Shown here: in pieces, positions 1 to 64,000 of the stretch | Layout: each line of letters starts with the position of its first letter | How positions within the stretch are numbered: position 1 is the stretch's first letter | NCBI RefSeq assembly: GCF_024713945.1 | Contig: NC_134680.1 | Coordinates: 6,569,501-6,633,500, forward strand | Length of the DNA stretch: 64,000 nt | Source of the DNA: Dermatophagoides farinae | Taxonomy: Eukaryota; Arthropoda; Arachnida; Sarcoptiformes; Pyroglyphidae | Direction of reading: 5' to 3' | The notes under the pieces: model-generated | What the model was told of the DNA's origin: nothing | Database searches by the model: none | What the model saw: the letters and a program-made list of their open reading frames with translations, nothing else | Program-made: the position numbers and the translations under genes

Positions 1-3005
<3,005 letters not shown>

Positions 3006-3013
3006 ATGTACAG
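3006..3013. repeat. Left 8-bp target-site duplication of hAT element
   Basis: ATGTACAG immediately precedes the left terminal inverted repeat and is repeated exactly at 4625-4632. T at position 2 and A at position 7 fit the hAT target consensus nTnnnnAn. Confidence 0.95.
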
Positions 3014-3122
3014 CAGGGGTCGGCAACCTTTTTCGGACAGCGGGCCATTTTCAAAATAAAATTTTTTTATGTGGGCCGCATATTCAAATATAACTTAAAT
3101 AGTGCTTTTATATCATATACGA

Positions 3123-3205
3123 CAGGGATGGCGAACCTTTTTTGATGTCCGTGCCACAAATTCATAAAAATTCCTATTTAAATATGTAACGTGCCACAAT
3201 AAAAT
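3123..3205 (+). mobile_element. Internal second hAT-like left terminus (truncated)
   Basis: CAGGGATGGCGAACC followed by a T run and GTCCGTGCCAC resembles the left end of another hAT/MITE family, distinct from the outer terminus. I find no matching right end and no second copy of the preceding 8 bp inside the element, so it looks like a truncated nested insertion or part of a chimeric element. Family assignment rests only on the terminus and is tentative. Confidence 0.45.
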
Positions 3206-3229
3206 TTCATTCGAAAATGGCAAATGTCC

Positions 3230-3866
3230 AAACTAACACGACCAGTTCAGAATCGAGAAAATGACAAATTCAACCTAACACGACCAGTTCGAGAATTCAA
3301 AATTGAGAAAATAACAAGTCCAACCCAACACGACCAGTTCAGAATTCAAAATTCAAAATCGAGAAAATAACAAGTCCAACCTAACACGATCAGTTCAGAG
3401 TTCAGAATCGAGAAAATGGCAAATCCCAACTAACACAACCAGTTCAGAATTTAAAATTCAAAATCGAGAATATAACAAGTCCAAACTAACACGATCAGTT
3501 CAGAATCGAGAAAATAACAAATCCCAACTAACACAACCAGTTCAGAATTTAAAAATCAAAATCGAGAATATAACAAGTCCAACCTAACACGATCAGTTCA
3601 GAATCGAGAAAATAACAAATCCAACCTAACACGACCAGTTCAGAATTCAAAATTCAAAATCGAGAATATAACAAGTCCAAACTAACACGATCAGTTCAGA
3701 ATCGAGAAAATAACAAATCCCAACTAACACAACCAGTTCAGAATTTAAAAATCAAAATCGAGAATATAACAAGTCCAACCTAACATGTCCAGTTCAGAAT
3801 CGAGAAAATAACAAATCCCAACTAACACAACCAGTTCAGAATTTAAAATTCAAAATCGAGAATATA
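3230..3866 (+). repeat. Minisatellite, forward arm (about 13 units)
   Basis: Tandem units all contain AACACGACCAGTTCAGAAT, then AAAATCGAGAA and ACAAGTCCAACCT-like text. Short units of about 42 bp alternate with long units of about 56 bp, giving a higher-order period of about 98 bp; long units carry an extra AATTCAAAATTC-type insert. Units differ by small substitutions such as GACC/GATC/AACC after AACAC. The array ends at the central spacer around 3867-3987. Confidence 0.92.
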
Positions 3867-3987
3867 GAACATATGTTCCGCTCTCTCAATGACCATATTC
3901 ATACCTTGAAAGTAAATATGAATAATTTTAGAATTTCTATCACTTGTGTTATGAATCGTGATAATTCGTGATGAATTCTGAATTGAT

Positions 3988-4480
3988 TGTGTTAGGTTGG
4001 ATTTGATGTTTTCTCGATTTTGAATTTTGAATTCTGAACTGGTCGTGTTAGTTTGGATTTGATGTTTTCTCGGTTTTGAATTCTGAACTGGTCGTGTTAG
4101 TTTGGATTTGATGTTTTCTCGGTTTTGAATTCTGAACTGGTCGTGTTAGGTTGGATTTGATGTTTTCTCGATTTTGAATTTTGAATTCTGAACTGATCGT
4201 GTTAGGTTGGATTTGCCATTTTCTCGATTCTGAACTGGTCGTGTTAGGTTGGATTTGTTATTTTCTCGATTCTCAACTAGACGTGTTAGGTTGGATTTGT
4301 TATTTTCTGGATTTTGAATTTTAAATTCTGAATTGATTGTGTTAATTTGGACTTGTTATTTTCTGGATTTTGAATTTTGAATTTTGAATTCTGAATTGAT
4401 TGTGTTAGTTTGGACTTGTTATTTTCTCGATTTTGAATTTTGAATTCTGAACTGATCGTGTTAGGTTGGATTTGTCATTT
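3988..4480 (-). repeat. Minisatellite, inverted arm (about 9-10 units)
   Basis: This is the reverse complement of the forward arm: units read GTGTTAGGTTGGATTTG, then TTTTCTCGATT and GAATTCTGAACTGGTC. Together the arms could form a hairpin stem of about 500 bp with a loop of about 120 nt. Unit order is not a strict mirror image (two identical 49-bp units near 4043-4140), which suggests independent expansion or contraction after inversion. Confidence 0.92.
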
Positions 4481-4624
4481 GTGATGTTGATTGTTGCAAA
4501 TTTGTCGACACAATATTTTTTTAATTTAATATTTTTCCTCAAATTATGTTGGTGCTTTGGTGGGCCGCACAAAAAGTTGCAATGGGCCGCATGCGGCCCG
4601 CGGGCCGCAGGTTGCCGACCCCTG

Positions 4625-4632
4625 ATGTACAG
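4625..4632. repeat. Right 8-bp target-site duplication of hAT element
   Basis: ATGTACAG, identical to 3006-3013, directly follows the right terminal repeat. The undamaged duplication argues for a fairly recent insertion. Confidence 0.95.
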
Positions 4633-7600
4633 AATCACCATTTATTCTGTAGTCATGGTGGTTGATTGGTTGGCTGGTTGGTTGGTTGATTGCTTTATTT
4701 TAATTTTGATCATTATCATCATCATTGTGTTTTTGTTTTTTTTTTTTTTTTGGCAATAAAGGATATGATGATGATGATGATGATGATGACGATGAAACCA
4801 GAATTTTTTTTCTCTGTTTTTGTTGCTTCTGCTTATCATCATCGTCATGGTTGTTGTTGTTGTTATTATTATTGGTGATGGTTGTGTTCTCTATGCTGCT
4901 TGTGGTGGTATATTATATTATTATTGTTATTATTGAGCATATCGAATTGAATCAATCAATCAATCGATTGAAAGTTTTTTTATTATTATTATTATTATTA
5001 TAAACACACATAGAGAAGAACAAAAAAGTAAAAAAGATGGCGAACAACAACAACAACAACATTGTGAGCTGTAAGTGAAAAAAAAAATATTCATATGAAA
5101 CACTGTTGTTGGTTGTTGTAGGTTGTATAGGTTGTTGATTTTTTTTTCTAGATGAATCCATCCACAATTGATTGATGTGTGTTTCAGCATTTCACTGGGT
5201 CATTATCATCATCATCATCATCATCATAATTAATTGTTTGATTGCCATAGACACATATTAATGATAATGATCGACAATCATCATCATCATCGTCGTCATT
5301 AAACCACTGCTTTCTATTTTTTTTTTTTTTTTTTGATGAGTGCAATCGGTGTGGTTGTCACCACCACATATAAATAAGTGCACATTTCGGTGGATATCTT
5401 TCACCAGATTGCAATACTACTTTGATTTTCAATGTGTGTTTTTTTTTCTCATTCCTGTGATTGCAAAAAATCTTTGCTCTGTTTTCTTTTGATTTTCATT
5501 CATTCATTCATTCATCTTGAAACAAAACGACGGTGAAAAAACTGTTTATTTATTCAAAAATTGCTTCTAGGCAAATTTTCGACACATATCGACAGACAGT
5601 TGACTGGTTGATTGATTGATTGATTGATCTCCATGGCCACCAAAACAAGATAACATCATTTGTTTTCCATCAATTTATCAAACAGAAAAAAATCTTAGAT
5701 CCGGGTTTTTTTCATTTCTTTTTTTTTTTTGATTATCAAAAAGTTTTTATTATGATGTGTTAAATTTTTGTTGTTGTTTGTTGTTGTTGTGATTACATTC
5801 GAAATTCTTGTTCGTTTTTTTGCTTCAGTTTTCATTTATCCATCTCTCACTTTTTCGCTCTCAATTTCACCTAGAAATTGGTTGACCAAAACTGTGAATT
5901 TTTACCAGGTGAAAAATTTGAACTTTTTTTCACCATTGGAAAAATGAAAATTGCACTTTTTTTTATTATGCAGCAATAATGATGATGATGATGTTGATGG
6001 TGTGCTGTGAAAATTTTTTTTTTTTTACATAATTTATTTTTATTACCGTTATTCCATCATCGTCATCGTCATATAACAGTGGATATTTGGCCTTTGGTTT
6101 TTCTCAATTTTTTTTCTGGTTGTTTGGTTGTTTGGTGGTGATGGTGATTGCTCCCCATAGGATAATCCCATGTTGAATGAACATTTTTCCAACATTTTTT
6201 TTCCTCTGTATTCGTTGTTTATGTTTATGGTTTGTTTACGCGTTTGCTCTTATTTAATTTTTTTTCTTGATTCTTCGATTTGGTCGATTTAGTTTTGATG
6301 TTTACATGTTTTTTTTCTTCTCTTGGATTCTGGTCGAATGTGACCAAATACCAAATTTGATTGATGGTGGTTTTTTTTTTACTTTGTAGTTTGGTGACCG
6401 TTCGTTTTCATATTTGACATTTTTTTTTCATTTATTTATTTATTTATTTTCATCACATTTTGAATGTTTGAATTTTGTTTCTTCGCCACTGACAATTTCT
6501 GTTTCTGGTGGTCATTTTTCTTTGTTTTTTTTTCTTGGAACAGGATTCTCTTTTTTTTCTCATCACTTTTGTTTGTGCTGTATGATTTTTTTTTTACTAT
6601 GTTGCTCTCTATTGTTGTTGTTGTTGTTGTTGTGGTACTGTTCTGGAACAACAACAACAACAATAAAATGAATTGCCCTAATGAAAATGAAATGCACACA
6701 CGAAAGTGTAAATGAAGTGAACCAGAATCTTTTTTTCACTGTGTGTGTATGTGCATATTACCCAGTGTTTTGTTTATGGTTCAACACCACCACAACCACC
6801 ACCACCACCACGGTTACAAATAAACAAAACACTGAAACTGCAAATGTACTGAAATTGTATACGATGATGAAAAGATTTCTTCGTTTGTTTTTTTTTCTTC
6901 CATTTTCAGGGCTTTTATCTTGCTACATTTGTGTGTGTGTGAAGGAATATAAATCCTTTTTTTTCTTTCTTGATCTCCGGAATAGGAAATAATCTTTTCT
7001 TGTCTTTATTGTATGGATTCAGTAAATGTCATCTTCATGTTTACGTTTTGTTTTTTTTTCATTGTTGTTGTTGTTAATGTCTAATTTGTTGTTTGAGCTT
7101 TCAAGTAGAGTATAGAATTATTCTCCATTTCTACTACTGCTGATGATGATGATGTTATGGGTGGTGGTGGTGGCGGTTTTGACGCCTAGACATTAAATAC
7201 ATTCGCCCCCCTCAACACACACACACACACAGAGTCAGATTCTTGTTTCTTTGTTGTTGTTGTCAAGATATCATCTTCATTTTACTGTATCTGAACATTG
7301 TATGAAAAGCTTCATAAAGAAAGCTGAAAAAAAGACAGGAATAAAAGTGAGTGAATAAATGACGGTGGAAATAGAACATAAAGCAATGTGTGTGCGTGTG
7401 TGTGTGTGTTATCAAATGATGATTACAATGATGATGATCCCTCAACATCATCATCATCATCATCATGATTTATCAAGATGGAACCGAACCGAACCGAAAA
7501 GCAAAAGGAATGGAAAAAAAAATTATTTCCAGTTGCCATATTGTCATTTCGGTTTTTTTGCTTTGTTTTGTCTTTGGGTGTGTGTGTGTGTGTGTGTGTC

Positions 7601-7993
7601 GAGAGATTCAAAAAGGCAATTTTTTTTTCTCCAACAACAACGACGACGATGATGATGATAATGGGTTTTGGAGGAAAAAAAATTTTTGGCATCGATTTTA
7701 ATCGTTTTTTTTTTGGGTTTTATTTTTCATGAAAATAAATTTTGATTTTCTTGTCTGTGGATCAAAAAAAAAAAAAAAGTTTTGATGTTTTTTTTCTTCA
7801 CTTCTGGCTGATAAAATTGTTTACTTTTATTTATTCATTTTGATTGGATTCTCATCGAATGACGTTCGATGATGTGATTATTTGAAGCGAATAAAATGTA
7901 ATTTTTACAGAAAAAAAAACTGAAAAAGCGAACGAACCATCATCATTGAATTTTTTTTCTTTGCTGATTTGATTGAAAATAATAATGTTCGGT

Positions 7994-8032
<39 letters not shown>

Positions 8033-8436
8033 GGTTTCCACAAGATTGATTCTCACGATCAGTCGAAACATTGAACTTGATTGAATTTAATCAATCAATC
8101 GATTGATTGATCGATTGAAGGATAAATAGTGTGGAGGAAAAAAAATGTTGAACGAAAAATGAATAAGAATTTGTTTGACGAACGACGACGATGATGATGA
8201 TGGAATTAAAACAGACAAAATTGAATTTTCTTTTTTTCTTTATTTTTCTAGAAATTTCAATGACCTTTATTTTGATTATTTTTCAATTTTGTTCCGTCCA
8301 TTCTGTTGCCTATATTCAAGTGTCTTAACCATTGTTATTCTTTGTTTGTTTGTTGTTGTTGTACATTTTTTTTATAAACGAAAAAAAATTATTGAAAATT
8401 TGATCAATGATGATGACAAGAATCATCAAATGAAAA
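4633..8436. other. Gene-poor region upstream of the DGK gene
   Basis: I see no supported gene. The stretch holds GTT/ATT triplet runs (4850-5060), CA/TG dinucleotides (7215, 7398, 7578), ACG/ATG runs and a (CTG)n tract at 7994-8033. It probably contains the promoter and possibly untranslated 5' exons of the kinase gene, but I cannot locate a start site. Confidence 0.5.
7994..8033. repeat. (CTG)n triplet repeat
   Basis: About 13 CTG units with one interruption (GTTG). On the minus strand it reads as a poly-Gln open frame, but no gene context supports translation. It lies about 400 bp upstream of the first DGK coding exon. Confidence 0.9.
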
Positions 8437-11400
8437 ATGAATGTCAATACCATATGTTTATTATCATCAACGGCTGCATCAAAATTTAATTGTTTACCAC
8501 CGAATACAGCGACCACAACGACCTCTACGACGACAATATTTTCTACGATTATTAGTGATATTTTACCATCATCACCAATTGATGATGAAGATAAAATTTT
8601 AATAAATTTATCACCACCATCATCATCATTTAAACATAATAAACCGATAACGACGACGACGACGACAACGAAGACAAAGAAAAAATCTTTACAATCATCA
8701 TCATATCAATGGGATTCATATCAACGACGACGTGCAATTAAACGTCGTCATACAATTAATCATCATCAACAGAATCGGTCATGAATTTATTTTTTTTTTG
8801 TTGAAAAAAATAGCCCCACCCCCTCATACACACACACACAAACAAAAACAGATTCTAGTGGTTTTTTTTTCTTCTCACTGTGTGGTCGAAATGTTAATTT
8901 TTCGTTTTGTTTTGTTTTGTTTTCTCGTTTACAGAAAAACCGTACAAGGTGAAATTAAAATTCAAGCTGAAAATGGTGAAACACGAGTACTACGTTCAGC
9001 ACCAGATTGGACGGTAAGTTTTCTGTTTTCTATGACGACGACGACAATGATCAATGATTATGATTATGAATCTTGGATTTTTTTTCATCATCATCATAAT
9101 CAACTGGCGAACAGGAATCAGCAATCCTTGGAGACCATATATGGGTATCAACATCCACTTCGGGTAGTGATCTTTGTTATGTTGGCGAAAATAAATGCAC
9201 TGTAAGTTTACTGTTTATTTTTTTCCCGTTGTTTTTTTGGCGTTCATGATTTGAATTTACAATGGTTTTTTCCCTCCCCCACTACCACCGCTTTTTTCCT
9301 ACCGCATTTAATGGAATAATCGAATTTCCTGTCTGTAAATATATTGATTTCCGTTCTTTTTTTAAATATGTGCCAAACCAAACCAACCAACCGAATATAT
9401 AAAGAAAATCGGACCAAGACTTTGTTGTCCAGCATGCAAAGTGACCGCACACACTGGTTGTATATCAATATTGATTGATAACATGAAATTTCAATGTAAA
9501 CCAACATTCAAAGATGGTGTACGACAATATCGTGAGGTATGTGTGTGTGTGTGTGATTAAGGTTTTATGATTAATTGATTATTGATTTTTTTTACGTGTT
9601 TGTTTTGTTCATGTTAGCAAACATTTGTAAAACATCATTGGGTACATCGTCGCCATGAAAAAGGCCGCTGTAAACATTGTGGAAAATCATTCCAATCAAA
9701 ATTATCATTCGGTAATAAGGTATGTTGTTGTTGTTTTTGTTATCATTAATAATTGGGTATATCAGCAACAATAACAACCATGCACTAACACCTTCAGGCT
9801 ATGTGTTTGTTGTTGGTTGATTTTTGTTGTTTTTTTAGGATTTTCAATTTTGTTTTTTTTTGCCTTTGTTTCACTTCAATTTTTTTTTACTTTTTTTTGT
9901 TACAATTTTTGTTTCCATTCAACAACAACAACAACAACCAATAATAGGAAGTGGTTGCCGTCAGTTGTTCATGGTGTAAATCATCATATCATAATAAGGA
10001 ACCTTGTTTTACAAAAAATATGCTCGAAGATAATTGTGATTTTGGCCTTTATCGTCGTATTATTGTACCATCATCATGGATTGTTAAATTACCACGAAAG
10101 GTATGTTTCTCTTTTCATTTGTTGTTGTTTCGAAAAAGTTGAAATCATTTGCATATGCATGATAGATGATGCGTGATGGATAGATAGAGAGACGCCAGGA
10201 ATAAAATTACGCCAACAACACGATCCATTTTAGATTTCCATTTTTAATTAACTTTTCTCATTTCATTTTCCAAACTCTAATTTCTGATTATATTTTCCGT
10301 TTTTTTTTATCGCATGAAAATGAATCAGAATCCTATAAATGTTGCATTAGGTTAAGATTACGAATGTATGTATGTAATCAAAATGAATCAATTCAATTTC
10401 TATTTGATATGCCCAAATGAAACAGGAAATGAATGATTAATCATCACTATGTGATCATTTCATTTCTGGCGGAGGAAATTGTCAACCTTTTTGTTTTCGG
10501 ATGAATTGGAACTTACCTACCACCGCTGTTTTGTTGTTGATATTTCTTTTTCTCAACAAAATTTATATTCTCCGTGTCTTTAGAGTGTATCATTAATCAT
10601 GGAATTTTTCTTTATTGATTGGTCGCATACCGCCCATACATAAGGATCAAAGTTCTATTTCGTTGCATCCTATTTAATGGCCAGTCAACATTGGACATTG
10701 GTCAATTTTCTTTCATTTCATTCATTATTTGATTAAATTGATTGTTCACATATATATGTCTAAATTAAATTAAATAATTAATTAAATTCTTTTCTTGTTG
10801 GTGTTTGTCGTCAAGCCATTATTCTGAATGGAAACAAAAAAAAAATTCCTGTCCTTGAATTCTTTAATTATAACCATGATGATGATGATGATGATTACAA
10901 TAGAATTTTTAATGGGGAAAAAAAATCCACAGAATATCATTACTACTACTGCTACTGTTACTACTAGTAGTAACGAATCTAAATTATTAAAATCATCATC
11001 AACAACAAAAATTCTAACAAATTGACAAATTTTCTAGCCAACTTTTTCCAGTTGTTGTTGTTGTTTTTGTTGTTGTTGTCGTTGTGTTCTGGTCAAATTA
11101 GTTTAGTCGTGTGTGTGTGTATGTAGCAAACCAATGGTTAATTGGTTGATTGAATTTTTTTTTGTTCTTTCTGTTTTTCTCTATTTCCGAATCGATAATT
11201 TATTCGTGCGGAAATTAACTTTATGTTTTTGTTTCTCTCTCAATTATTGGTTTTTCTCAATAAACGCCCTCTGGTTTATGTTTAATGGAACCAACTTTTC
11301 CATTTTTTTTTGTTTTTTTTTCTATACCCGAATCAAATAAATGAGAAACCAAACAAACGAAAAAAAATCCTGACATCATCAACAACAACAACGACAACAC

Positions 11401-14400
11401 CTTTCGGCGAAAAATAAAATGCAAAAATTTGCTTTTGTCATCGTTTTTTTTCGCTGCATTTTTATATTTATTCAAAATTTAATGGTTGATATAATATAAT
11501 GCATAAAATCAATGAGAAACCGAGTGGAAAAAAACGATGATGAAGATGGTAAACAGGAACAAGAATCCATCATCATTATCATCGTAAATGATAATGACAC
11601 ACATAATGATATTCAAACTGAACAAAAAAAAAATGCTGATTTGAATTTCATTTGCCATTTACTTTGATTTTTTTCCATCATCATCATCATCATCCACCAT
11701 CAATGTCTATTGATCAGGTAAACAAGGTGGAAGAAGATGGAAGAGAAAAAATAAAATAAACAAAATGAATGTGAATGTTTTATTTTTCGATTCTGCTAAA
11801 AATACCATTACCAGAATTTTTAAATTTTTTTTCTGGTAAATTTAAATATGTAATGTAATGTATTCTGGTTGCATTTCCGTTTCTATGAATCAGAACCGGA
11901 ATTTTATTTGATTTTTTTTCGTAAATGTAAATGTTGCTGTATTCATTTCAATTTTTTTTTCGTTTAATTTTCAATTTCAACAACGACCATTAGGGATCAT
12001 TTAAATCATCAATACGTCGTACACCACGTAATAAACGTTTATCATCGAAAAAACGTTCATCAACCAAATCATCATCATCATCATCATCTACAACAGCTTC
12101 AACGAATAAAATATCAACATCAATGACCAATAGTGCCACAACTGCTACTACTTCTACGGTTGCTGTAGCCATTGTTTCGAATACTGGTTGTCAAACAACG
12201 AATAATTTAAATGTGATTTCAATTACAATGACAACAGCCAATGATTATTATCCATTGCCATCATCAACATCATCGATACAATCAATGGCAATGATAAATA
12301 CAACAACAACAACATCATTTCCTTCTCATCTACTACCACCACAATCACACCCACCTTCTACAACTTTAGCTTCCACTATAAATCTAACAACAACCACCAC
12401 CAATACCACAACAACAACAACAACAACGACTGTGATGTCTGAATCTTTTTTATCTACATTATCATCATCATCATCATCTTCATTATCATTGCCACCACCA
12501 GTAATACCACCACCACCATTACCATCATCATCATTATCACAACCAACACAACAACAACCTCTTCCTGTTATGAATTCACAATCAATTTATGATAATCATC
12601 ATGATGATAAAGAATTAAATTCATCTTTGATATCTGATAATAATGATGATGAGAATAGTGAACAAATTACAAAGAATAATTTATCATTACCATTCATGAA
12701 TAATGATGATAACATTAGTGATGATAAAGGTGATGATAACAATAATAATAAACAATCGATAGAATCGATTATGACAACATCACCAGCAGCCACTGCAATA
12801 TCAACAGCAACAACACCAATTGTTTATACAACTGTTACTGCTAATAACAATAATCGTGTTACAAGACATCGACGTCATAGTCATGCAAATGTAACATCAA
12901 CATCCGTTGGTCAAAATGGTTCTACAAATTTATTATCTAGTGTTGGTTGTACAAGTGGTCCTCATCATCATCATCATCATCATAATAATCATCAAACAAA
13001 TCCAGTTCAAGTGGTCAATAATCGTGTTGAACAATATTTACAACACGTACATCGATCATTTGTAATTAAACCAATACCATCGACCAATCTACGCCCATTG
13101 TTGGTGTTTATAAATCCAAAATCAGGTGGTAATCAAGGTGTAAAATTGATGCAAAAATTTCAATGGCATCTGAATCCACGACAAGTTTTTGATCTTAGTC
13201 AAGGTGGTCCAAGACTTGGATTAGATTTATATAAAAAAGTACATAATCTACGTATATTAGCATGTGGTGGTGATGGTACAGCTGGATGGGTATTATCAGC
13301 TATCGATGAAATTGCCATACAGCCACCACCACCGATATCGGTGCTGCCATTAGGTACTGGTAATGATTTAGCACGTGCATTTGGTTGGGGTGGATCCTAT
13401 ACGGATGAACCAATAGCGAAAATTCTTTGCAACATTCAAGATGGACAAATTGTACAATTGGATCGTTGGAATCTAAAAGTACAGCCAAATCATTCATGTA
13501 TCACGCAACAACAATTACAGCAACAACAACAACAACAAATGTTAACGGAAGAAAATAAAGGAGCCAAACGTGAATTACCATTGAATGTTGTGAATAATTA
13601 TTTCTCAATCGGTGTTGATGCCCATATAGCGCTTAGTTTTCATGAAGCACGTGAAGCACATCCAGAACGTTTTAATTCACGATTAAGAAATAAAATGTTT
13701 TATGGTCAAGCAGGTGGTAAAGATCTGTTGCAACGTAAATGGAAAGATCTATGTAATTATGTTAATCTTGAATGTGATGGTAAAGATTATACTGGACGTC
13801 TTAAAGAATTGAAAGTACATTCAGTTTTATTTCTAAATATTCCAAGGTAAGTAGTTGTGTGGTTTGTTTTTGTTTTTGTTTTCAACATTACTTATCATTC
13901 TGTGTTTGTTGCTGATGTTGTTGATGTTGTATAAATTGTTCATTAATCAATATCTGTTTATTTGTATTGAAAGTGGATATTTTCATCATTTCCTGTTCCA
14001 TTTCATGTTGCTCTGATGGTGGTAATAGTAGTAGTTGATTTTTTAGTTGATTTTGATGGCCACTACTAGTAGTACCACCGATATCTGTACTGCTGCTGCT
14101 ACCGCCCATAAACCAAAGATTATCTAGCCATTGATTCATTTCAAATGTTTGCAATATATAAAGGGTGAATAGCAGATAGGTGATTATGAATAGATATTTA
14201 ATGCCAATGATAATCTCAATGAATGCTTTCAATATGTTTGGTTTTTCCATTTTTGGCCTCCTATAATAGTATTTCATTTGTATGGGCAATGTCAAGTTTG
14301 TTGTTTCCGTATCATTTATGTTATCAAAATTTGTTTGATCAAATCTGGTTTCATTATCACAATAGAAAAATTGATGAAAATTTAAACGTTCAAATGGAAA

Positions 14401-17400
14401 TTTTCTGTTCAATTCGATCATTAATTTTTTTGATGTAAAAAATATCTGTTGATATCTAATGGAAATGAAATATAAATTATCCATCAGATTGAATGCAAAT
14501 TCAAATTGATTGAATAATTGTTGATCACTGGTATTGTTATTGTTATTAGGTGTGCAGGATTTTTTTAAATTTTTTTCCAAATAAATCATTCGCTCATCAA
14601 CTGACCAACAAACCATTGCATATTGTATTTCATTTTCAATATCGATTGTTTCGAATATTCTCACCGATGATGATGATGATGGATCATGATCTGTCATGAT
14701 GAATGACATTATACGATAATAAATACCATCAATAGAGATATTGATTATATTGAAAATTTTTTCATTTGTTCTCGATTTTCTATTGATAGTTTGTACATTT
14801 GTTGTTTGTTGCCATTCACGAAACATTAATCGTTCATAATTTTCATAATCATTATCATCATTTTTCCATGCATATAAATGCAATATGTATGGAATTTGTT
14901 GCTGTTGAAATTCATCTTTTTCCATTGTTAATTCTATTGGATAATCGGCTGTTATTGTTGCTCTTATTTGTGGCTGATAACGTATATGATAATGTTCATA
15001 TAATTTTTCTATAATCTTTTCCCATTTTAATTCATATGCACCATAATCACTGAAACCTTTTGAATCTAATAAATGTAACCGATGTTTTCGGTGGTCATAT
15101 CGTTTTACGATGTTTGGATATATACTGATACGATGATCATTTTGAAATCGGAATACATTATCACCAATGGTGGCCATTGTTATTGTTGTCCGTATTAATT
15201 CATTTAAACGTTTTTGACATTCAAATGTTTCATGCCAATAATAATTTCGATATATTAGATATGCTTGTAATTCATCTGATTCTCTTATGAGAAATAATTT
15301 CGATTCCACAATTTCCGGATCAATCATCAACATTACCAGGATCATTATAATCAAGTATTGCCACCACCACCACCACTTTTGATCTGACAACGGCATCATT
15401 TCTTTTGGCCAAAAGTTTGTGTTTTCTTGATTCTGAAAAACGAAAAACAAAAAATTCGCTGAACTCATTTTTGCATATAAACACACGAAATAATTAAATC
15501 ATGAAAACGTTAATTCAATGTAAAACAAACCAAAATTCGAAATTGAATTTGAATGGGTGTGTCAACAACAACAACAACAAAAAACTCTAATAATGCACGC
15601 ACACACTAGACCACGCCCATCATGAATATCAAATTTTCTGTCTTGTTCGTGATTAACACTAATTAATCTTTAATTACAAAAATTCTAGGTTTTCTAAAAG
15701 TTTTTGTTCTCTTTGTACATTTTTTTTCTGAGTCTTGTGTTTTTTGTGTGTTTCGATTACCGATTTTGATTTGATTTCTTTTTGTTTTGTTCTGCCGTGT
15801 GTGTGTGTGTGTGTGTGTTTATGTATGGCAATTTAATGACAGGTAAAAATCATTGATTGGCTAAATTAGAAATGGAAACACAGACTAAAAAAAAAAGTTT
15901 TTTTTCTGCATTCCTTGCCAGTTTTTTTTTCTTCTGGTGTAAGAAAAATAGAAACACAGAATGACTGCTGTTTTTTGCTGTGGCCGCTGCTGTGCTATTT
16001 GTGCACTGGATCCATAAATCATTGATTGCGTGCTTGTGATTTTTTTTTTGTTCAATTGTTTTTCGGGTTTGGCGAGTACATTTTCAACTTTTGTGGTTGA
16101 TGATTGTCATTTTCAATGGCAGAGAAAGCGGTGGAAAAAAAGTTTTGTTTGTTTTCCGATCCAATATATAATAATAATAATGATGATGATGATGATTTTT
16201 TGGAAAGTAAATTATTTGCTAGATGAAACTTGAAAAACCAAACTAAACTAATGTTTTGCAATTTGATTCTCCATACACACACACACTCCATGTTGATGTC
16301 CAGAATTTTTTTTTTTTTTTGGTTGTCGTAGATAATGATCAGTTTTTTTTTGACATGCAAAGTTGGAATTTAATTTTTTTTTTCATTCTGTCTCTTTCTA
16401 TTTTATGATAATCTAGCTATGGTGGCGGCACACGACCATGGCCAACATCATCGGCACCATCAAATCTACAGACACCGAAAACCGATGATGGTTATATCGA
16501 AGTGATTGGATTGACTACATATCAATTGGTAATGTGTTGATTTTGGATTTTTTTTTCTCTCCCATAAATATGTAAATTTTTCTCCGGTTCTTTATTTCGT
16601 AAGAAGAATCAATCAATTTCTACGCTGTACATTTATTTTCAACAAATTGATAATTTGATATCTTCACAGCGAAAACTAAAACGAAGAAAAAAACAACATC
16701 TGATGACTGAGTGAATTGAATTGAATGATAATGATGATGAATCTGTTTCTCGTTTATTCACTGAATTTCTTTTGGTTTTTTTTATTTCTCCAAAAATATC
16801 ATCCAGTTTCTGTGTGAATGCGTGGGTGGTGGCATTATATGGATATTGGCCCCTTAAATGTTGGCTTTACTGTCATTATTTATTTTTTTCTTTAATTTCA
16901 TCATATATGAATCTTTCAAAAATTCGTAATGATCATGATTGTATTGCATTGATGATGATGATGATGACGGATGAGTTTCATGATCATGATGATTGAGATT
17001 AATATGAAAATGATGCTAAATACATAAAACATGTGGACCGAATTGGATGAATGAATGAATGAATGAATGTGAATTGATGATGAGGAGCTTATGAAGAATT
17101 TTTTTTTTTTTTGGTTCCAATGAATAATTCAAAGTTTATCCAGATCCATTTTATTTTTTTTAAAAATAAGTTTTGTCCATTTCTTTTGCAATATGTGGAT
17201 ATATGTGAATCACAATCGGCCGCATTTCCGTTTTCGTTTTTGTTGCTATTGTTTGCCTTTCTTTCAATCTCATTTAAATAATTCGCGTATGTATAAGTTA
17301 TTCATGTGGAAATATTGAAACAGAAATTGTTGGTATAGCATACAAATACCATGTACCTTTTTCTATCGTTGTTTGCACAATAACAACAATAACAACAACA

Positions 17401-20400
17401 ACAACAAAGATGACGCGATTGTTAAATCGATATTGATATTTCAAAATAAAATCAATTTCAATTCCACCATTTGCGATTGCTTTTCTCGATTTCTTTTTAA
17501 ATTTTTTTTTTTGATTATTGCTGCTGTGTATTTAGGTGTTGAATTTCCAGTTTTCATTTCATAAAGTTTCTATTTTAAAAGTTTTTTTTCATTCTTTCTT
17601 TCTGTTTGACAAAATTCTATTGTCTGTTTTTGGTTCTATGCGTTGGTGGTGGTGGTGGCGAATCCAACATTTAGAAATGATTCTGTGGTAGACAAGAAAT
17701 GAAGTGGAAAAAAATTGACTTTTTTTCCAGTATTCGTCATCATCATTTGTTGTCGTTACATTTTTTTTTGTGTGCGTGTGTGGATGCAAGAATAAGATGA
17801 AATGATGAAAAGATTTGAAATTTTTTTTTCATTTCATTTCATGAATATTCTTCGCTTCATATATGAATAATTTAAAAATTTCACGATTCTTTTTCTTTGG
17901 AATTTTCTGTTCATTTTTTATCCTTTTGCACTTGGATTTGTTGTGTGATTAGTACATGTGTAAATTTTTTTTTTTAATTTAGAATTTCCGTAGACCATCA
18001 TCATCATCATCATTTTTTTCGGTTGATGATGATGATGATGACGATGTCACACATGAAATTCTTATCACCTTTTTTTTCGTTTGCGTTGCATTTGATTTAG
18101 TTATTCATTTACATACGATATATTTATGCAAATGTTCATTGTGATGATAATGTCATCAAGTGTGATGGTGGTGGTAGTGCTACATAATTTTCGTATGTGA
18201 AAATTCTATGAATTTCAAATGAAATAAACAATTTTTTTTCCTTGTTGGTTTTCTGTTGTTGTTGTTGTTGTTGTTGTTGTAGATGCCAGTGGCTTGTGTT
18301 ACTCTCGTTATTCGTTGACAAACACTATTCAATTATCATTTCATTTCATTTCATTTTTTTTCGTCACCCAGTATTTATTTTCTATTGTTGAAGGTTAGAT
18401 TCAATGTAGGAGAGTGAGAGAAAAAATGTAATTGAATTTAATGGATTGAAAGTTAAAATCTCCTGAGGCCATCATCATCACCACCATCACAAAACTGCAT
18501 CATCATTGGTAATAGTAGTAGCAGCAGCCCATAGCCATTACCATTGCCATCACCTTTTGGTTTTTGTTATTTGGGCAGGTTTTCTTATTTTCTTATTTTT
18601 TTCTCATCTCTGCAATAAAATGGTGTGGAGACGAAATGAAATAAAAAAAAAAAAATTTTGTCAACCACAAAAAACCGATTGTGACGTTTGACATTTTCTT
18701 TGCAATTTTTTTTCCATCACACAGATATACAAATCAAATCTGAGATTTTTATATATTTGATTAATTTGGAAAAATTGATTTTCAAGAAAAAAAAATTTTT
18801 TGAATTTCGATTCTAATAATCCTTGTCCTGTGATTCTCGAAAGAAATTTGTAAAAAGTTTTTGACACACACACAGAGAATTTTCTTTGGACAAGTGTTTT
18901 TCACTTATTCCTTTTTTTTTTTTGTTTTTTTTCATCGGAAATTTCAGATCCACTGAACACACACACACACACACGCCCACAGATTCTCATTATTTTTTTT
19001 TCAGCAACAACAACAACAACAACAACAAAAGTCAAACATATTGATTAATCCTCATGAGATTTTTTCTTTTTATTTTTTTATTTATTTATTGACAACAAAA
19101 AAATATAAGTTTATAAAAAAAAAGCGAACAAGAGAGAAAAATAAAAACCCTCATCATCATCATCATCATCTATGACGAAACTTGGCTGGGGAAAACAGAA
19201 AAAGTGGAAAAAAAAACGAAATTTTCCTTTGAGGATTAATTTGACACTTTTTTTTCGTTGTTTGTTTGTTTCACTGCTGCTGCTGTCACCGTCATCATGA
19301 TCACTACCACCACGGTCACCACCACCACCATCGCTGCCACTACTTTATATACGAGATATGAATGAAAGATTAGTCATCATCAGAAAATTTATTGCATTTA
19401 ATTATCATCATCACACGACGATGATTATAATGATCTTTTTTTTGCTCTGCTCTCTCGAAACTTTTTTCACCATCATCATGAATATTCCATCGAAATAATT
19501 GAAGAAAAAAAACTAAATTAAACTTTTAATAAACAAAAAAAAAACGAAAACAAAAACCAAAAGAAAAAAACTTTTCTCACACCCAATCAACTTGTATATT
19601 CATATTCAGCATGATTTTATTTATCAACTCGAAATGTTTTTTGTTTTGTTTCGTTTTGTTTAATTTTCACGTTTCATCTATTTATTTTTTTTGTTGCATT
19701 AAAAATTTAGCCATTATTACAAGCTGGTGGCCACGGTACAATTATAACACAATGTCGTAATGCAAAAATTGTTACATCACGTACAATACCGATGCAAGTG
19801 GATGGTGAACCATGTCGTCTATTACCATCATTGATCAATCTGGAATTACGTAATAAGGCAAATATTGTTGCCAATACAAAAACATTTGAACATAAACGAC
19901 AAATGTAAGTATATCATGTGGTCAATTGATGATTGAATTTTGGTTATGAATTTTTTTTTCTTGGTGACCTGAATTTTTTTTTTTTTTTTTTTGTTGGATC
20001 ACCAACAGACAAAAGTTCATTCACCCGTTTTTTTTTTTTGATGATGATGATGATGAACATTAGAATTTTTCTCATTTTTCATGTATATAGCTGTAATTAT
20101 TTCACCAGTAAGGAGCAACAATATACACCTTTCGTTTTGATCAATAATAAACGATTCTGGTGTGTGTGTTTTGTTTTCATTAATTGTCATAATTTTTTTT
20201 CCTAGTTTTGTCTGTCTGTCTGTCTATTCGTAGGAATGGGGAAAAAAATTATGAAACACCAGCCATAATTAATGAATATTAAATGAATGAAATGATAGGT
20301 AGAACATATGTTGTCGGTGGACACATGAGATCCACCGACAATGAAATTTGAAATTCAAATGAAATTTTTTTTCCACTCAAATTAATGATAAGAAATATTT

Positions 20401-23400
20401 CAACGTTTTCTGGCAACAAAAAAAAACGTGAACTGAAGTGTAATAAAGTGGATTTTTTAGCCGCTTTATTTTCATTAAAAATATTTAGTCATTTTTGTTT
20501 TTGTTTTTGGTTTTGGACCGTTTCAGGAACGTTTCATTTTTTTGTGTCTAGAATGAAACTCAGAAATGGAATTAAAGATTTTCATAATCAATCTTGATTT
20601 CTTTTTCCTTTTTCTTTTACCGGCAAGATTTTTATTCTTTTTTTTTTGAAAAATTTAATTTCCGTTTTGAATTCCGTACTTGCACACACTGTTTGACTGT
20701 TTTGGTCAAAAAAAAAAAAAAAAATCTTGCCAAGAAAATTTTCCTGGTCACCTGAATTTATTGAAAAATTTTTTTCTTTGATTATTGATTGGTTTTTTTT
20801 CTGTTTTCATTGAAATATTACACAGGCCTGCATTGGAAAAGATTACATTGAAGATTCGTAAATTGAATCTAAATGATTATGAAACATATCATTATGATAA
20901 AGAGAAATTGAAAGAAGTTTGTAAGTATTTTAGTAGATTGTTTTTTTTTGAAATTTAAATTTTTCAATAAAAAAAAATTTCGTTTTTTTTCGCCTTTTAG
21001 CAACTGTACTTGGTTCCATAACCATTGATCAGATTATGGAATTGAGTAATGTACGTGCAAGAATCAATGAAATGATGAAAGAAAAAGGATTACGGCGGCC
21101 ATCTTCGGATTTATCTACGACAGCGGCAAATGTTATTGTTTCTGCTGTGACTGGACAACAGCAACAGCAACAACAATTGGCAACTTGTTTTGAAAATGTG
21201 TCATCCACAACCACTACAACAACGGCAACGACAACGAATAATAATTCACTTTCAAATTGTAAATTTGTTTCCAATGATTGGTGTTTTGTTGATTGTAAGT
21301 TTTTGTATTTGAATATATTTTTTTTATTTGTAAATTTCAAATTGTCATCATTTATTGAATAGCCGTAACAGCTGAACGTTTTTTTCGTATTGACCGTGCC
21401 CAAGAAGAACTTTATTATGTGGTGGATATTTGCCACGAAGATTTATTTATATTAGATCCACAATTTGATGAAAAAGATGATCTAGATTTATTCACATCAG
21501 AAGAAGTGATTGCCAAAGTTGTTGCCGGTGTTTCATCTTCAGCATCGGCATCATCCTCTCCAACACCATCACCATTGGCCATTGAATCGTTGTTGGCCAA
21601 TCAAAACATTGAACAATCACCATCATCAACAACAGCGACATCTAATCAAAATTTAGTTACCAAAAGTCTTCCTATAAGCACTACTTTGATGACAAATTCA
21701 GATTTACGTACAAATAGCTTAGATTTACCACATGATGATGATGTTGACAATCATTTTCATCGTAAAACCTTGGATTCAATACCATCACCACTATCACCAC
21801 AACAATCACCATCAAAATCACCATCACAAACATCATCATTATCTGATACAGATAATAATAATAACAATGATTCAACAATTGTAACGGAACCATATTATAG
21901 ACAGATGCGTAAATTGGATAAATTACGTCCAAGTAATATTGATTGTACGAATCGTGTGAATCTTTTACAAGTTCAAAGTGATAATACATCAGCGATAATA
22001 TCACCAAGTAAACAGAATGGTAATTCATCCACATTATCATCATTATCACCAGTGCCATTCGCAGATGATTCACCACCAAAATCACCAAGACGGCGTCATC
22101 GGATTCTATCACCACAAACAAATCGTCGTCCATTATTGAATCAATTAATGTTGGCCGCACGTAATGGTGACGTATCGTTATTGAAACATCTTCACCACAA
22201 AGGTGTTAATCTAATGTTGATTGATGAAAAAGGAATGTCAGCATTACATTATGCTGTATTGAATAGCCAGGATGAAGCCGTATCGTTTCTGGCCAATGCA
22301 TTTACACAACAGATGATCGATCTGGCAGAACCAGAATTTGGTCATACAGCATTACATAAAGCAATAATTGCTGCCAAACGTGATATTTGTATTACATTAG
22401 TGTTACGTGGTGCCCGTTTAGATATACGTGATAATAATGGACAAAATATTGAGCAATTAGGTCGTAATCTTGGCCGTCATGATTTACTTAAAACACTTTT
22501 GCGTAAGTTTTCCCTTTTCTTTCTTTCTCTTTTTTTAGTTCCATCCACGAACATTTACTCTGCTGCATTTTGCAACTCACTTTTTTTTAATGATCAAAAT
22601 TGACTTAACGATCATCATTGATTCAATCGTCAAAATGAAAAAAAATTCCAGCCAACCAGTCAGCCAGACAGTGAATACATGACAGAATCAATTATATTCA
22701 TCTGGAGAATGGGAAAGAGAGAGAAAAAAATATGGCTGACAATCATTATGATTATTTTTTCAAGTGAAAAAAAAGAAAGAAAAAAAAGCTATAAAAATTT
22801 CATATTTTTTCCCGTACTATTTGAATGGACCATTTTTCGAATCAAAACGAATCGAAAACTGTGTAAATGGGTGGTAAATTAAACGCATAAATTATTTGAT
22901 GGGAAAAAATTTTTTTTTCTACTCCAAGAAAATTGATTCTTTGATGATTTTGAACGTGAAAAAAGTTTTTCCATTTCTAATTTTTTTAGTTTTTTTTCAT
23001 CTCTACCAATCACAATGTGTCACATTCGATCGATTGATTTTTTTTTGTATGTGCATGTGCATGATAATGATGTCAATGTGTTAGTTGTGTGTTGATGATG
23101 ATGATGATGATGATTTAACCAGTCAAATGTTTGATAATGAAATGGTCACGTTCGTGTTTGTGTGTGTGTGTGTCAAGTCTAAGATTTTGAAAATTGAATT
23201 TGTTTCCGGTAGTTATAGCTAACAATCAACCATCAGTGATCATCTTTTTTTTTGTATGCGGAAAAAAACAACAAAAGCTATGCGGGTTTGTTGACGCAGA
23301 AAAAAAAACACTTGGTAAATTCAATTTTGCCAATGAAAAAATTCTTCATGTCTTTGGATTACCGCGTAAATGAAAAAAAGCAAAAACAAAAATTGACAGA

Positions 23401-24995
23401 TGTCAGAAACAATCTATGAACCGTTTGATTCCAATTTTACTTTTACATTTTTTTGTTCTCTCCAGAGAGAAAAAAAATATGTCAAATCAATGTGATCGAA
23501 AAAAAACAGAAGGTCTCCCCCCCAAAAAAATAAATTCTGAAATTCTGTATTATATCATATGAAGGTCGTCATCGTTTTGAGCAAAAAAAAAGAAGAAAAA
23601 TTCTAAATTTAAATTCGGTTTTCTGGTTGGTTTAACTTCAACTAAACCGACACATATTTTCACCTGAAATTGTTTGTCATGAACGTGTTTTATTAGAAAA
23701 AAAATGAAAAATTTTTTTTGATCGAAGAAAAAAAAAACAAAGTCAGATTCTTTTATTGAATTTAGATTTTCACCGGTCAAAAAAAAAAAAATTCTATCTG
23801 TCTGTCTTTTATTTCATTTCATTTTTTTTTTTAAATTTTCATTGTCAATTTCATTCACGATTTCATTATTTCATTATTATTATTCGACTGTGAAACAATC
23901 AAAATAAAGAATTTCGATTGTCAGAATTTTTTTTTTTTTGAGGGCCACTTTTCAAATTCTTAATTCACCACCAACAATGACAACCAAGCGGCTGCTTTAT
24001 TGTTGTTTCATTTGTTTTTTGTTTTTTTTTCTTGTCGTCGTCGTCGTTGTTGTTGTTGTCGTTGTTAATGTGAATTGAATATATTTATATATCCATGATG
24101 ATATCGAATCGAATCATCGAATGGAATGGAATTTTCTTTTTTTTTTTTTAGTTTTTTTTTTGCTAGCTAATACATTAACATTTCATTTGGATTCTTTTCT
24201 GTTACGAAGAAAAAAAACAACAACAACAACAACAGTGAAAACATGACATAAATGGTAATCGACAAATTGAATTTTTTTTCTCTCTCTCTCTCTCTCTTTG
24301 CTCCAAATTTGGTGCATCTTTTCTCTCTCTCTCTGTCTGTGTGTATATGTCTTCTGTATTTATTATCATCATTGTTATTTATTGACTTTCATTCCATTCC
24401 ATTGTGTATCTGTGTGTGGATCGTATGTTTTGATTTGGTTAACATGCAAACAGAGAACAAGATTGTATGCACAAAAACAAAAACAAACAAATTGATTTTG
24501 AACGAAAAGAATTTTTTCTTCTCTCTTTCTCTCTTTTTCCATGAAAATTTTATCTCTATTGACCAGGTCTCTCTTTTTGTTTTATTTATTTTCATATTCT
24601 TGTTGATTTCTAAATGTTACATGTTTTCCAGGAATATTCCCAAATTTCACTAACATTGAATGGTGGGTTTCAGCAATGATAACAACCATAATGGCATACA
24701 ATACAATTTTCATGCTTTTAATAATCATCATCATAATCATTATTTTTGCTTCAGGCTTTTTTGCGTTTGTGTTTGTTTTTTGTTTTTTTTGTTTTTGTTT
24801 TTTGATTAAAATGAAATTCGAAAAAAGACAAAGACACGACCTCTTGAATGGTTTTTATACTCATTTTTTAGATTTACGACAACGATTGTTGGTCGTTTGT
24901 TTTTTTTTCCATTTCATATTTTTTCTCATCTTTTGTGTTTTTTTTTTATTTCTATAGACGTATCACAAGCTTGTAACCGTGAGACTGCCGTTTGA
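8437..24995 (+). CDS. rdgA/DGKZ: Type IV diacylglycerol kinase (DGK zeta/iota, rdgA-like)
   Basis: This kinase converts diacylglycerol to phosphatidic acid and ends lipid second-messenger signalling. Exons: 8437-8777, 8935-9013, 9115-9201, 9405-9536, 9618-9719, 9948-10100, 11994-13846, 16417-16528, 19711-19904, 20826-20920, 21001-21294, 21363-22502 and 24958-24995; total 4620 nt, 1539 residues, all phases consistent. Two Cys-rich C1 domains occupy about residues 140-298 ([33 protein letters not shown]). A basic MARCKS-like patch of Lys/Arg/Ser follows (about 300-325), then a long Ser/Thr/Asn/His spacer. The catalytic domain starts near 667 ([20 protein letters not shown] near 722, [11 protein letters not shown]), the accessory domain runs about 830-1020 ([16 protein letters not shown]-like DDGYIEVIG), and ankyrin repeats lie about 1403-1525. 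The C-terminus is ETAV, the PDZ ligand of mammalian DGK zeta. Oddities are a polyGln insert in the catalytic region and a weak first donor (GTCATG), so the first exon is the least certain. Confidence 0.93.
10101..11993 (+). other. DGK intron 6 (1.9 kb)
   Basis: It runs from donor GTATGT to acceptor ATTAG. It contains AT-rich and CAT/CAA simple sequence and no supported gene on either strand. Confidence 0.75.
13888..15486 (-). CDS. Nested single-exon membrane protein, unrecognised
   Basis: This 532-codon frame lies wholly inside a DGK intron (13847-16416) on the opposite strand. I do not recognise the family. A more likely start is the MetMet at 15399 (503 residues), because TTTTTCAG just upstream on this strand looks like a 3' splice site. 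From there the protein has MMPLSDQK, five consecutive Trp, and a hydrophobic run ([11 protein letters not shown]) fitting a signal peptide. A roughly 380-residue putative extracellular part follows with scattered Cys and several N-glycosylation sequons, such as NIS and NET. A second hydrophobic segment ([17 protein letters not shown]) lies about 90 residues before the end, then a Gln-rich tail. This suggests a type I membrane protein. Complex, non-repetitive composition argues that the frame is real. Confidence 0.7.
   Translation of the reverse strand: MCLYAKMSSANFLFFVFQNQENTNFWPKEMMPLSDQKWWWWWQYLIIMILVMLMIDPEIVESKLFLIRESDELQAYLIYRNYYWHETFECQKRLNELIRTTITMATIGDNVFRFQNDHRISIYPNIVKRYDHRKHRLHLLDSKGFSDYGAYELKWEKIIEKLYEHYHIRYQPQIRATITADYPIELTMEKDEFQQQQIPYILHLYAWKNDDNDYENYERLMFREWQQTTNVQTINRKSRTNEKIFNIINISIDGIYYRIMSFIMTDHDPSSSSSVRIFETIDIENEIQYAMVCWSVDERMIYLEKNLKKSCTPNNNNNTSDQQLFNQFEFAFNLMDNLYFISIRYQQIFFTSKKLMIELNRKFPFERLNFHQFFYCDNETRFDQTNFDNINDTETTNLTLPIQMKYYYRRPKMEKPNILKAFIEIIIGIKYLFIITYLLFTLYILQTFEMNQWLDNLWFMGGSSSSTDIGGTTSSGHQNQLKNQLLLLPPSEQHEMEQEMMKISTFNTNKQILINEQFIQHQQHQQQTQNDK
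16529..19710 (+). other. DGK intron 8 (3.2 kb)
   Basis: Simple-sequence-rich intron with GTT and CAA runs (17378, 18252, 19004), CA repeats near 18957 and poly-T tracts. I see no supported gene on either strand. Confidence 0.7.
22503..24957 (+). other. DGK intron 12 (2.5 kb) before the ETAV microexon
   Basis: It runs from donor GTAAGT directly after a codon-splitting C to acceptor TTTCTATAG. Contents are A/T homopolymers, CT and TG microsatellites (23158, 24281) and no supported gene. Reading through the donor would add about 33 unrelated residues and lose the conserved C-terminus, which could be a retained-intron isoform. Confidence 0.75.
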
Positions 24996-27900
24996 TGAGA
25001 TAATACTGATATATGTCAGAGCAACTAATACGAATGGGCAAACGTTGAATCAGCTGAATGGAAAAAAAAAACATAGACCACTACTACTACTATTCACTAA
25101 CAAACAAATTGTTCGTCATTGTCAATAACCGTTGTTGTGATTGTTTTTATGTTGTTGTTGTTGTTTGTTTGTTGTTTTTTTTTACAATAACCGGAAATAC
25201 CAATCGGATAATTGATCACGATTCTATGGATTATGTGGCCACTATCATTACCATGAAATGATTATCAACAATAAGAAATGAATCTTGATAAACACTACTT
25301 CCTGTTGTACTACAACAATACAATGTTTCTATGTTCGAGACAATTAAGACACACACGCACAAACAGAATATTCCCGTTGTGTGTGTGTGTGTATGTATGT
25401 GAATGGAATTTTAAATCAAGTTTCAAATCATCATCATCATCATAATTATCGATAATGATGATCAATACAAAATTTACGATCCACACACACAGAATTTTAT
25501 TTCTTTCATTTCATTCAGCCTAATCAGCAATAATGATGACAACAACGACAAAAACATGAAGAGAATTGTAACCAGAAAAACAAAAATTATTATAAACAAT
25601 GAACAACGACAACGACGACGACGACAAATGAATTGGAATTTTGATTGACTTTAATCATCGATTCTTTTTCATTCTTTCTCTTACTTTCATCCACATCATA
25701 AACAGTCTATATGTGTACAGTCTGCAGACTGATCAATCAATCAATCAATGATCTGATTTGCATTTCAAATGTTTGTTTGTTTGTTTGTTCTCATCGGTTG
25801 ATTGCTTGAATTCACAATCGCAGTGATTCGCATGCGCTTGGTAAGTTTGTCTTGTCTTGAATTTTCTGATATTCATATTATACTTTTTTTAGAATGATCA
25901 ACTTTCTCACCGCCACAAAAACGACAAATTCATTCACTTCGAGCAAAAAATAAAAATTTTTTGTGCCTTTTCTTTTCTCTTCATCACACCTACACCACCA
26001 CCACCACCACCACCTGATTATCATCAATTGATTCTCTTTATTCATTCAAAGTTTATCTCTCTATCTCTTTCATCACTCAATGATGATGAAAACATTTATT
26101 TTTTCAAATGCAAAAAAGAAAAAAAAATTCATCAAGAAATGAAAATTATGAAATTTGATCATGTTGAACAAAATTATCATTGTTGTTGTTGTTGTTGTTA
26201 TTATTATAATGTCATCATCATTTTTTTTTTATTTAAAATCCAAATCATCATTCCAACGCCTTTTGCACGCTCATTCACATTATACACACACAATACACGT
26301 GTTTTTTTTTTCTTTTGATTTTCTAAAGCACGCTCAGCATGCAAATTTGAATTATTTTTTTTTGTTTCGTTTTGTTTTGATTCACATTACAGACACACAC
26401 ACACGTACCGATAAAATTCACACTGAATTAATCTTGATTTAACTTGATACACACATCATTTCTCATCATTATTTGGATTATCCTTTGTTAAAGGAGGCGC
26501 CATCAACGTTTATTTCACATCCATCATCATCATCATCATTATCATGATCATCAAATTACAATGGACCTGATCTGATTGATTCATCATCAACTGATCAACT
26601 GTGGACTTATATTTTTCTATGAAAAATTGTTATTATTTTCAAACAAACAAACAAAAAAAAATACAGTCAATCACCGATTTCAAAAAGCAATAATTTAACT
26701 TTTATTTAAAAAAAAAATTAATGAATTTGAAATTACATTGTGAATGCACCAAAAACTTTGTGACACACACACACACCCACACCCACACACTGTTTTTTTC
26801 TGTTCATCAAATCAAATCGACGTGCGATTTGGAACTTCTTTGTGTTTGTGTGGCATTGTCATTCTCTTTTGCACTTTCACACCCACACACACACACACAC
26901 GTTCATTATTTTTTTTTCTGTTTCTGGTCATTTTTTTTTCTTTCCAATTCTATCTTTGATCTATCTCTAATCACAGACACATCATCATCAACCACCACCA
27001 CCACCAACCAACCAACCATTGATTGATTTTTTTTTTTTTTGGATCTTCATTCTTTTTCGTCAATTCGATATATTTATTTATTGATTATTTGTCTTTTTTG
27101 GTTGCAAACAAAAATCACATTTTGTGTGTGCGTGTGTGTGCGTGTGCGCGCTGAATTATTATAAAATTATTATTATGAAGAAAAAAAAATTTTTTTTTGA
27201 ATAAAAATGAAAAATTATTAAATTTATAAAATCAATTTCCGGTGTGTGTGTCTGTATTTTCATGTTTTTTTTGTTGAGCATCGATGATGATCGATTTGTC
27301 ATTTATATTGGCAGATTGGTTATTGATTGTATGTATTATGTGGATGGATGTGTTGTTTGTTTTTTGTTTTGTTTTTTCGTTCAAATGTAACCTGATACTG
27401 GATGGACAAGAAAAAAAAATTTTTTTTTTCATTTCTCAACTAAACTTAATACACAAAAACAAAACAAAAATAACAACCATCAAGATCATATAACAGTTAA
27501 TGTTGTGTTCAGTGTAATAACCAACTAATAAGATGGATTGAACAACAACAACAACATTTTATGTGGATATCTATGACCAACCAATCAATGGATAAATATG
27601 GTGAAAAATATTATTCTTGCCATAAACAACAACGGCGATGCAATTATCATTATAACCATCTTTGTTGTTGTCGATTCTATTTCTCTCTCTCTCTGCGTGT
27701 AGGTGTTTTTGAATCTTTCCAGTGTTTTTTTTTCTATATATAATTGAAACAAAAAGTTTTTTCATTTTTAGCCTCTTGATTCCATCAAATGATTGGATGG
27801 AAAGGAAAAAAAAAGATGCAATAAGATATTTATGATGCCATTATTATTATATTTCATTCATGATTTTTTCTCTTCTTCTTCATCTTGTCTATTTTTTTTT

Positions 27901-29939
27901 TGCTTCTTACTTTGCTTGATTGGCGTTATTTTATTTTATTTTTTTTTTTCGGTGTGCACAGCGAAATTCCAAACTTTTACCATAGAAAAAAATTCAAAAT
28001 TCTAATCTTTTTTCAATGAAAAGCAAAAAAAAAAAAAAAAAAAAAAAAAGAATTCAGCACACAGTGGTGGTGTGCTGGTAATGAATTTATTTTTATAATG
28101 ATGACGATGGCGATAATAACAGCGGAATAGCCGAAAAAAACAGAGATATAAATAGCAAATCATCATCATCACTGATGACGATATTGAATATTGAATATCA
28201 CCAAAAAAAACGAATAGATGAAAATAAACGAACGAGAAAGAGAAATATTTAATTAAAACTTGTGGTTCCTTTTTTTTTCTTTTTTAATAATAATATGTGT
28301 GTTTTCTTTCCTATTTTTTTCTCATACACTGAAAGTGTTTCGTTATTATTATTATTATTGTTGTTGTTGTTGTTGCTATAGATGCTTTTCAAATGGCACG
28401 AATATTCTTTAGTTCTTATTTTTACAGGTTCTATATTTATTCTTTTTTTTTCACCACTATCATCATCATCATCGTCATTATTGATTTCATAACTGATTTT
28501 GTATTCTATTCTTATATAACGCCGTGTGTTTCTCACTCAGTCTTTTGTTCTTGATAATGGTATTTCTTTTACTTTCCTTTCACTGCCTCCCCCCACTAAC
28601 ACTGTTGAAGCCCCAGCAAAAAAAAAGGAGAAAGAAAATATGAATCTTGTCATTTTTATGATTAAAAAAAAACGAAAGATAAAAGAAAATAATAATAACA
28701 ACGACTACAGGCATCAACAATGGATGATTTTGGTTTTGTTCTCGACAACAATTGCAGCAGCAGCAGCAGCAACAACAATGGAATTGGATCCAATACAACA
28801 ACAAGATGATGATGGGGAAAAGAAAATTCACCAAGAATATAAGAGAATGATGAATCTAGTTCAATCAATCTTTGTCATGATCATCATCAGCATCATTATC
28901 ATTATTATTACACACAGGTCTAACTAAAGCTTTTTCTTATTACTTTGTTTGATTATTTATTATAAATTATAATTATAAAAATGAAAAAATGAAAATGATC
29001 ACGATCACATGTGCATGTGATGATTTGAATGTTTAAAGAGAGAAATTGGTTGGGAAATTTTCTGGAAATATTTTTTCTGGTTTCGTTGCTGATTTAATTT
29101 CCAATAATTTTTTTTTTCACTGATGACGATGATTTGTTTTTTAGTTTTTGTTGCAAATTTTTTATTTGATTTGATTTGTTCATTGGTTGTGATCTAAAAC
29201 ATTTGCGCCATAATAATGATGATAAACCTGTAGTTGGAAATATTGCATTGACCTGATTCTTTTTTTTTTGTTTCAGTGATAATGATGATGATGATAAAAA
29301 ACAGAACCACCACCACCACCGCCATCAACGTCATTTTAATGGTTGAATGGAATGAAAATTGAATTTTTTTTCAGATTTAGATTAAAATTTTTCTGACGTT
29401 TTGATGTTGCGAAATTATTTCCTATTTTTTTGTTCGTTATCATGTGATTGAATAAAAAGCTTTAGAAAAGCTTCAAGCAAAAAAAAAAATGACGTCTAAT
29501 CTCTATTTCTCATCATCATCATCTTAATCATTTTGATTCGATTTTGGATCGTTTCCAGAAAACAAAAAAAAAACCAAATTATACGAAGGTAGGTGGGCGA
29601 TAAAAATTCTGCCATTTTTTCCTATTATATAATAACATCAATTATCTTAACTGGATTGTGACAGGTTTTTTCTCTGATTTTGTTTGATTTTGTTTTTCCA
29701 TTCTATTTTCTTTCGCAAGCAAAATGTTTTTCAGTGAAATTGCTGCCATCTTTTGATCGTGAAATGAATTAGAGAAAATAAATTAAATTTGAAATTTGAA
29801 ATCAAAACAAAATCCTCAAAATTTAATTGAATAATTTCATTTGAACTTTTAAAAATGAAATGAATTCTATCCCCAGTTCCTTGTTTTGTGGTTGTTGTTC
29901 TCGTTGTTTTTCATTTTGTTTTGTTTTCACGATTCGATT
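24996..29939. other. Intergenic, gene-poor
   Basis: This spacer of nearly 5 kb holds the DGK 3' untranslated region and simple repeats: CA/TG near 25379, 26391, 26762, 26884 and 27122, CCA near 25994, and a poly-A run near 28026-28049. A small open frame near 28721-28927 encodes a short hydrophobic peptide but has little support. Confidence 0.55.
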
Positions 29940-30908
29940 ATGTCACCAGAATGGATGAATAAATTTTTATTGAAAATTTTTGTAATAATCACCAATTTAT
30001 CGATCATTTTATCGTCCGATTTGAATATCAATTCATCATCATCATCATCATTGACTATCGAAACAACAACAACAGCGATACTATCGATATCGGGTTCGAT
30101 TGTTGAACGAAATCAAATACAACAAGAGGTGAGAAAAAGAAATTTTTTACCATTATATGCAAATATTGTGGAAAGAACAAAGTATTCAAAACAAAAATCG
30201 AATGATTCAACATCGATCAATCCACTGCGACCATCACGACCACAATCATTTGGTTATATTTGGTCCATTCTTATTGCCACATTAATTGTGGCAACAATTT
30301 TGGTCATGACAATCATGTATGCTTATCGTAATATAAGTAAAGATTGGCGTTTCAATGGTAATTGTAATGATGGTCCATTAGATGATAATGATGATGATTT
30401 TGATGATGATGTTAATTTTACACATTCTTATCGATATTCAAGTTCAAAAATGCCAATGAATAATAATTTATCGGGTAGAAAACGTGATGATAATTCATTG
30501 CTAATGATGAGAAGATTACGATTTCAATTCGGCAATGGATTACCATGTCCACAAGATAATCGTCAACCGCAACAACAACAGCGGCAACGACACCTATCGA
30601 ATCAACAACAAAATGATACAGATACAAAAACAATAAAATTAAATGATACAAGTGAAATAACCACAGCAACAATGATGATGAGTACAATGAATCAAAATAA
30701 TAATGATGAACAACCGGAACCGGAACAGCAACATGGGCAAAAAACCATGGATAAAATGGAAAAACAACAGCAGCCACCACCACCACCACAATTATTAGTA
30801 ATACCAAATGGTGATGATTTTTATGATCAAATCATAAAAAACAACCACAACCATAAACATGACATCAATAATAATGATCATCAAATTATTATTCATCATA
30901 AATCCTGA
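29940..30908 (+). CDS. Single-pass membrane protein, unrecognised
   Basis: The frame has 322 codons from the first ATG. I do not recognise the family. Residues about 5-28 (MNKFLLKIFVIITNLSIILS) resemble a signal peptide. A short Ser/Thr-rich ectodomain of about 75 residues follows, then a clear transmembrane helix (IWSILIATLIVATILVMTIMYAY, about residues 105-130). The cytoplasmic tail of about 190 residues is rich in Asp, Asn, Gln and His, with a polyPro run near the end. Its 3' end faces the GPCR gene with 28 bp between stop codons, so the untranslated regions almost certainly overlap. The N-terminal signal plus single helix predicts a type I topology. Confidence 0.6.
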   Translation: MSPEWMNKFLLKIFVIITNLSIILSSDLNINSSSSSSLTIETTTTAILSISGSIVERNQIQQEVRKRNFLPLYANIVERTKYSKQKSNDSTSINPLRPSRPQSFGYIWSILIATLIVATILVMTIMYAYRNISKDWRFNGNCNDGPLDDNDDDFDDDVNFTHSYRYSSSKMPMNNNLSGRKRDDNSLLMMRRLRFQFGNGLPCPQDNRQPQQQQRQRHLSNQQQNDTDTKTIKLNDTSEITTATMMMSTMNQNNNDEQPEPEQQHGQKTMDKMEKQQQPPPPPQLLVIPNGDDFYDQIIKNNHNHKHDINNNDHQIIIHHKS

Positions 30909-30936
30909 TTAAAAATTGATTTCAAGTTTTCATTTT

Positions 30937-33900
30937 TCACCAAGAATTTTGTGTCGATATCATCAAATGATGATGTTGATGATGATGATTGGTTTCATTT
31001 TCGTTGTCCGATTTATTATTGTTTTCAACTTGTAATCGAAAATTATTCTGACTATGATGATGATGGTGGTTGTAATGGCGACATTGATGATGGTGATGAT
31101 GATGATGATGATGATTGTGTTTACAGCATTGTTGTGGTAATTGTAATTTTGAATTACATTTTATATTTTGATGATTATGGTGATGGTGATTATTATTTCG
31201 ATTGTTTGCCATCATCATAACCATCGATGATGTATCGGTCATCACAATCGATGGTATCCTGTTATTATTATTAGTTGTAAGGCACAAATTATTTTTATTG
31301 TTTGCCACTACCTTTCCACTACCGCTAACACCTAGAATACTATTTCCATTTCCACCATTGATTGATGAATTATTTGAATTATTATTATTATTATTATTAC
31401 GTCCATCATTACCACCGATCGATAATTGATGTGCAAATTGTCGATTTCCTATTCTTTGTTGTTGTTGTTGATGATGAGAATGTTGTTGTTGTTGTTGAGC
31501 TGATTGACCACTATTACTATGACCACTTGAATTTAAACCATGACGGCCACAACAAGTTTGTACATAAAGCATGAATGCAGCACGAAATCTTGTTGATAAT
31601 AATGAATAAATCTAGATAAAAATGAAAAAAAAACAAAAACGTGAGAAACAAAACAAATGGACGATCAAAAAAAAACTTACCAATGGATTTAATGAACTAT
31701 TTAGATAGTATAGACATCCTGTTTCATTTTGTAGAAAAAAAAAACAAAATCAAAATTGATTAATTAATCGATTAAAAAAGAGAAAGAGAATGGTGCCCAA
31801 CATACCAGCTGATAAGAATAAAATGCCATTAATTTGTCGTAGAACCATATTCCAGCTTGAATATAGTGTAACATATAGAAATAAAAGACGTTGTGCATGG
31901 AATGGTGACCAACAGAATGTGAATACAATGACAATGACCACTATGAATTGAATATATATACAATGTCCATCCACCATTGAATCATCATATTATGTAATGA
32001 TGATAATTGTGAAAATAAATGAAAAAAAAAACGGAAAATGAGCAAAAAAAAATTCGGACCATTAGTGTAATTAAAGAAAGTCAACAAAAAAAAAATGGAA
32101 GCAGTAATTTTCTACTTTTTTTCTGATTCGGATAATTAGTTTCATTTGTCGAATAAGAGAGAAAGAGAGAGAATCACATGTTATGTAATAAAATTTAGCC
32201 ATAAAGGTGAACATGAATAGGTGATATATTGCTGTTTTGTTGCAATCATTTTTTTTTTTTTTTTGGTTGTTGTCAACTTTTTCTTTTGATCGCTGATGAT
32301 TTATATTTATTCATCATTGTCGAATTTTTTTTTGTTGTTGCAATGATTGTACAGAGCAATAAGGACAGAAAGAATATTCTTCTGGGAGACAGCAGCAGGT
32401 ATACATACATACATACAATATTTATTGTTACTAAAAATAAATAGTATACATGCAGAATCGTTGGAATTTATGACAATCATGATGGAAGGAGCCTTGAAAA
32501 TTTTAGAGAAAAATTCTTTTTGTTTGTTTTTGTTTTGTTTTTTTTTTGGGAATTACACACCACCTTCCACATGTACAGAGATACATACCCAACATTCTAA
32601 TGACAATACGTCGTGATTGAATTATTTTCCTTGAAATTACGTGATCATTTAATTGTCCAATATCCGATTGATGCTGATGCTGATGATGATGCTGATAGTG
32701 ATTCTGATTCTGATTCTGATGTTGATAATAATGACTATTCATATTATCTAATTTTGTTGCTTTTTTCAATTTTTTGGCAATTTTATAATAAAGATATGTT
32801 ATTATTATTAGTGGTATAAGAAAAAATATGATTGTCGACAATAACATTATCAATTCCCAGCGTTTATCCGGTTCATTGTATGCAAGGCCACACCAGGCAC
32901 TTTGTTTTAATTTTTTTTGATTAAATTCCAAATAATTTACACGTGTTAATAGCACCAATGGTAATGCGCCTACAATGGATATGATCCATATGAGCGCAAT
33001 ATTACGATATACTAAACGTTTTATGCGTATTATTGATTTATCATTTTTAAACAATGTCTGTGTCGATGGTTGTAATGTTTGATGTTTTGTTGAACCGCAG
33101 ATTGCCAAAAATCTTTCTACAGTGAATGCAACTAGAATGTCGGAAAAAAAGAAAGTGGAAAATTGAATTTCCAGTGAAACCAAAAAAAAAAAAAAAAAAC
33201 ATACCCAACGTAAGTACCGATGCGTTTGCTGTGCCTTCCAATATCAATGTTTTCAATGAACACATTATCGGACCCAATTGCCATGGATATTGATGCCATA
33301 GTGTATATAATTCCAATGGTAAACCTTGATGGTAAATGAGAGAAAGCGAAAAAAAAAATTTTGAAAAATCAATGTGCCTCTCTGTGGCTGTGCGTGTAGT
33401 TATAGTAATAAACCCAAATTGACAGCAGCGATAATAAATTTGTTTTATTTTGTTTCATTTATTTTTTTCCCACTCGTGTATCTACCGTAGTTTGATTTGA
33501 AATTAAAATTTTGACAGCTCAAAAAAAAATTCGGATTCAATTTAGCAACATCAACAACAAAAAAATCAAATCAAATATTGTGCCAGGCCAATTCCCAATT
33601 CTCAATTTTCAATTTTCAATTTTCAATGGAATTTCGCTCGATGTCTCTCACCAACAACCAGAAAAAGAATCTTTTTCTTTTTTTTTTAATTTTTTTTTCT
33701 GCTTCGTTGAATTGAATCAAGTTTTTCTTTCCACATGCCATTTGAATCAATTCAAAAATTGGAGAGAAAAAAAATTGATTCCTCGATCAACAACAACAGT
33801 TTTGACCTACAAACAGAAAATTCTTTCAATGATCCAAGATTAATTAAACTTAATGATGATGACGATGATGTCCAGTCATTAACATTATTTTGTAAATGAA

Positions 33901-36079
33901 TATTTTGGACCAATTATCTTTTTTTTTGGTCAGAAAAAAAAATTTTTGGACTGCAAGTTTTTGTTTTGACCATCCAAATTTGCTATGTTTTATTGAATAA
34001 ATGGAATTGGGCGAAAAAAAAAATTTCATTTCCATTTCAAGAGAACGAAAAATGATTATTTTGATGATGAATAAACAACAAAAAGAAAAGAATAGGAAAA
34101 GGATTCTTTTTCATTCATCCATTATTATAATGAGAGAAATAATAATGAGAGAAAAAAAACAGAAATTCCAAGACAACGACAACAACAAAAATCCATTTCA
34201 ATTGCTTGTGTATGTGTTTGTGTGTACGTGTGTAGCTCATCATTATTATTTTCGAGGAATCAAAGTGGATGGAAGTAGGAAATTCTGGAAGAATTTCTAT
34301 CCTGAATAATTCCGGATAGAAAGTGAATGAAATTGCAATGATTATTTTGAATGAACTGCCAACGGTAAATATAGGAATTAATTTATTTCAATTTCATTTT
34401 TTTCTGCTTTCCGGTTATTTTTTTGTGTGTGTGTTGCAAGAATGTAGAAAAAAATGAGAATAAGAAAAAATGTAAAACATGATGATGATGAACAGATACA
34501 GATACGCATACGGGTAAAAAAAAAATCTGTCATGAGAATCATCTGAGAATATTATTCACATTTTACAGATCCGAAAAAAAAAGAATTCTGGTTTTTGTTG
34601 CAAGAATGAAAAAAAAAATTCTTTTTTTCCATCCTACATTATTATTCCATTCGGTTTTGGTTTGTGTGTGTCTAAATCTTGTTTTTCATTTGTTTGTTAA
34701 TAAAAAAAAAATCTGAATTCAACTGTACAACATGAAGAAGAAATTCTGGGCAAAGAATGTGCATGAATGAATGAATGAAAGATGCAACGATAGAAGAATT
34801 TTCATTACTTTTATTATCAAAAAAAAAGAAAAGAAGAAAAATAAGAAAAAAAATTTCCTTCTGCTGCTGGTTACCATATCACTATCACCCAAGAATATTC
34901 TTCTTCTTCTGTGAAAACCAGTTCATAATAACCGTCGAAAATATTCTTGACATGTACGATTATCAAAAAAAAGAGAGTGAGAGAGAGAAAAAAAAACACA
35001 ACTGTATTATCATCATCAGAATCATAATTTTTTATTGTTCAGAATTCACCCGTATATGAATTCTGGATAGCCAATTATTCCTTTACTCGATATATAGAAA
35101 CAACAATGGACATCATCATCATATTTTTTTTTCTTTGGTTCCAATTGTTCTCAATTCTTTTTTTTCTCGTTTGTTTGTTTGTTTGTTTGTTTGTTTGATC
35201 AGTTGTTGTTAAACTTTTTGTTTTTGTTTTGTTTCGGTTGTTGTTGTTGACAAGCGATCATATTGTTTCACCATACAAATAGACTAGAATTTGGTGTTGG
35301 TTTGCTGATATCAGCGCCCACTATTATTGGTTTTCTTCCGTTGTATAGAATAATAATGTAGTTGGATAATCAATTCCGTGTGGGTAGATGGGTGTGTTCA
35401 TCATTTGAAAAGAAGAAAAAGGAGAAGAATAAGAAGAATGGAAAAAAATTACAAATAATGGTGTGCGTTTTAAGCTCCAATGAACCAACAAATAATAAAA
35501 CGTTTGAATGAACATGAAATCATCATCATCATGATCATTGAAAAATGTTTTTCCATTTATTCTTTGCAAAATGAATAAATGGTAGCAATAGAAATGAAAA
35601 TAAAAAAAATGAGATTTGAAATTGAGAATCTGAACGAGAGAGAGAGAAAAAAAATCGATCCATCAGAAACAATAATCATCCGATAGAATTTTTTAGATTT
35701 TCCACAAATACACACACACACACACACACACACATAGTTTATCCATTTTGAATGAAAAATCATCACTATACTTACTGAACATCAATGAAATCAGATCTGT
35801 AATGGCAAGATTACAAAGATAAAGATTTGTAATGGTTTGCATATAACGAAAACGAAATATGACCAAAATGGTGATAATATTGCCAATAATACCGGATATT
35901 AAAATGAAAATATAGACAAATGTCATCAATATTAGCCATATTAATGGTAATGCTTGTTGTGGACCAAGATGTTCATATAAATGTCTAGTTATATTGAATA
36001 ATTCATCATTATTATCATTGAACGTTGTTTCGTTTGTCATCATCATCATCATTATTGTTGTTGTCGTTGTTGTTTTCAT
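30937..36079 (-). CDS. Class A neuropeptide-type GPCR (pyrokinin/CAPA-like)
   Basis: Six exons in transcript order: 36079-35776, 33324-33205, 33131-32589, 31940-31806, 31718-31681 and 31611-30937; 1815 nt, 604 residues, all phases consistent with GT/AG ends. It shows the seven-helix hallmarks: GNIITILVI (TM1), NLAITDL (TM2), TM3 with the disulfide Cys and VERFLAIC in place of DRY, WCGLAY in loop 2, FTFCWSPFH (TM6) and NSSLNPLIYSL (NPxxY, TM7). The N-terminus has NET and NIT sequons. The TM2-TM3 region (LPLELYTLWHQYPW, ANASVLTLVAFTVERF) most resembles pyrokinin/CAPA/neuromedin-U-type receptors. Intracellular loop 3 is Gln/His-rich, and the C-terminal tail of about 210 residues is low complexity. 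Ligand assignment is inference; the class A peptide receptor call is firm. The first intron is 2.45 kb. Confidence 0.87.
33325..35775 (-). other. GPCR intron 1 (2.45 kb)
   Basis: It separates the TM1-TM2 exon from the TM2-TM3 exon. Contents are poly-A/T tracts and short CA or GTTT repeats, such as GTTT near 35171. I see no gene on either strand. Confidence 0.7.
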
Positions 36080-39000
36080 TCATTTTTAATACATATTTTC
36101 ACATAAAAAACACACACACACACACAAACACCTTGAAGCAATGAATTTCGATTTGATTGATGTTCCGGAACCAAAAACAAAATTAAATTGCATCAACTTG
36201 CATTTTGACACCCACACACACACACATCAGGTTAAATGAAAAGAATAAATAAACTGAATAATTCAATCACAAATTCTATGTATTCTTCCGTACACAATGA
36301 AATGTTGATATGAAATGAACTTATGGCGCGATTTTATCTATCTTTTGCCGTTGTCGTTGTATGATTCACATTTTTATTTAACCAATTGAAAACAAAACAA
36401 AACAAAAATCATGTCAGACGCATAACGCATGCTCTTTTTTTGGTTGCATGAATTTTTTTTTTATTTTATTTTATATGAGAAAAAAAAACAAAAAAATAAC
36501 AATTCTTGTTGTTCTCTCTTTCTCGATTCTTTCATTCTTTGATTCACCTTCCATTTCATTTATTCAAAATCAGAAAATTCTTGTTTCATTGATTATTGTT
36601 GTTTCGTATTCATTCCTGGTTGATTGTAGCTTGAATTTTTTGTTTTTCGTTTGCATTTTTATCGTTTATTGTTATTTTTGTTGTTGTTTTTTTATTCAAC
36701 AGAATTTTTTTTTTATTCTGATGCTTTAAGCTCTTTATAATTTTCATTGTTTCTATCTCTCTCTCTCTCTCTCTCTCGATATTCTTTCAGCTTTTTTTTG
36801 TACAATTTGCAATGTTTAAAAGGGGCGAATGTGTATAACGAAATCATTAATTTTAATTTTTATCGGTTTTTGTTCCACAATTTTTCATCGTCGTTGCTGA
36901 CAATACATGCACACAAATTTTTTTTGTTTCTTGATTGTAGAGTTTTAGTTTTAGTTTTTCACTTTCATCTATCCGAATCGTTCATTGGAATATTCTTTTT
37001 TTCCTCCGATGATCATCATCATCATCATCACCAAAACAACAACAACATCATTATGATGATGATGATGTTATTTTGTGAACAAAAGTTCATCCGTTTCATC
37101 GTTATTGAGAAACGAATAAAATCTTCTCCACCATTGTAACTTTAATGGCCTTGTTCAAGCCTTTCTTTCACCACAATCAATCCAATTCGATTGGATTCAG
37201 TGAAATGGCAAAAAAAAAAAATAATTTTCCACAATAATAAACACACACCCGATTCAATCTAATCAACCTAACAACGAAAGCGCTGAACTCTGGAGAAACA
37301 AAAAAAAAAAAATGAAAATGAAAATGAATCCATTATAATTATCCACCATAATTATGACGATGATATAGATTATCAATAAGTTATTATTATCACTGATCGA
37401 CACACACACACACAGCTACAGACACTGATCACTGATGTAATATTAATGAAGACACAAATATTGTGCCAGTGTCGGGTTGTAACAAGCAAACCAAAAAAAA
37501 AAAAAAAAAAAATTCCAAAACTTTAACGAAATGAATGAGATGTTTTTTTTTGAATGTCAGATGCAGAAATAAAAATTCCTTTTCTTTTCTCTCTGTCGTG
37601 TGGGTGTGTGTAATTTTGGTTGATGTTTTATTTTAAAGTTTTTTTTTTGTTATTTTGATGTTTGTCATTTGTAATGATCTTTTACTGTGAATGTTTTGTC
37701 TGTTCTTTTTCGTTTGTTTGTTGGTTACGTAAATGAGATACGTGATAAACTTTTTGTTTTGCTGTTTTGTCTTTATTTTTCCTCTGTGTAGATTTGTTTT
37801 TTTTTTCACAAAGAAAAAAAAATTCAAGAATGAATACGGATTACACATGCACAAGATAAGTTGCGCTAACAAAGTACATTGTTTCTGAGTGGCGGGGGTT
37901 TTAGGTTTTTTTTTCTTTTTTTTTGCACCCATTTTTAAAAGTTTTTAAGCCATTATTTCGTGTGATGTTTTTGTTTGTAGTGGTGGAAGAAAACAAATCC
38001 TAGCATTTATTATTATTCTTGGTTTTCAGAATTTTTTGATTCCGGTAGTTTCAATCTTCCCGATACAAGTTATTTAAATTTGATCGAGAAACAACAAAAC
38101 GCCATTCTTAACCGGTATTGCGAAACAGATAGATAGAATGGAATGGAATGAAAATGAATTTGTCCAATTTGCTAAATTACTGGGCATTTTTAATGTCTGA
38201 AAATTTTCACAAAAACTTGGTGCATGTTGGTGTGTGTGTGTGTGTGACATTTATCAACAACAAATCAGACGGAAAAAGAATCATGCCAATGACAACAACA
38301 ACGACGACGACGATGAAATTCTGTAATCAATTTTGAATGAAAAAAAAAAATTCCCCACTTTCTGAAACAAATACAAACATACTAATACAGTGGGGAATTA
38401 ACTTTTCTTTTTCTGCTCGCCGAAAACAATATCGACAACGACGACTATAATGATGCTGATGATGAAATTTGTGACGAAATTTGATTCATTCATCATCTGT
38501 CTGCTTATGGATCAGCGATTTAATACATCATTACCATGGTGGAGAGATACAAAGGATAAAATTTTTTTTTGTTTTGTTTTGAAATATGGATAATTAATTG
38601 TCAAATTGCCGATATTCGTAATTAATCAGTTTGTTTTTTTTCTCGTGATTATGCAAACAGGCCACCATCATCATCATCATCATCAATGTTTGCTTCACTG
38701 TCATGCATTTGATTATTTATTTTTTTTCATTGTTTAAAAATTCCGAGAAAAAATTGAAATTAATTGGCAACAGAATAAAAAAAATGAATTTCGAAATTCC
38801 AGAATCGGTCTTGGAATTGTTTCTTTGTTATGTTCATGTTTCTCATCATCATCATCATCATTAAGATTGTTTCTTGTTTTTTTTTTCTTGAAGAAAAAAT
38901 GTAATTTACCCGATACTGATTATCTGATGATGATAAACATCTGTGTTCCATCATCATCATCATCATCGGGTATGGTTGTTGTTGTTTTTTTTGGACACAG

Positions 39001-39472
39001 ATTCGTTATTTTGGCCCCAGAAAAACAAAAAAAAACTAGATAAAAAATAGAAATGACAACAACAACAACGAGAACGAGAACAACAAATAATGGTGGTTGT
39101 GGTGAAAAAAAAAACACTATGAATAAAAATGACGTGATAACAATCATCATCATCATCATCTTGATGGCAGTTGGAATAATAATATTCCGGAAACTTTGTT
39201 GATGATGATGATTGAAATCGGAATTGGATTGACAATGAATTGTCGTTTCATTTTCATTTGTGGGCGTCATTTGAATTTTTTTTCTTTTCTCGTTTTTTTG
39301 GGTCAGTTATTCAACCAGAAAAAAACGAACGCCCACGCACACACGACATATTGGATAAATTGCATTTTTTTTTGTTGGTTTTGTTTTGTTTTGGCGTGTA
39401 GGTTTGTGTCGTCAAAAAAGGATTTTGTTTGTCATTTTCATTAATCCATTTGTTCATTTATTTCAAATGCAG
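36080..39472. other. Intergenic upstream of the GPCR
   Basis: This is probably the GPCR promoter region followed by unassigned DNA. It has CA runs at about 36111-36125, 36212 and 37401, TG at 38231, CT at 36758-36777 and CAT/ATG triplets. A weak frame near 36448-37139 on the plus strand is Phe/Leu-rich poly-T translation. I call no gene. Confidence 0.55.
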
Positions 39473-39480
39473 AAAAAAAA
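39473..39480 (-). terminator. Pol III T8 terminator of the tRNA-like locus
   Basis: Eight consecutive T on the minus strand begin 9 nt after the discriminator base of the tRNA-like sequence, the usual place for an RNA polymerase III stop. Confidence 0.6.
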
Positions 39481-39488
39481 TTTCCACA

Positions 39489-39618
39489 TAGCAGAGTATG
39501 GTTTTGGACCTCTGGGTTGCCTAAATTATGCAAAAATGAAAAATTCTAATCATCATTGATTTTCCCATCTCTATTACTACTATATGGGCCCAGCACGCTT
39601 CCAATGCGCCACTCTGCT
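39489..39618 (-). tRNA. Initiator tRNA-Met(CAT)-like locus with intron and deleted T-arm; probable pseudogene
   Basis: The minus strand reads AGCAGAG, TG, GCGCATTGGAAGCGT, then CTGGG/CCCATA, matching eukaryotic initiator tRNA-Met almost base for base. The acceptor stem AGCAGAG/CTCTGCT pairs completely and ends in A73. The anticodon stem CTGGG/CCCAG is interrupted at the canonical site after A37 by a 65-nt insert (39518-39582). The insert contains ATGGG, complementary to the anticodon loop CCCAT, as real tRNA introns often do. After the variable loop AGGTC about 8 nt are missing, removing the 5' strand of the T-stem and part of the T-loop, so the spliced product would be 65 nt instead of 73. 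A T8 terminator follows. Loss of the T-arm points to a pseudogene, but the intact other stems and intron leave room for an unusual expressed tRNA. Confidence 0.75.
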
Positions 39619-40468
39619 TTATGGAATCTGATAAACATTGATTGTTTATTGGCCCTTTTGATGATGGCCAATTTGCTTACAAAAAAAAAAATAAAATAAT
39701 AAACTAGACTTTTATGCATGTTGCGTCATCATTTTACAGAAAAAACCCGAATAAAATTCATTCATTCCATGAATTATGATGATGATGATGACATTGGCCT
39801 CGATTTTCTTTTTTTTTTTCATTTGAGTTGCTTGTTTTTTTTTCTTGAAAATAAAAAAAAGAAGAAAAAAACAATTTCCGGCAAAACATATCCATTTTTC
39901 AAATCTGTTCAACAATGAAACGAAAAATTCGATATTCTACACCCATTCACACAACATCAACATCAACATCGACAACAACAACAACAACAATGATGATGAT
40001 GATGATGACAACTCAATGAATCAAAATTTGATGCGGATGATGATGATGATAAATGAATGCGGCTGAATTTGAAATTGTGAAACGCAAGACCAGAAAAAAA
40101 CACATCATTTTCAATTATTTTATTTTTTGAGAGAGAAAGAAAAAAAACAAAAACAAAAAAAAATTTTTTTGTTTTTGTTTCCATTTTGAAATGAATGAAT
40201 TTGTAGAAAAAAGAGAATTTTAAAAATCTTAGCTATCTAGCAACCACCACTCCACACAGTCCCACAGCCAAATGGAAAGACAAAGTTTGAAATAAAAAAA
40301 AAATCAATAAGGCAAGAAAATTATTGGAATGATGATGATGATGATGATCGTCATTGTTTTTTTTTCTTCTTTGTTGTCAGCATGATGTTTTTGATGGTTC
40401 CTTAACGAGTAATAACAAAAAAAAAAAATTCCAAATACTCATTTGCTGATTGGATGAATTCATTCGAT
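39619..40468. other. Intergenic, no gene seen
   Basis: AT-rich spacer with ATG/CAT triplet runs and poly-A/T. It contains the 5' flank of the tRNA-like locus and the 3' flank of the coiled-coil gene. I see no supported feature. Confidence 0.6.
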
Positions 40469-41743
40469 TTATTTATTTGTTGACGTTGTTCCGGATTGTT
40501 GTTGCTGATGTTGCTGCTGTTCAAGATTGATTTGTTTTTGAAAAAAATGTCGTAATTGTCTTGTTTTCAAACGATTAAGTTTATCCGTCGATGCTAAAAC
40601 GCCCTGATGTAGATATTTAATATCATTACGTATTATTTTGATTATATTAATCAATTGATTTTCTTGTGTTACAAGATCAATACTATTGAATATGGATGTT
40701 GTAGTGGCAGTTGCAGTTACTACAGCAGCAGCAGTAGTAGTAGCAGTTGCTGAATTCAAAAAATTACGATTTTCCGCATCCTGTCGCCGGGATATCGTTT
40801 GTCTTTGTGATGAAGGTTGTAATTTGTTCAATTTTTCTTCATCCACATCAACATCATTAGTGGATCGTTCAATAATTTTGGCCATTGTTATGGCACGTTG
40901 TTGTTGTTGTTGTTGTTGCACATTTATATTATGTGAATTTGTATAATAATCACTATTATTATTGAATGCTTCATAATCATTCGATTGATTTGTTTGATTG
41001 ATCATTGGTTGTTGTTGTTGCTGCTGCTGTTGTTGTTTTCCATCCATTTCCATTTGATGATTATCAAATTTTATCAGCTCATCACCATCATCATTGGATG
41101 ATGATGAATTTTCAATATTATTTCGAACGAAATTAATCAATTCCATTTTCAATTTTCCAGTTTTCATTTCAGCATCTAAATCTTTCAACATCTGAATGGT
41201 TAATTGTCGTATGGAATCTTGGCGATTAGATTCTTCACTATTATCATTACGTTCAAATTCATTTAATATATTTATTAGATGGATACTACTATCATCTTTT
41301 GCTGTTGCTGATCGATTCGTCATTGGTGATTCTTCTTCTTCTTCTTCATCATCATCATCATCATTAAGATGATTCGACTTTTGATGGCCATTGATCATTT
41401 GTTGTTGTTGTTGATGATGATGTTGACAATGAGCATTATGATTGACTAGATTATTATTATTATTATTGGCCGATTGTTGATTACATGAAAAACATATTTG
41501 CAAATTCTGTTGTTGCTGTGATTGTGTTGGTGGTGGTGGTGGTGGCAATGATGATATCTCTGGCGAATCATTACCAATCTGTCTGGCTAGCCATTCATTC
41601 TGTAAACGTAAACGTATTACTTCTTTAACTAATTGATTACGACATTCTTCCAAATATGAACATTTATGTTGCATACGTTTCAGCCGTTCAACTAGATCAC
41701 AGATTGCAACACGTAATGTAAATTCATTACCACTTGGATTCAT
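40469..41743 (-). CDS. Coiled-coil, polyGln-rich protein, unrecognised
   Basis: Single exon, 424 residues. I do not recognise the family. Residues about 8-57 (LRVAICDLVERLKRMQ, YLEECRNQLVKEVIRLRLQ) form a convincing amphipathic coiled coil of ordinary composition. A Pro run, Asn/His/Gln repeats and an acidic Asp/Glu tract follow. A second helical segment lies near the C-terminus (ENQLINIIKIIRNDIKYLHQ, then LNRLKTRQLRHFFQKQINL). The two helical ends joined by low-complexity linkers suggest a scaffold or adaptor. It is transcribed divergently from ACTMAP with 246 bp between start codons, so the two probably share a promoter. Confidence 0.75.
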   Translation of the reverse strand: MNPSGNEFTLRVAICDLVERLKRMQHKCSYLEECRNQLVKEVIRLRLQNEWLARQIGNDSPEISSLPPPPPPTQSQQQQNLQICFSCNQQSANNNNNNLVNHNAHCQHHHQQQQQMINGHQKSNHLNDDDDDEEEEEESPMTNRSATAKDDSSIHLINILNEFERNDNSEESNRQDSIRQLTIQMLKDLDAEMKTGKLKMELINFVRNNIENSSSSNDDGDELIKFDNHQMEMDGKQQQQQQQQQPMINQTNQSNDYEAFNNNSDYYTNSHNINVQQQQQQQRAITMAKIIERSTNDVDVDEEKLNKLQPSSQRQTISRRQDAENRNFLNSATATTTAAAVVTATATTTSIFNSIDLVTQENQLINIIKIIRNDIKYLHQGVLASTDKLNRLKTRQLRHFFQKQINLEQQQHQQQQSGTTSTNK

Positions 41744-41989
41744 TATTTATTTATATATAAAAATAAAAATATGAATGATTTTCGTATTTATTCAAATTCA
41801 ATCGAAAATCGTCGATTGATTTGTTTTTGTTTTGTTGGTTGGACAGAATGACTAACTGTGTCGTGTCGAAAGCCGAATTCGAGCAAAATGTATACACACA
41901 CACAGCTGTGCTCGATCTGTGTCTCCATCTATCGATTGCGACCGATTTCATTTATTCGATAGAAATCTAAATGATCAATTTGTGATATA
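41744..41989. promoter_or_regulatory. Putative bidirectional promoter
   Basis: This 246-bp gap lies between divergent start codons. It holds a CA repeat and, on the minus strand at 41934-41923, CGATAGATGGAG, a 12-mer repeated exactly at 46400-46411 and nearly at 51440-51451. No TATA box is obvious. Promoter activity is inferred from position. Confidence 0.45.
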
Positions 41990-43102
41990 ATGTCTTCATT
42001 TTATCATTCATTAATTGATTCTAGTCCATCGAAGATATTTTCAGGAGTGACCCCACCGTCGCCGCCGCCACCACCACCACCACCACCACCACTGCCCCAA
42101 TCCATATTTTCTTTAACATTAACAATAAAACATTATCCGAATTCGTCATTTGTAGAAAAATCCGAATCGAATGTTGTTGCTAATCCGGATCAAATTGTTA
42201 AATTTGCTTGTCAAAGATTCATTCGATCATTTAAATCATTCAAACAAAATAATAGTCCAGTATTATTGCTGTCATTATATCATCATTGTGATCCAATTAT
42301 ACAAAGTGGTCCAACGTAAGTTTTCGAAACGTCGAAATTGTTAACGTTTCATTTATTCTTTGTTTCTATATATTCAGATGTGGATTAGTTGCATTGATAA
42401 TGTGCCTCAAATTGATCGATAATCAATACGATATTGATCTATCCAAAATATTGATAAAAGCTAAATCCTATGGCATTACCAGATTTGGTGAAATGTTTTC
42501 TGGTATGGATAAAATAATGATTTTTTTTTCTTTCAATTTCAACCAAATTCTCATTCACAGTGGAAAACATGGCCAAATTTATACGTGAAGAATTTTCATT
42601 AAATGCTGAACATCGTTATGATCTGGAACGATCAATGTATGATGTAATCGAACATTTATGTAATGGACAACCAATTCTCGTGCCATATGATTCAGATTTT
42701 AATCATGAACCTGGATTAAGACAAGGCAATCGTGCACATTGGGCATTGCTTTGTGGATTCTGTTTGGTTGATTCTTCATCCGAAACAGTAAATATATTGA
42801 CCAAAGATTTTGAAAAAACTGTGAATCTTGAAACTGATGTATTATTGTGTCCACTGAAATCGAAGAAATTCGACAATATAAAACATTTATTATCAATGGA
42901 TCGATTATTCGTATACGCTCGTCAAGGCAAAAGTAAACATTTACATATATGGAATTATCGAAAACTATGTGAAAGTAATCAAAATCTACGACGAATAAAA
43001 TCGAAAATTCTTAATAATAATCGACATAAACAAATGATTTATCCATTAGATGGACGTTTAGATCAAAGTCTTTGCAATCAGTTTATATTTATTTATGGCT
43101 AA
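41990..43102 (+). CDS. ACTMAP: Actin maturation protease (ACTMAP / C19orf54 homologue)
   Basis: This cysteine peptidase removes the N-acetylated residue from newly made actin. Exons 41990-42315, 42378-42502 and 42561-43102 give 330 residues with consistent phases. After a Pro-rich N-terminus (about 14 Pro, residues 23-40), the sequence follows the human protein block by block: QSGPTCGLVALIMCL with the candidate catalytic Cys straddling the first splice junction, YGITRFGEMFSVENMA, GQPILVPYDSDFNHEPG, GNRAHWALLCGF with the candidate catalytic His, and YARQGKSKHLHIWNYRKL. The polyPro region is also found in the human protein, where it is thought to help bind profilin-actin. Length is close to the family norm. 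It converges on Pinin with 209 bp between stop codons. Confidence 0.93.
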
Positions 43103-43301
43103 ATTCATTCATGCTAAATCAAGGTGTGATGATGATGACAACAACTACAATATGATGTAAGTGTGTGTGTGTGACAAACAAACAAACAAACAATCAAAAA
43201 ATGAAAATGAAAAATTTTCTTGTAAAAAAAATGATAAAATTTATATTTAACAAAAATGATGAAATGTTTTTGTTTCTGTTTTACTACGATCGATTCGATT
43301 C

Positions 43302-43307
43302 AATAAA
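43302..43307 (+). promoter_or_regulatory. Poly(A) signal of ACTMAP
   Basis: AATAAA about 200 nt after the ACTMAP stop codon and only 5 bp from the Pinin stop codon on the opposite strand. ACTMAP cleavage would therefore fall within the Pinin coding region, giving overlapping antisense transcripts. Confidence 0.55.
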
Positions 43308-43311
43308 TAAA

Positions 43312-43457
43312 TCAATCATAATCTGGTTCAAAATCTTCTTTATCGATCAATTTTCTTTCCTTTTCTTTTTCATCATCAGCAACTTGTTTTTGTGGTTGTG
43401 ACTGTTCTTTCGATGTTTTATTACTCTGTGGTTCTTCTTTTAAAGATTTTTTACTAG

Positions 43458-43490
<33 letters not shown>

Positions 43491-44877
43491 GTTGATGATG
43501 ATGATGACCAAGATTTTTTTGTTCTTTGGATTTTATTTCTTCAGTTATTTTTTCATCAACAATTTTTATCGAATTCGATGCATTTCCATCAACATTTGTA
43601 GTGGTGGCAGTGGAATTGATCGATTCTTTTGCCATTTGACCAACAAAATGACCATTTTTCTTTGAATCATCATTATTATCCTGAGATTTATTCCGATTCT
43701 TGTCATCATTATCATGTAATGGTGGATTATGATGAGATTGATTTTCAACATCATTACCATCACCAACAACACCAGTACCAGATTCTTCGTCATTATTCAT
43801 ACGATACATTTCATCGATTTCATTCAATTCTTTGTGTATTTTAGCACGTTTTTCAGCAAAAATGACTAAACAAAGTGAACAATTTACAGTAAATTTTTTT
43901 TTTGGCAATGAAAAAAAAATAACCACTTACTTCTATATTTATCTTTAGTTTCTTGTGAACGTTTCATTGTTTCAGCGTTATGTTTCGTTGGCATATAGAA
44001 TATATTTGGTTTAGTTTTGGTTTCAATAAAATTTCCCAAATATTGTTGTGATTGTTCCCATTTTTTATGCTAATGGAAAGATAATAAATTCATTATAATT
44101 GATACAAATATTGATCAAAAACATTTACAAACAACATACAATTTCAGCACGTTGTAATTTCATTTCTAAACATTTCATTTGTAAACGTTTTGATTTACGT
44201 TCTTTAAATAATTTTTCTCGTTCTTTTTTCAATGCTTCACGTTCTTGTTCGGCAGCTTGATCTAATTTTTGTTCAATTTCAGCACGTTTTTGCTAGATTC
44301 GTTTGGGATTAAACAAGATAGATTAATTGCGAAGCAAGAAAAAGAGATGATATTTACCAAATCTTTACGTTGTGATTGTTCATTTTTAAATTTTTCCAAT
44401 GTACCTAGTATATGACCAAACATTCGACGATTACGTGACATTGATTTTTTATCATTTTTTTGTTCTTCAAGCACCTGATTACGGTGTTTCATTTCCCATG
44501 AAGTGGCCACCACTTGGGACTGTAATGAACGTTTGTATGGACTATCATCATCGTCATCGTGATGATTATCAAAATGATCGATATCATTATCATCGAATTC
44601 GTTTCTATAAATTCGAATTGAATTTAAAAAAAAATTAAAATCAGATTTTAAAAAAACAAATGGAAAACAATACATACAATTTTCGTTTATTTCCAATAGC
44701 AAACGATGATGATGATGATGATCGAAATCTATTACGTCCAATTTTTTCATCAAAAATACGGCCTGGATCTTTACCGGTTATTTTTTTAATACTATCATCA
44801 ATGACGGTCAATGATTTCTGGATAGTTTCATATTCAGATTCAAGTTTTCCGAAAATATTCATAATTTGTTTAGTCAT
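43312..44877 (-). CDS. Pnn: Pinin (Pnn/SDK/memA domain splicing factor)
   Basis: A nuclear exon-junction and splicing-associated protein. Exons in transcript order: 44877-44678, 44604-44358, 44292-44140, 44069-43931 and 43865-43312; 1293 nt, 430 residues, all phases consistent. The N-terminal block SLTVIDDSIKKITGKDPGR matches the conserved Pinin start. The core reads SLQSQVVATSWEMKHRNQV, then SRNRRMFGHILGTLEKFKNE, a charged coiled coil rich in KRAEIEQ and KERK, and TKTKPNIFYMPTKHNAE, all in the order seen in vertebrate Pinin. The tail is Glu/Lys/His-rich with a His run and lacks the long RS repeats of the vertebrate protein. The start was chosen at the first ATG of the conserved frame. It is divergent from PNO1. 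Confidence 0.94.
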
Positions 44878-45404
44878 TTGGCAAGAAATAGATGAATTGC
44901 TCCAAAGTTCCAAAGGGTTCAAAATAAAAATATAGATCCAGATACCAGATGTGACAATTTAAATGAGACAAAACAAATTAAATTTATCAATCAATCATTA
45001 AACTCAACAACAGCAGCAGCAGCAGTAGCAGAAGCATTTGTTCCAGCAGATTTCAATAGCCGCTCGTGTGTGAAGCAGCCATTCAAAGAACATATGATGA
45101 GATTTTGGATTTTTTTTCAAAAATCTTCACAATTATCACCGAATTAAGACAAATTCAATTTCATTTTTTTCCGATCATGTTTTGTCAGAAAGCCGGAAAT
45201 GAATCAAATCGATAAATGTTTTAAAAAAAATGATAAGAATATTTACATTTTTTGAAACGTCATATATGAATGGCCATCAATAGAAAAAATATTCGGAGAA
45301 TCCAGAGGATTAAAAAAAACACGTGGACCGTTCATTTGTTGGCGAGAATCTGAATTTGAAAATTCAAAAAAAAAAAAATCAAAAAATAATGGCCGATCTA
45401 TTAG
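44878..45404. promoter_or_regulatory. Divergent intergenic region between Pinin and PNO1
   Basis: This 527-bp gap lies between two housekeeping genes on opposite strands and probably carries both promoters. It contains a GCA triplet run at about 45011-45033 and poly-A tracts, with no clear TATA box. An upstream ATG at 45389 lies at its PNO1 end. Confidence 0.4.
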
Positions 45405-46285
45405 ATGCCGAAATGGCAAAAATTGAAGATTATAAAACTGAACAACAACAACAAAAACAACAATGAAGATTCAGAATTCAAAGTAGTAGTGGGTAAAAAA
45501 TCAAAAAATAAACGTAAACTAGATGAAATGGAAATCGATGATGATAATAAATCATTGCCAAAACTACCAAATTTTAAACCAGTCGATGAAAGTTCAACGG
45601 TAAGCATCATTGTTATTATTTTTCGCTTTAAATTTTAACAACTTTTTCTCGCAAACAATAGTATTCAGGAGTGGAATATCGAAAAATTCAGGTTCCATTA
45701 AATCGTTATAAACCATTGAAAGAGAATTGGCTACGAATATTCACACCAATTGTTGAACATCTTAAATTACAGATGCGTTTCAATATACGTACCAAATGTG
45801 TAGAAATACGTACACCACCTGGATTATCGGATAAATGTAATATACAAAAAGCAGCCGATTTTGTACAGGCATTCATCTTAGGATTCGAAATTGAAGATGC
45901 ACTTGCATTGATTCGTTTAGATGAAATGTTTATTGAATCATTCGAAATACAAGATGGTATGTATTCTATTTGTTTTTTCTTGTTTTGTCAAAAAATTAAT
46001 CTCTTTTCTTTGTATACAATCAATCAAGTTAAACGATTAAAAGGTAATCATTTAAATCGTGCAATTGGTCGTATTGCCGGCACTGGTGGTCGTATAAAAT
46101 TTACTATTGAAAATATTACGAAAACACGAATTGTTTTGGCTGATTCCAAGATTCATATACTCGGTTCATATAATAATATTCGTGCAGCACGTACGGCTAT
46201 CTGTAATCTAATATTGGGTAGTCCACCATCGAAAGTATTTGGCAATATGCGACAATTGGCTAATCGATTAATTGAACAATTTTGA
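45405..46285 (+). CDS. Pno1: PNO1 (partner of NOB1, 40S ribosome biogenesis KH protein)
   Basis: PNO1 binds pre-18S rRNA and the nuclease NOB1 during small-subunit maturation. Exons 45405-45599, 45662-45956 and 46029-46285 give 248 residues, close to the family norm. Conserved blocks are [78 protein letters not shown] (KH-like core), [20 protein letters not shown] and [17 protein letters not shown]. The start is doubtful: an ATG at 45389 in better context opens a 25-residue frame ([16 protein letters not shown] plus Gln-rich) that ends at 45464 in another phase and looks like genuine PNO1-type N-terminus. A one-base indel in the CAA/A-rich stretch would join the two. Confidence 0.93.
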
Positions 46286-46331
46286 TCTTATTTTTGTTAT
46301 TATATTATATTAATTTATCTTTTTTGATTGA

Positions 46332-46337
46332 AATAAA
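46332..46337 (+). promoter_or_regulatory. Poly(A) signal of PNO1
   Basis: AATAAA 46 nt after the PNO1 stop codon. The Argonaute start codon follows only about 290 bp later. Confidence 0.6.
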
Positions 46338-46399
46338 ATTGATATTTTTTTCAAAAAAAAAACGAAAAAATTACTCAATTTGTTAAACCTCTAGTCGAC

Positions 46400-46411
46400 C
46401 GATAGATGGAG
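46400..46411 (+). promoter_or_regulatory. CGATAGATGGAG motif upstream of Argonaute
   Basis: This 12-mer, extended upstream to CGACCGATAGATGG, lies 216 bp before the Argonaute ATG. It recurs exactly inverted at 41923-41934 between two divergent genes, and with one change at 51440-51451. A shared promoter element is inferred from recurrence and position only. Confidence 0.35.
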
Positions 46412-46626
46412 CTGCATCAAAGTGGAAGTGTTCGAATTTTTTTGTTTGTTCGCACATTCTCGAAAAATCGAACTTGAGTGTAATGAACAATTTGTTTGTT
46501 GAAATTTTTCACATTTAAAGAGAGCGATTTGATTTTGTTTCCGATGCCGTTTTCGAGTTTGAAGCAAGTTATCATTTTTTATTGATTTGACGAATTAATT
46601 CTTGGTATAAAAAAAAAACAATCATC

Positions 46627-49600
46627 ATGAGTTTTCGTGGACGATCTCGTCCACGTTTTATTTTTCGTCCGGCTGCATTGCCGGTTACATCATTATCATC
46701 ATCATCATCATTATCAACAACAACGACGACTACGACGACAACATCACCATTATCATCTTTATCACCATCATTACCATCATTACCAATTGACACTCCGACC
46801 AGGCTGACCACTGAAGTGGTTGAAGAACAAACCCGAGAACAGTTACGTCGGATGCAAATTCAAGGTTCGTCAGTCTTTTCTTTGTTACAAGTTTTTTCAA
46901 ATTTATTTATATTTTTTTTTTCATTCAGCTCCATCTTTTCGCGATTCTGGTGACAATATTTCGGTTACACGTGCTGAACACTTGGAACGAAAAAGCCCAC
47001 CACAAATCAAACCTCAATCAAAAGGAGGAACTACAGTAATTCGTCGGGATTTTTCGAATTATCCTGAAGCACAATCTTATCCGATTGTATATTCCGGTAA
47101 ATTTGAATCCGGTACTAATGGTCGTACAATTGAATTATTGGCCAATTTCATGTTGATTAATGTCCATCCAACAATTGTCTTCCAATATGATGTGGATTTT
47201 AAATTCAAAAATTCTGAAAGACAAAAAACAATTTCCGCTGATGAAAATGAACGAATCCAAAGATTTTTTGCAAAACATGCCCCAAAATTGGTTGATCGAT
47301 TTGTTAACGTAAACCAAAATGTTTTCACGGGAATCAAACATATATACGATAATGGTAAAAATATTTATGCCACCGAAGATATTGATTCCTCTATTTTGGT
47401 GAAAAATATTGATGCTGAAATCGATGGACGAAAAAAAGAATTTATTGTTGAATTTTCAAAAGTTCAAATCATTGATCTTTCAACAATTATTGGATTTTAT
47501 TCCGGAAAAATATCCAATATACCTGAAGTGGCAATCAGCTTTCTTGAAGTTTTATTTCAGAATATTTGTCTGAATAAATTTCAACTACATCGTAGAAATT
47601 TATATGATGTTGAAAATGGCCAAACAAGTGGTCCAAATTCATGGCTACGATTTGTTCAAGGCTTCACTACAGCTGTTCATCGTACCCAGATTGGACCTTC
47701 ATTGAATCTACATTTAAAAACATCATGTTTGATTTCATTTAGTACTGAATCATTAGTTCAATTGGTGGAAATGATTTCCGATTGTCGTAATATACGAAAT
47801 TTATCATCGAATGATCTTGACCGTGTAAATAAAATAATCCGTGGATTAGAAGTTTATTCAACACATATGGGCCGAAGAATGACCTATAAAATTAAAGCTC
47901 TTGTTTCAAAAAAACCACGTGAAGTAACATTCATGTTTCGAGAACGAAATAATGGTAATGGTGACGACAACAACAACGATCACGAAAGATTGATTTCAGT
48001 ATATGATTATTTTATGATGAAATATCAAATGGAATTAGAAGATTATCCAACAGTTCAAATGATGGGACGATCAAATTTTTTCATGCCATTGGAAATTTTA
48101 CATATGGTGGATAAACAATTTTTGAATCAGTCCAAAATTGATCCATTAATCCAAAATGATCTTCTACATGCGTCCACACATAAACCATTGGTTTATTTTA
48201 ATCATTTATCAAGATTTGCTACAGAAATTGCTCAATTGGATACGGATAAAATGAATCATTTTGGTGCAAATTTTTCACCAAAACCAGTTCGCCTCAATGG
48301 CCGTGTTTTGGATCCACCACATCTAATTGGTGGTGGTCGTAATGATCGTTTTGCATCAACAGTTGGTTCAAAACAATGGGCATTTTTCAGTTTCGACGAA
48401 AAATTTGATAAACGAGATGTGGCTAATATTGTTTCAGAATTGAAACAAACTGGTCATCGTTTTGGTTTGGATTTATCGAAATGTGTAGAAACTCAAGTTG
48501 TACCAATCGATAATCGAAGTCTGAATGTGGTAAAAAATGTCTTTGCCAACATTTTGAAATTATTACCCGATGTTAATTTATTGTTCATCTTATTACCACA
48601 AAGTAAGTGTGTGTTTGATAAATTGATTATGAATGATTCATATATTTTTTTCTTTGTTCCCATTCTCTAGTTCCATATTTGTATAATATTGTCAAACATT
48701 TTGGTGATCAAAAATTTGGTATCATCACTCAATGTTTGTTATCATCGAAAGCTAAAAGACGTTCTCGTGGTTACATTGAGAGTGTTTTGTTAAAAGTTAA
48801 TGGAAAACTTAATGGTCAAAATAGCTATATTGATACAAGGGACCTGAAATCTTTACCATTTGATCACATGAAAACTATGGCTATTGGTATTGATGTTAAT
48901 CATCCTGGTAGTGGTGAAAAAGTTTTAAATTCAATTGCTTGCGCAATCGGTAGTTATGATCAACATTTCACTCGTTATTCAGCAAGTATACGTGTTCAAA
49001 AACGAGAAAAAGAAGAATTGATCCATGTACTTGAAGAAATGATTAATGAATTGTTGGATGAATATGAAAAAATTAACAAATATTTACCGGAAAATTTTAT
49101 CGTCTTCCGTGATGGTATTGGTGATGGACAATTTAAATCTGCTCAAGATGAAATTGATCAAATCCGTCGAGCTGTACGTCTTCGTGTTGAGAATTACAAA
49201 TTATTGTTTATTGTTACACAGAAACGTCATCAAACTCGTTTTGTATTGTCCAAGCCAAGTGGTCCATCTGATCGTCCTGTTCATAATGTACCATCAGGAA
49301 CTGTAGTTGATACTACAATCATCGATCCAAACTATTGTATGTTTTACATCAATTCACATTTCTCACCATTGGTAAGTGTGTTTGTGTGATATAAAATGGT
49401 TTTACATTATCATAAAACACTCATTATTTTTATATGAATTCAAAATAGGGAACATCACGTCCATTGAAATATGTTGTTTTACATAATGATTATGAACGGC
49501 GACAAATGAGTATGGATGATTTACAAAAACTTTGTTTCTATTTATGCCATAATTGTACTCGCTTTCGTGGTGGTCCAATTGCCATGCCAATTCCAGTTCG

Positions 49601-49769
49601 TTATGCTGATCTTTGTGCTTATCGTTCTAAATTACATCTAGAAGGACAACATGAAAGTAGACATATTCCAGCTGAAAACCAAGAAGAATTTGAACGTCAT
49701 ATCATAACACGATTGAATGAATTGGTTAAATTGAATGATAAAATGAAAAATACTCTTTTCTATTGTTAA
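46627..49769 (+). CDS. Argonaute (Ago clade, divergent; DEDD catalytic tetrad)
   Basis: Guide-RNA-directed silencing protein. Exons 46627-46864, 46929-48602, 48671-49371 and 49449-49769 give 977 residues; phases agree. The N-terminus has a short Arg-rich start and a Ser/Thr run. PAZ lies about 350-475 (VYDYFMMKYQMELEDYPTV, FFMPLEILHMV). MID has HFGDQKFGIITQC and LLKVNGKLNG, keeping the Gln and two Lys that hold the guide 5' phosphate. PIWI shows GIDVNHPGSG (Asp712), REKEELIHVL (Glu753), FRDGIGDGQF (Asp785) and VRYADLCAYRSKLHL (Asp925). Spacings of 41, 73 and 213 residues match human AGO2 (D597, E637, D669, H807), but the last residue is Asp instead of His. GTSRP and NHP favour Ago over Piwi, although GDGQF is Piwi-like. 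Slicing activity is therefore likely. PNO1 lies upstream in the same orientation. Confidence 0.95.
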
Positions 49770-49948
49770 AATAAGAAAAAAATATCATCAAAAAAACACA
49801 TTTATTTCGAAAAATTCCAAACACACAAAGTATTCTTAAAAAATTAAAATTTTTTTCGTCCATAAAAAATCAATTTTTGATATATAAAAAAATTTGAATA
49901 ATTCACCAAAAAAATCCTATATGGCGCCATTGTCGCCCAAAAATTGTT

Positions 49949-49986
<38 letters not shown>

Positions 49987-50416
49987 TTCACTCATGCATG
50001 CAAATTTTGTTTTGCTTTTGTTTAAGATTTTTGCTCTTTTTTCTTCAAGATTTTCCAAGTTACCTAAATCTCTAAAGAGGATTCTTCTGAAAGCTCAATC
50101 CTAGTTTTACCTATATATTCATGTCACACTTATAATCATTGTGTTTTGAAATTATTGTGACATTATAATGTAAGTAATAGAGCAAAGTAATCAACAGGCA
50201 ATCAACTGTAAGGGATCCAGTTTGAAAGATTTTCTATTTTTTTCTTTATCCTGGATCTTGATAGCTCGTTTTTCGGTTATTTACGAGTATTGTTCTAATT
50301 TTTTGCTTTTTTTTTTTATAGTTTGGATTGTTTTTTTTTTCGTTTGGTATGTTTTTTTTCAACTAGTTTTCATTGTTGTTCATTTGATTACGTTTTTTTC
50401 AGAAAAAAGAATCATC
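49770..50416. other. Argonaute-Maf intergenic spacer
   Basis: Contains the Argonaute 3' untranslated region, the short palindrome ATGGCGCCAT near 49921, and a (TG)16 tract at 49952-49984. I see no gene. The frame that continues upstream of the Maf ATG is Phe-rich poly-T translation and was not used. Confidence 0.6.
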
Positions 50417-51160
50417 ATGTTGGAACCAATTCGTCAAATCATCAGTCGTCAACGTAATATTCTTGCATCATCAAGTATACGGCGAAAAGAAATTCTTGAA
50501 AGTGTTAGATTTAATTTTGAAGTCATCCGGCCAGAATTCGAAGAGAATTTGGATAAAAATTCATTTACACATCCATGTGAATATGTAAAAGAAAATGCTA
50601 AACAAAAAGCGCTATCAGTTTGGCGACAATTAGCCCGTTTGGATAAAAACAATGTTGCCGATCTGGTTATCGGTTGCGATACAGTGGTTACATTGGATGA
50701 AAAAATTTATGAAAAACCTAAAAATGAAACGGATGCTATACGTGTATTGATGAAATTGAATGGTCGAACACATACGGTATTCACAGGTGTTGCTTTAATA
50801 ACAAAATCAAAATCCATGTCATCATCATCATCATCATCGACAACAACAACAGCTTCTAACCAGCAACAACAACAACAGCAAATGACACAATCATCATCAT
50901 CATCATCGTCATCATCTGTTGATGGTGATTATCTTGTCACTACATTCCATGAAGCGACCGATGTTACAATGTCCGAAATGGATAAAACAATCATTGAATC
51001 ATATGTTAAAACTGGCGAACCATTTGATAAAGCTGGTGGTTATGGTATCCAAGGTATTGGTGCTACATTAATCGAATCAATTCGTGGTGATTATTTCAAT
51101 GTTGTTGGATTACCATTACATCGATTAGCTAAAGAATTATACTATATGTATACGGAATGA
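50417..51160 (+). CDS. Maf-family nucleotide pyrophosphatase (ASMTL-N-like)
   Basis: Maf proteins hydrolyse dTTP, UTP or modified nucleoside triphosphates to monophosphates, which protects against incorporation of abnormal bases. The single exon encodes 247 residues from the first sensible ATG. Motifs in order: ILASSSIRRKEILES, CEYVKENAKQKA, VIGCDTVVTLDEKIYEKP with the catalytic-base Asp, MKLNGRTHTVFTGVAL, KTGEPFDKAGGYGIQGIG and IRGDYFNVVGLPLHRLAKEL. These match the Maf domain that forms the N-terminal half of human ASMTL; no methyltransferase domain follows. A low-complexity Ser/Thr/Gln insert of about 45 residues (about 134-175) sits in a loop between two strands and should be tolerated. 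Family membership is certain; substrate is not. Confidence 0.94.
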   Translation: MLEPIRQIISRQRNILASSSIRRKEILESVRFNFEVIRPEFEENLDKNSFTHPCEYVKENAKQKALSVWRQLARLDKNNVADLVIGCDTVVTLDEKIYEKPKNETDAIRVLMKLNGRTHTVFTGVALITKSKSMSSSSSSSTTTTASNQQQQQQQMTQSSSSSSSSSVDGDYLVTTFHEATDVTMSEMDKTIIESYVKTGEPFDKAGGYGIQGIGATLIESIRGDYFNVVGLPLHRLAKELYYMYTE

Positions 51161-54100
51161 TTTCTTTTTCCTTTTTTTTCAATTTTGTTTTTCGTTTTTT
51201 CCAATCACGAAATATCATTCATCAAAAAACACGAGAACAATTTAATCACAATTGACAAACACACACACAATCATTATATCAATACAGACACTAGTCACAT
51301 ACACAATCGAACACATTTTAAATTGAATAACTTTTTTTCGTTTGTAATTTTCATTAATTCATTCATTTTAAAAGTTTTTTTAATTATAAAAACAAGATTT
51401 ATTTTTGATATAATACAAAAAAGTTATCCCACATACGACCGATAGATGGCGTTATAACTGAATTTGAAAATTTTATCTCAATCAATAACAAGTATGCGTG
51501 TCGGATTTTAATTTTTTTTTGTTTTGTTTCGGATATTTAAAAATTGTTTCTGTTGCTGCTGATGTTCAAATGTTTTGTTGTCAAAAAAAAAAATTAAAAA
51601 AAACACGTTAAACATGGTCAATCATTCTTCGGGATCATCATCATCATCATTATGATGATGCGATTTGATTCGATTAAATTTGACGAAGTGACAAAGTGAT
51701 GATTATGGAAAATGAATGAATGAAAATAAAAAGGTTAAGGTCAACATTAAATGAATGTTGACCTCTAAATGAATAAATGAATGATGATGATGCCTTTTTT
51801 CTTTTTTTTCTTCACTGTATTGTTTCTCTGTCATCATAATCATCAGCTGTTGGCGAAATTAGGTTTTCTTTTCGTCTTCTTTATCGTCGTCATAAAACAA
51901 CTGTCAACACCGAACAATCAATCAATGTTTTGTTTTTATTTTTTATTTTTTTTTTGTTGTTTGGAAAATAAAAGTCAACACCGAACAATCAATCAATGTT
52001 TTGTTTTTATTTTTTATTTTTTTTTTGTTGTTTGGAAAATAAAAGAAAATCCCGTTTTTCGTTTCATATTGTTTCACTGTGTGATGAATTTTCAATTCTA
52101 TCCATCATCTTGTTTGATGATGATGATGATGATCATCATCATCATCATTTGGCCATGGCCATAAAATGACAAATTTTGTTGTTGTTAATTTGACATTAAC
52201 ATGTTAATGACGACGACGACAACAACAACAAAATCAAAGCCATCAACACATTTTTTTTGCAGAATGTACTTTTTATTATTTTCTCCAATTAATTGGCCTC
52301 GGCCATTTTGTATTCAATGGGTTTTTCATCATTTGATGATGATGATATATCGAACACAATTGTTGTCCTTGGCCTTTTTTTTCGCGATGTCTTCTTCTTT
52401 TTCTTCTCATTTTTCACACACAAATCATCATATACCACAAACCAAAATATTGTAAACAGTTTCTGTCCTGAAAAAGAACGAACGGGTGTTTTTGTTGAAC
52501 GAAAAAACAAAAACAAAAAAAAAACAAAATTCACGGATAAATCATGCATCAAGTAATATAATCATTGAATCAACGTGTTGATTATGATGATGATTTTTCG
52601 ATTTTAATGATTTCCACATATTGCCGATTGAAAGAAGAGTTTGGCTGTTGAAAAATTTTCTTTTCGCACCCATGATGTACAGAAAATCGGGAAAAGAAAA
52701 AATACAATTATCATCAGGATGTATATAAAATGTATGGAAAATAAATTTTTTTTCTTCACTCGTTGAACAGCGATGAATGAATGAATGACTTGTTGAAATT
52801 TTCAGCAAGATTAAATCATTGAATTTTTTTTTTGTCTTCATTGTTTGATCATGAATAATAGCCATTCCATTCACTGCGGTATTTTGATTTTGATGATCAT
52901 GATGGAATTTTTTTTTCGTTTGTTTATTTGTCTGTTTCGAAAATTCATGTGTGTGTGATGTGTCTAATCAAAAACGGTGTTCATTTATTTCTGTAGAAAA
53001 AAAGAAAAAAAAGAAGAAAAATTTAATTTATTTGAAAAAAATTCAATTTAAAATCTTACCATGAAAATGAAAACGAGTGAATATAAAACATTGTTTTCTT
53101 TTCTGTTTGTTTGTTTGTTTTGGGTGGATTTTTTTCCTGATTGCGGAAATTAGTTTTTTTTCAATATAAATAAATGGATATGGAATAAACATGTTTTGAT
53201 TTCCTGACCTTGACGTTGATGATGATGATGATGATGATGACAAACAGATGTTTCGATGTTACATGACATTACATACACATTCATAAATGGATTGGATATT
53301 TTGATCCAGAAAACACAAAAATTGATGATGATAATTATCAATTGATTGACATGACAATGATGATATAAATTTGGATATTTGATATTTGAATGTTCAGTTA
53401 TTTTTTTTTTGGACAAATTGATAAATGAATGAAAATAATGATCACTTGAACTTGATTGAGATTTTGTCATCAATTTTTTTTTGTGGTTGTCATAAGTCAT
53501 CGTTGTGGTGGAATTGGATCAAACACACAGCGAAAAAATTAACATTCCATTGTTCAACTTGTTTGTTGATTGTAAATTATCATTTATAAATGATGACCAC
53601 TTTATGTATTTTTTTTTTCATAAATCTCATGCACTTGTATATATATATTTTCAACACGATCTAATTAACATTTTTGTTTTTCTTTGGTCATCTTCGTTAT
53701 TATCATCTTCATATGATAATAATTACGATGATGATTGACATGTGTGTGTGGTGTGCGCCACACAAAGGAACAGGAAAAACAACAAAGAAACAACAACAAC
53801 AAAGAAAAACATTAAATTCATTCATTCATTCATTACAAATGGATTATCTTCTTTGTTTGTTTTATGTTTGAGTTTAATTCATTCGTCGTGATGATATACA
53901 ATAATGATGACCATTATTTGATGGTGTTCACACTTATTATCACAAAATCGTCATCTACAACATTCCATTATTGTAGGTTTTTTTTTTTTTTTTTTTTGGT
54001 GATGACTATGATGATGATAATGTTTCTCATAATCATCATTACATGTTATGAATGGTAATTTGTTTGTTTGTTTGTTTCATATTGGTTTCCCATTTGATTT

Positions 54101-55427
54101 TGAATTTTCGGTGATAATGATCTTTTACATAGCCATCGTCAATGAAATGAAAAACAACAACAACAACAACATCTATATATGCAAAATAAATGAGAAAAAT
54201 AAGAAAATAAAAAAGAAAATTAGGAAATTACAAACAATTAACATACATGACAGACACACAATAACAATTGATTTCCAAATATATTGTAATGAATAAATGG
54301 CGACGACGATGATGATAATGATAATGAACTTTGAAATGAAAACGCAAAGAATTTTTTGACAATCAGACAGATATCATTCATCACATAGACACACAACAAC
54401 AACAACAAAAAAAATAACGGTTAAAATTTTTATTACAACCACCAATCAGACTATATTTGAGAAAAAAAAATTTACACACACACACACACATACATAGTGT
54501 AAAACTGTAAATGTTTCGAATCGATTATTTCATTTGAATATTCGACCTTTCGTTCGAATTTTTTTTTTATGAATTCATCAAAATAAAACAACAACAAAAA
54601 ATGTCAATTCTCATTGTCATGGATATTGTTTTTTTGTTGTTTTTTTTTTTGATTATCAAGGAAGAAATTATTATAAAGGACACACATACACACACGATGA
54701 TGATCATGATCATGGCCATCATCGTCGAAACAAAATAATCATGGCCAACAACAACAACAACAATAATCATTGATCATCATCGACAGAATGAAACAAAAAA
54801 AAAATGAAAATAAAGTTCACCAATAATTCAAATATTTTCGATCAATAAATGATGATGATGATGCTCATCATCATCATCATCATGGTCGAAATCAAATCGC
54901 TGAACAACAACAACAACAACAACCACTCCCTCCTGATAAAGGGCCACAAGTAAACAAAACATAAAATTCGGTTACATTATTTTAAATTTCAAATGCATAT
55001 ATTTATTGATGATTGATTTCGAGGACAAAAGTTTGATTCAATCGTCATCATCATCATCATCATCGATATTTTTTTTTGTTTTGATTTTTTTTTTGCTTTT
55101 GCTTTTTATGGTCATCACATTATATATCAAATCGATCGATTGTTGAAGATGATAATCAGGTGATATATCAGTTAATAACTTGGTTTCTTTTGTGATTTAG
55201 GACAATTTTATTTTTCAATAATAAAAAAAGAAAGAAAGAACAACAAAAAAAATGAATAATGATTCAATCTCGAATCGAAAATGTTTATTGGAAAAAAAAT
55301 CCATGATCAATCAATCGATTTTAATTTGAATTGATTTTTATTTTTTTTTTTGATATTATTGTTCAAGATATGTAATCTTCTTTTCCCTGTAAACTCATCA
55401 TCATCATTGATTGATTGATTTGATTCG

Positions 55428-55458
<31 letters not shown>

Positions 55459-58407
55459 ATGATGGCTTAATCCAAAAAAGTTGAATTCAATCCAGAATCA
55501 ATTACTATTATTATGAAAATAATGTAAATTTTGTGAAGAAGAAAAAAAAGAATGAAAGAATGAACAACGTCTCAATCATCATCAATGATGATGATTGTGA
55601 TGATCAAATGAATTGCAATAAAATCATTTTGTTCAAAGTTAAGGCCAATGTTGTTATCCGGGGACATCACATCACCAAGACCATTTCAACATTCAAGATT
55701 CGATTCGAATCATTTTGAAAATCGTTCAAAAGATTATTTTAAAGACGAAAAAAAAATAAATAAATAAATTCTAAGCCAAGGTCATGTCACGGCATGGGGC
55801 TTGACATTTGATTTTTTTTTATTTTGAAGTTGAACAATTTTCAGTATCAGGATTTTATTCATGATTTTATTCAAGATGATTATGATTCGGATGAATTTCA
55901 TATATATATAGATTTTGACAAAAAAAAAATCCCGTTTCGAATGGGAAAAAGGGAAAATTTATTTTCCTGTTTAGAATTATGAATTTTCAACTTTCAATTT
56001 TTTTTTCTCCACTTTATTGTATCATCATCATTTTTTTTCTGTTCTGAAACTGAAAATTTAAAATCATCATCATCAAAATTTATAAATTCAAACGATAAAT
56101 CAAACAACAACAAATATGATTCGAAATGATGACATCGGTATTCAATATTTTTGATTCGATTTTCATTTTCATTTTCATTTTCACTTTCGATTGAGCAATT
56201 TCCAATTTTTTTTCCATTTCTTTGTTTTGTTTTATTTGGATTGACCAAAAAATTTTTTTTTACTACGATATTCATACACATGTGCACACACACACACACA
56301 CACAGTGACACAGACAAACATTGTGTGATTGAGTTGAATTAGACAAAAAAACAAATTGGAAGACAATTGGTTGTTGGATGAATTAAATGAAAATAAAAAA
56401 ACAAAAAAATTCCTATTTCGAAACAATTTTTTTTTTCTTTGCTGAATCCAAATGGCCAACTGTTGATGGTGATGGTGGCCATTCAATTTCAAATCGAGTT
56501 AATTTTTTTTTTTTTTTTGATTTTGAATAAATTTTCATCGAAAAGGTGTAAGAAAAAAAAACAGCAGCATCAGCAAAAAAAAAAAAACATAAACAAAACA
56601 AACGATAGTAAAAAGTCGTGTCTGATGTTTGGATGACAACACAAAACAAAAGAATCGAATTGAATCTAATCAAAGATCTATCCATATATAACGAAATTGT
56701 TGATGTTGATGTTGATGACATCATTATTTTTTTTATGACCTAATGTCAATTTCTCGTTTTCAATATAAAAAAAATTGTGTTTGTTTTTCTATGACCTGGA
56801 TCATCATCATCATCATTTCAGTGAAATAATGATAAGAAAAAAAAATTCCATATGGATTGATTATTTATCGATATTGTAAAATAAACAAAAAATTTTCAAA
56901 ATTTTTCTCTACCATTCAATTGGAATTATGAAAAAAAAAAATCCAATCAAGCCAAAAAGAAACAAATTATGGAAACCATTTGTTTGTTGTCGATGATAAT
57001 TAACACATGACCATTCATTATTATTATTATTGTCAACATCATCATTATATAATAGTATCAATTTAGAAAAAAAAACTAGGAGAAAAAAATGATAACTTAA
57101 TTTATGAGTGACCTATGTTGAAAAAAAAATTCTGATACAACCAACATAGCCAAAACATGGATATAAAAAAAAATCAACAAAAACAAACAGAACAGAAAAA
57201 TTCATTCATTTCCGTTGTTCTTTTTTCTTCATTTCCTATTTGCTAAAATTTTACAATTTTTTTTTCTCGTCGATAAAACAACAACGACAACGACGAAAAA
57301 ATCCGTTTGTGTTTGCCAAATGTCCAGCTTGTGTTCATGTTTGTTTGTAAATATGGAACAATCAGGTAGATCAAAAATGAAAAAAACAACGAAGAAAAAA
57401 AAAGATTGAAATTTAAATTAAAAGAAAACACCAGTGAATGGAAATCAACAGAAAATGTGTGAGAAAAACTATTTGTGCAGTGGAGTGGGGGCCGGTGGGC
57501 TCGTATATCAATTATTTCTTCAACAAATGGTCAACGACCATTTTTTTTCTAACACAAAACACCACCAACACCACCACCGGAACAACAAAAACATTCCAGA
57601 TGATGATGATGATGATGATCCTGAATAACGAACCTGAAATTGAAGTTTTGTAGGAGAAAAAAAAATGAATTTCATTTTCATTTTGTTGGAATAAGCAAAA
57701 AATACCGAATAATGATTATCATCATCATTTGAATTCAAATTGTGTGTGTGTGTGTTTGTTGTTCCAAGAAAGAAAATCATAATCATCATCATCATCATCG
57801 TAATAATAATAATAATAATAACCGACAATGATGGATAAAATGAAATCCGGTCAACAGCAACAGCGACAACAACAATTCCAATGAATTGTTTGCCTTCGAA
57901 AAAAAAATTGAATTGAAATGAATTGTGATTTGAATTTTGAATTCAATGTCCGTGTATACGTTATGTGTATGTCAAGATTGATGTTCCCGTGTCTGTGTGT
58001 GTGTGTGTGTGTGTGTTTATCTTGTCGTGTGATCATTGTCGGTTTTCTCTCATTTTGTTTGCGTTCATCTCTTCTTATTTTTTTGTGTGTATGTGTGTGT
58101 TTATGTTCGACGATACATTCAGTGCGATTTATTCGTCTCTCCATTCTCTCTCTCGAAAAAAAAACTTTTACTTTTTTTCCCGTTTTCTTTTTTGTAGATC
58201 AGCATTACAATACACAATTCTCAAACAAATATGGAGAAACCATATTTTTCTTCTTCTTCTTCTTCATCGTTTTTGATGATGATTCTCCGAAGCAATGAAA
58301 ATGTGCATGTTTTATTTTTCTTTGTATCGAATAGATTTGGATAAAAGAAAAAAAATTTTTTTTTTCGTTTTCATTGTTTCTCGGTTTTTGTTTGTTTGTT
58401 TGTCGAG
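51161..58407. other. Gene-poor region
   Basis: More than 7 kb without a gene I can support. It contains the Maf 3' flank, a CGATAGATGGCG motif at 51440, an exact 71-bp tandem duplication (51903-52044), CA/TG microsatellites (54476, 56283, 57741, 57997) and many CAT/ATG triplet runs. Open frames here translate simple repeats and show no domain. Confidence 0.55.
51903..52044. repeat. Exact 71-bp tandem duplication
   Basis: Two adjacent copies (51903-51973 and 51974-52044) begin GTCAACACCGAACAATC and end GGAAAATAAAA. They are identical, including a 10-base T run. Identity in a homopolymer-rich unit implies a very recent duplication or an assembly artefact. Confidence 0.93.
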
Positions 58408-58415
58408 TATAAAAG
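58408..58415 (+). promoter_or_regulatory. TATA box of the Gly-rich gene
   Basis: TATAAAAG about 365 bp before the start codon, in a region free of homopolymers. The distance implies a 5' untranslated region of about 330 nt, perhaps spliced (a TCATCAG acceptor-like site lies near 58720). Confidence 0.5.
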
Positions 58416-58771
58416 TCACAAAGGAATGTTTGGTCCAAACAACAACGATTTCATTCGTCATAGTGATTGATTCGTGTGCATTTTGAGTGGCCCGAAAAAA
58501 AAACGATATTGAATCGTCTTCTATTCAAATATTTTCAAGTGTTTCGTTAGTTTGCATTGCGTTTGGTTGATTGTGATATTCAAAAAAATTTTTTTTTGTT
58601 GTTGTTTTTTCGGTCATTATCATTTATCCACCATTCATTCATTGATCAACAAACTAAGTGATTGTGTTTTCATTCAATCTGTGATTTCATTTTTTTTTCA
58701 TCAAATTATCGTCATCAGCATCATCGTATTCAATTTTTTTTTTCATCGATTTAATTTCGATACGAATCAAA

Positions 58772-60719
58772 ATGGCTCGATTCTTATCGACAGTATTATT
58801 ATTGGCAATTGTTGCTGGCCCAAGTTTGCAACAAGGTGGTACGAAAAATCGTCCCGTTTCATCATCATCAAGCGGTTCTAGCCGTGGTGGTGGTGGTGGT
58901 GGTAGTGGATTTACTTCACCTGTAGCCATGATGAATGGTGGTGGTTTTGGTGCAAGAACCGGATATAGCGGCTCAACAAGTAGTTCATCTGGTGGTTCAC
59001 TTAGCGGTGGTGGCGGTAGTAGCGGTGGTACCGTTATGGGTAGCTGGTCACCAATGACATCAACATCAAGTGGTTCTAACCGTGGTGGTGGTAGTAGTAG
59101 TGGTGGTGGATTTAAATCAACCGGTGGTGGTGGTGGTGGTGGTAGCGGTGCTTCTGGCAGCTATGGTTCATCCGGTGGCAGCCGTGGTGGTAGCATGAAT
59201 GGTGGCAGCAGCTTTGGATCAAGTTTTGGCAGTAGTTCTAACGGTGGAAGTCGTGGAACCAGTGGCTCTACTGGTAATGGTGGTGGAAGCTATAATGGTG
59301 GATCAAGTTCTGGCGGAACTGGTTCAATGGGATTCAGTTCTGGCGGTAGCGGTTCTTTCGGTGGATCAACCGGAACTGGTTCAATGGGATTTAGTTCTGG
59401 CGGTAGCGGTTCTTTCGGTGGATCCACCGGAACTGGTTCAATGGGATTCAGTTCTGGCGGCAGTGGTTCATATGGTGGATCTACTGGAACTGGCGGAACA
59501 GGCGGAACTGGCTCAATTGGTTTCGGCTCGGGCGGGAGCGGATCTTTCGGTGGATCTGGTTCAATGATGTCATCGGGTGGTGGTGGTGGTGGTGGTTCTT
59601 CATTTGGTGGTGGTTCTTCATTTGGCGGTGGTTCTTCATTTGGCGGTGGTTCTTCAAGTGATTCAGGATCAGCTGATGGAGCTGCTGCTGGTGGAGCTAT
59701 CGGAGGTGGCAGCGGTTTCAGTGATGGTGATAGTCAATTCAAAATGGGTGGATCAGGTGGTGAACGTATACCAGCAGCTGTAATCACTAAACATACAGTG
59801 GATTTCAAACAAGTGGATATTCCATTTGAAGATATTGAACCACAAATTATTGAAGTTGAAGGTGGTGCTTTACCATTGGAAATTCATTTCAAATCAAGTT
59901 CATCAAGAATTCGTGTTCATCAAACACATGAAGCAGCCGGTGCTGGTGAAGTTGAACAAACTTCATCGGAAGAAGAACCACATCGACTTATTCACGAAGT
60001 TAAAAAGCCAATTATTCAGGTTCGTTTTCAATGAAATTAATTGATTCAATTCATACTAATAATCTATTATTTGTTCTAACAAACAGGAAGTACGAGAAAT
60101 CATTACACCTTATCGACGTGTTATTCAGGAAATTCAACCTGTTATGGAAGAAATTCATACAATTGTTGCCAAAGGCGAAGCACGACGACAATTCGATCGA
60201 AATCAATCAAAATCCCGAGGTGGTGGTGGTGGTGGCGGAAGTTCTGCTGGTTCAGGTCTTCAATCACCAAGCAGAAATGGAGCCGCTGCTATGGGCCAAG
60301 GTGGTTCAGCTCCTACTGGTGGTTCTGGTTTTGGTGCTGGAGGAAATTATGGTGGAAGCTCAAGTCCTGCAACAGGTGGTTTTGGTGGTGCTCCTACACC
60401 TTCTACTGGAATGTCATCTGGTTTTGGCAGTGGTGGATCATCCAGTTTTGGTGGATCAGGAAGCTTTGGTGGTAATGGTGGTGGAAATTACATGGGCGGA
60501 TCACGAGGTGGTTCAACAGGTGGTGGTGGTGGTGGTGGTAGTTTTAGCGGTACTGGTTCTAGCAACAATGGTGGTAGTCGTGGTGGTTTTGGTGGTACAT
60601 CATTTGGTGGTGGTGGATCTTCCGGTGGTGGTAGCAGTGGTTTCAATGGATTCTCACAAACATTTGAATCAGGTACATCACAAACATTTGAAACTGGAAC
60701 CGAACAAAAATCATATTAG
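58772..60719 (+). CDS. Secreted Gly/Ser-rich protein of a mite-type family
   Basis: Exons 58772-60019 and 60087-60719 give 626 residues, phase 0. A signal peptide (FLSTVLLLAIVAGPS) is followed by about 310 residues of Gly/Ser-rich sequence. This contains a 57-bp (19-residue) tandem repeat based on GSMGFSSGGSGSFGGS starting at 59321, and an 18-bp SSFGGG repeat near 59597-59655. A non-repetitive conserved domain spans about 336-451 (TKHTVDFKQVDIP, PQIIEVEGGALPLEIHFKS, EEPHRLIHEVKKPIIQ, EVREIITPYRRVIQEIQP). A second Gly-rich tail of about 170 residues follows. The composition suggests a structural protein of cuticle or secretion. The conserved domain recalls mite proteins labelled DFP2-like, from memory and unverified. 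A TATA box lies upstream. Confidence 0.88.
59321..59491 (+). repeat. 57-bp coding tandem repeat (3 full copies)
   Basis: Copies begin at 59321, 59378 and 59435, each starting GGTTCAATGGGATT. They encode the 19-residue period of the Gly-rich protein and differ by only a few silent or conservative changes, such as Phe to Tyr in copy 3. A degenerate fourth copy with a Gly-Thr insert follows near 59510. Confidence 0.88.
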
Positions 60720-62798
60720 GATTTTGTTCAGTTTTCGATCATCAATCATTATTTTAATACCTTGGTTAATCATCTTCCGGTATCATCATTATCATCATCA
60801 TCATCAAATGAAACAAAAATGATCGATGATTCACTAAAATCGTCAGACTAATTTTCATTTATTACTGCCAATCATTATAAGCTTGCCAAGCATTCAATTG
60901 GTTCCATTTTTTTTCCTACATACAGAAAATTCCATATATTTATTCTTGTAACTTATTTATGAATTACGTAATTCTGTCATTGTTTTTCATTGTTATTTTA
61001 ATTTTTATTTTTTTTTCATTCAATTTTTATTTTTTTTTGCTGTTGTACTTACACACATCTAATTCATTCATCCATCCATCCATCCATTCATTCATTCATT
61101 CATTATGTAAAGAAAATGCATTAAAAATAAATTTTTCGTTTCTCACTACAATCGATTCAATGCTCTCACTGATTTTATTATCTTATATAAACATTACATA
61201 CACGTGTAACAGAAATCTAGATATACCATAGAAACAAATATATACCATCATCATTGTCAATATTCAAAGCCAAAATGAAAACATTATCATGATCAAATGT
61301 CCATCATCGTCATCATCATCATCCAGCATGAACATCCGTGATGTTCCTGGAACACACACACTTAAAAGCACACACACGAAGCAATGTATCTTTAATTTGA
61401 ATGTGAATCTTCTTTAATATTCATTCAACCTAACCTAACACATGCTTGTCATTTTTTTATATTTTTTTTTTTTTTTGGATTCCATTTTATTTCATTTCAT
61501 AAACTAAACTGAACACAAAAGAAGCCACAAAAAGTAAAAGTCAAAAGAAAAAAAAAGAAAAAAAAATTTGAATCAGGAAGTCCTAATAACAATACAATTA
61601 TTATTATTTGGTCAATAGCTAAATGGCCACCATCTATTTCATTTCACATTTTTTTGGCAGAGATTGGCTTTTGTTGTTGTTGTTATGAGAGACAAAATAA
61701 AAACAGATATAATCAATAAATTTTCTTTCTTTCATTTCTTTGTTGTTGTTGTTGTTTTTTTTTCAATTCATTATGCACCAAATGATAAATCACGATCAAC
61801 GATTATGGAAATGCAAAAAAAAGGAAAAAAAATTAATCAACGTAATCGATGTATATATATACAATGTATATATAATCATCATCGATAAATTTTTTTTCTG
61901 ACATCATCGGGTTAAAAACATATTATCATCCCACTGGAAAATTTTTTTTTTCAATTTTATCATTTGTTTGACCACATTTGATGATGCTATAAATAAAAAT
62001 TTTTTAAAAAAAACAAACGATCCATACTTGTACAGAGAGAGAGAGAGAGAGATTTTTTTTTCGTTTTGTATTGTTTTGTTTGTCACCAAAAAAAAATTGT
62101 ACTGGATCTCAAGGAGATTTAAAATGATGATGATGATGAAAAAAATTTCTCAACCAACCAATCAACCAAAGACAAAGAAGAATTTTCTCACACATTAAAC
62201 ACACACACACAGAGAAAGAGAAAGAAAAAAATTGACCAAATATTGGTCATAAATAAATCAGAAGCCTTAAAAAAAACATTTTTTTTGGTGACATGATGAA
62301 TAAACAAATATATGATGAAAAAAAAATTTCAGACACACACACACCTCTCATATAGACATATATATTGGTCAAAATGGCCATTGACACCAAAAAAAGCGAA
62401 AAAAACATCAATACATTACCTCATCAACGGTCAATGAATTGTAGTGAAAGAAAAAAAATTTTTGAAAAGTCTTCAACCACATACATATATGTCACATGTT
62501 GTTGTTGTTGTTGTTGATTCATTCATTCATTCTATTCATTTCGATTGATTATCAATCAATTGTGATTGACCAATATCTATCTATAACCAAGGTAAATTGG
62601 CCATTTGTTTGACCAAAATCTTCACCAATGGCTATATATTCGTTTTCTAGTTTTGTTTGTTTTCGCTTGGTTCATATACGAGAGTGACACATCTTTTTTT
62701 TCAAAAAAAAAAAATTTTCATTTTTTAAATATTATTCTTTCACAAAAAAAAATTTTTGAAAAAGTTGAAAGTGTTGAAAGAGCACCTGTTGTTATGGA
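60720..62798. other. Spacer between the two tandem paralogues
   Basis: Contains the 3' flank of the first gene, with an AATAAA at 61126-61131, then simple repeats (CATT near 61070-61104, GTT near 61741 and 62498, AG near 62036). I see no gene. Confidence 0.6.
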
Positions 62799-62808
62799 TA
62801 TATAAAAA
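62799..62808 (+). promoter_or_regulatory. TATA box of the second paralogue
   Basis: TATATAAAAA about 195 bp before the start codon. Both paralogues having a canonical TATA box fits strong, regulated expression of secreted structural proteins. Confidence 0.5.
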
Positions 62809-63001
62809 CATCAATCCAAATCAATCGATATCATTTCAAAAAACAACAACAACAACAAAACGACGAAAAACATCGAATCGAATCGATAACATTCGAATTT
62901 TCATCACTCGTTTTTTTCGTTGCCCGTTTAAATTCGATATATCGATTGTTTTTCATTCGAAAATTTTTCAACATTTGAAAATTCAATACCGATATATAAA
63001 A

Positions 63002-64000
63002 ATGTTCATCAAATCATTCATTCTTTTTGTAGTTCCGGTTTTATTTTATTCAAGCAATGCAGAAACAACAGTGGCAAAATCTGGTGGAATCAAAACCACC
63101 ACAGCTAAATTATCACAACAACAAATGTCACGAATATTACCGGAATCACCAGCTACATCGCCGACAACTGTACCGGATAATTTTCGTGATTCATTACGTT
63201 TTAAAATGAAATTAGTCAATGATGCTATGCTTTATGGTGGTAGTAATTATGCTACGGCTACCGCAACAACTGCATCACCTGGAATACCGGAATTGGATGA
63301 AGCTCTGTCCATATCTAGTGCTGAACTTGGTGCCAGTAAAGAGGTTAATGTCGAAGATACAATGCGATCAATTCTTGATGCCGACCATATTACCAGCCGA
63401 CCATTGGAACCGGTTCATCGCCGTTTTTCTAGCCGAATTACCACAGGTGTTAAAAATCGTCATGGCGCCGCATTCACTGGTGATCAACGACGTTTCAAAG
63501 CGGCAGTACGTACAAAACATACATTTGAATATCGACCGGTGAAAATTGAACAATTTCGTGAACAACCGGAACCGAAAATAATTGAAGTTGAAGCACGATC
63601 ATTGCCGTTAGAAATTCATTTCAAATCTGCATCATCGCGAATTAAAATGGTGCAAGAACATCAAAAAGGTGAATTACAACAAGAAGAACGTACCCAATCA
63701 CAAGAGGAACCACAACGATTATTCCATGTGGTACGGAAACCAATCATACAGGTTCGTTTTTCGTGATGAAATTGATCGATTGATTCATATTAATAATAAT
63801 CTATTTCTATCCCAAAACAGGAAGTACGAGAAATCATTACACCATATAGACGTATTTTACAGGAAATACAACCTGTTATTGAAGAAATCCATACGGTAAT
63901 ATCACATGGTGGCCAACAACATCGTCATGAAGATGAACAACAATTAATCGGAACTGATGCCACAGTAATTGGACGACCAACTAGTGTGGAAACAGAAGAA
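63002..64000 (+). CDS. Second secreted paralogue of the family, not Gly-rich (partial at window end)
   Basis: Exon 1 is 63002-63751 and exon 2 starts at 63821 and runs past the window end; 310 residues are visible. A signal peptide (FIKSFILFVVPVLFYSSNA) is followed by about 145 residues of ordinary composition with no Gly repeats. The family domain then occupies about 166-285 (RTKHTFEYRPVKI, PKIIEVEARSLPLEIHFKS, ASSRIKMVQEHQ, EEPQRLFHVVRKPIIQ, EVREIITPYRRILQEIQP). The intron interrupts the same codon boundary as in the upstream gene, and the two introns are themselves similar. This domain is thus the core shared element, and the Gly-rich parts are optional. The start was chosen for its signal peptide and TATA spacing. 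Confidence 0.87.

Follow-up and report, generated by a model that had tools for sequence, protein, structure and literature searches.

The Argonaute gene described here lies in a window of 64,000 nucleotides of the Dermatophagoides farinae genome, the whole stretch of DNA that was analysed. It runs on the + strand from the ATG at 46627 to the TAA at 49769 and comprises four exons, which GT-AG splicing joins into a single uninterrupted frame of 977 aa across introns of 64, 68 and 77 bases. Realignment of the 977-aa protein to the DNA with a spliced-alignment script returned identical borders, a check that is not independent of the model. Exon 1 (46627..46864, +) carries the start codon and a Ser/Thr-rich N terminus beginning with MSFRGRSRPR, and is followed by the donor GT at 46865. 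Exon 2 (46929..48602, +) encodes the N domain, the linkers, PAZ and the start of MID; exon 3 (48671..49371, +), which lies downstream of a phase-1 intron, encodes the end of MID and most of PIWI; and exon 4 (49449..49769, +) encodes the end of PIWI, with the C terminus FYC and the stop codon TAA. The intron between exons 3 and 4 (49372..49448, +) is of phase 0 and lies directly upstream of GTSRP. Pfam matched ArgoN at aa 145-288 (PF16486; 47123..47554, +; E 4.3e-12), PAZ at aa 365-481 (PF02170; 47783..48133, +; E 2.1e-12) and Piwi (E 9.2e-66), so that the window protein has all three of the domains that define the published DfaAgo3-8 clade considered below.

A search of the window against Rfam gave 0 matches. 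The gene is flanked by ORFs 45671-46285 and 50222-51160, whose motifs resemble those of a PNO1-like protein with a KH domain and of a Maf-like nucleotide pyrophosphatase, respectively. Further along the window, a GC-rich ORF at 58772-60034 encodes a Gly/Ser-rich product with a hydrophobic start and contains a tandem repeat of 57 bases. The ORF at 62756-63766 repeats the C-terminal part of this product (LPLEIHFKS, ending KPIIQVRF).

Residue equivalences were taken from a phmmer alignment of the window protein to PDB chains of human AGO2, with a best E of 7.6e-72. Here the catalytic D712 (48892-48894, +) stands opposite AGO2 D597, the glutamate finger E753 (49015-49017, +) opposite E637, and the catalytic D785 (49111-49113, +) opposite D669, while the fourth catalytic residue is D925 (codon GAT; 49608-49610, +), opposite H807. 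Both the residue numbers and the coordinates proposed by the initial annotation are therefore correct, and the His found at the fourth position of canonical Ago1 and Ago2 proteins is Asp in the window protein. D712 is directly followed by V-N-H-P, in which Asn (N714) replaces a Thr of AGO2. The claim that the guide-phosphate residues of MID are retained also stands: an eight-protein alignment places Y642, K646, Q658, K679 and K683 of the 5′-phosphate pocket (48682..48807, +) opposite AGO2 Y529, K533, Q545, K566 and K570, and the position of R812 is kept as well.

Among the best-scoring candidates, a PIWI-family search of the genome gave at least 22 matched pieces and a search with the window protein at least 26, and from the candidates listed eight genes were modelled, each spanning the N domain through PIWI. 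Only the window gene and the uninterrupted frame on C9 are complete at the N terminus; the other models start where the alignment to the window protein starts and thus lack theirs, and the Ago1 model has an uncertain C-terminal end. Pfam was applied to the window protein and to nine pieces of the diverged loci. Two of the eight genes are of DEDH type, namely Ago1 on C3 (L010, C3:4.60 Mb) and a second gene on C9, which we term Ago2-like, and both encode the His by CAT. The other six have Asp at the fourth position, encoded by GAT in each case, and lie at six separate places: the window on C4, C4:4.7 Mb, C8:94 kb, C8:740 kb, C10:2.7 Mb and C2:663 kb. All four catalytic residues are retained in each of these six paralogs, two of which are, in the part that aligns, no more than 0.32-0.34 identical to the window protein.

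The six DEDD genes also share their gene structure. The phase-0 intron upstream of GTS[RK]P is found in every one of them, in the identical alignment column and phase, and the phase-1 intron in MID is found in five of the six, at a place that matches within one alignment column; neither intron occurs in the Ago1 model or in the uninterrupted C9 frame. Across the eight proteins, 28 alignment columns are fixed in the six DEDD members and different in both others, including those of D925 and N714, the latter being Thr in Ago1, as in AGO2, and Ala in the C9 protein. The window gene and its closest paralog share 63% identity across 855 codons, and their NG86 dN/dS of 0.33 is a sign of constraint between the two.

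A tree (LG+G4) was built from 12 MID-PIWI sequences, comprising the six DEDD proteins, Ago1, the C9 protein, human AGO2 and three PIWI proteins. MAFFT placed the MID loop of the C10 protein one way in the alignment behind this tree and another way in the eight-protein alignment, from which the residue assignments were taken. The six DEDD proteins were split from Ago1, the C9 protein, human AGO2 and the three PIWI proteins with SH-aLRT 99.5 and UFBoot 100, a result that tests separation from these references only, since further mites, spiders, plants, fungi and nematodes (WAGOs included) have no sequence in the tree. With two very diverged proteins of a cluster on C2 added (14 sequences), the same split was recovered at 96.3/93 and those two fell outside the six. 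The position of the C9 protein itself had a support of 37.6/50. Placement in a tree, which had been suggested as a check on the window gene, put it neither with Ago1 nor with the other DEDH gene, an outcome in favour of the initial annotation, and its five sisters also have Asp.

The guide pocket divides the six paralogs. The residues that hold a 5′ monophosphate are kept in the window gene and in those at C4:4.7 Mb, C8:740 kb and C10. The genes at C8:94 kb (L012) and C2:663 kb (L015), which are sisters with a support of 99.6/100, have Ser at AGO2 K533, Glu at K566 and Lys at R812, and the C2:663 kb gene additionally has Asn at K570, so that basic residues of the pocket are lost in both. We found no published mention of these altered pockets in the available parts of the literature, supplementary figures lying outside the search.

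The added C2 proteins come from a cluster of three Argonaute-like genes on the - strand (C2:6491700-6501540; L016, L017). All three pass the curated Pfam cut-off for PIWI, ArgoN is below its cut-off in two and absent in the third, and PAZ gave no match in any of the three with E values up to 1. Of the tetrad, copy A has lost all but one residue; copy B keeps the first Asp and not the third, has a gap at the second position and an aligned piece that stops before the fourth. Neither of these two aligned copies therefore has the whole tetrad, and in the third copy the frame is broken. The first exons of copies A and C show 84% identity and a dN/dS of 0.74, and a PIWI piece of the two shows 87% identity and a dN/dS of 0.38. 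By motif and clustering only, the cluster is like the Psoroptes ovis genes with the motif S[E/K]HE, which were called potentially P. ovis-specific (PMC6211577). For D. farinae we found no published mention of such a cluster without a PAZ match in the accessible text of the sources, their supplementary figures again lying outside the search. Elsewhere on C2, a very diverged Argonaute-like stretch (L018, C2:9500-18000; ORFs 1974-2966 and 3052-3894, - strand) matched Piwi with E 6.1e-10 and is adjoined by a prenylcysteine lyase-like ORF.

Ago1 (L010) has Asp, encoded by GAT, at the glutamate-finger position, so that its tetrad reads DDDH in this assembly. DfaAgo1 is written as DEDH by Mondal et al. 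(PMC5805368), and no published mention of the finger Asp was found in the text available, although S2 Fig of that paper, which lay outside the search, could show it. This residue, the altered pockets of the two sister paralogs and the C2 cluster without PAZ each lead to specific tests.

The comparisons above bear on what kind of Argonaute the window gene encodes. It might be a canonical Ago1 or Ago2 orthologue in which His changed to Asp recently or by error, and CAT to GAT is indeed a change of one base, but C3 and C9 carry distinct DEDH-type genes, and six genes that share an intron have the Asp in common. As these lie at six separate places, neither drift nor an error in the assembly accounts for it; an assembly error at D925 was accordingly rejected, and we regard the orthologue explanation as highly improbable. 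It could also belong to the PIWI clade, or be a hybrid of Ago and Piwi, and have retained piRNA biology, given that its GDGQF resembles the GDGQL of human PIWIL1. The initial annotation had read this motif as part of a mixture of Ago-like and Piwi-like features, a description that is not supported for the lineage, since GDGQF is private to the window paralog and the five other DEDD proteins read GVSEGQF, GVSDGQF or GVSESQF. In addition, the window protein has GTSRP and DVNHP where the three PIWI references have VSPT or GIPT and DxYHD, and these references, few as they are, branch separately at 100/100, on which ground the hybrid was rejected; a PIWI identity is in our view hardly credible. Of the proposal of a divergent and catalytically competent Ago lineage, the DEDD tetrad, the divergence and a probable competence are supported; the lineage is not new, as its features agree with those of the psoroptidian DEDD clade that Mondal et al. 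described in 2018.

Whether this family cuts RNA is the second question on which explanations diverge. We consider it probable that the window gene encodes a DEDD Argonaute which loads Dicer siRNAs and slices transposon transcripts. From double-stranded RNA that arises at transposon loci, in part through RdRP, Dicer would cut siRNAs of ~24 nt with a 5′ monophosphate; these would be loaded by the window Argonaute, and complementary transposon transcripts would be cleaved by its two-metal RNase H site, in which D925 replaces the usual histidine. In this way, a DEDD Argonaute could do part of the work of PIWI proteins in other arthropods. For the window paralog in particular, we infer its expression, its bound guides and its cutting. 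An Argonaute with Asp at the fourth position can slice: KpAGO has the tetrad D974, E1013, D1046 and D1198, and mutation of E1013 abolishes its slicing (PMC10772731). According to the available text of PMC5805368, the transposon siRNAs of dust mites are mostly ~24 nt and Dicer knockdown derepresses transposons; siRNAs of the master loci are not 2′-O-methylated, and a nuclease specific for monophosphates degraded about half of them, a fraction that the authors interpret as Dicer products. Taken together with the retained pocket, the slicing by KpAGO and these siRNA data make an siRNA-guided slicer against transposons the simplest reading. Specialisation for transposon siRNAs is plausible, because dust mites are reported to have ~24-nt Dicer siRNAs on transposons and to lack Piwi, and a role of the DEDD clade in transposon siRNA silencing has been proposed in print (PMC5805368). 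Alternatively, the DEDD family could be mainly non-cutting, with a tetrad kept by descent, and act by recruiting factors of chromatin or of decay, in the manner of transcriptional silencing directed by siRNAs. Eukaryotic AGOs are described as sharing a conserved Thr after the first Asp, which helps to position the glutamate finger (PMC10772731). Since each of the six DEDD proteins has Asn in its place, they may cut weakly or under a different control, which speaks against full equivalence with known slicers; human AGO3, moreover, is DEDH and yet slices far less than AGO2 with mature miRNAs (PMC10772731). Retention of the tetrad in all six paralogs, despite the low identity of two of them, is unexpected if cutting is unused, and we consider a non-cutting family unlikely, if worth keeping in mind.

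The slicer reading need not apply to all six paralogs, which may have divided roles. In nematode WAGOs, divergent pocket residues have been linked to triphosphate guides (Seroussi et al., PMC10101689). Triphosphate guides for the whole DEDD clade were considered and set aside, being unsupported for the window gene with its canonical pocket, and for the C8:94 kb and C2:663 kb pair the analogy is weak. Mondal et al. (PMC5805368) describe the mobility of Terminator-resistant siRNAs as unchanged, with no sign of a triphosphate, and call all D. farinae RdRPs processive. A DEDD clade split by guide type, in which the altered pair would take other 5′ ends such as those of RdRP products, as nematode WAGOs do, seems to us a rather improbable arrangement. 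If it were true, dust mites would have rebuilt a two-layer system of primary and secondary siRNAs from slicer-type Argonautes after the loss of PIWI. The DEDD clade is the likely effector in an animal lineage that is reported to have lost PIWI and to silence transposons by siRNAs, and the window gene, with its intact guide pocket, is a fair representative in which to ask whether an animal Argonaute can slice with Asp as its fourth catalytic residue.

Allergen families of the same genome were also matched. A predicted protein matches Der f 21 at 111 of 111 residues (PDB 9had, 5yny). A search for the group 2 allergen family gave seven matches among the best-scored candidates (L019-L024), none of them a close relative of Der f 2; the best (L019) differs much from both Der p 2 and Der f 2. 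The absence of a close Der f 2 relative among the matches listed, unexplained in a genome of D. farinae, would by itself speak against Dermatophagoides; we give more weight to the Der f 21 identity, with which the published numbers of Argonautes and RdRPs also agree.

The closest published counterpart of the six paralogs is the D. farinae set of Mondal et al. 2018, cited here from the accessible part of its text. That work (PMC5805368) reports eight Argonautes, of which Ago1 and Ago2 are DEDH and DfaAgo3-8 form a divergent clade marked by 'an uncommon DEDD catalytic motif' (GenBank KY794593-KY794598), together with four RdRPs, three Dicers and no Piwi. In the present genome, six DEDD paralogs likewise stand beside two His genes of the same species, and RdRP was found at four places, equal to the published count; Dicer-dimer matches lie at four places, compared with the three Dicers reported. 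No feature was seen that sets the window gene apart from DfaAgo3-8, the match being one of counts and motif rather than of the letters of KY794593-KY794598, and by description the window gene is most likely one of that group. Because the gene set matches, both the family and its motif had been described before, and the finding is to that extent a known one.

Compared by description, Asp at the fourth position is also reported for the five P. ovis proteins PsoAgo8-12 (PMC6211577) and for the six D. pteronyssinus proteins Ago2b-2g (PMC7659050). The nematode WAGO-like Argonautes, again judged by description, have a divergent guide pocket (PMC10101689), whereas the window protein keeps Y, K, Q, K and K. 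With human AGO2 it shares the domain order, the residues for the guide 5′ phosphate and the D-E-D of the tetrad, but AGO2 has His at position 4, and Thr rather than Asn two residues past the first Asp. Finally, KpAGO of budding yeast and TtAGO of Thermus are also DEDD with a glutamate finger (PMC10772731); they belong to distant lineages outside our tree, and we infer that the change from His to Asp in mites is independent of theirs.
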